From the NCBI GenBank assembly GCA_021741195.1, contig JAIOYL010000017.1, positions 1 through 32,762 on the forward strand: 32,762 bases of DNA. Direction: 5' to 3'. Of the stretch, positions 1 through 32,762 are shown piece after piece. Both the position numbers and the translations under genes were made by a program. Position 1 is the stretch's first letter. The number at the start of each line of letters is the position of its first letter. The notes beneath the pieces were generated by a model. That model was not told the origin of the DNA, did not search any database, and saw nothing but the letters and a program-made list of their open reading frames with translations. The stretch is from Sneathiella sp. GTDB taxonomy: Bacteria > Pseudomonadota > Alphaproteobacteria > Sneathiellales > Sneathiellaceae.

Positions 1-1
1 T

Positions 2-1081
2 GAAACGCCGGATGCGGATACGGTCGTGATCAAGCTTAAAGAACCGAATCCGCAGCTTCTGTCCCAGCTCGGGGAATCAACAGCGGTAATTGTTGATCCG
101 GCCTCCGATAAGACCAATGCCACCAACCCGGTTGGCACTGGCCCCTACAAGTTCGATAGCTGGACGAAGGGTGACAGCCTCAAGCTGAGTCTGGCCGACA
201 CCTATCGCGACAAGAAAGATATTGCGATCAAGAAGGTGACCTTCCAGTTTATCGGTGATGGAGCAGCCCGCTTTGCGGCCCTTCTCTCCGGTGATATCGA
301 TGCGGCGGACGTGCCCAACGAAATGCTCTCCAACGACGCGTTAAAAGAGGATTTCAATATCCTCGTCGGCAACACTAACGGTGAGACGATCCTCAGCACG
401 AATAACGCCAATCCGGCGCTGTCGAAATTGAAGGTCCGTCAGGCGATCGCCCATGCGATTAACCGTAAGGAAATCATCGATGGCGCGATGTATGGTTATG
501 GCACGCCGATCGGGTCGCATTTCTCGCCGCAGGATCCGGACTATGTCGATCTGACAAACACCTATCCGTATGATCCGGAACTGTCCAAAAAGCTGTTGGC
601 GGAAGCAGGATATCCAGATGGACTTGAGCTGACCCTGAAGCTGCCGCCGGTTGAAGACTATGCCCGTAAGGGCGGTCAGATTGTTGCCTCGCAGCTTGAA
701 AAGGCGGGCTTCAAGATCAAGATCATCAATGTCGACTGGGCAAAATGGCTCGACGAGGTCTATAAAAAGAAAAATTATGACCTTTCTATCGTCTCTCATG
801 TGGAACCGATGGATATTGGCATCTATGCGCGCGACGGCTATTACTTCAATTACAAGAACTCGAAGTTCAATGATGTGATCGCACAGGCCGATTCTGCGGT
901 TTCGATGGATGATCGCTCGAAGCTACTGAAAGAGGCTCAGAAGATTCTGGCCGAAGATGCTGTCAATGGCTACTTGTTCGAGTTACCGCGTATCATAGTG
1001 GTTCGCAAGGGGCTGAACGGGGTCTGGCAGGATCTGCCGCTGTTTGCAACGGATGTTGCCCGGATGTCCTGGAGCAATTAG
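2..1081 (+). CDS. ABC transporter substrate-binding protein, peptide/nickel type (3' part)
   Basis: This is the C-terminal part of a periplasmic family 5 solute-binding protein (SBP_bac_5, DppA/OppA-like), which captures peptides or similar small solutes for an ABC importer. The reading frame is open from base 2, so the start and signal peptide lie outside the window. Visible family signatures are GTGPYKFDSW near the beginning, VRQAIAHAINRKEI in the middle, and the YPYDPELSKKLLAEAGYPDG stretch typical of this fold. The permease and ATPase genes are not downstream, because a hairpin terminator follows within 25 bases. They may lie upstream, or the gene may be a lone binding protein. The ligand cannot be told from sequence. 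The family call is firm. Confidence 0.93.
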   Translation, partial: ETPDADTVVIKLKEPNPQLLSQLGESTAVIVDPASDKTNATNPVGTGPYKFDSWTKGDSLKLSLADTYRDKKDIAIKKVTFQFIGDGAARFAALLSGDIDAADVPNEMLSNDALKEDFNILVGNTNGETILSTNNANPALSKLKVRQAIAHAINRKEIIDGAMYGYGTPIGSHFSPQDPDYVDLTNTYPYDPELSKKLLAEAGYPDGLELTLKLPPVEDYARKGGQIVASQLEKAGFKIKIINVDWAKWLDEVYKKKNYDLSIVSHVEPMDIGIYARDGYYFNYKNSKFNDVIAQADSAVSMDDRSKLLKEAQKILAEDAVNGYLFELPRIIVVRKGLNGVWQDLPLFATDVARMSWSN

Positions 1082-1102
1082 TCAGGGTCTGGTTTAAAAA
1101 GT

Positions 1103-1138
1103 GAAACCCGCTGGCTCTCACTAGCGGGTTTCTTTTTT
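1103..1138 (+). terminator. Rho-independent terminator after the binding-protein gene
   Basis: A perfect 10-bp stem (GAAACCCGCT pairing with AGCGGGTTTC) has a 10-base loop and runs into a T-rich tract. It begins 22 bases after the stop codon. The upstream flank is A-rich, so it could also serve the leftward peroxiredoxin gene that ends at 1188. Confidence 0.9.
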
Positions 1139-1187
1139 GAAGAAGGCACTCTGAACGATGCGCTTCTTCGCGGGATGAATTTGTGGA

Positions 1188-1937
1188 TCAGGCCGCAGCA
1201 GACTTTGCCGAGGCGAGATACGCTTCAAGCTCGTCTGCGCCACCAATCTTGACGCCATCAATAAAAATCTGCGGCGTTGTCAGGGCTCCGGAAACGGCCC
1301 GCAAGGACCGCATCGTTGCGTCGGTTCCAAGGACGATTTCCTCGTATCCCATACCCGCTTTTTCAAGCGCGGCTTTCGCTCTTGCGCAATGGCCACAGCC
1401 AGGCTTTGAGAAAACCGTCACTGCCTGGGGCTTCCTGGCCGCCGGGTTGAGGTAGGTGAGCATCGTGTCGGCATCCGAAACTTCAAACGGGTCGCCCTCC
1501 TTTTCCGGTTCGATAAACATCTTCTCGACCCTGCCGTCGTTGACGAGCATCGAATAGCGCCAGGACCGTTTGCCGAAGCCAAGATTCTCCTTGCCAACCA
1601 GCATGCCCATTCCCTTAGAGAAGGTGCCATTTCCATCCGGAACAAAGGTGATATATTCTGCTTTCTGATCCTTTTTCCATTCGTTCATCACGAAGGTATC
1701 ATTCACGGAAAGGCAAATGATACGGTCCACGCCGCATTCCTTGAAGGTGGGCGCGAGCTCATTGTAGCGGGGCAGGTGGGAAGAGGAGCATGTCGGCGTA
1801 AATGCACCCGGCAGGGCGAATAGGACAACCTTCTGTCCCTTAAACAGCTCGTCTGTCGTGACCTGCTTCCAGTTATCCCCCTCGCGGACGTTAAAGGTGA
1901 CGTTCGGGATGTTCTGGCCTTCCATATTCTTCATCAT
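1188..1937 (-). CDS. Hybrid peroxiredoxin-glutaredoxin (Prx5-Grx fusion)
   Basis: This is a thiol peroxidase with a built-in reductant: the peroxiredoxin domain reduces peroxides and the fused glutaredoxin recycles it with glutathione. With the start at 1937 the protein has 249 residues. The Prx5 domain covers about residues 5-160, with peroxidatic Cys50 in PGAFTPTC. The glutaredoxin domain covers about 170-245, with a CGHC active site (Cys181, Cys184) and the TTPQIFIDG cis-proline region. The start is set by GGAG at 1947-1944, six bases before ATG 1937; the ATG at 1955 has no such site. CGHC replaces the classical CPYC. The gene is monocistronic, and its upstream region carries a dyad that could be a LysR-type (OxyR-like) site. 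Function is confident; regulation is inferred. Confidence 0.95.
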
Positions 1938-1987
1938 TTCGTACTCCAAAATCATAAATGCAATCTGTTCATTACATATATGGGAGA

Positions 1988-2005
1988 GATTTATAATTGC
2001 AAATC
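1988..2005. promoter_or_regulatory. Imperfect dyad upstream of the peroxiredoxin gene
   Basis: GATTTATAATTGCAAATC reads as GATTT-N2-AATT-N2-AAATC, an 18-base dyad about 50 bases upstream of the start codon. It fits a T-N11-A LysR-type box, which would suit an OxyR-like regulator of a peroxidase gene. The regulator is not in the window and the assignment is inference. Confidence 0.35.
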
Positions 2006-2153
2006 ATTTTTAGAATTATTATAAAATATGAAAATGCGATACAGTGGGAAATGCGAATTGTGCGAAAATGTTTCCGTGGGAGCGCCTAAAGTGCCGATTA
2101 AACGGTCAGAACGCCGGAGTGAGTGTCAATCTTACGTTTCTTTTACAGCCTAC

Positions 2154-3296
2154 TTACCGAACATAGATATGAACTTCACTCGTCGTAACCTCGGCATTTG
2201 CCGTGCTGGAGAGATTAACCCGCGATGCCGGCAGGCCCATGTCGGTGAGGGATTTGAGAACCCGTTCGGCGTTACGCACTGATTTCGCCTGATTGGCGGC
2301 AATATTGCCCTGCAGCGGTGCTATCGAGACCACATCAAAGTTTGACTGCGGACGCTCCTGCATGGCGCGGCTTACCGCGTCATAAAGCGCCTGTTCGTAA
2401 GCGACATCGTCGCGGTCGAAGCGGATAATGACAAGTGCCTGCCGGCTGTCATCCGCCGCATCCGCCTTGGCCGTATTTTTCAGGTAAGCCCGGGAGCCGG
2501 CGCTGCTGCCCAAAAAGCCGCCATTCTTGATCGCCGTGGAAGTGTCCGTCAAATTCACCCGCTCCGCGCCGACATAGGATGTCTGACGGCTGATATCATT
2601 CGACAACTGGTTCAGCAAGCGATTGGCGAGCACTGATGTCCGGCTTGTCTCGTCTTCCAGAACCGTGAGTTGGCGGTGATCCTCTTCGATCGCGCCGCTG
2701 AGATCAAATGCCGCCTGAACTGATTCGAGCAGGTAGCCGACTTCGCCAGCCTCACTGGAGACATTGTTCGCGAGGCTGTTCATCTCGGAAACATCGCCTG
2801 CGATTTTCTCAAGATCTCCTTGCGCCTCATTCCACTGGTTGATCAGGATGGGATTACCCTTGGTCGTTCCGATTTGCAGGCGCGTATTGATCGCCGCCAT
2901 TGTCCCGTGATAGCGCTGGGATGTTGCCGTGGTCGAAGCTTCGATCTGCTCGAACTGGGCGCTGCTCTGATTGATCCGGGCCTGCAAGGCCTTGAGGTCG
3001 CCACGTAAGGCTTCAACCCGCTGGCCAACCACCGTCCCGGTGCTCGGCGCCGCTGTCACAGTCGGAAGCTTGAACCTGCTGACAGTTTCCGGCGCCATCG
3101 CTGGCGGGGCGGATTGCGTTGCCGCCAAATCGCTGGCCATCGCCGCCTTTTCGGTGGTTGCAGGGGCCGCCGTCGCGGTTTTGGAAGGGGCCTGATCGCC
3201 GGTCAGCGGAGGCAGGAGTTTTTCATCGACAAAGGAGCAGCTTGCCACAAGTAACATAGCGCTCAATGCTAGGGGGCGGGTCAGATTGAATACCAT
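2154..3296 (-). CDS. Putative coiled-coil lipoprotein with an OmpA-like C-terminal region
   Basis: I do not recognise this as a named family. The protein (380 aa from ATG 3296) starts with a short hydrophobic signal ending in LLVASC, a good lipobox with Cys20 as the lipidated residue, so it is probably anchored in the envelope. A Pro/Ala/Thr-rich linker follows, then a long helical Glu/Gln/Ser-rich middle that looks like a coiled coil (ALQARINQSSAQFEQIEAST onwards). The last 80 residues (VVSIAPLQGNIAANQAKSVR, NAERVLKSLTDMGLPASRV) resemble the OmpA peptidoglycan-binding fold, where SxxRAxxVxxxLxxxG is typical. ATG 3296 is preferred over the TTG at 3329 because it gives a clean signal peptide. 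The gene is flanked by long intergenic regions and looks monocistronic. Confidence 0.75.
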   Translation of the reverse strand: MVFNLTRPLALSAMLLVASCSFVDEKLLPPLTGDQAPSKTATAAPATTEKAAMASDLAATQSAPPAMAPETVSRFKLPTVTAAPSTGTVVGQRVEALRGDLKALQARINQSSAQFEQIEASTTATSQRYHGTMAAINTRLQIGTTKGNPILINQWNEAQGDLEKIAGDVSEMNSLANNVSSEAGEVGYLLESVQAAFDLSGAIEEDHRQLTVLEDETSRTSVLANRLLNQLSNDISRQTSYVGAERVNLTDTSTAIKNGGFLGSSAGSRAYLKNTAKADAADDSRQALVIIRFDRDDVAYEQALYDAVSRAMQERPQSNFDVVSIAPLQGNIAANQAKSVRNAERVLKSLTDMGLPASRVNLSSTANAEVTTSEVHIYVR

Positions 3297-3477
3297 GGTT
3301 GTAAAACACTCTTTTTTCTGTGCTCGCAAATGCCCAGCAGCGGGATTACGATGTCGCTTAATCCATACTGTCCCGCTTTGTGGAAACCGGAAAACAGTGC
3401 CAGATAGTATCTAATGAAAAGCGTGGGGACAAGAACCGATTTTAAAACAACTTTTTGCAAAGATTCGGTTTAAACGC

Positions 3478-3506
3478 TTGCATTGCCCCCCCCTTTTGAT
3501 TAATTT
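3478..3506 (+). promoter_or_regulatory. Probable sigma70 promoter of tRNA-Arg
   Basis: TTGCAT (3478-3483) and TAATTT (3501-3506) are separated by exactly 17 bases, including a run of eight C. A G+C-rich discriminator with a small hairpin (CCCGA-TCC-TCGGG, 3507-3519) follows, as is common for stable RNA promoters. The predicted start leaves a leader of about 60 bases before the tRNA. Confidence 0.5.
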
Positions 3507-3572
3507 CCCGATCCTCGGGCGGTCGGCACCTGTCGCGCCGCCAATTTCCAACCTTCACAGGTTGGTCTATAA

Positions 3573-3649
3573 GCACCGGTAGCTCAGCTGGATAGAGCAC
3601 TAGACTACGAATCTAGGGGTCGGGAGTTCGAATCTTCCCCGGTGCGCCA
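3573..3649 (+). tRNA. tRNA-Arg (anticodon ACG)
   Basis: A complete 77-nt cloverleaf. The acceptor stem is GCACCGG with CCGGTGC, the D-arm contains GCTCAGCTGGATAGAGC, the anticodon stem is CTAGA with TCTAG around loop CTACGAA, the T-arm contains GTTCGAA, and the discriminator is G with an encoded CCA (3647-3649). The anticodon ACG is at 3607-3609, normally modified to ICG to read CGN codons. Its 3' end is the border of an AT-rich islet, as for tRNA genes used as integration sites. Confidence 0.97.
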
Positions 3650-4702
3650 ATTTTCCCGTTCATTTATCCTAATTGTTCGATTATGGTCGGCAGAATGATC
3701 TATTGACATGGATGCTTCAATTTTTTCAATGATCTTCAAAACCTCGTTACGTGGGGTTCGATTAGTATAAGCCGGTACATCAAACTTCTGTTTGTGTACT
3801 TTATCCAAAACCCTTTGTAGCAATTCTCTAAAATGATCTTCTGAACGCTCTGCATATGAATGCAGCACAGTTAGCTGCTTTTGCGTAAATAACGAAAGAT
3901 CGACATGCCCAACATCTATTTTATTCCGTAAAGCCATAGCTGGGATAAAATTGCTTTCGATTTCAGTCGAAGAATATCCGATCTGGCGTAGCCAAGTTCT
4001 AGCAGCTTCCATAGTTTTGCCACTGTTTTGAGAAGGAAATAGAACTTCTAACATTTTGGAAAGGTTTAGGAGTACCTCAGAGAGGAATTCTCCGGCAATT
4101 TCTGCCCGCCTAGATAATCGACAAGCAACGTGGAAATAATGAAGTGCGGCGACAAGTCTTACTCTTTCTGGGGAATTAATGATTCCGAGGTTCATCCAAG
4201 AATCATACAAAGCGCTATCTTGCTCTTCCTGCGTTACTTTTTTTATGTTTATATTCCAGTGTTTTAATTCCCAGCGAAATTTTGTCGAACCGATTTCCCC
4301 TTCTACCATTTCTATTAGCGGCGGATCAGCAAATTCAATGTTTAACAACATAGGTAATGTGAAATAAAGACTATGAATTAAATCTTTTAGCTCTTGGATA
4401 CTTGTAATTTTCTTGCTCAATGAAAGAACGTTTCCAGAAAGTTTTATTGTCTCATCGAAACTTTCTAAAACTGCATTGAGTGGGTTTAATGGTGGCAAAG
4501 ATTTCACCCAATGCGAACCATTATTGCCATTAAAATTTACCCAATTTTTAGAGCCGACGACCGCAGTACGACCGCCTTCTGGTGCCATGCCAAACGGATG
4601 CAATGGGATGAAGTGAAAGCGAATTTCTACAGAAGAGGGCCAATTAATTGATCGTTCTTTATCGAATACGAAACCGCGTTCCCGAACTTGGTAGGTGAGC
4701 AT
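3605..4702 (-). CDS. Unrecognised islet protein with a C-terminal HEPN-like motif
   Basis: No family is recognised over the first two thirds. The protein has 365 residues and no signal peptide or membrane segment. The region of about residues 185-300 is helical and carries LRNKIDVGH (Arg259-Asn260-x5-His266), the R-[N/D]-x4-6-H signature of HEPN domains, followed by a helix-rich tail as in Apea-like HEPN proteins. Many HEPN proteins are RNases in toxin or phage-defence systems; that role here is inference. The start at ATG 4702 has AAGGGA nine bases upstream. Base composition is clearly AT-richer than the flanks (18 of 60 bases G+C in 4321-4380), suggesting transfer. The last 14 codons and the stop are the antisense of tRNA-Arg, so the native C-terminus may be lost or replaced. 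Confidence 0.7.
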   Translation of the reverse strand: MLTYQVRERGFVFDKERSINWPSSVEIRFHFIPLHPFGMAPEGGRTAVVGSKNWVNFNGNNGSHWVKSLPPLNPLNAVLESFDETIKLSGNVLSLSKKITSIQELKDLIHSLYFTLPMLLNIEFADPPLIEMVEGEIGSTKFRWELKHWNINIKKVTQEEQDSALYDSWMNLGIINSPERVRLVAALHYFHVACRLSRRAEIAGEFLSEVLLNLSKMLEVLFPSQNSGKTMEAARTWLRQIGYSSTEIESNFIPAMALRNKIDVGHVDLSLFTQKQLTVLHSYAERSEDHFRELLQRVLDKVHKQKFDVPAYTNRTPRNEVLKIIEKIEASMSIDHSADHNRTIRINERENWRTGEDSNSRPLDS

Positions 4703-4783
4703 GTAAAAAATTCCCTTCTATTGAGAATATAGCAATGACTAACCTGCGGCACATTATAATTTAAGTGAAAAAGAAAACAGGCC
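3650..4783. mobile_element. Probable AT-rich islet inserted at the tRNA-Arg 3' end
   Basis: The segment begins exactly after the encoded CCA of tRNA-Arg, is visibly lower in G+C than both flanks, and contains only one gene, of unfamiliar type. tRNA 3' ends are common phage and island integration sites. I see no integrase, and no repeated copy of the tRNA 3' end near the right border, so this would be a remnant or a small insertion. The right border is approximate. Confidence 0.5.
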
Positions 4784-5233
4784 CTATCCTTTTCGCAGTC
4801 TCTGCAATGTATTCTCAAGCACATTCAGAAACTGGCTGCGGTCTTTTCTACTGAACGCGGCGTTATAGCCCGCGATTTCGCCGTTCTGGCGGAGGTGGGC
4901 GTTCAAGTCGCGCATGGCGAGGGCCATGCCGATCGACTGGTTCGTGAAGGGCTTGCCGGTGGGGCCGAGGGCGATAGCGGATTTTTGCAGGACCCGGTCG
5001 GCGAGCGGAATGTCGGACGTAATGACGATATCGCGGATCTCGACATTCTCGACGATCCAGTTATCCGCCGCATCGAAGCCGTCATCGACAACGACCTGTT
5101 CAATCAGCAGGCTCTCCGGAATACGCATCCAGCTATTGCTGACAACGAACGTCATCAGACGGTGCCGCCCGGCGACGCGATAAATCTCGTCCTTTACCGG
5201 GCAGGCGTCCGCATCGATGAAGATTCTGGTCAA
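4784..5233 (-). CDS. YaiI/YqxD family protein (UPF0178, DUF188)
   Basis: A 149-residue member of UPF0178, whose biochemical role is not established; the fold is related to PIN/NYN nucleases. Signatures are IFIDADACPVK at the N-terminus, VVSNSWMRIP, the DAADNWIVE region, and ITSDIPLADRVLQKSA, which contains conserved acidic residues. The start must be TTG at 5233: upstream in the same frame the stop codon TAG of the molybdenum hydroxylase gene (5243-5245) follows after only three codons, and no ATG gives the conserved N-terminus. The two genes are therefore in the same frame nine bases apart, probably translationally coupled. No functional link to the hydroxylase is evident. Confidence 0.9.
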   Translation of the reverse strand: MTRIFIDADACPVKDEIYRVAGRHRLMTFVVSNSWMRIPESLLIEQVVVDDGFDAADNWIVENVEIRDIVITSDIPLADRVLQKSAIALGPTGKPFTNQSIGMALAMRDLNAHLRQNGEIAGYNAAFSRKDRSQFLNVLENTLQRLRKG

Positions 5234-5242
5234 ACGGGTATT

Positions 5243-7573
5243 CTAGCTCGCTTGCTGAATGGCATTCCAGATTTTCTGCGGCGTTGCGGGCATATCGATA
5301 TGATAGACGCCGAGGTCGCTCAGACCGTCCAGAATGCCATTGATGATTGCTGGCGGCGCGCCGATGCAGCCTGCTTCCCCGCAGCCTTTGACGCCCATCG
5401 GGTTCATGGTGCAGGGAACCTCGATCGTCTCGTACTTAAGGTCGAGCGGAATATTATCCGCCCGTGGCATGCCATAATCCATGTAGGAGCCGGTCAGCAA
5501 CTGGCCGTCGTCGCTGTAAACCGTATGCTCGGTGAGTGCCTGGCCAATACCCTGCCCGACACCGCCGATGACCTGATTGCGGACAAGCGCCGGATTTACC
5601 AGCGTGCCAAAATCATCGACGATGATATAGCGGACGACATCGGTCGCGCCGGTCAGTTCGTCAATCTCGACCTCTGCGATATGACAACCGTTCGGGTAGG
5701 TGAAGGCCTCCACCGTGAAGCTCGCTTCGGAATCGAGGCCTTCGGCGAGGTTCTCCGGGAGCTGCCCAAGCCCGCGGGCGCGATGGGCAAGTTCCAGAAT
5801 GCCGATCTTGCGGTCGGTGCCGGCAATGGCGAATTCGCCGTCCTCGGCGGAAAACTCAATATCCACGGCGGCCGCTTCAAGGAAATGGCTGGCGAGTTCC
5901 TTGCCCTTGTTGATGACCTCGTCACTGGCCGCATGAATGGCGGGCCCCTGTGTCGTCAGTGAGCGCGAACCACCAGTTCCGCCGCCGGTCTTGATCTTGT
6001 CGGTGTCACCCTGAATGATGCGGATATTCTCGAACGGGACGCCGAGCCGCTCGGCAACGATCTGCGCATAGGCTGTTGAATGGCCCTGACCAGATGATTG
6101 CGTGCCGACCGCAACGGTCACAATGTCGTTGTCTTCGAAACGGATCGTTGCGGTTTCTGTCGGGTTGCCCGCAGTGGCTTCGATATAATAGCACATGCCA
6201 ATGCCTCGGCGTTTGCCGTTCGCGGCGGATTGCGCCTTGCGGGCACCGAACCCCGCCCAGTCAGAGCTTTCGAGACCCCGATCCATCAGCCGCTCGAACT
6301 CCCCGCTGTCATAAAGGCATCCGGTTGCTGTTTTGTAGGGCATCGCAGAGGCAGGGATGAAATTTATCCGCCTGAGCTCGTCCTGACCCATTCCAAACGT
6401 GCGCGCGGCCTTGTCCATCAGCCGTTCAATAACATAGATGGCTTCGGGCCGTCCGGCGCCGCGATAGGCATCGACCGGAACCGTGTTCGTGAAAACGCCG
6501 GTGCAGTGATAGTAGAAATTGGGGATATCATAGACGCCGGGCAGGACCTTGACCGCCGCCATCGTCGGGATCAGAGGACCAAAGGTTGAAAGATAGGCGC
6601 CAAGATTAGCGTTTGTCTCCACTTTCATGCCGATGATCTTGTGACCCGCATCAAAGGCGAGCTTGGCAACGGTGACATGATCCCGCCCTTGTGTGTCGGA
6701 GAGGAAGGCATCGCTCCGCTCCCCCATCCATTTGATTGGCCGACCCAATTTGCGCGACGCCCAGACAGTAACAGCGCATTCGGAATAAAAGAACAGTTTC
6801 ATGCCGAACGCCCCGCCGACATCCGGTGTGATAACGCGGACCTGCTCTTCCGGGATGTGCAATATCGCATTGGCGAGAAGGGAGCGCAGCACCCAGCCGC
6901 CCTGAGTGCCCATCCGCACGGTCATTTTCCCGGTGTCGCCGTCCCACTCGGCAATAAGACCGCGGGGTTCCATCGAATTGACGACAACCCGGTTATTAAT
7001 TAGTTCAAGATCGACAACATGCGCCGCCTTACTAAACACGTCATCGATATTTTTCTCATCGCCCTGCGCCCAGTCAAAGGCGACGTTGTTCGGCACGCCC
7101 GCATGAACCAGCGGCTGTCCGCTCGCATTGGCAGTTTTCGTATCGACAACGACGTCCAGTTCATCAAAATCCACCATAATGAGCTCTGCCGCGTCCTTCG
7201 CCTGCTGCAATGTTTCGGCAACGACAAAAGCAAGGTTGTCCCCGGCGTAACAGACCTTGTCGGTTGCCAGCACCGGGTGCCCCGGGTCGGCCCGATCGCT
7301 TTCGTCACGGTTCTTCAGCGGGATCATGCAGGGAAGCTGGTTGGCCTTATCGGCGGCGAGTTCGCTTCCCAAAATAATATCCACGACACCGGGCGCTTGC
7401 CGCGCGTCATCGGTATCGATGGACAGGATTTTTGCATGGGCCACGGGGGAGCGCAGCATATATCCGTAAAGCTGCCCTTCCAGAGAGATATCATCCGTAT
7501 ATTCGCCCGTACCGGTCACAAGACGAAAATCTTCCTTGCGTTCAACAGATTGATTTACACCGAATTTGACCAT
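5243..7573 (-). CDS. Xanthine dehydrogenase family molybdopterin-binding subunit (form II CoxL-like)
   Basis: This is the large catalytic subunit of a molybdenum hydroxylase, 776 residues, the usual length. These enzymes hydroxylate aldehydes, purines or N-heteroaromatics using water, and bind Mo-molybdopterin cytosine dinucleotide. The fused a/b hammerhead domain is at the N-terminus (FRLVTGTGEYTDDI), followed by TPDVGGAFGMK and then VDAYRGAGRPEA. That AYRGAGR loop is the form II signature; true carbon monoxide dehydrogenases have AYRCSFR. The catalytic glutamate is in MGVKGCGEAG near the C-terminus. The FAD (CoxM) and 2Fe-2S (CoxS) partner genes are not adjacent, which is unusual. Two CoA-transferase systems lie directly upstream, suggesting the substrate could be a CoA thioester or an acid from the same pathway. 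The substrate is unknown. Confidence 0.93.
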   Translation of the reverse strand: MVKFGVNQSVERKEDFRLVTGTGEYTDDISLEGQLYGYMLRSPVAHAKILSIDTDDARQAPGVVDIILGSELAADKANQLPCMIPLKNRDESDRADPGHPVLATDKVCYAGDNLAFVVAETLQQAKDAAELIMVDFDELDVVVDTKTANASGQPLVHAGVPNNVAFDWAQGDEKNIDDVFSKAAHVVDLELINNRVVVNSMEPRGLIAEWDGDTGKMTVRMGTQGGWVLRSLLANAILHIPEEQVRVITPDVGGAFGMKLFFYSECAVTVWASRKLGRPIKWMGERSDAFLSDTQGRDHVTVAKLAFDAGHKIIGMKVETNANLGAYLSTFGPLIPTMAAVKVLPGVYDIPNFYYHCTGVFTNTVPVDAYRGAGRPEAIYVIERLMDKAARTFGMGQDELRRINFIPASAMPYKTATGCLYDSGEFERLMDRGLESSDWAGFGARKAQSAANGKRRGIGMCYYIEATAGNPTETATIRFEDNDIVTVAVGTQSSGQGHSTAYAQIVAERLGVPFENIRIIQGDTDKIKTGGGTGGSRSLTTQGPAIHAASDEVINKGKELASHFLEAAAVDIEFSAEDGEFAIAGTDRKIGILELAHRARGLGQLPENLAEGLDSEASFTVEAFTYPNGCHIAEVEIDELTGATDVVRYIIVDDFGTLVNPALVRNQVIGGVGQGIGQALTEHTVYSDDGQLLTGSYMDYGMPRADNIPLDLKYETIEVPCTMNPMGVKGCGEAGCIGAPPAIINGILDGLSDLGVYHIDMPATPQKIWNAIQQAS

Positions 7574-7674
7574 TCTTTTTTTCCACTTTTTTATGGCGGC
7601 GCGCGGCGCCGCGATATTCTGTTTTCACTATCAGACGACTATTTGATAACGACAAGACCTGATTTCCATTGCCG

Positions 7675-8871
7675 TTATTTAGGTTGTTCCCAAAGAATTC
7701 CGCCGGCTATGAGTGATTCAATCTCACCGCCATCATACCCGAGCTCTTCCATGATTTCCCGGCCCTGTGCCCCGAAACCGGGAGGGGCCGACTTGGCGGA
7801 ACCCGGCGTCCGGCTCATTTTAACGGCAACGCCGGTGCCGGAATATCCGTCCATTTCCACAACCATATTACGATACCGCGTATGCGGATGATTGAGCGCC
7901 TCCGGGACCGACATCGCCGCCCCCGCCGGAACGCCGGCCGCCAGCAGCTTGGTTGCCACCTCGATACCGTCCTTATCCTTGAACAGGTTATTCAAGGCCT
8001 CGTTCAACGCGGCCCGATTGGCGACCCTGAGTGAATTATCGGCATATCTGGGGTCTTTTGCAAGCTCTGGCTCACCAAGTGCCGCGCAAAGCTTGGTGAA
8101 CTGCCCGTGGTTACCGACCCCGAGGAAGACCGGAGCGGTTTTCGTCGGATAAAGATCATAGGGTGCGATATTTGGATGCGAGTTCCCGGTCAGTTTCGGT
8201 GCATTGCCGGACATCAGGAAATTTGGCGCATGCGGATGCTGCAACTGAATACCTGTGTCGTACAGAGAGGCTTCGACGGATTGGCCCTTGCCGGATGTAT
8301 GGCGTTCATTAACCGCCATCAGGATCCCGATGACGGCGTTCATCCCGGTGCCGAGATCGACCAGCGGAATACCGAGCCGGACCTGGCCGGAATCCGGGGA
8401 TCCATTGATACTGATCAGCCCTGCCCAGGCCTGAATCACCGCGTCATAACCGGGAAACCCGCCGAAGGGGCCATCGGCACCGAAGCCGGTCACCCGGCAA
8501 TGGATAAGCCGGGGGAATTTTTTCGACAGAAAATCCTCATAGCCAAGGCCCCATTTCTCGAGGCTGCCGGTCTTGAAATTTTCCACCATGACATCGGCAT
8601 CTTCGAGCAGTTCAAGCAGAATCTTCTTGCCATCTTCGTGGCGGATATCAAGGGCGATGGATCGCTTGTTGCGGTTGGTGCCGGAGAAATATGCTGATAT
8701 TCCGGCTTCGTTGTAGGGAGGACCCCAACCCCGTGTTTCGTCGCCCTGCGGCGGTTCTATCTTGATGATTTCCGCACCATGATCGCCCAGCATTTGCGTT
8801 GCAAACGGGCCTCCCAGCACGCGGGAGAGATCAATAACTTTTAGTCCGGAGAGGGCACCTTTACTCGACAT
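7675..8871 (-). CDS. CaiB/BaiF (class III) CoA-transferase
   Basis: Transfers CoA between a donor thioester and a carboxylic acid through an aspartyl-CoA anhydride, as in formyl-CoA, carnitine or succinyl-CoA transferases. The 398-residue protein starts MSSKGALSGLKVIDLSRVLG and shows GDHGAEIIKIEPPQGDETRG, the family nucleotide-binding edge. The FPGYDAVIQAWAG motif carries the expected catalytic aspartate. ATG 8871 has AAAGGA six bases upstream and is preferred over a start 18 codons earlier. It lies 50 bases after the class I CoA-transferase B gene and 101 bases before the Mo-hydroxylase, in the same direction. The acid it activates is not predictable. Confidence 0.93.
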   Translation of the reverse strand: MSSKGALSGLKVIDLSRVLGGPFATQMLGDHGAEIIKIEPPQGDETRGWGPPYNEAGISAYFSGTNRNKRSIALDIRHEDGKKILLELLEDADVMVENFKTGSLEKWGLGYEDFLSKKFPRLIHCRVTGFGADGPFGGFPGYDAVIQAWAGLISINGSPDSGQVRLGIPLVDLGTGMNAVIGILMAVNERHTSGKGQSVEASLYDTGIQLQHPHAPNFLMSGNAPKLTGNSHPNIAPYDLYPTKTAPVFLGVGNHGQFTKLCAALGEPELAKDPRYADNSLRVANRAALNEALNNLFKDKDGIEVATKLLAAGVPAGAAMSVPEALNHPHTRYRNMVVEMDGYSGTGVAVKMSRTPGSAKSAPPGFGAQGREIMEELGYDGGEIESLIAGGILWEQPK

Positions 8872-8921
8872 GTCAGTCCTTTGGTTTTCTTTATTATTTC
8901 TTGGAGAGTTTATTTTACCGG

Positions 8922-9662
8922 TCAATCCGGCGATGTCACTGTAAATATGGTATTAGAGAAATTCGGATATACTTCCGCAATCTTTGCCTTGACCTGCCTG
9001 TCCAGCAAATCAAGGAGTTGCGGGTCTGGGTCGGGCGTAACGGGGACGTTCTCAAGGTAATCAAATGCAAAGCCTGTATTATCGAGAATATCCTCAAGCG
9101 AGTTGGTCGCATGGACAGAGACGAGGTTAAAGCGCTTCCTATTTTTATCGAAGCGAAAATATCCCTTGCTCGTTATAAGGCCGAAGGGCCCGCCTTTGCG
9201 GTAGATACCTTCCTCCGATGTGCCTGGCGCACTGATAAAATCAACCTTCTCAACCAGCGTCCGCCGGGAATGCTCCTCCCGGAAAAGAATAACCTTCGGG
9301 ATAAGGAAGTAAAGATAGGCGGAACCGAAGGTGCCGGGCCATCGTGGGTTCGATTTTGGATAGTCGCCGCGTCCCATCAGATTGATATTGGCGCTGCCAT
9401 CTATCTGGCCGCCGCCCAGAAAAAATGCGTCAATGCGCCCTTGAGCGGCGCAGTCGAAAAGCTCGCCGCCACCGCCGGTGAAAAAATTATTGGCGACGGA
9501 TCCCAGAATATTTACATGCATCGGGCTGCCCCAGGCCGCCTTGGCGAGAAGGGCCGCTGCGCCTGGAATCGGGGACGCCGCGCCCACCGCCACATGATTG
9601 CAATCGCGCAAAAGCCCGGCGATCAGGCAGATCAGTGCCTTCTTTTCATCTGCAACCGTCAT
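8922..9662 (-). CDS. Class I CoA-transferase, subunit B (glutaconate/IpdB type)
   Basis: The 246-residue beta subunit of a two-component CoA-transferase or the related CoA-ester hydrolase family (GctB, IpdB). The N-terminus GLLRDCNHVAVGAASPIPGA and the FFLGGGQIDGSANINLMGRG stretch identify the family. The GGGGELFD segment sits where the catalytic Glu region of the beta subunit would be. GctAB transfers CoA, whereas IpdAB opens a steroid ring as a CoA thioester. I cannot decide between them from sequence. Its ATG overlaps the stop codon of the alpha subunit gene (ATGA), a sign of coupled translation. Confidence 0.88.
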   Translation of the reverse strand: MTVADEKKALICLIAGLLRDCNHVAVGAASPIPGAAALLAKAAWGSPMHVNILGSVANNFFTGGGGELFDCAAQGRIDAFFLGGGQIDGSANINLMGRGDYPKSNPRWPGTFGSAYLYFLIPKVILFREEHSRRTLVEKVDFISAPGTSEEGIYRKGGPFGLITSKGYFRFDKNRKRFNLVSVHATNSLEDILDNTGFAFDYLENVPVTPDPDPQLLDLLDRQVKAKIAEVYPNFSNTIFTVTSPD

Positions 9663-10489
9663 GCCATCGCGCTTTCGCTAAAAACATACCGCTCAAGATA
9701 GTCGTTAAAGCCGGCATCGCTCGCCGCCATTTCCATATAACGGCGCATATGTGCGTCATCACCCTTCGCGCCGTTCCAGAAGGGAAGCGGCCAACTCCCG
9801 TTCGGGGAAAGGCTTACCTTGCCGACGTAAAGGGCGGGCAGTACACCGGCGGCTTTTTCCTCCGTCTCGAAAAGGCTGGTTTCGGAAATTGCATCGACGG
9901 TGACAAACGCCGTCATTGAGGCATGGGCCATGTTCACAAGCTCCCGTTTGCGTCCGAGCCAGACGTTCCCGTCCCGGTCGGCGAGCGGTGCGTGAAAGAG
10001 CGCAATATCCGGCCGTATCGCCGGTATGGCGACGATCGGATCGTCGCCATCAGAAAAAGGGTTTTGTATTACTTTCCAGTCAGGATGGTTTTTCAAAACG
10101 TCGCTTCCGAGAATTCCGCGAAGAGGGATGAAAGGGGTGCCTTTTTGCGAGGCTTGCAATCCCGCATGGATCGCCGGGCAGGTGGCATCAACCAGGCGGA
10201 TCGTTCCTTCGCGCACGGCCCTGGTGAAGCGGGGCGCCGGGCCATATTCACCGAGAGTAAGGGCGGAGCTTTCGAGTGTTGTCACGCAACCCGCGCCGAT
10301 CAGTAGTTCCGCCTGCAGCCCGCTTGTCGGCACACCGACGATATGGAGACCCTGCGCGCGTCTTCGTATAAGCGCTCGCGTCGCCGCCATGGAAACCCCG
10401 GCATAGTCGGCGGGAATCGCTATTTTCGCGCCATCAGGGATGGTTTTGGCAAGGTCATCGATGGAAACGATATCGAAAGAGGCAGACAT
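9659..10489 (-). CDS. Class I CoA-transferase, subunit A (glutaconate/IpdA type)
   Basis: The 276-residue alpha subunit paired with the downstream beta subunit. The N-terminal DLAKTIPDGAKIAIPADYAG and the GVPTSGLQAELLIGAGCV segment match the alpha fold of glutaconate CoA-transferase-like enzymes, and RPDIALFHAPLADRDGNVWL is the highly conserved DxAxxHAxxADxxGN stretch. AAGGA lies nine bases before ATG 10489. The gene follows the MFS transporter by 31 bases, so transport and CoA activation are probably co-transcribed. The subunit identity is secure; the reaction is not. Confidence 0.88.
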   Translation of the reverse strand: MSASFDIVSIDDLAKTIPDGAKIAIPADYAGVSMAATRALIRRRAQGLHIVGVPTSGLQAELLIGAGCVTTLESSALTLGEYGPAPRFTRAVREGTIRLVDATCPAIHAGLQASQKGTPFIPLRGILGSDVLKNHPDWKVIQNPFSDGDDPIVAIPAIRPDIALFHAPLADRDGNVWLGRKRELVNMAHASMTAFVTVDAISETSLFETEEKAAGVLPALYVGKVSLSPNGSWPLPFWNGAKGDDAHMRRYMEMAASDAGFNDYLERYVFSESAMA

Positions 10490-10520
10490 TTTCTTGTTCC
10501 TTATTTTGCATCCGGTCCCA

Positions 10521-11765
10521 TTATGATTGGCTTCTTATCTCTCTTACAAGAAGAAATGGGGAGGCGCCGACAAGAAGACAAATAATCGAATAGGTGAAAA
10601 CGACTTCATAGCTGCCTGTGAGATCGTAGAGCAGGCCCGAGAAGAAGGATCCGCTTGCCATCCCTAGTCCGCCGCCGACAGAGATGCCACCGTATATGGC
10701 CCCAAAACTGCGGCCGCGAAAAAGGCGCGAGGCAATGGATCCGATCATGGGGCCGCGCGACCCCATGGAAAGGCCAAAACAGACGATAAACCCGTAGAGT
10801 GGTAATAGGTGATCCGACCGGTCTAGAAGCCATAGACAGATCACCGCCGTAATAGTGACGACATAGCTGAGCATAGCCGTCCTGAACAACCCGATTTTAA
10901 GCGCAAGATATCCTGCACCCAGCATTCCGACAGGAATGAAAATGCCGGTCAGGCCGAAATTCACCGATGCCTCAATCGGGGTAAAACCGATTTCAATCAA
11001 ATAGGTGACCGCCTGGATGACGATGGAAAACATCCCGTTTCCAGTGAAAAAGAAAACCGATGCCAGGCCCCAGAAGGCCCATGTGCGGATCGCCTTCGCC
11101 ATCGTCCAGTCGATTTCCACGGTTTCTACATCTGTTGTTTTGGGGCGGATCAGATCCCGGCTGCCGGCCGTGAGGCGCCGCCAGGGTAGAAACAGGATGA
11201 CAAGAAGAACGCCAAGGACGCCACAGCCAAGCAGAAATTCGGCTTGGCGCCAGCTATAATGTTCAATAAATATTTGCGAAAGCGTCAGCCCGAGCAGCGA
11301 TCCCGCCCCCATCGATGAATAAATAATGGCGAGAGCCAACGGTATCTGGGTCCTGAACCAGCGACTCGCCAGGGCGGAATTTGTTACATTACCGAGACAG
11401 GAGGCGGAAAATCCCACCAACAGGCTGATGCTTAAATAGAAGTGCCAGATATTTGTCGCGAGTCCTGCAAATATCAGCCCGAGCCCGGCGGCGATGATGC
11501 CAAGCCCATAGACGTTACGCGGCCCCAGCCGGTCGAACAGGATACCGACGATAGGGCCTGTCAATCCGGTTACCAGACCACCACCCGAATAGATGGAGGC
11601 CACGGTGCCGCGCGGCCAGGCAAATTCGCTTCCCAGCGGGGAGACAAGGTTCGGGAAATTTTCAAAAGCGAAGCGGCCTGTCATGCCCATCATGAAGCAG
11701 AGGGCAAGAACACCAATCGCCATCAGCGAGAATTCAGTTGCTTTCTGCTCGGTCACGAAACCCAA
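10521..11765 (-). CDS. MFS transporter (oxalate/formate antiporter-like or monocarboxylate-type)
   Basis: A 12-helix major facilitator protein of 414 residues in the inner membrane. The loop between helices 2 and 3 carries GILFDRLGPRNVYGLG, the family A-motif. The second half shows the matching internal repeat (MLGAGYLALKIGLFRTAMLS). Relatives move organic anions such as oxalate, formate or monocarboxylates. The adjacent CoA-transferase genes support uptake of an organic acid, by context only. The start is uncertain: TTG 11765 gives MGFVTEQKATEF, while GTG 11756 (VTEQKATEF) is equally plausible, and neither has a strong ribosome-binding site. Confidence 0.9.
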   Translation of the reverse strand: MGFVTEQKATEFSLMAIGVLALCFMMGMTGRFAFENFPNLVSPLGSEFAWPRGTVASIYSGGGLVTGLTGPIVGILFDRLGPRNVYGLGIIAAGLGLIFAGLATNIWHFYLSISLLVGFSASCLGNVTNSALASRWFRTQIPLALAIIYSSMGAGSLLGLTLSQIFIEHYSWRQAEFLLGCGVLGVLLVILFLPWRRLTAGSRDLIRPKTTDVETVEIDWTMAKAIRTWAFWGLASVFFFTGNGMFSIVIQAVTYLIEIGFTPIEASVNFGLTGIFIPVGMLGAGYLALKIGLFRTAMLSYVVTITAVICLWLLDRSDHLLPLYGFIVCFGLSMGSRGPMIGSIASRLFRGRSFGAIYGGISVGGGLGMASGSFFSGLLYDLTGSYEVVFTYSIICLLVGASPFLLVREIRSQS

Positions 11766-11810
11766 TCCATTCTTTTATTTTTTCTGGGTAAAAGCAGGGC
11801 ACATCGGGGC

Positions 11811-12611
11811 CTAATCTTTTCGATAGATGACTGAAGCAATCCATCCGGCAAACAGCGCAATAATATTGGCGGCGATACCATACAGAACCGAATAATCATG
11901 TGCGAAATCATAGATGGTGCGCCCTATTCCGGATTTCTTTATGAAAAGCGGAGAGGATTGTGCGCTGATAAGATCACCGTCTCTGAACAGAAAAAATTCA
12001 GCAACGTAATCGCCGACAGGAACATTGGCCGGTAAATCAATGGTCGTTCTGAACAGGGTGTCGCCGAGGAAATGGATAGCTGTTTCCCGATCCGAGTAGA
12101 GATTGTCTTCCGATTTCTGCCGGACGATGGCTTCCTGAAAGGGGAAACTTTCCGCACCCGGCACTTCTGAAAGGAACCCGAGCCTCACGGGGCCAATTTT
12201 CAGGCGATTGAGTGACGTTGCTGAGGTAATTTCTTCAACCGGACGATTGCTGGCAAGCGCGTAAAAGCTTGGAACTTCTTCAAACTCGACTGATGCCGTA
12301 TTCATCCAGATTCCCGCAATTCTGTCTTTACGCCGGACAACGACATTTTTGCGGGGACCGCGGACAACGATAACAAGATCGTCATGGCCGAATTCTTCCG
12401 CGTCGTTGTCAGATTGTATTGTGCCGAACAGCAAAAGTTCTGTCCCCGTGAAGTCCGAGGTAACAGAGATCAAATGGGAGGAAATATCGGTGACCAGTGT
12501 GGAATCCGCCGCCGCCTTCGACAGCGGGAACAGGCTGAAAGAGGTCAGGATCGTCGCGAATAAGGCCAGATGTCCAAGTGAATTAATTGCGGCGGCTTTC
12601 ATGAGCCTCAT
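11811..12611 (-). CDS. TIGR02186-type membrane protein paired with TauE/SafE
   Basis: A 266-residue protein with an N-terminal signal or anchor (LALFATILTSFSLFPLSKAA), a largely beta periplasmic domain, and one C-terminal transmembrane helix (YGIAANIIALFAGWIASVIY) ending in a short basic tail. This layout, the FTGTELLLFGTI segment, and the position after a TauE-like exporter match the alphaproteobacterial family TIGR02186, whose function is unknown. Its ATG overlaps the exporter stop codon (ATGA), so the two are probably made together and may work together on sulfite or organosulfur export. The role is inference. Confidence 0.85.
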   Translation of the reverse strand: MRLMKAAAINSLGHLALFATILTSFSLFPLSKAAADSTLVTDISSHLISVTSDFTGTELLLFGTIQSDNDAEEFGHDDLVIVVRGPRKNVVVRRKDRIAGIWMNTASVEFEEVPSFYALASNRPVEEITSATSLNRLKIGPVRLGFLSEVPGAESFPFQEAIVRQKSEDNLYSDRETAIHFLGDTLFRTTIDLPANVPVGDYVAEFFLFRDGDLISAQSSPLFIKKSGIGRTIYDFAHDYSVLYGIAANIIALFAGWIASVIYRKD

Positions 12612-13528
12612 TGCCCCGCTGTTACGCTTAGGGAATAAAGATCGTCGGGCGTAATAACCAGATCAAAGGCGAGCTTGGCGCAGACGATAAGCACCAGGAG
12701 TGAGAGCAGGCTTCGAAGCTGCTCACCTCGCAATTTTGTGCCGAACCGGGTTCCAAACTGGGCGCCGACAACCGAACTGCTCATCAACAGGACTGCCAGC
12801 ATTATATCAACTGTCTGGGTGGCGATGGAGTGAAGCAGGGTGACGTTGATGGTGACGAAAATGATCTGGAACAACGACGTTCCGATAACTACTGTGGTTG
12901 GCATTCCCAGTAAATAAATCATGGCGGGCACCATGACAAATCCGCCGCCAACGCCCATGATGCCCGACAGTATCCCGACAAAGGCGCCAATACCCAGCGG
13001 CATCAACGCGCTGATATAAAGCTTTGATTTGCGAAACCGCATTTTGAACGGAAGGCCATGGATCCAGTAGTGCTGATGAAGCTTCTTGCGCTTTACAGAT
13101 CCTCTGCGGACATTAATCAGCGCATTGACGCTTTCAAAAAACATCAGGCCGCCAATCGTGCCGAGAAATATAACATAGGATAGAGAAATCAGCAGATCGA
13201 CCTGACCAATGGATTTCAGGATAGTAAAGATCCAAGTACCAATGAGGGAACCGACAATACCGCCGACAAGCAGGATTATTCCCATCTTGAAATCGACATT
13301 CCCCCGACGCCAATGGGCGAGAACGCCGGAAACGCTGGAAGCGGTAATCTGGTTAGCGACGGTGGCAACGGCAACGGCGGGCGGGATGCCGACAAAAATC
13401 AACAATGGCGTCATCAAAAAGCCGCCACCGACGCCAAACATTCCCGACAGCAACCCGATTGCTCCGCCCATGCCCAAGATCAGAAACAGATTGACTGAAA
13501 TCTCGGCAATGGGCAGGTAAACAGTCAT
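12608..13528 (-). CDS. TauE/SafE family sulfite or organosulfonate exporter
   Basis: A 306-residue polytopic inner-membrane protein with about eight hydrophobic helices and the family's two internal repeats. The first begins IGLLSGMFGVGGGFLMTP, the second VGILSGIMGVGGGFVMVP. Family members export sulfite, sulfoacetate or related anions; the substrate here is not shown. A basic cytoplasmic loop (RRGSVKRKKLHQHYWIHG) separates the halves. It is the first gene of the leftward run and overlaps the TIGR02186-type gene by four bases. The 264-base gap upstream is AT-rich and must hold its promoter and that of the divergent glycosyltransferase; I could not fix either. Confidence 0.93.
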   Translation of the reverse strand: MTVYLPIAEISVNLFLILGMGGAIGLLSGMFGVGGGFLMTPLLIFVGIPPAVAVATVANQITASSVSGVLAHWRRGNVDFKMGIILLVGGIVGSLIGTWIFTILKSIGQVDLLISLSYVIFLGTIGGLMFFESVNALINVRRGSVKRKKLHQHYWIHGLPFKMRFRKSKLYISALMPLGIGAFVGILSGIMGVGGGFVMVPAMIYLLGMPTTVVIGTSLFQIIFVTINVTLLHSIATQTVDIMLAVLLMSSSVVGAQFGTRFGTKLRGEQLRSLLSLLVLIVCAKLAFDLVITPDDLYSLSVTAGQ

Positions 13529-13792
13529 TCGACGGATTGAGCCTTCTTGATTTTTGTATTCGGACAGGGTCGGCGCACCGATTCTTCTGGCTATACATGA
13601 AAAGGCAAAAGAAGGGAAGGGGACTGCGGGAAAAGTTATAAATCACGACAAAATTTTAATATTACTGTTGCAATACGTCATTTTCGCAGAAGACAAGGGA
13701 TGCAGTGGGCCTAAAATTCACTTGTGAAATCAAAGTTGTGAAGATATCTAATTTTTCAGTTCAATCTTGGGTAATGAAATTGCGGAGCGAAA

Positions 13793-14827
13793 ATGCGTGT
13801 TCTATACGTGGGAAACTTTAACGAGAAGTCGAACGGCGCCCGATTTTACGACTCCAATAGAAAATTGGCCAACGGATTTATCCGAAACGGCCATCAGGTG
13901 TATCAGTTCAGCGATCGCGATATCGCCCGGGCCTCAACCTGGTTTGGATCGCGCAAGTTCGGGATATTGCCCGCGAACCTCCGCCTGATCGAAATTGCCA
14001 GAAATTTCTGGCCGGATATTTTGGTAATTGGGCATGCCGATCCAATATTCGCAACCACGTTGAAGAAAATACGCAAAACCGTCCCGCATATCAAGATTGC
14101 GGCCTATAATTTTGACGCACTCTGGCACCAGGACAATGTCAATAGAATTACGGATCACGCAGACGAGGCGGATGCAGTTTTTATCACAACCGCTGGGGAG
14201 CCGCTCCAGCAATTTGCCCGTAAGAGGAACGTTGTTTCCTTCTTTCCAAACCTCGTCGATATATCCATAGATACAGTACGCGCTTTCGAGAACCCTGCGC
14301 CGGAGCACCGGTTGTTTTATGGTATGGGGAATGCGCTGCCAGACAGTGAGAGGTATAATGTCGCCAGCCAGATACTTGATAAGTTCGGCGATGAGACAGT
14401 CGAAATTCTTGGAATGCGTGGCAAACGGCCAACTTCAGGCATTGACTATCAGCGTCGCCTTGCAAACGCCCGTATGGGATTGAACCTGAGCCAAGGCGAG
14501 AGCGAGGGTTATCCGCTTTATAGCTCGGATCGGGTGTCGCAATATACCGGCAACGGCTTGATGACCCTTGTTCACCGCAGGACCGGGTATGACCGGATTT
14601 TCAAGGAAGATGAGTTTGTATTTTATAATGATTTTAACGAGTTGCTTAAAAAAATCGAATATTACAATCTTCATGACGATGAGGCGCGTGAAATTGCTGA
14701 AAACGGCTGGCGGCGCAGTCACGAGATATTCAATGAGAGGCTCGTCGCCAAATACATAGAAGAAGTTACTTTTCGTGAGGCGTTAAGCGAGGACTACCAG
14801 TGGCCAACTGAATTTTATTCGGCCTGA
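13793..14827 (+). CDS. CgeB-like glycosyltransferase family protein
   Basis: A 344-residue cytoplasmic protein with the GT-B layout: an N-terminal Rossmann half starting MRVLYVGNFNEKSNGARFYD, and a C-terminal half matching the CgeB-like glycosyl transferase domain (RLANARMGLNLSQGES, RVSQYTGNGLMTLVHRRTGY, FVFYNDFNELLKKIEYY, then EIAENGWRRSHEIFNERLVA). Such proteins attach sugars to surface polymers or spore/flagellar proteins; donor and acceptor are unknown. GGAG lies six bases before ATG 13793. No polysaccharide genes are nearby. It ends one base from the convergent DUF962 gene, with no terminator between them. Confidence 0.8.
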   Translation: MRVLYVGNFNEKSNGARFYDSNRKLANGFIRNGHQVYQFSDRDIARASTWFGSRKFGILPANLRLIEIARNFWPDILVIGHADPIFATTLKKIRKTVPHIKIAAYNFDALWHQDNVNRITDHADEADAVFITTAGEPLQQFARKRNVVSFFPNLVDISIDTVRAFENPAPEHRLFYGMGNALPDSERYNVASQILDKFGDETVEILGMRGKRPTSGIDYQRRLANARMGLNLSQGESEGYPLYSSDRVSQYTGNGLMTLVHRRTGYDRIFKEDEFVFYNDFNELLKKIEYYNLHDDEAREIAENGWRRSHEIFNERLVAKYIEEVTFREALSEDYQWPTEFYSA

Positions 14828-14828
14828 T

Positions 14829-15158
14829 TTACTCGACCCCCGCTTTTTTGAGCTCCCCCGGAAGTTTGCCACCGAGCCAGTAAAAATACATCCGAAAATC
14901 GCTGACGAGGGACCAGTACGGATAGGTAAATGTCGCGGGACGGTTCTTCTCAACAAAGAAATGCGCAATCCAGGCCGGGCCGTATCCACTGACGAGGGCA
15001 ACGAAAATAAAAGCAGGCATTTGCAGAACAATCAGCAGCGCCAGACTTAAAATCGCGAGTGTTGTTCCCAGAAAATGCAGGCGCCGGGCATTTATGTTTG
15101 AATGCTCCCGCAGATAATAGGGCCAGAATTCGGCATAGGTGGTTATTTTGCTCGCCAT
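14829..15158 (-). CDS. Mpo1-like (DUF962) membrane protein
   Basis: A 109-residue protein of the DUF962/Mpo1 family. Yeast Mpo1 is an Fe(II)-dependent dioxygenase that performs alpha-oxidation of 2-hydroxy fatty acids. Typical features are YLREHSNINARRLHFLGT, with its conserved histidines, two central hydrophobic helices, and WIAHFFVEKNRPATFTYPYW. The C-terminal FRMYFYWLGGKL is also family-like. Whether the bacterial protein has the yeast activity is inference. It is transcribed away from the LiuR-type regulator gene, with a perfect palindrome between them, which would place it in a fatty acid regulon. Confidence 0.88.
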   Translation of the reverse strand: MASKITTYAEFWPYYLREHSNINARRLHFLGTTLAILSLALLIVLQMPAFIFVALVSGYGPAWIAHFFVEKNRPATFTYPYWSLVSDFRMYFYWLGGKLPGELKKAGVE

Positions 15159-15242
15159 TTCTTGCGTTTCCTGCTGATTTACGGATACAGTATATCAAGA
15201 TATCAGCCGAAAAATCCATTTTTTAGAACAATGCTCCTGGAG

Positions 15243-15266
15243 GTTGACGTTTACGTAAACGTCAAC
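15243..15266. promoter_or_regulatory. LiuR-type operator, perfect 24-bp palindrome
   Basis: A perfect palindrome around the core GACGTTTACGTAAACGTC, flanked by GTT and AAC. The MerR-family LiuR regulators of branched-chain and fatty acid catabolism bind ACGT-containing palindromes of this kind. It lies directly upstream of a LiuR-type gene and between the -35 and -10 elements of that gene's promoter, as expected for autoregulation. A 21/22 match to its inner 22 bases occurs at 30774-30795. Confidence 0.85.
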
Positions 15267-15272
15267 TATATT
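15244..15272 (+). promoter_or_regulatory. Sigma70 promoter of the LiuR-type regulator gene
   Basis: TTGACG (15244-15249), a 17-base spacer and TATATT (15267-15272) form a near-consensus promoter. The -35 hexamer and the whole spacer are the palindrome itself, the arrangement in which MerR-family proteins act. Confidence 0.7.
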
Positions 15273-15300
15273 GGCCGCAGGAACAGGGATTGGGTATGAT

Positions 15301-15741
15301 ATGAATGCCAATGCAAAAATAAACATGGATGACAGGGCCAGCTTTTCCATTACCGAACTCGCTGAGGAATTCGGTGTGACCTCCCGCACGATCCGCTTTT
15401 ATGAGGACAAGGGGCTGATAAATCCCGCTCGTGAAGGCACCACCCGTATTTATTCGCGTAAAGACCGTGGGCGGCTCAAAATTATCCTGCGCGGACGCCG
15501 GCTGGGGTTTAGCCTGCAGGACATCAAGAAGATGCTCGATATGTATTCTCCAAAAGGGGAAGCCACCGAACAGCTCACGTTTACGCTACAGAAATGCCAG
15601 GAACAACTGGCAAAGCTCGTTGTGCAACGCGAAGATATCGATGAGGCCATTGCGGAACTTGAGGATGGGATTGCCCAGTTGAAGTCGCATCTGGCATCGG
15701 GCGGGAAGCCTGAAAAAGGTTGCAGTAAGACGATTGCGTGA
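15301..15741 (+). CDS. liuR: MerR family transcriptional regulator, LiuR type
   Basis: A 146-residue DNA-binding regulator. The N-terminal winged-helix motif FSITELAEEFGVTSRTIRFY is followed by EDKGLINPAREGTTRIYSRK and ILRGRRLGFSLQDIKKML, which is the LiuR subgroup pattern. A long dimerisation helix follows, and a short tail contains a single Cys (KGCSKTIA) rather than a metal-binding cluster. LiuR regulators repress leucine/isovalerate and fatty acid catabolic genes. ATG 15301 is the first in-frame ATG after the promoter; AGGGA lies 11 bases upstream, and a later ATG (15325) lacks a site. A palindrome overlaps its promoter, and a near copy lies upstream of the SDR and SCP2 genes at 30.8 kb. 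The next gene downstream starts the beta-oxidation operon. Confidence 0.85.
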   Translation: MNANAKINMDDRASFSITELAEEFGVTSRTIRFYEDKGLINPAREGTTRIYSRKDRGRLKIILRGRRLGFSLQDIKKMLDMYSPKGEATEQLTFTLQKCQEQLAKLVVQREDIDEAIAELEDGIAQLKSHLASGGKPEKGCSKTIA

Positions 15742-15829
15742 ACAAATCTGCTAAATTGGGTGGCAGGCTCTCATTGTGGGAGTTATGCCCTAGATAATGG
15801 GGTAAGACTAGAAAAATTGACCGGAAAAC

Positions 15830-15839
15830 AGACCGGTCT
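15830..15839. promoter_or_regulatory. Short palindrome upstream of the beta-oxidation operon
   Basis: AGACCGGTCT is a perfect 10-bp palindrome, preceded by a GACCGG direct repeat (15820-15825), 31 bases before the thiolase ATG. It could be an operator for a regulator of the operon. No second copy was found by eye. Confidence 0.3.
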
Positions 15840-15870
15840 TGCTGGAATAATCTGAAAGGAAATTGTGATA

Positions 15871-17007
15871 ATGAAGAACGTGGTAATTGCCGGTTATGCG
15901 CGCTCCCCCTTCACCCTCGCGAGCAAAGGGGAAATGATCAAAATCCGCCCTGATGAAATGGCGGGTCAGGTTATTCGGGGCCTCCTTGAAAAAACCGGCG
16001 TTAGTAAGGAAGACATTGAAGATGTGATCATCGGCTGTGCGTTTCCGGAGGCGGAGCAGGGCCTCAATGTCGCCCGCATTATCAGCTTTCTTGCAGGTCT
16101 CCCGCAAACTGCGGCGGCGGCGACGGTCAACCGCTTCTGCGGATCTTCCATGCAAGCCATACATATGGCGGCAGGCGCAATCCAGATGGGCGCAGGCAAT
16201 GTTTTTATCTGTGGTGGCATTGAGAGCATGACGCGCGTCCCCATGGGTGGCTTCAATCCATCGCCGCACCCCAGGCTCTATAAGGAATATCCGGAGGCCT
16301 ATGTCTCCATGGGTATCACGGCGGAAAATCTTGCCAGAAAATACAGTATCTCGCGCCAGGAGCAGGAGGAGATGGCTGTTGAGAGCCATGCCCGCGCCTC
16401 TGCGGCCCGCGATGCCGGGAAATTCGTTGATGAAATCATTCCGATTGTTGACGGCAATACCCGGGTTGAGCAGGACGGCTGTATTCGTCCAGGTACCTCC
16501 ATGGAAACGCTCGCTGGCCTGAAGCCGGCCTTTGATGCGGCCGGCACGGTGACGGCGGCAACCTCCTCACCGCTGACGGACGGTGCGTCGGCGACGCTTG
16601 TCTGTTCCGAGGAATATGCCGATGCCCATGGCCTTAAAAAGATGGCGCGGATCAGGTCGATCGCCGTTGCGGGCTGTGCGCCGGAACTCATGGGAATCGG
16701 CCCGGTCCCGGCTACAAGAAAAGCGCTGGAGCGCGCAGGCCTGACGCTTGCTGACATTGATATTATCGAACTCAATGAGGCTTTCGCTGCTCAGGCGCTT
16801 GCTGTCCTGAAGGAATCCGGCATGGATTTTAAAAAGACCAACCTCGACGGCGGCGCCATTGCGCTTGGCCATCCGATGGGCGCAACGGGCGCGCGCATCA
16901 CCGGCAAGGTTGCAAGCCTGCTGCAACGCGAAGGCAAGTCGCTCGGTCTCGCCACCCAATGCATCGGCGGTGGACAGGGGATTGCCACGGTTCTGGAGGC
17001 CTGCTGA
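15871..17007 (+). CDS. Acetyl-CoA C-acyltransferase (beta-oxidation thiolase)
   Basis: Cleaves 3-ketoacyl-CoA with CoA to acetyl-CoA and a shortened acyl-CoA, the last step of each beta-oxidation cycle. The protein has 378 residues, as usual for the family. Cys90 in VNRFCGSSMQA is the acyl-accepting nucleophile; NEAFAAQA and GHPMGATGAR provide the second catalytic elements, and CIGGGQG carries the C-terminal Cys. ATG 15871 follows AAGGA by ten bases; GTG 15865 is only four bases away and less likely. It is the first gene of a tight three-gene operon with the dehydrogenase/hydratase and an acyl-CoA dehydrogenase, so it acts in degradation rather than PHB synthesis. Confidence 0.95.
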   Translation: MKNVVIAGYARSPFTLASKGEMIKIRPDEMAGQVIRGLLEKTGVSKEDIEDVIIGCAFPEAEQGLNVARIISFLAGLPQTAAAATVNRFCGSSMQAIHMAAGAIQMGAGNVFICGGIESMTRVPMGGFNPSPHPRLYKEYPEAYVSMGITAENLARKYSISRQEQEEMAVESHARASAARDAGKFVDEIIPIVDGNTRVEQDGCIRPGTSMETLAGLKPAFDAAGTVTAATSSPLTDGASATLVCSEEYADAHGLKKMARIRSIAVAGCAPELMGIGPVPATRKALERAGLTLADIDIIELNEAFAAQALAVLKESGMDFKKTNLDGGAIALGHPMGATGARITGKVASLLQREGKSLGLATQCIGGGQGIATVLEAC

Positions 17008-17009
17008 TC

Positions 17010-19343
17010 ATGGCTATAGAAAAAGTCGCCGTTATCGGCGCAGGTGTGATGGGCGCGGCGATTGCCGCCCACGTTGCCAATGCAGGTGTCCCGGTCGTGT
17101 TACTGGATATCGTTCCAAAAGACGCGAGGAACCGCGATATGCTCGCCGAAGGCGCGGTAGCAAGCATGCTGAAAGTCAAACCCGCGCCGTTCATGCATCC
17201 TAAAAATACGCGGCTGATCACGACGGGTAATCTTGAGGATAACCTTGATCTGATCACCGATTGCGACTGGATTTGCGAAGCGATTATCGAGCATCCGGGC
17301 CTTAAGCAAGACCTCTACAAACGGCTTGATACGGCGCGGAAGAAAGGCTCGATCGTTACCTCCAATACCTCGACGATCCCGCTTAAAACCCTGATGGAGG
17401 GGTTACCTGAAAGCTTCCAGAAGGATTTCGCCATCACCCATTTCTTCAATCCCCCGCGCTACATGCGGCTGTTTGAGCTGGTCGGAGGTAAGCATACCCG
17501 GAAAGAGGCGCTCTCGGAGCTTCGCGAATTTGCCGATGTCTCCTTGGGTAAGGAAGTCGTCGATTGCTATGATACGCCTGGTTTCGTCGGCAACCGGATC
17601 GGCATTTACTGGTCCTCCGTCGCGACACGGTCCGCCTATGATCTTGACCTCACCGTGGAAGAGGCGGACGCGGTTTGCGGCAAACCGATGGGGATTCCCT
17701 CTACCGGGATTTTCGGTCTCGGCGATCTGACAGGTATCGATCTCGGGCCGAAGGTGATCGCCTCCATGCTGACGGAACTCCCAAAAAGCGACGTCCTCGT
17801 GCAGGAGTACGACCCCGACCACCCATTGGTCGCGATGACCGCCAGAATGATCGACGAGGGATATACCGGCCGCAAAGGCAAGGGCGGTTTCTACCGCATC
17901 AATAAAGAGGGCGGCAAGAACGTCAAGGAAGCGCGTAACCTCAAGACCGGCGATTATGCCAAGGCGCAGAAACCGCAGCTCGGCTCTGTCAAGGCGGCCA
18001 GAAAAGGTCTTCGTGCGCTTGTTGAGCATGACGACAAGGGTGGAAAATACGCATGGGCAATCCTTTCCAAGACGATCTCCTATGCTGCGTCGCTGGTTGG
18101 CGAGATCGCCGACGATATTATTGCCATCGATACCGCCATGAAGACCGGTTATGCCTGGAAGTATGGCCCGTTCGAGCAGCTCGACCAGCTTGGCAACAAA
18201 TATTTCGTCGAACGACTGGAAGCTGAGGGTCTGCCAGTGCCAGCGTTTCTCAAAAGAGTAGGCGATCGTCCGCTTTACAAGGAGGAAGGCAAGGACGCGC
18301 TTTATATGACCCTGAAGGGTGACTACGCCGTCGTGCCGGTTCGTGAGGGCGCTTGGATGCTCGCGGATATCAAGCGTGGTAATCAGCCAGTAATGTCGAA
18401 CAAGGGCGCCAGCATCTGGGACCTCGGCGATGGTGTCGCCTGTCTCGAGCTTCATACCAAGATGAATTCCATCGATCAGGATGTCGTCACGATGCTGGTT
18501 GAGGCGGGCAAGATCGACAAGAAGGGATTCAAGGCACTGGTTATTGGGAATGATGCTGATAATTTCTCTGTTGGCGCCAATGTCGGACTGGTCCTCTTCG
18601 CCGCCAACGCTGCCATGTGGCCGGTGATCGAAAACCAGATTTCCGAAGGGCAGAACGCCCTTTTGAAGCTCAAATATGCGCCATTCCCGGTGGTTGCCGC
18701 CCCGGCGGGTATGGCCCTGGGGGGCGGCTGTGAGATTGTTCTCGCGGCCAGCGCCGTGCAGGCCCATGCGGAAAGCTATATGGGCCTTGTCGAGGTTGGC
18801 GTTGGGGTTCTTCCCGGCTTCGGTGGCTGCAAGGAACTTGTCATGCGGGCGATGCTGAACAAGAAGCGGCCGGGCGGACCGATGCCCGCGCTCTCGGGCG
18901 TGTTCGAGGCCATCTCCACGGCCAAGGTTGCGACCAGTGCCGCTGAGGCGCGTGATATGCTGATCCTCCGCGACAGCGACCGGATCACCATGAACCGCAA
19001 GCGCGTTCTCGCCGATGCCAAGAAACGGGCGCTCGAAATGGTCGAAGGCTACAAGGCCCCGGAACCGGTTGAGATCAACCTGCCGGGACCAACCGCAGCG
19101 GCCGCATTTGATATGGCGGTCTCCGGGTTCGTTTCCATGGGCAGAGCCACGGCCTACGACGGCATAGTCAGTGAGCAGGTCGCCCGTGTACTGACAGGGG
19201 GCGATACGGATATCACCCAGCCAGTAACCGAGAAAAAACTGTTGGAACTGGAACGCGAAGGCTTCATGGCCCTCATCCATAACCATAAAACGCTCGACCG
19301 GATTGAGCATATGCTTACCACCGGTAAGCCGCTCAGGAATTAA
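17010..19343 (+). CDS. 3-hydroxyacyl-CoA dehydrogenase / enoyl-CoA hydratase fusion (FadN-like order)
   Basis: Catalyses the middle two steps of beta-oxidation in one 777-residue chain. The order is dehydrogenase first: the NAD-binding site VIGAGVMGAAIA is at residues 8-19, the catalytic His144 is in ITHFFNPP, and two dehydrogenase C-terminal domains follow to about residue 430. The crotonase domain then spans about 460-690, with GGGCEIVLAA and MGLVEVGVG holding both catalytic glutamates. E. coli FadB has the opposite order, while Bacillus FadN has this one. The start at 17010 is two bases after the thiolase stop, with GGAGG ten bases upstream. Confidence 0.94.
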   Translation: MAIEKVAVIGAGVMGAAIAAHVANAGVPVVLLDIVPKDARNRDMLAEGAVASMLKVKPAPFMHPKNTRLITTGNLEDNLDLITDCDWICEAIIEHPGLKQDLYKRLDTARKKGSIVTSNTSTIPLKTLMEGLPESFQKDFAITHFFNPPRYMRLFELVGGKHTRKEALSELREFADVSLGKEVVDCYDTPGFVGNRIGIYWSSVATRSAYDLDLTVEEADAVCGKPMGIPSTGIFGLGDLTGIDLGPKVIASMLTELPKSDVLVQEYDPDHPLVAMTARMIDEGYTGRKGKGGFYRINKEGGKNVKEARNLKTGDYAKAQKPQLGSVKAARKGLRALVEHDDKGGKYAWAILSKTISYAASLVGEIADDIIAIDTAMKTGYAWKYGPFEQLDQLGNKYFVERLEAEGLPVPAFLKRVGDRPLYKEEGKDALYMTLKGDYAVVPVREGAWMLADIKRGNQPVMSNKGASIWDLGDGVACLELHTKMNSIDQDVVTMLVEAGKIDKKGFKALVIGNDADNFSVGANVGLVLFAANAAMWPVIENQISEGQNALLKLKYAPFPVVAAPAGMALGGGCEIVLAASAVQAHAESYMGLVEVGVGVLPGFGGCKELVMRAMLNKKRPGGPMPALSGVFEAISTAKVATSAAEARDMLILRDSDRITMNRKRVLADAKKRALEMVEGYKAPEPVEINLPGPTAAAAFDMAVSGFVSMGRATAYDGIVSEQVARVLTGGDTDITQPVTEKKLLELEREGFMALIHNHKTLDRIEHMLTTGKPLRN

Positions 19344-19356
19344 AAGGAGTTTCGAG

Positions 19357-21147
19357 ATGCCTGTTTATAACGCACCGGTCAAAGACTTCAAATTTGTCCT
19401 CTATGACCTTCTCGGTCTCGACAAGATGACCAATATGCCGGGGTTTGAGGACGCGACACCGGATATGATTGATGCAATCCTTGAAGAGGGTGGCAAGTTA
19501 ATGAGCGAGGTGATCCAGCCGCTCAATCAGGTCGGCGACAGGGAAGGCTGCACCTGGAATGACGGCGAGGTCAAAACGCCGACCGGCTTCAGGAAAGCCT
19601 ATGACGAATATCGCGAGGCGGGCTGGATGGGTCTCGATGCAGATCCGGAATATGGCGGGCAGGGGCTCCCCCATGTGATCGGCATTGCCTTTGCCGAGAT
19701 GATGAGCGCAGCGAATATGGCGTTCGGCATGTATCCGGGTCTTACCCACGGTGCCTACGCAGCGATCCATCGCCACGGCACGGACGAGCAGAAGCGGACA
19801 TGGCTTCCGAAAATGGTCACTGGCGACTGGACCGGCACCATGAACCTGACCGAGCCGCATTGCGGCACCGATCTTGGCCTGATGCGCACCAAGGCCGTCC
19901 CGCAGGACGACGGCAGCTATAAAGTTACTGGCACCAAGATTTTCATTTCGGCTGGTGAGCATGACATGTCGGAAAATATCATCCATCTGGTGCTGGCGAA
20001 AATTCCGGGCGGCCCGGAGGGGATCAAGGGCGTCTCACTCTTTATCGTGCCGAAGTTCCTGCTCGATGCTGATGGTAATCCGGGAACGCGCAACGGCGTT
20101 GCCTGCGGCTCGATTGAACACAAGATGGGCATTCATGGCAACTCCACCTGCGTCATGAACTACGAGGAGGCGACCGGCTGGCTGCTGGGTGAGCCGCACA
20201 AGGGCATGCGCGCCATGTTCACCATGATGAATGCCGCTCGACTTGGTGTTGGCATTCAAGGCCTCAGCCAGGCTGAGGTTGCCTATCAGAATGCGGTGAT
20301 CTACGCGAAAGATCGTCTTCAGGGTCGCTCGATCTCAGGCGTCAAGGCGCCGGATAAACCCGCCGACCCGATCATCGTGCATCCGGATATCCGGCGCAAT
20401 CTCCTGATGATCCGTGCCTTCACCGAAGGCGCGCGCGCGCTCGGTCTCTGGGCGGGCTTGCAAGTCGATATGGTGGAAAAGCATCCGGAAGAAGAAGGCC
20501 GCCGCGCGGCGGATGAGGCGCTTTCGCTTCTGACGCCGGTGATCAAGGCCTATTTCACCGATATGGGCTTTGAACTCGCGGCGACCGCGATGCAATGCTA
20601 TGGCGGCCACGGGTATATTCAGGAATGGGGGATGGAGCAGTTCGTCCGCGACGCCCGCATTACCCAGATTTATGAAGGGGCGAACGGTATCCAGGCGCTC
20701 GATTTGGTGGGCCGCAAGCTGCCGCAGAACATGGGCCGTAATCTCCGTCAGTTCTTCCATCCGGTGGATGCCTTCATCCAGGAAAATATGATGGATCCGG
20801 ATCAAAAGGAATTCGTCCTACCGCTTGCCAAAGCCTTTGCAAAGCTGCAGCAGGGCACCGCGATGCTCGGCGAGAAGGGCATGAAAAATCCGGATGAAGC
20901 CGGAGCAGGCTCTACCGAGTATCTTCGCATGTTCGGCCTCGTCGCGCTCGGTTTCATGTGGGCGCAGATGGCGAAGATAGCGAAGGCGAAGCTGGCCGAT
21001 GGGGCGGACGATCCAGAGTTCTACAAGACCAAGCTGGTCACCGCGCGTTTCTTCTTTGAACGCATGATCCCCGATGTTTCCTCCCTGCTTGTGAAAATGA
21101 GCGCGGGCGCAAAAACGATGATGGAACTGGATGCGGAAGCGTTTTAG
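19357..21147 (+). CDS. Acyl-CoA dehydrogenase, long form (FadE/DmdC-like)
   Basis: An FAD enzyme oxidising acyl-CoA to trans-2-enoyl-CoA. At 596 residues it is longer than the usual 380, with an N-terminal extension (YNAPVKDFKFVLYDLLGLDK) and an extra C-terminal domain, as in FadE-type and DmdC enzymes. NLTEPHCGTDLGL is the FAD/substrate loop, and QIYEGANGIQALDL keeps the glutamate at the MCAD-type catalytic base position. ATG 19357 has AAAAGGAG seven bases upstream. DmdC acts on methylmercaptopropionyl-CoA in DMSP breakdown, but the two upstream beta-oxidation genes argue for fatty acid use. A strong terminator ends the operon. Confidence 0.93.
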   Translation: MPVYNAPVKDFKFVLYDLLGLDKMTNMPGFEDATPDMIDAILEEGGKLMSEVIQPLNQVGDREGCTWNDGEVKTPTGFRKAYDEYREAGWMGLDADPEYGGQGLPHVIGIAFAEMMSAANMAFGMYPGLTHGAYAAIHRHGTDEQKRTWLPKMVTGDWTGTMNLTEPHCGTDLGLMRTKAVPQDDGSYKVTGTKIFISAGEHDMSENIIHLVLAKIPGGPEGIKGVSLFIVPKFLLDADGNPGTRNGVACGSIEHKMGIHGNSTCVMNYEEATGWLLGEPHKGMRAMFTMMNAARLGVGIQGLSQAEVAYQNAVIYAKDRLQGRSISGVKAPDKPADPIIVHPDIRRNLLMIRAFTEGARALGLWAGLQVDMVEKHPEEEGRRAADEALSLLTPVIKAYFTDMGFELAATAMQCYGGHGYIQEWGMEQFVRDARITQIYEGANGIQALDLVGRKLPQNMGRNLRQFFHPVDAFIQENMMDPDQKEFVLPLAKAFAKLQQGTAMLGEKGMKNPDEAGAGSTEYLRMFGLVALGFMWAQMAKIAKAKLADGADDPEFYKTKLVTARFFFERMIPDVSSLLVKMSAGAKTMMELDAEAF

Positions 21148-21168
21148 TCGAAAATCTGTAGACTACTC

Positions 21169-21198
21169 AAAAGGCGGGGACATAACCCCGCCTTTTTT
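21169..21198 (+). terminator. Rho-independent terminator of the beta-oxidation operon
   Basis: The stem AAAAGGCGGGG pairs with CCCCGCCTTTT around a six-base loop, and the T-tract continues after it. It starts 21 bases after the stop codon. Confidence 0.95.
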
Positions 21199-21278
21199 GC
21201 TGAATTCAGCCTTTCATTGGTCGCTCCGGTAGTTTTTTTGTAGTATCCAATTAGTCCCTCGGCTACACTGCGAGCAGA

Positions 21279-21297
21279 AATTGACAAATTGTCAATT
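21279..21297. promoter_or_regulatory. 19-bp palindrome upstream of the second acyl-CoA dehydrogenase
   Basis: AATTGACAAATTGTCAATT is a perfect palindrome about a single central base, ending 43 bases before ATG 21341. Its size and position suit a TetR- or MarR-type operator. The regulator is unknown and no second copy was seen. Confidence 0.55.
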
Positions 21298-21340
21298 ACA
21301 GGGAAAAGTCGCACGAACCATAAAAAATAAAGGTGGCGAA

Positions 21341-22477
21341 ATGATTGAACGGTCCATTTTCAGTGAAGAACATAATATCTTTCGGGCGACGGTCCGCCGT
21401 TTCTATGAAGAGCATATAATTCCCTATCATGCCCAATGGGAAAAGGACGGACAGGTCAGTCGAGAAGCCTGGCAGGAAGCCGGCAGGCAGGGCCTTCTCT
21501 GTATGCCGATACCGGAAGAATACGGCGGCGCAGGTGCGGACAAGCTCTACAGCATCATCATGATGGAAGAGCAGGCGCGCGCAGGCACCTCAGGGCCTGG
21601 CTTTGGCCTGCATTCCGAAATCGTCGGACCCTACATCCTCCATTACGGCACCGAGGAGCAGAAAAAGAATTATCTGCCGAGAATGGCGCGCGGCGAAATC
21701 ATTGGCGCCATTGCCATGACAGAACCCGGCGCGGGTTCCGACCTGCAAGGGGTCAAGACCCGCGCGGTGAAAGATGGCGACGACTACATCATCAATGGCT
21801 CCAAGACCTTTATCACCAACGGCTACATGTCTGATCTGGTGATCGTCGTGACCAAGACGGACCCGACAGCCGGAGCGAAGGGAACGACGTTATTTTTGGT
21901 AGAGGCTGGTACGCCCGGTTTCGAAAAAGGCCGCAACCTTGAGAAGCTCGGCCTGAAGGCCCAGGATACCGCGGAGCTCTTCTTTGATGATGTGCGCGTT
22001 CCGGCGAGCAATATGCTTGGCGGCGAAGGCAAGGGCTTTTTCTGCCTGATGCAGGAACTGGCCTGGGAGCGGTTGCAGATTGCCATCGGCGCAACGGCGA
22101 CGATGGAAGCGGTTCTGGAAGAAACGATCGAATATACGAAAGATCGAAGCGCCTTCGGCAAGAATATCATTCAGTTTCAGAATACCCGCTTCAAGCTCGC
22201 GGAGCAGAAAACCCAGGTTCAGATTGCCCGCGTTTTTGTCGATAAATGTATCGAGGAACTGCTGAAAGGCAAGCTGGATGTTGCCACCGCCGCCATGGCG
22301 AAGTACTGGTGTTCAGACCTTGAAAACAAGGTCATTGACGAATGCCTTCAGCTTCATGGCGGGTACGGTTTTATGTGGGAATTCCGCGTTGCCCGCTCTT
22401 ACGCTGACGCGCGTGTCCAGCGGATATATGGCGGTACCAACGAAATCATGAAGGAACTCATCGCCCGCGAGCTTTGA
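21341..22477 (+). CDS. Acyl-CoA dehydrogenase (378 aa)
   Basis: An FAD-dependent dehydrogenase of standard length, probably acting on medium/long or branched acyl-CoA. AIAMTEPGAGSDLQGVKT is the FAD loop, INGSKTFITNG the conserved core, and ECLQLHGGYGFMWEFRVARS the C-terminal signature. The IYGGTNEIMKELI segment has Gly where MCAD has its catalytic Glu; the base is likely the Glu in LAWERL, as in isovaleryl- and long-chain acyl-CoA dehydrogenases. The start at 21341 is chosen over a TTG inside the upstream palindrome and has AAGGTGG close upstream. It is separated from the preceding operon by a terminator, so it is its own transcription unit. Confidence 0.95.
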   Translation: MIERSIFSEEHNIFRATVRRFYEEHIIPYHAQWEKDGQVSREAWQEAGRQGLLCMPIPEEYGGAGADKLYSIIMMEEQARAGTSGPGFGLHSEIVGPYILHYGTEEQKKNYLPRMARGEIIGAIAMTEPGAGSDLQGVKTRAVKDGDDYIINGSKTFITNGYMSDLVIVVTKTDPTAGAKGTTLFLVEAGTPGFEKGRNLEKLGLKAQDTAELFFDDVRVPASNMLGGEGKGFFCLMQELAWERLQIAIGATATMEAVLEETIEYTKDRSAFGKNIIQFQNTRFKLAEQKTQVQIARVFVDKCIEELLKGKLDVATAAMAKYWCSDLENKVIDECLQLHGGYGFMWEFRVARSYADARVQRIYGGTNEIMKELIAREL

Positions 22478-22586
22478 GGCCGGGGAACGTCGCTATACTG
22501 CGAACGCGATAGCGGCGTTGGTTTCGGGCTGGCGATTTCTGGTCCTTGCGGCGAGGCGCGATATGCAACCTATAGACGAATATTAC

Positions 22587-22602
22587 TGTTTCACGTGAAA
22601 CG
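22587..22602. promoter_or_regulatory. parS-like ParB binding site
   Basis: TGTTTCACGTGAAACG contains the perfect 14-bp palindrome GTTTCACGTGAAAC and matches the bacterial parS consensus (TGTTTCACGTGAAACA) at 15 of 16 positions. parS sites recruit ParB for chromosome segregation and usually cluster near the replication origin, often intergenic as here. parA and parB are not in the window. Confidence 0.85.
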
Positions 22603-22652
22603 CCAAATTTCTGCCAGTCGTATCTGAAATACATCGCCGCATTCCTTTTTCT

Positions 22653-22694
22653 AAATACCGGGGCTGCTGATTACAAAGGGCATCCCCGGTATTT
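22653..22694. terminator. Probable bidirectional terminator
   Basis: AAATACCGGGG pairs with CCCCGGTATTT across a 20-base loop, with A-rich and T-rich flanks. It lies between the rightward acyl-CoA dehydrogenase and the leftward methyltransferase and could end both. The long loop lowers confidence. Confidence 0.65.
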
Positions 22695-22705
22695 TCATTT
22701 TCCGG

Positions 22706-23650
22706 TCAGTGCAGATGTTGATGCACGGCGCCGACATGGCGGTGATCCGTGCCGCAGCACCCTCCGATGACGGCAAGGTTCGGCAAATACTTTGCGAGTT
22801 TGACGTGCTGCTCGCCGAATTCCGCTGGGTTGCCGTCATCCAGCTCTTCGGCTTCATCTAATTCCGCATGGCTGAGCCTGGACGCATTGGCGCGAAGGCC
22901 GCCGATCCGGCTGCGCCAGCTTCCGCCTGTTTTCAGGACATTCTCGAAATGCGTCGGATGGGCGCAATTGATCATGTAATAGGCGGGACCATTTCCGGTT
23001 TCCCGATCAGTTTTCTCAATAGCCTGTTGAAGCGGCTCGCCGGTCGGCAGGTTCCCATTCGTCTCGACGGTGAAGGAGATGACAACGGGAATTCCGGCCT
23101 CTACGCCGAGCCTTGTAATGCCGATCGCTTCTTCCGCATAGGTGATCGTAACTGCCGTGATCATATCCGCACCTGCGTCCGCGAAAGAAGTAATCTGTGC
23201 CCGGTGATAATCGGCGGCTTCCGCTGCTGACATGAAGAAGGAGGGGTTGTAGCCATCTCCGCGCGGACCAATCACGCCATTTATGACGCATTTGGTCGTC
23301 TCGGTTTCGTGGGCATCGCGGATGCCTTTGAGCAATTCAACGGATTCACGGTTGACGGCGTCCAGAGCCTCCGGGCTGTAGCCGAGAAGGTCGCCCCAAT
23401 CCCGGCTCGCTCGCCATGTCGGCGTGTCAAGGATTATCCCCGTGCCATTGTCTTTGGCGATGCTGATATATTTCAGCAGGTAATTTTCAATCGCTTGCTT
23501 GCCTTTGACGTCCCGTAAAAGATCGAACGCCGCAAAATAGGGTAAGTCGAACCCCTCATGAAAAAGTAAGGTGGTTTCAAGGCCGCCATCGGTCAGGAAT
23601 ATCTTTTCGCCGATCTGTGGCAGTTGATTTCTGTATTTAGCTCGTATCAT
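22706..23650 (-). CDS. Homocysteine S-methyltransferase family protein (MmuM-like)
   Basis: A 314-residue zinc-dependent methyltransferase of the Pfam S-methyl_trans family, which transfers a methyl group from donors such as S-methylmethionine to homocysteine. FLTDGGLETTLLF at the N-terminus, ILDTPTWRASRDWG, and the zinc-ligand regions NCAHPTHF and IGGCCGTDHRH are all present. ATG 23650 has AAGGA eight bases upstream. There is no MetH or cobalamin domain. It is divergent from a TetR gene, and the shared region contains a GGTACA half-site near its own promoter side, so the TetR protein may control it. The exact methyl donor is not predictable. Confidence 0.9.
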   Translation of the reverse strand: MIRAKYRNQLPQIGEKIFLTDGGLETTLLFHEGFDLPYFAAFDLLRDVKGKQAIENYLLKYISIAKDNGTGIILDTPTWRASRDWGDLLGYSPEALDAVNRESVELLKGIRDAHETETTKCVINGVIGPRGDGYNPSFFMSAAEAADYHRAQITSFADAGADMITAVTITYAEEAIGITRLGVEAGIPVVISFTVETNGNLPTGEPLQQAIEKTDRETGNGPAYYMINCAHPTHFENVLKTGGSWRSRIGGLRANASRLSHAELDEAEELDDGNPAEFGEQHVKLAKYLPNLAVIGGCCGTDHRHVGAVHQHLH

Positions 23651-23822
23651 AATTTTTATCCTTCCAAACAGTGATGGCAGGAAAATATGTACGGCATGGT
23701 GAGGTGACTAGCAGGCTCGTGGTACAGTTAGGAAATCATGTAAAAACATCATATATTTCAATATGTTAAACTATTTAAAACATCATCAAAAGGTGCTAAG
23801 ATGGAAATGGGCTGGATGAAAC

Positions 23823-23850
23823 TGTACCAAGGGTACAGTACCCGCGGTAC
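23823..23850. promoter_or_regulatory. GGTAC dyad array, probable TetR operator
   Basis: Three overlapping dyads occur in 28 bases: TGTACC-N3-GGTACA (23823-23837), GGGTACAGTACCC (23831-23843) and GTACC-CGC-GGTAC (23838-23850). They end 19 bases before the TetR start codon at 23870. Another half-site, GGTACAG, lies at 23721-23727 on the methyltransferase side. Autoregulation by the adjacent TetR protein is the simplest reading. Confidence 0.65.
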
Positions 23851-23869
23851 GAAAATATGCGAGGAAACA

Positions 23870-24487
23870 ATGAGAAAAGGCGCAGAAACAAAAGAACGGC
23901 TGCTCTCCATTGCGGAGACCGCAATATTGGCGAAAGGCTTCGGAGCGACGTCGATTGAGGAATTGATCGCTGAAGCTGAAATCACCAAGAGCGGGTTCTT
24001 TTACCATTTCAAGGACAAGACGGAACTTGCCCGGGCTCTCATTCACCGCTATCTCGAAAATGACGAGGTTGTTCTGGATGATCTGTTTAATCGCGCCCGG
24101 GAACTGAATGACGACCCCCTTCATGCATTTCTGATCGGCCTGAAACTTATGGCGGAAATGATGGCGGATTTGCCGGAGGGGCATCCGGGCTGTCTGGTGG
24201 CGACAATTTGCTATCAGGAACGCCTGTTCGACAGGGAGATCCACGAGCTTACGCGCAGCGGCGCCATTGCCTGGCGCGATAGGTTTGTTAACGTGCTCAA
24301 TGAGATCAGCGAGATTTATCCACCCAATGACGATGTTGATATGGTCGAAGTTGCCGACTTGATTTCAACAATTGTTGAGGGAGGTATTATCATGTCCAAG
24401 GCATTGAAGGAACCGAAGAAACTGGCCTCCCAGGTCATGCTGTTGCGCTCCTATATAAAGCTGTTGTTCAGTCCCCGACTAACGTGA
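23870..24487 (+). CDS. TetR/AcrR family transcriptional regulator
   Basis: A 205-residue regulator. The N-terminal helix-turn-helix ILAKGFGATSIEELIAEAEI and TKSGFFYHFKDKTELARALI are typical TetR. The C-terminal ligand domain contains GHPGCLVATICYQERLFD, a cysteine-bearing pattern seen in one TetR subgroup. The start is ATG 23870 with AGGA five bases upstream; starting at 23801 would add 23 residues translated through the operator array. It is divergent from the methyltransferase gene and convergent, 10 bases apart, with a thioesterase gene. The ligand is unknown. Confidence 0.92.
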   Translation: MRKGAETKERLLSIAETAILAKGFGATSIEELIAEAEITKSGFFYHFKDKTELARALIHRYLENDEVVLDDLFNRARELNDDPLHAFLIGLKLMAEMMADLPEGHPGCLVATICYQERLFDREIHELTRSGAIAWRDRFVNVLNEISEIYPPNDDVDMVEVADLISTIVEGGIIMSKALKEPKKLASQVMLLRSYIKLLFSPRLT

Positions 24488-24497
24488 GGGCGAAGGC

Positions 24498-25400
24498 TTA
24501 TAACTGAGCAGTTAGCAGTTTCTCCTTTGGATAATTTGTGAACTCCTCAGGAAGCGGGACGGATTTTCGCGCGGTCATGTCAAAGTAGCAGCCGAGAACA
24601 GTTGTCGTGACGGCAATCTCGCCACTATCCACATTGACCAGATTATGCCCGAAGCGAAAAATTTTGCCCTCTGCACCCATCAGGCCACTTTTGAGGACGA
24701 TCGGCGCCGACATCTTTATCGGGGCATGAAATTCCGTATAATAATCAAGCGCCGCCGAGCCTAGATTACGGCGTTTTATCTCGCCGCGTGTCAGGCCTAT
24801 CGCGCCGATAATATGGGTGGCGGCATCTGAAAAATAACCGACGACATGCCGCATTTCGATATGATTGAACATATCGCATTGCCAGACGTCGACAGAGCTC
24901 CGGCAACTTTCGAACATATTAGCAAGAGGCTTTCTCGGCATCATGTTGCCCGCGAAGGGGGCAGGCTGGTATAAATCCGGATGAGCATCACAAAGCGCCT
25001 CCGCTGAAACCTTGACGAAATCCGGCAAGGGTAGCGGCTCGTCCGTCACATAGTCCGTAAATTGTGCCGTAAATTCATAAGCCGCCGACAGCCTGTCCTG
25101 CGCCGTGTCGAAAAGATGGATGAAGCCATGCAGGATATCGCCCTCAACTTTCCGCATCCCACAGAAGCCATGCAGGACGGCGCCAGCATGCACCTCTGAT
25201 TTATACTGGATGCGCAAGGTTTTGAAGCGGAGGCCCTTTTTTGCTTCGCGTATCAGGGCGGGCGAAAGGCCGAGGGCGTTCTGGAAATGTCCGAAGGCGT
25301 CAGAGCCTTTTGACATATAGAACTGGACATTCATGTGACCCATCTGGTCACATTCCCAGGCTTCAACGGCGCCGCGATAACAGGGGATCAGTTTACTCAT
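24498..25400 (-). CDS. Double-hotdog acyl-CoA thioesterase-like protein
   Basis: A 300-residue protein with two hotdog domains in tandem, in the 4HBT/acyl-ACP thioesterase-like superfamily, likely hydrolysing acyl-CoA. The first domain has WECDQMGHMNVQFYMSKGSD, the second WQCDMFNHIEMRHVVGYFSD; each carries the Asp and the N/H-containing helix start that define such active sites. The second has the less usual NHIEMRH. The gene overlaps the preceding thioesterase gene by four bases (ATGA), and together with it and the TetR regulator upstream forms a likely operon. The acyl substrate is unknown. Confidence 0.85.
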   Translation of the reverse strand: MSKLIPCYRGAVEAWECDQMGHMNVQFYMSKGSDAFGHFQNALGLSPALIREAKKGLRFKTLRIQYKSEVHAGAVLHGFCGMRKVEGDILHGFIHLFDTAQDRLSAAYEFTAQFTDYVTDEPLPLPDFVKVSAEALCDAHPDLYQPAPFAGNMMPRKPLANMFESCRSSVDVWQCDMFNHIEMRHVVGYFSDAATHIIGAIGLTRGEIKRRNLGSAALDYYTEFHAPIKMSAPIVLKSGLMGAEGKIFRFGHNLVNVDSGEIAVTTTVLGCYFDMTARKSVPLPEEFTNYPKEKLLTAQL

Positions 25401-25831
25401 TCCGCTTCCTCCCCGCTGATTTGTAAAACCACTACTTTCTCGCGGATGGCGTCGGTAAGGGGGATCGCTTTCCTCTCGTTCAGATCCATATGGGCGACGG
25501 TGAACCGGCTGGTGAAGGCGGTGATGCCCGTTGCGCTGTTAAAGAGCTTATGCTTGATCGTAATCGTCCGGTTGGTGGCCTTCACGACGCCGCTTTCCAT
25601 ATGGATGATATCCCCGGCCAGCAGTTCGGCCAGAAAACGGTTTTCCTGATGGACGACGGCGAAGCCGCGTTTGCCGACCGTAATATCCTTCGGTAGGACG
25701 CCAAGGCGAAAGAACATATTGCCCATCGCGAGACTGAGGCGGGTCTGGTAAAACTGCATATTGAAATGACCCAGAAGGTCGCATTCGCTGGCAAGCACCT
25801 GGCCGCGGTAACTCTCAATATAACCGCTCAT
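25397..25831 (-). CDS. Single-hotdog thioesterase family protein
   Basis: A 144-residue hotdog protein of the 4HBT type. ASECDLLGHFNMQFYQTRLS is the active-site helix region, strikingly similar to the first domain of the downstream double-hotdog protein, suggesting duplication within this locus. The start is ATG 25831 with AGGAG ten bases upstream; the GTG eight codons earlier lacks a site. It is probably co-transcribed with the TetR gene upstream (stop at 25877, 45 bases away) and the double-hotdog gene downstream. Confidence 0.85.
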   Translation of the reverse strand: MSGYIESYRGQVLASECDLLGHFNMQFYQTRLSLAMGNMFFRLGVLPKDITVGKRGFAVVHQENRFLAELLAGDIIHMESGVVKATNRTITIKHKLFNSATGITAFTSRFTVAHMDLNERKAIPLTDAIREKVVVLQISGEEAE

Positions 25832-25876
25832 AAAAGGGGAGCTCCTGAAATTCACAATGTATCTTGTTGTTGTTTT

Positions 25877-26506
25877 TTATTGCTGGGTCCTTAATAGCAT
25901 CCGATGCATATAGCGGTCGACCATTTCTTGGCCGTTCTGGTTCATTAAGTCCATTTTGCCGCTCGTTTCCAGCAGTAGCAGCCCGCTGATATAAGTGACC
26001 GCATCGATGGTTTCGCTTTGCGCGTCGGACGCGGATAGTGCGCTTCCCTGATGCAGTCCATTCGCCAGCAAGCCCATCAGGCCAAGCAATTTGCTGTTTA
26101 GCTCTTTATTTGTCGTGGATCCCTGTTCAAAATCGCGGGCAGGGGGCCCCGCAAAGACAGAGAGATAAAGCTGCCGGTTTTTCGGATGCGCCTGAAAATA
26201 ACGGTAAAAGGCAACGAAGGCATTTGCCGCCTTTCGCGCGGCGTCCGCCTCCTGTGACATTACATTGCGGATGTGGCGGCTGAGATCCGTAAGAACGAGC
26301 GCCAGCAATTCGGCCTGGATTTCCTCCTTGGTGCGAAAATAGGCGTAAGCCGCGCCAAGGGAATAACCTGACGCCTTGGCGATGGCCCTCATGTTGAGGC
26401 CGTCAAATCCTGCCGTATCATAAAGCTGTCTGGCGGCCTCCAGGATATGTCGGCGCTTGAAGGCTTTAAGGCTTTCCTTGCGGTTTTGCTTGTTTTCTAC
26501 CGTCAC
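25877..26506 (-). CDS. TetR/AcrR family transcriptional regulator
   Basis: A 209-residue regulator with the HTH LYDTAGFDGLNMRAIAKASG and YSLGAAYAYFRTKEEIQAEL, and a C-terminal ligand domain related to TetR_C families (FVAFYRYFQAHPKNRQLYLS). The start is GTG 26506 with GGAG eight bases upstream; the ATG just upstream is closed by a stop after four codons. Its promoter region carries the dyad TGAACA-T-TGTTCA overlapping the -35 element, so it probably represses itself and perhaps the thioesterases downstream in the same direction. Acyl-CoA is a plausible ligand from context only. Confidence 0.92.
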   Translation of the reverse strand: MTVENKQNRKESLKAFKRRHILEAARQLYDTAGFDGLNMRAIAKASGYSLGAAYAYFRTKEEIQAELLALVLTDLSRHIRNVMSQEADAARKAANAFVAFYRYFQAHPKNRQLYLSVFAGPPARDFEQGSTTNKELNSKLLGLMGLLANGLHQGSALSASDAQSETIDAVTYISGLLLLETSGKMDLMNQNGQEMVDRYMHRMLLRTQQ

Positions 26507-26527
26507 TATAAATACTCCATCTTAAAC

Positions 26528-26555
26528 ATAATAAATAATTATGAACATTGTTCAA
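26528..26555 (-). promoter_or_regulatory. Sigma70 promoter of the TetR-thioesterase operon
   Basis: On the minus strand TTGAAC (26555-26550), a 16-base spacer and TATTAT (26533-26528) lie 21 bases upstream of the GTG start. The -35 overlaps the TGAACA dyad. Confidence 0.6.
26542..26554. promoter_or_regulatory. TGAACA-N-TGTTCA dyad, probable TetR operator
   Basis: TGAACATTGTTCA is a perfect 13-bp palindrome about one base, with another half-site TGAACATT at 26571-26578. It overlaps the regulator's promoter and lies in the region shared with the divergent EF-hand gene. Confidence 0.6.
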
Positions 26556-26661
26556 TAATAAACCAGTCGATGAACATTTGATTTTTTTATTTTTCTGCGA
26601 CGGAATATCTCGTGGGCTGCCGTTGAAAGGGTAAGTCACACAAATGAAGGAGACTTAAGTG

Positions 26662-27186
26662 ATGAAACGTAAAATTATTATTGGTACCCTGGTTGCTGCC
26701 CTTGCCCTTCCTACTCTGGCTCTCGCGGCTCCCGATGGACCTGATAAAGGACCGCATAAAGGCAATATCTTCAAGCGGCTGGATACCAACAAGGACGGCC
26801 AGATCAGTTTTGACGAAATGACCGCAAAATCAATCGAACGCTTTCAAAAACTCGATAAAGATGGCGGCGGGTCAATCACCTTGGAAGAAGTCACCGTTGC
26901 AAAGAAGGAATTTTTCAACAAGCTTGATAAAGATGGCAACGGCATGATCAGTCCGGAAGAAGCAAAGGCGTTTCATGAGATGAAGCGCGAGATGAAGAAA
27001 GCGGAGCATAACGCCCGCCTGATGAAACATCTCGATACCGACGCAAATGGCACCATTTCCAAGGAAGAATTTGAAGCGGTCTCAATCAAACGCTTCGAGG
27101 GTGCCGATACCAATGGCGACGGCACGATTTCCGCCGACGAAGTGTCCAACCTGATGCCTGCCAAGGGTAAAATGCACAAGAGCTAA
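26662..27186 (+). CDS. Secreted EF-hand calcium-binding protein
   Basis: A 174-residue protein with a signal peptide (MKRKIIIGTLVAALALPTLA, cleavage near residue 22) and five EF-hand loops at about residues 41-52, 65-76, 89-100, 125-136 and 149-160, each starting with Asp and ending with Glu (for example DTNKDGQISFDE, DKDGNGMISPEE). It should bind calcium in the periplasm or outside the cell; the role is unknown. A linker rich in Lys, Met and Glu sits between loops 3 and 4. AAGGAG lies nine bases before ATG 26662; a GTG one codon earlier is the alternative. The gene stands alone, divergent from the TetR gene. Confidence 0.93.
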   Translation: MKRKIIIGTLVAALALPTLALAAPDGPDKGPHKGNIFKRLDTNKDGQISFDEMTAKSIERFQKLDKDGGGSITLEEVTVAKKEFFNKLDKDGNGMISPEEAKAFHEMKREMKKAEHNARLMKHLDTDANGTISKEEFEAVSIKRFEGADTNGDGTISADEVSNLMPAKGKMHKS

Positions 27187-27277
27187 GCTCTTAATCAAAT
27201 GCGACTGCGTAGCATTTCGTGGCGCGCCGAGGCCACGCTCTTCCATTACCCCTTTGGAGGAGCGGGGCTTCAATCAT

Positions 27278-28630
27278 TCACTTTTTCGGAAAATGGGTTT
27301 CAATGAAGGCGGTTGTCGCTGATCCGTCCGTGAAAGCCTCGTGCGCGAGGCAGCGTATCAGAAATTTCCGGTTTGTCGTCAGCCCTTCATCAATTGTCTG
27401 TTCAAGACCTTTCAAAATATTCGTCCTTGCGGTTTCGCGAGTGTCACCATGGCCGATGATCTTGGCAATCATCGCATCGTAGAAGGGCGTGACTTCATAA
27501 CCATCGGCGAGGCCGTGATCTGTACGAATACCGTCGCCGCTCGCCGTTTGCCATCTCGAAAGAGTGCCGACCCGGGGCAAAAACCCCTTGTCCGGATCTT
27601 CCGCATATAGCCGCGCCTCGATGGCATGGCCGGTGAGGGAAATCTCTTCCTGTGTCAACGGCAACGGCTCATTCGCAGCGACGCGGAGCTGCCATTCCAC
27701 GAGATCAAGCCCGGTGACACACTCCGTCACGGGATGCTCGACCTGCAGGCGGGTGTTCATTTCAAGAAAATAGAAATTCTTGTCGATATCCAGCAGGAAT
27801 TCAAATGTTCCGGCGCCAGAATAGTTGTTGGCTTTCGTCGCGGCGACAGCTGTGGCCCCCATTTTTTCGCGCAACTCCGGCGTGACTGCGGGCGAGGGTG
27901 CCTCTTCGATCACTTTCTGGTGGCGCCGCTGGATGGAGCAATCGCGCTCGAACATATGCACGGCTGCACCGTGATTATCGCCGAAGACCTGAATTTCGAT
28001 ATGCCGTGGATTGAGGATCGCCTTCTCCAGAATAAGCTCGTCCGAGCCAAAGGACCTCTCCGCCTCCGAGCGGGCTGCTTTAAGTGCTTTTTGCATCTTT
28101 TCCGGTTTCTCGACGAGGCGCATGCCGCGCCCGCCGCCGCCTGCTGCGGCCTTGACCATAACCGGGAAGCCGATTTTTTCGGCCGCGTCGATAAAAGCCT
28201 CATCCGACTGGTCCAGCCCTTCATACCCCGGAATGCAGGGCACACCAGTCTCGATCATATAGCGTTTCGCTGCCGCCTTGTTGCCCATGAGAGCGATGGT
28301 ACTGGCATCCGGGCCAATAAAGGTGAGCCCGGCCTTTTCACAGGCCCTTGCGAATTCCGCATTTTCCGATAGGAACCCGTATCCCGGATGGATTGCCTCT
28401 GCGCCGGATTGCCGGGCAGCCTCAATAATCTTGTCGATCGCGAGATAGCTTTCAGACGCAGGGGCCGGACCGATTAGAATGGCTTCATCCGCCGCCTTCC
28501 GATGCGGCGCCTCCGCGTCCGCCTCTGAATAGACCGCGACTGTTTTTATGCCCATTCGTTTTGCGGTAGCCATGATCCGGCAGGCAATCTCGCCGCGATT
28601 GGCGATCAGGATTTTACTGAAAATCGACAT
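27278..28630 (-). CDS. Biotin carboxylase subunit without BCCP domain
   Basis: Carboxylates biotin with ATP and bicarbonate as the first half-reaction of an acyl-CoA carboxylase. The 450 residues cover the complete ATP-grasp biotin carboxylase: FSKILIANRGEIACRIM at the start, HPGYGFLSENAEFARACEKA, the glycine-rich KAAAGGGGRGMRLV, and EMNTRLQVEHPVTE with the catalytic Glu and Arg. It stops right after the BC C-terminal domain (FIETHFPKK). Propionyl-, methylcrotonyl- or geranyl-CoA carboxylase alpha subunits would continue for about 200 residues to a biotinyl Lys; none is encoded downstream. It is therefore AccC-like in size but sits in a catabolic operon. No carboxyltransferase is in the window. 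Confidence 0.92.
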   Translation of the reverse strand: MSIFSKILIANRGEIACRIMATAKRMGIKTVAVYSEADAEAPHRKAADEAILIGPAPASESYLAIDKIIEAARQSGAEAIHPGYGFLSENAEFARACEKAGLTFIGPDASTIALMGNKAAAKRYMIETGVPCIPGYEGLDQSDEAFIDAAEKIGFPVMVKAAAGGGGRGMRLVEKPEKMQKALKAARSEAERSFGSDELILEKAILNPRHIEIQVFGDNHGAAVHMFERDCSIQRRHQKVIEEAPSPAVTPELREKMGATAVAATKANNYSGAGTFEFLLDIDKNFYFLEMNTRLQVEHPVTECVTGLDLVEWQLRVAANEPLPLTQEEISLTGHAIEARLYAEDPDKGFLPRVGTLSRWQTASGDGIRTDHGLADGYEVTPFYDAMIAKIIGHGDTRETARTNILKGLEQTIDEGLTTNRKFLIRCLAHEAFTDGSATTAFIETHFPKK

Positions 28631-28644
28631 ATAACGGGTATCCT

Positions 28645-29805
28645 TTAGCCGCGACGTTGTTTGGGGAGCGTATCCATATATTTGCAGATGATACCGAGCA
28701 TCACTTCGTCAGCGCCGCCGCCAATGGAGGAAAGCCGACCATCCCGATAGAGACGGCTGATCGGGGTTTCGTTCATGAACCCCATCCCGCCATAATACTG
28801 CAGGCAGGCATCGGCAACTTCACGGGTAAGACGTCCAACTTTAAGCTTCGCCATGGAGGCGAACATGGTCACGTCATCGCCTGCCACATAATCGCCGACC
28901 GCGCGATAGGTGAGGGAGCGAAGGAGCTCAAGCTCGGTCTTGAGTTCGGCAAGGCGGAAATGGATCACCTGGTTTTCAAGAAGCGGCCTGCCGAAGGCTT
29001 CGCGGGTACGGGTATAGTCGATGGTGTCATTGATCGCTTTCTCCAGCGGATAAAGCCCTGCTCCGGCGGCCCAGAGCCGCTCCTCCTGGAACTGCTGCAT
29101 CTGGTAGGTAAAGCCCTTGCCTTCCTCGCCGATGATATTTTTTTTCGGCACCCGGACGTCCTCAAAGAAAAGTTGCGCGGTATCGGAGGCGCGCATGCCA
29201 AGCTTGTCGAGTTTGCGGGCGAGAGTGATCCCGGGACTATCCATGGGTACGATGACGAGGGATTTACTGGCATGGATCGGGCCATCGCTGGTATTGACCA
29301 GCATGCACATGAAATCGGCCTGGGTGCCATTGGTGATCCACATTTTCTGGCCGTTGATGATATAGTCATCGCCGTCAGAGCGGGCATGGCTTTTAATCCC
29401 GGCGACATCGGAACCGGCTACCGGTTCTGAAACACCGATGCAGGCGACATAGTCGCCCGAGATTGCGGGCTTCAGGAAATTTTCCTTTACATAATCGGAG
29501 CCGAAGCGCGCAAGTGCCGGCGTCGCCATATCCGTCTGTACGCCGATCGCCATGGGAACGGCGCCGCAATTGATGCGGCCCAGCGTTTCCGAAACCGCAA
29601 GACTATAGGAATAATCAAGCCCCATGCCGCCATATTCTTCGGGCTTGCAGACACCGAGGAAACCCTGGCGCCCAAGCTTCTTGAACAATTCATGGGCGGG
29701 AAACATGCCTTCCGCCTCCCAGGCATCGACATTCGGGTTGATCTCTTGATCGATGAATTTGCTGAGGGAGCGCATGAGCTCCTTATGTTCGGGCCCGTAG
29801 ATCAT
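28645..29805 (-). CDS. Acyl-CoA dehydrogenase, AtuD (citronellyl-CoA dehydrogenase)-like
   Basis: A 386-residue FAD acyl-CoA dehydrogenase. GVSEPVAGSDVAGIKSHARS is the FAD loop, NGQKMWITNGTQADFMC the core, and YYGGMGFMNETP with SIGGGADEVMLGIICKYM the C-terminus; these stretches recall AtuD of the acyclic terpene pathway. The Glu in QFQEERLWAAGA is the likely catalytic base, because the MCAD position is Gly. It overlaps the SDR gene by four bases (ATGA) and is 14 bases from the biotin carboxylase. The Atu resemblance is from memory of the family, so substrate (terpenoid versus branched or ordinary fatty acid) is open. Confidence 0.9.
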   Translation of the reverse strand: MIYGPEHKELMRSLSKFIDQEINPNVDAWEAEGMFPAHELFKKLGRQGFLGVCKPEEYGGMGLDYSYSLAVSETLGRINCGAVPMAIGVQTDMATPALARFGSDYVKENFLKPAISGDYVACIGVSEPVAGSDVAGIKSHARSDGDDYIINGQKMWITNGTQADFMCMLVNTSDGPIHASKSLVIVPMDSPGITLARKLDKLGMRASDTAQLFFEDVRVPKKNIIGEEGKGFTYQMQQFQEERLWAAGAGLYPLEKAINDTIDYTRTREAFGRPLLENQVIHFRLAELKTELELLRSLTYRAVGDYVAGDDVTMFASMAKLKVGRLTREVADACLQYYGGMGFMNETPISRLYRDGRLSSIGGGADEVMLGIICKYMDTLPKQRRG

Positions 29806-30677
29806 TCCTCATCCTCCTGCAAAAACTTCGGTATTTCCGCGAGATGGAAACCGTTGAATGCCTTGTTATTCCTGTGATCCGGCATATCCCAGTTCATGCG
29901 GATATTAGGCGCCCCGCCATCGACGCGCAGGCAACTGCCCGTGATGAAGGCTGACGCTTCGGAGAGTAGAAAGACAATGCCCGCGGAGACTTCCGATTCG
30001 GTTCCCATTCGTTTGACCGGGTGAGAGGCGATGCGGGCCTTGACCCGCGCCTTCCACCAGTCAGGATAGGTATTCATCCCGGAGGAGACGATCATGCCGG
30101 GCGCAATGGCATTGACGCGCACGCCAGCTGACGCCCATTCAAGCGCGGCCGTCTCGGTGAGGCTCAGCATGCCCTTGCGGGCCGCGCCGGAATGCGCCAT
30201 TCCCGGCATTGAATTCCACATATCGGCGATCATATTGACGATCGGCCCGCCGCCGTTCTCCTTCATCCACTGGGTATAACATTCCCTCGCAAAGAGAAAG
30301 CCGCCGGTCAGATTGGTCGCGATAACGGCATTCCAGCCTTTGAGTGTTATCTCTTCCAGAGGGGCCGGAAACTGTCCGCCTGCATTATTCACCAGCCCGT
30401 GGATTGCGCCCTGTTGCTTGATAATTTCGGCAACAGTATTTTTTACCGCGTCTTCATCCCGAATGTCGCAGGAATGAATGGTGGCCATTCCGCCTGCTGC
30501 GGCAATTTCGCTCGCTACGGTCTCCAGCTTTTCCAGGTTCCGGCCGACGAGGGCGACTTTCGCGCCAAGCGAGATCAGCTCATGCGCCGTGCAGCGGCCA
30601 ATGCCACTGCCCCCTCCCGTCACCACAATGGATTGTCCGTCAAACAATCCGGGCCGGAAGATTGATCGGTAATTCAT
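29802..30677 (-). CDS. SDR family oxidoreductase, PECR-like
   Basis: A 291-residue short-chain dehydrogenase/reductase. TGGGSGIG (residues 20-27) binds NAD(P), and VNNAGG is the second motif. Where most SDRs have YxxxK, this has HSGAARKGM, with no Tyr; the same HSGAAR pattern occurs in peroxisomal trans-2-enoyl-CoA reductase (PECR) relatives, so the substrate is probably an enoyl- or hydroxyacyl-CoA. The C-terminus is extended past the usual VDGG. ATG 30677 has GGAGA eight bases upstream. It is the first gene of the leftward operon, transcribed from the LiuR-type operator region at 30.8 kb. Confidence 0.9.
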   Translation of the reverse strand: MNYRSIFRPGLFDGQSIVVTGGGSGIGRCTAHELISLGAKVALVGRNLEKLETVASEIAAAGGMATIHSCDIRDEDAVKNTVAEIIKQQGAIHGLVNNAGGQFPAPLEEITLKGWNAVIATNLTGGFLFARECYTQWMKENGGGPIVNMIADMWNSMPGMAHSGAARKGMLSLTETAALEWASAGVRVNAIAPGMIVSSGMNTYPDWWKARVKARIASHPVKRMGTESEVSAGIVFLLSEASAFITGSCLRVDGGAPNIRMNWDMPDHRNNKAFNGFHLAEIPKFLQEDEE

Positions 30678-30765
30678 AAATTGGTCTCCCACGTATTTTA
30701 TTATTCTTATCGCGGTGTCCGGCGCGGCGAGTTTATTGTTCGTGCCCCGGATCAGTATTTGACAG

Positions 30766-30795
30766 ATTAAAACTTGACGTTTACGTTAACGTCAA
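30766..30795 (-). promoter_or_regulatory. Promoter of the SDR operon, within the dyad
   Basis: On the minus strand TTGACG (30795-30790), an 18-base spacer and TTTAAT (30771-30766). It is the mirror image of the rightward promoter. Confidence 0.6.
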
Positions 30796-30803
30796 GTTTT
30801 AAT
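30774..30803 (+). promoter_or_regulatory. Promoter of the SCP2 gene, within the dyad
   Basis: TTGACG (30774-30779), an 18-base spacer and TTTAAT (30798-30803) lie 71 bases upstream of the start codon. It overlaps the leftward promoter almost completely, so both polymerases would compete. Confidence 0.6.
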
Positions 30804-30874
30804 CTGGAGCTCCGTTTCGGATCTTCATCTGAATTTATAGACGGTTTTGGCTCAATCCTGAAAGGAAAAGAAAG

Positions 30875-31177
30875 ATGGCGACGCTGGAAGAAATTACCGA
30901 TGGCATGCGGGAACGGGTTGGCGAGGATTGCGGGCTCAATGCAACACTGAAATTCGACTTTGGCGATGACGGGGTGGTTTTCGTTGATGCAACGACAGTT
31001 CCGAATGTCGTCTCCAACGAAGATAACGATGCTGATTGCACCATTACCATCACCCGCGATAACTTCCTGGCTCTGTCCAAGGGAGAACTTGATCCGACAA
31101 CCGCCTTCATGATGGGCAAGTTGAAGATCGCCGGCAATATGGGGATCGCAATGAAACTGCAAAGCATCTTTTCCTAA
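30875..31177 (+). CDS. SCP2 sterol-binding domain protein
   Basis: A 100-residue stand-alone SCP2 domain, a lipid/acyl-CoA carrier fold with a hydrophobic tunnel. ADCTITITRDNFLALSKGEL followed by DPTTAFMMGKLKIAGNMGIA is the diagnostic C-terminal half. It probably shuttles acyl-CoA or related lipids for the neighbouring enzymes. AAAGGA lies upstream of ATG 30875. It is divergent from the SDR-dehydrogenase-carboxylase operon and shares the LiuR-type dyad with it. Function in bacteria is not established. Confidence 0.93.
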   Translation: MATLEEITDGMRERVGEDCGLNATLKFDFGDDGVVFVDATTVPNVVSNEDNDADCTITITRDNFLALSKGELDPTTAFMMGKLKIAGNMGIAMKLQSIFS

Positions 31178-31276
31178 AAAATACGCCATTTGCCAAAGAT
31201 TTTTCTGTACCTTTTCGCATTCAGCCATTATGTAAGGCCCTTCGAATTTTAGTTACAAGCGAGTGGAGCTAGTCAC

Positions 31277-31483
31277 ATGACAGCGAGATCAGCGCGGCAC
31301 GGCCGCAATCAGGGCGGCAAGAGCCGCAAAAAAGGCGGCGGAGGAGCCGGTAACGGTCTGACCAAGAACAGCCGTTCCAATCAGCAACGCGCTGCCCGCA
31401 AGATGACAATGAAAGCGCAAGGCCGTCACTCGGCCCGTCGCCAGTTGAAGAAAGTACAGGCCGCGACACGTATCGCAGCCTGA
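31277..31483 (+). CDS. Small, very basic protein of unknown function
   Basis: Not recognised. The 68 residues are rich in Arg, Lys, Gly, Ser, Gln and Asn, with no hydrophobic segment and no Cys, Trp or acidic residue visible. It suggests a disordered nucleic acid- or ribosome-binding peptide. Support for a real gene: GGAG eight bases before ATG 31277, and a strong terminator 18 bases after the stop. It could be transcribed with SCP2 (99 bases upstream) or alone. Confidence 0.65.
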   Translation: MTARSARHGRNQGGKSRKKGGGGAGNGLTKNSRSNQQRAARKMTMKAQGRHSARRQLKKVQAATRIAA

Positions 31484-31500
31484 TCTTTTTCCAGAAAAAC

Positions 31501-31540
31501 AAAAAAAGGCGGTCCCGGTTTAGCGGTGCCGCCTTTTTTC
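31501..31540. terminator. Rho-independent terminator, probably bidirectional
   Basis: AAAAAAGGCGG pairs with CCGCCTTTTTT, with a 16-base loop that can pair partly with itself. It follows the 68-aa gene on the plus strand; the A-tract on the left side makes it work for the leftward 55-aa gene as well, which ends inside the hairpin. Confidence 0.9.
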
Positions 31541-31687
31541 TTGGTTGATTGCTGGATTGGGAAACTGGTTTTTACCGAAGGCTTCATAGGGCGGTTTGCA
31601 GACGAGACGCGCCGCCATTTGCTCTTCCGCGGCCTTGACCACAAGCATTGCCAATGAACCGGGGGTCAAATATCTGATTCGAATCAT
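31520..31687 (-). CDS. Small hypothetical protein, 55 aa
   Basis: Not recognised. The frame starts MIRIRYLTPGSLAMLVVKAA and continues with a KPPYEAFGK motif to a basic tail. Three independent signs support it: GGAG six bases before ATG 31687, a near-consensus promoter 33 bases further upstream, and a stop codon placed in the loop of a bidirectional terminator. One Cys is present and there is no signal peptide. A dyad of Fur-box style overlaps the promoter, hinting at metal control. It faces the 68-aa gene convergently. Confidence 0.6.
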   Translation of the reverse strand: MIRIRYLTPGSLAMLVVKAAEEQMAARLVCKPPYEAFGKNQFPNPAINQEKRRHR

Positions 31688-31706
31688 ATCAGGCTCCATA
31701 TTTGCG

Positions 31707-31722
31707 AATAATAGTCATTATT
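31707..31722. promoter_or_regulatory. Fur-box-like AT dyad over a -10 element
   Basis: AATAAT-AGTC-ATTATT is a 16-base dyad beginning 20 bases upstream of the 55-aa gene, overlapping its -10 hexamer by three bases. A second element, AAGAATGATTCGCAAT (31757-31772), lies upstream. Both resemble ATNATTC-type boxes of Fur-family regulators, but neither is a close consensus match. Confidence 0.4.
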
Positions 31723-31748
31723 AAATACAACAGTCGGATTGGCGTCAA
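31720..31748 (-). promoter_or_regulatory. Sigma70 promoter of the 55-aa gene
   Basis: On the minus strand TTGACG (31748-31743), a 17-base spacer and TTTAAT (31725-31720). The spacing is optimal and it points at the small gene. Confidence 0.6.
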
Positions 31749-31794
31749 TAGTTTTTAAGAATGATTCGCAATAAAAGGAAGGGCGCTCAGAAGA

Positions 31795-32346
31795 TTACAT
31801 CTGGTCAATGGCGATATAGCGTTCCCTGACATTGTCATAGCCACTGTCGAAAGACCAGCCATCGCGCTCCGCCGCCAAAACGATATTGGCGCAGGCGCGG
31901 CTGTCCGATAGCGCATCGTGGTGATCTAGTTCCAGTCCCAGGAAATGCGCAACATTGGGCAATTTCGCCGGACGGACTTCCCACATGCCACGCGCAAGCT
32001 TGACCGTACAGGTGAACTCGGTTTCCGGCGTTGGCAAGTCATAGCGGGCGCAGCAGCTTTTCAGGATCTTGGCGTCGAAGCCCGAATTATGCGCAGCGAG
32101 AAAATCAATCCCGTCGAAAAGCGGCAAAATATCCGGCCATAGCTCGCCAAAATCCGGAGCGTCCGCCACATCTTCCCAGGTCAGCCCGTGAATATGGGTG
32201 AAGAAAAATTCCGGGCTCGGTGGGCGGATCAGAAAAACCTCTTCCTGAACGATCTTGCCCTCTTCTGCGCGGACAAGCCCAATGGCGCAGGCGCTGTCCG
32301 CATCATAATTTGCCGTCTCAAAATCGATCGCCAGGAAGCTACTCAT
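31795..32346 (-). CDS. 3'-5' exonuclease, DnaQ-like DEDDh family
   Basis: A 183-residue exonuclease of the RNase T/DnaQ fold. All catalytic residues are visible: Asp8 and Glu10 in IDFETA, Asp91 in HNSGFDAK, and His143 and Asp148 in HHDALSDS, which marks the DEDDh subgroup. It resembles the stand-alone PolC-type or epsilon-like exonucleases and lacks extra domains, so it may act in repair or RNA/DNA end trimming. GGAGGA lies upstream of ATG 32346. It follows the acyl-CoA synthetase gene by 27 bases in the same direction, although no functional tie is evident. Confidence 0.93.
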   Translation of the reverse strand: MSSFLAIDFETANYDADSACAIGLVRAEEGKIVQEEVFLIRPPSPEFFFTHIHGLTWEDVADAPDFGELWPDILPLFDGIDFLAAHNSGFDAKILKSCCARYDLPTPETEFTCTVKLARGMWEVRPAKLPNVAHFLGLELDHHDALSDSRACANIVLAAERDGWSFDSGYDNVRERYIAIDQM

Positions 32347-32373
32347 GCTTCAATGGCTCCTCCTCTTTATGGA

Positions 32374-32762
32374 TTAAGCCGGGGCCTTGGCTTTTTTGCG
32401 GGCCTCATATTTAATCCTCTCCTCCTCAACCAGCTCCTTCTTGGAAAGCTTGCCAACGAGCGTCTTGGGAAGCTCCGGCCGGAACTCGAGCGCGGCGGGA
32501 AGTTCATGCTTGCCAAGTTTGTCAGCAAGAAACTCCCGAAGCTCCTCAAGCGTGAACTCCTTGCCACTTGGCGTGAGTTTTATGAAAGCCTTTGCCGCTT
32601 CCCCGCGATAGTCATCATGGATGCCGATAACCGTCACCTCCGCGACCGAGGGATGCTCGAATATTGCCTCCTCGATTATACGGGGATAGACGTTAAATCC
32701 GCCGGAGGTGATCATGTCCTTGGTGCGGTCAACGATATGCATATACCCGTCTTCATCGAAAT
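32374..32762 (-). CDS. Acyl-CoA synthetase (AMP-binding), C-terminal part
   Basis: The C-terminal domain of an ANL-superfamily acyl-CoA ligase, which activates a carboxylic acid to its CoA thioester through an acyl-adenylate. The frame runs off the right edge. Visible are DEDGYMHIVDRTKDMITSGG (the hinge and A8 region), FNVYPRIIEEAIFEHPSVAE, and ELPKTLVGKLSKKEL, whose Lys near the end (GKLSK) is the A10 catalytic lysine that completes adenylation. The substrate is decided by the missing N-terminal domain. Its place next to acyl-CoA genes suggests a fatty or terpenoid acid. Confidence 0.93.
   Translation of the reverse strand, partial: FDEDGYMHIVDRTKDMITSGGFNVYPRIIEEAIFEHPSVAEVTVIGIHDDYRGEAAKAFIKLTPSGKEFTLEELREFLADKLGKHELPAALEFRPELPKTLVGKLSKKELVEEERIKYEARKKAKAPA

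Follow-up and report, generated by a model that had tools for sequence, protein, structure and literature searches.

What purpose, if any, is served by a nearly perfect palindrome in the gap between two divergently transcribed genes? The question arises at a locus of Sneathiella sp. (GCA_021741195.1, a draft assembly of 220 contigs), in a stretch of 32,762 nucleotides of contig JAIOYL010000017.1 that we analysed as a whole and call the window. A sequence-only reading of the window had described the palindrome as two exactly mirrored divergent promoters crossing over one LiuR-type operator, through which a single bound regulator would affect both flanking operons equally. The palindrome and its neighbours are:

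30763 to 30806, no strand: near-perfect palindrome of 44 bp with a single mismatched pair, T30782/T30787
30875 to 31177, plus strand: gene for an SCP2 sterol-carrier domain protein of 100 aa (Pfam PF02036)
29802 to 30677, minus strand: gene for an SDR-family oxidoreductase, its start (ATG 30677) chosen by conservation in place of the GTG 30692 of the open reading frame listing
28645 to 29805, minus strand: acyl-CoA dehydrogenase gene, next downstream of the SDR gene
27278 to 28630, minus strand: gene for a biotin carboxylase subunit, after the acyl-CoA dehydrogenase gene

The 44-bp dyad (CAGATTAAAACTTGACGTTTACGTTAACGTCAAGTTTTAATCTG), which sits between the divergent SCP2 and SDR genes, is genuine and beyond chance: 42 of its 44 positions equal its own reverse complement (21 of 22 pairs) and the outer 19 bp of both arms are perfect, whereas the best gapless match of 22-bp arms in eight shuffles of the window reached 14 to 16 of 22. 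TTGACG at 30774-30779 is followed after 18 bases by TTTAAT at 30798-30803 on the plus strand, and TTGACG at 30795-30790 is followed after 18 bases by TTTAAT at 30771-30766 on the minus strand, so that the dyad and the sequence-level mirror symmetry claimed for it are both borne out. Its improbability mostly splits into a recurrent 22-bp operator core and outer arms of 11 bp, and the arms are the unusual part. The core has a copy and a putative regulator elsewhere in the window:

30774 to 30795, no strand: predicted MerR-family (LiuR-like) operator of 22 bp, TTGACGTTTACGTTAACGTCAA, conserved at SCP2/SDR loci in Sneathiella and other alphaproteobacterial families
15244 to 15265, no strand: second operator copy, perfectly symmetric, within the promoter of merR (TTGACG-N17-TATATT, -10 at 15267-15272)
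15301 to 15741, plus strand: gene for a MerR-family regulator (PF13411), the likely operator binder; thiolase and hydroxyacyl-CoA/acyl-CoA dehydrogenase genes come next

With up to three mismatches allowed, the core occurs four times in its own genome: at the SCP2/SDR gap, at the merR promoter, at a ferritin-like gene (C40) and in the gap between MBL-fold and acyl-CoA dehydrogenase genes (C142). A reversed-pattern control gave zero matches in that genome. Copies are present in all 25 Sneathiella genomes searched, the sites having been gathered by similarity to the core from genomes that are partly redundant. In the genus, the operator stands upstream of merR at 21 loci, as it does here. The merR product is a MerR-family wHTH protein with PF13411, PF09278 and PF00376 above their cut-offs, and it is the likely binder because the other two of the genome's three MerR_1 proteins, which we set aside, adjoin an IHF-like gene in one case and a DnaJ-like/FtsH pair in the other. 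The inner 22 bp is thus predicted to act as the operator of a LiuR-like MerR regulator, and the recurrence of the core at the merR promoter and at SCP2/SDR loci supports the operator type that the sequence-only reading had proposed. The label LiuR-like draws on the protein family, the type of regulon and an operator motif that we take to resemble that of LiuR. Since both ends of the operator read TTGACG, nearly all sites show mirrored TTGACG hexamers; these are unremarkable, and we dropped them as a sign of design. The center of the operator differs between its two main settings: it is asymmetric at 26 of 27 SCP2 loci and at none of the 21 merR sites (p 1e-12 in a Fisher test, uncorrected for kinship and so exaggerating independence, since the compared sequences are related).

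Several features were observed around other copies of the operator. A small membrane-type ORF (14829-15158, minus strand, starting MASKITTYAEFWPYYLREH) is divergent from the merR ORF (15271-15741, plus strand), so that the merR operator too lies between divergent genes; a similar ORF adjoins merR at L223. At six merR loci of the other Sneathiella clade (L061, L064, L065, L070, L076 and L106), the merR operator is preceded at a distance of about 6-18 bp by an operator-like piece, cgtttacgtaaa, which suggests a tandem site. In f174 genomes (L253, L254 and L257), the core is a one-base variant, TTTACGCAAACG, flanked symmetrically by A/T runs of five (AAAAA / TTTTT). Genus-wide, at about 20 loci (L003:1565-2674 and orthologues), the operator stands 34-44 bp before the start of a gene for a 369-aa ferritin-like protein that matches, below cut-off, both PF11266 (fatty aldehyde decarbonylase) and PF11583 (AurF), a putative and uncharacterised member of the regulon.

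Which promoters accompany the operator was judged from the intergenic SCP2/SDR regions of 27 loci, in Sneathiella and other families. The elements of the layout that they have in common read as follows in the window:

30759 to 30764, plus strand: -35-like TTGACA of a rightward SCP2 promoter, with TTGAC in this register at 26 of 27 SCP2 loci
30782 to 30787, plus strand: TACGTT, the -10-like hexamer of the SCP2 promoter, lying within the operator, at 26 of 27 SCP2 loci and 0 of 21 merR sites
30790 to 30795, minus strand: -35-like TTGACG of a leftward SDR promoter, at the right end of the operator
30766 to 30771, minus strand: -10-like TTTAAT of the SDR promoter (N18), found also in G014 (L013)

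Toward SCP2, TTGAC(A/T)-N17/18-TACGTT is found in 26 of the 27 loci, and the window's version, with a 17-base spacer, is intact. TACGTT is supplied by the operator's central asymmetry and matches TATAAT at only three of six positions. Toward SDR, TTGACG-N17/18-TAnnnT with the operator in its spacer scores at least 8 in 17 of the 27 loci, on an approximate E. coli sigma70 matrix that may not fit Sneathiella. For this promoter the window and G014 have N18-TTTAAT, and most members of the second Sneathiella clade have N17-TACCAT. Conservation is lower in clade 1, to which the window belongs, and the leftward -10 is weak there in L006 and L008-L011. Two f93 genomes (L188 and L191) have lost the SCP2-distal end of the operator and retained TTGAC-N17-TACGTT, and most other f93 genera keep the staggered arrangement. 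Read across these sequences, the conserved layout appears to be one operator with staggered, not mirrored, divergent promoters, which would make the operator a switch between two fat-metabolism operons. Within clade 1, the SCP2 leader (about 30830-30874, TTTATAGACxGTTTTGG...CTGAAAGGAAAAGA) is also strongly conserved, apparently beyond what a Shine-Dalgarno sequence requires.

This layout agrees at the sequence level with two overlapping divergent promoters, based on TTGACG and TTGACA, that share an operator, and their overlap makes the mutual exclusion of polymerases foreseen by the sequence-only reading a likely consequence. Equal control does not follow: the operator overlies the SCP2 -10 and fills the spacer of the SDR promoter, whose -10 lies outside it, so that a bound regulator would act unequally on the two. 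Promoters activated by MerR-family proteins typically have spacers of 19-20 bp (PMC9909328), and the operator-spanning spacers at the merR, SDR and MBL sites are 17-18 bp. We therefore reject classical MerR activation and predict repression, unlike the action of MerR and SoxR.

If the core is ordinary, the outer arms are what must be explained, and here the window departs from its relatives:

30763 to 30773, no strand: left outer arm CAGATTAAAAC, ancestral-like, sharing 10 of 11 positions with the left arm of G014 and 9 of 11 with that of G016
30796 to 30806, no strand: right outer arm GTTTTAATCTG, which complements the left arm exactly, differs from that of relatives and is presumably a template-switch copy
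30798 to 30803, plus strand: mirrored -10-like TTTAAT, N18 from the TTGACG at 30774-30779, a possible second SCP2 promoter that is perfect only in this genome

All 11 outer-arm positions are symmetric in the window, against a mean of 3.2 and a maximum of 7 at 78 other Sneathiella sites, where the per-position match rate of 0.29 gives P ~1e-6 per site for 11 of 11. No other Sneathiella locus has symmetric outer arms, and the core and its central asymmetry are retained there; perfect mirroring thus appears to be a recent, lineage-specific addition to a conserved operator. The window's right arm is identical to the right arms of relatives at only 3-6 of 11 positions. As the left arm resembles those of relatives and the right arm does not, we infer that the left arm was copied onto the right. 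In this one lineage the derived arm complements the ancestral-like arm exactly and in register, the pattern expected of quasipalindrome template-switching, which most likely made the right arm; a single genome of the window's species was compared, and its sequence fits one template switch or several point changes. The -10 copied from the SDR side may have no effect, may give SCP2 an accessory promoter or may mark a step toward the state of genus g176 described below. An accessory role is conceivable because rightward promoters built on the operator's TTGACG (N16-N19) score at least 8 at 7 of 11 loci in the window's clade, at varying spacing.

Extension of the palindrome recurs elsewhere. Among 221 distinct operator sites from Proteobacteria, with runs counted as symmetric bases beyond the core, five lineages have runs of at least 7 (0.05 expected), three have runs of at least 8 (0.015 expected) and two have full 11-bp runs (0.0004 expected). 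In a 191-site set, runs of at least 8 occur at six sites in register and at none in shifted registers. A cross-site control, related sites included, found such runs in 0.14% of pairs, or about 0.3 expected sites, and so places the background of arm symmetry above the independent-base estimate. The five lineages are the window, G103 (L144), genus g176, and the merR sites of G091 (L223) and G661 (L302), from which it would seem that the extension arose several times at this operator. Four species of g176 (G394, G410, G412 and G317), a genus of another family, have the extended palindrome at this same SCP2/SDR locus. They agree in every base of the arms, AAGCTACC/GGTAGCTT, and vary in the bases immediately outside. 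These species have TTGACG-N18-TAGCTT in both directions and lack the staggered SCP2 promoter.

Could the mirrored pair then be the working promoters of both operons, with symmetry selected so that one regulator controls them alike? The g176 species, in which the mirrored promoters are conserved within varying flanks and the staggered one is gone, speak for this reading. Four of the five extended lineages, including L223, L302 and the window, have divergent genes, and on the approximate E. coli matrix both mirrored promoters of the window score 10.9, compared with 10.1 for the staggered SCP2 promoter. Against it, the outer arms are asymmetric in every other Sneathiella, and TTGACA-N17-TACGTT toward SCP2 is still intact in the window, as it is across nearly all the loci compared. 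In addition, the perfect 44-bp palindrome at L144 lies between merR and a thioesterase-like/acyl-CoA dehydrogenase pair in tandem orientation, which leaves its mirrored half with no obvious target gene. We consider it unlikely that the mirrored pair works in this way at this locus. As a conserved design, the mirrored pair fails in Sneathiella and stands only in the four g176 species, where the staggered promoter was lost. The sequence-only reading had itself named a conserved core with unconserved outer arms as the finding that would count against it; this is what the genus displays, and g176 keeps its mirrored arms.

That the extended arms serve not promoters but the DNA or RNA structure itself, as a cruciform, a hairpin or a wider set of protein contacts, is very improbable. 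It would account for extended symmetry in five lineages, one of them in a tandem setting, but arm sequences vary among the lineages and 78 other sites do without them. Transcripts from the predicted starts at 30794 or 30810, inside or beyond the palindrome, would contain at most one arm, and an RNA hairpin or terminator formed by the dyad was discarded for this reason. Pure coincidence or an assembly artefact is highly unlikely: the object comes from a single genome in a 220-contig draft and palindromes are prone to mis-assembly, but its chance is about 1e-6 per site, its 44 bp are shorter than an ordinary read, and independent extended palindromes exist in unrelated genomes.

The account that we favor, and consider probable, is one of staggered divergent promoters on a single LiuR-like MerR operator, with outer arms that are derived. 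Starting from the observed layout, conservation, lineage restriction and recurrence, it adds binding, repression, a ligand, promoter use and a mutational mechanism as predictions. A LiuR-like MerR regulator would occupy the one operator serving both overlapping promoters. Leftward transcription of the SDR/acyl-CoA dehydrogenase operon would depend on TTGACG-N18-TTTAAT, whose spacer is taken up by the operator; rightward transcription of SCP2 would depend on TTGACA-N17-TACGTT, whose -10 and start the operator covers. The bound regulator would repress both operons by occlusion until released by an acyl-CoA-type signal. During replication, quasipalindrome template-switching would have copied the SDR-side arm to the SCP2 side, completing the 44-bp palindrome and laying a mirrored TTGACG-N18-TTTAAT over the old SCP2 promoter. 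The sequence-only reading, which our analysis supports in part, saw a real and improbable object but mistook a recent embellishment for design.

More tentatively, and with less than even confidence, we suggest a broader idea: that perfectly palindromic MerR/LiuR operators seed repeated template switches, each copying a -10 across the operator so that a single mutation yields a mirror-image divergent promoter, with g176 representing a takeover and the window an intermediate that has both. If so, a new mirrored promoter can displace an old one, as in the replacement of the staggered SCP2 promoter in g176, and the Sneathiella/g176 series would offer candidates for the stages before, during and after such a change at one orthologous locus. 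The value of the comparison is twofold. It sets what is ordinary about the site, a MerR operator shared by divergent promoters in the manner of soxS/soxR, apart from what is unusual, the perfect symmetry of the arms. It also suggests a way, open to testing, in which palindromic operators may gain or swap promoters through one-step copying of a -10 by template-switching.

Known systems resemble parts of this arrangement. Our literature searches found nothing direct on mirrored promoters at MerR sites, or on template-switching that creates promoters or duplicates them across an operator. Quasipalindrome template-switching in E. coli perfects imperfect inverted repeats in one event (PMC7202029), as we propose for the window's arms; those mutations, in contrast, were studied in reporters and hotspots. 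In the prokaryotic bidirectional promoters of Warman and Grainger, both directions use one symmetric -10, and the distance between starts is typically 10, 18 or 23 bp (PMC12825309). There, as here, symmetry admits polymerase in two mutually exclusive orientations, but the mirrored pair in the window shares a spacer and operator, and its predicted starts lie about 50 bp apart. LiuR is described as a MerR-family repressor (PMC3223726), and its regulon in Proteobacteria governs acyl-CoA catabolism (PMC5343134, PMC3223726). The likeness extends to a palindromic operator, a copy of which here precedes the regulator gene itself, and the difference lies in the targets found here, which are fatty-acid/SCP2/SDR genes. 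The mer operator-promoter of Tn501/Tn21 (merT/merR; PMC11049809) likewise has divergent, partly overlapping promoters and a MerR operator between -35 and -10, and it differs from the Sneathiella site in its 19-bp spacer, metal activation and asymmetric arms. The closest known case is E. coli soxS/soxR, where the MerR-family protein SoxR binds an operator common to overlapping divergent promoters and activates soxS across a 19-bp spacer (PMC12825309). There the operator occupies the spacer of one promoter and covers the -10 and start of the other, which is the conserved staggered layout seen here; in Sneathiella, however, the spacers of 17-18 bp predict repression, and the promoters have the operator in common rather than a -10 element.
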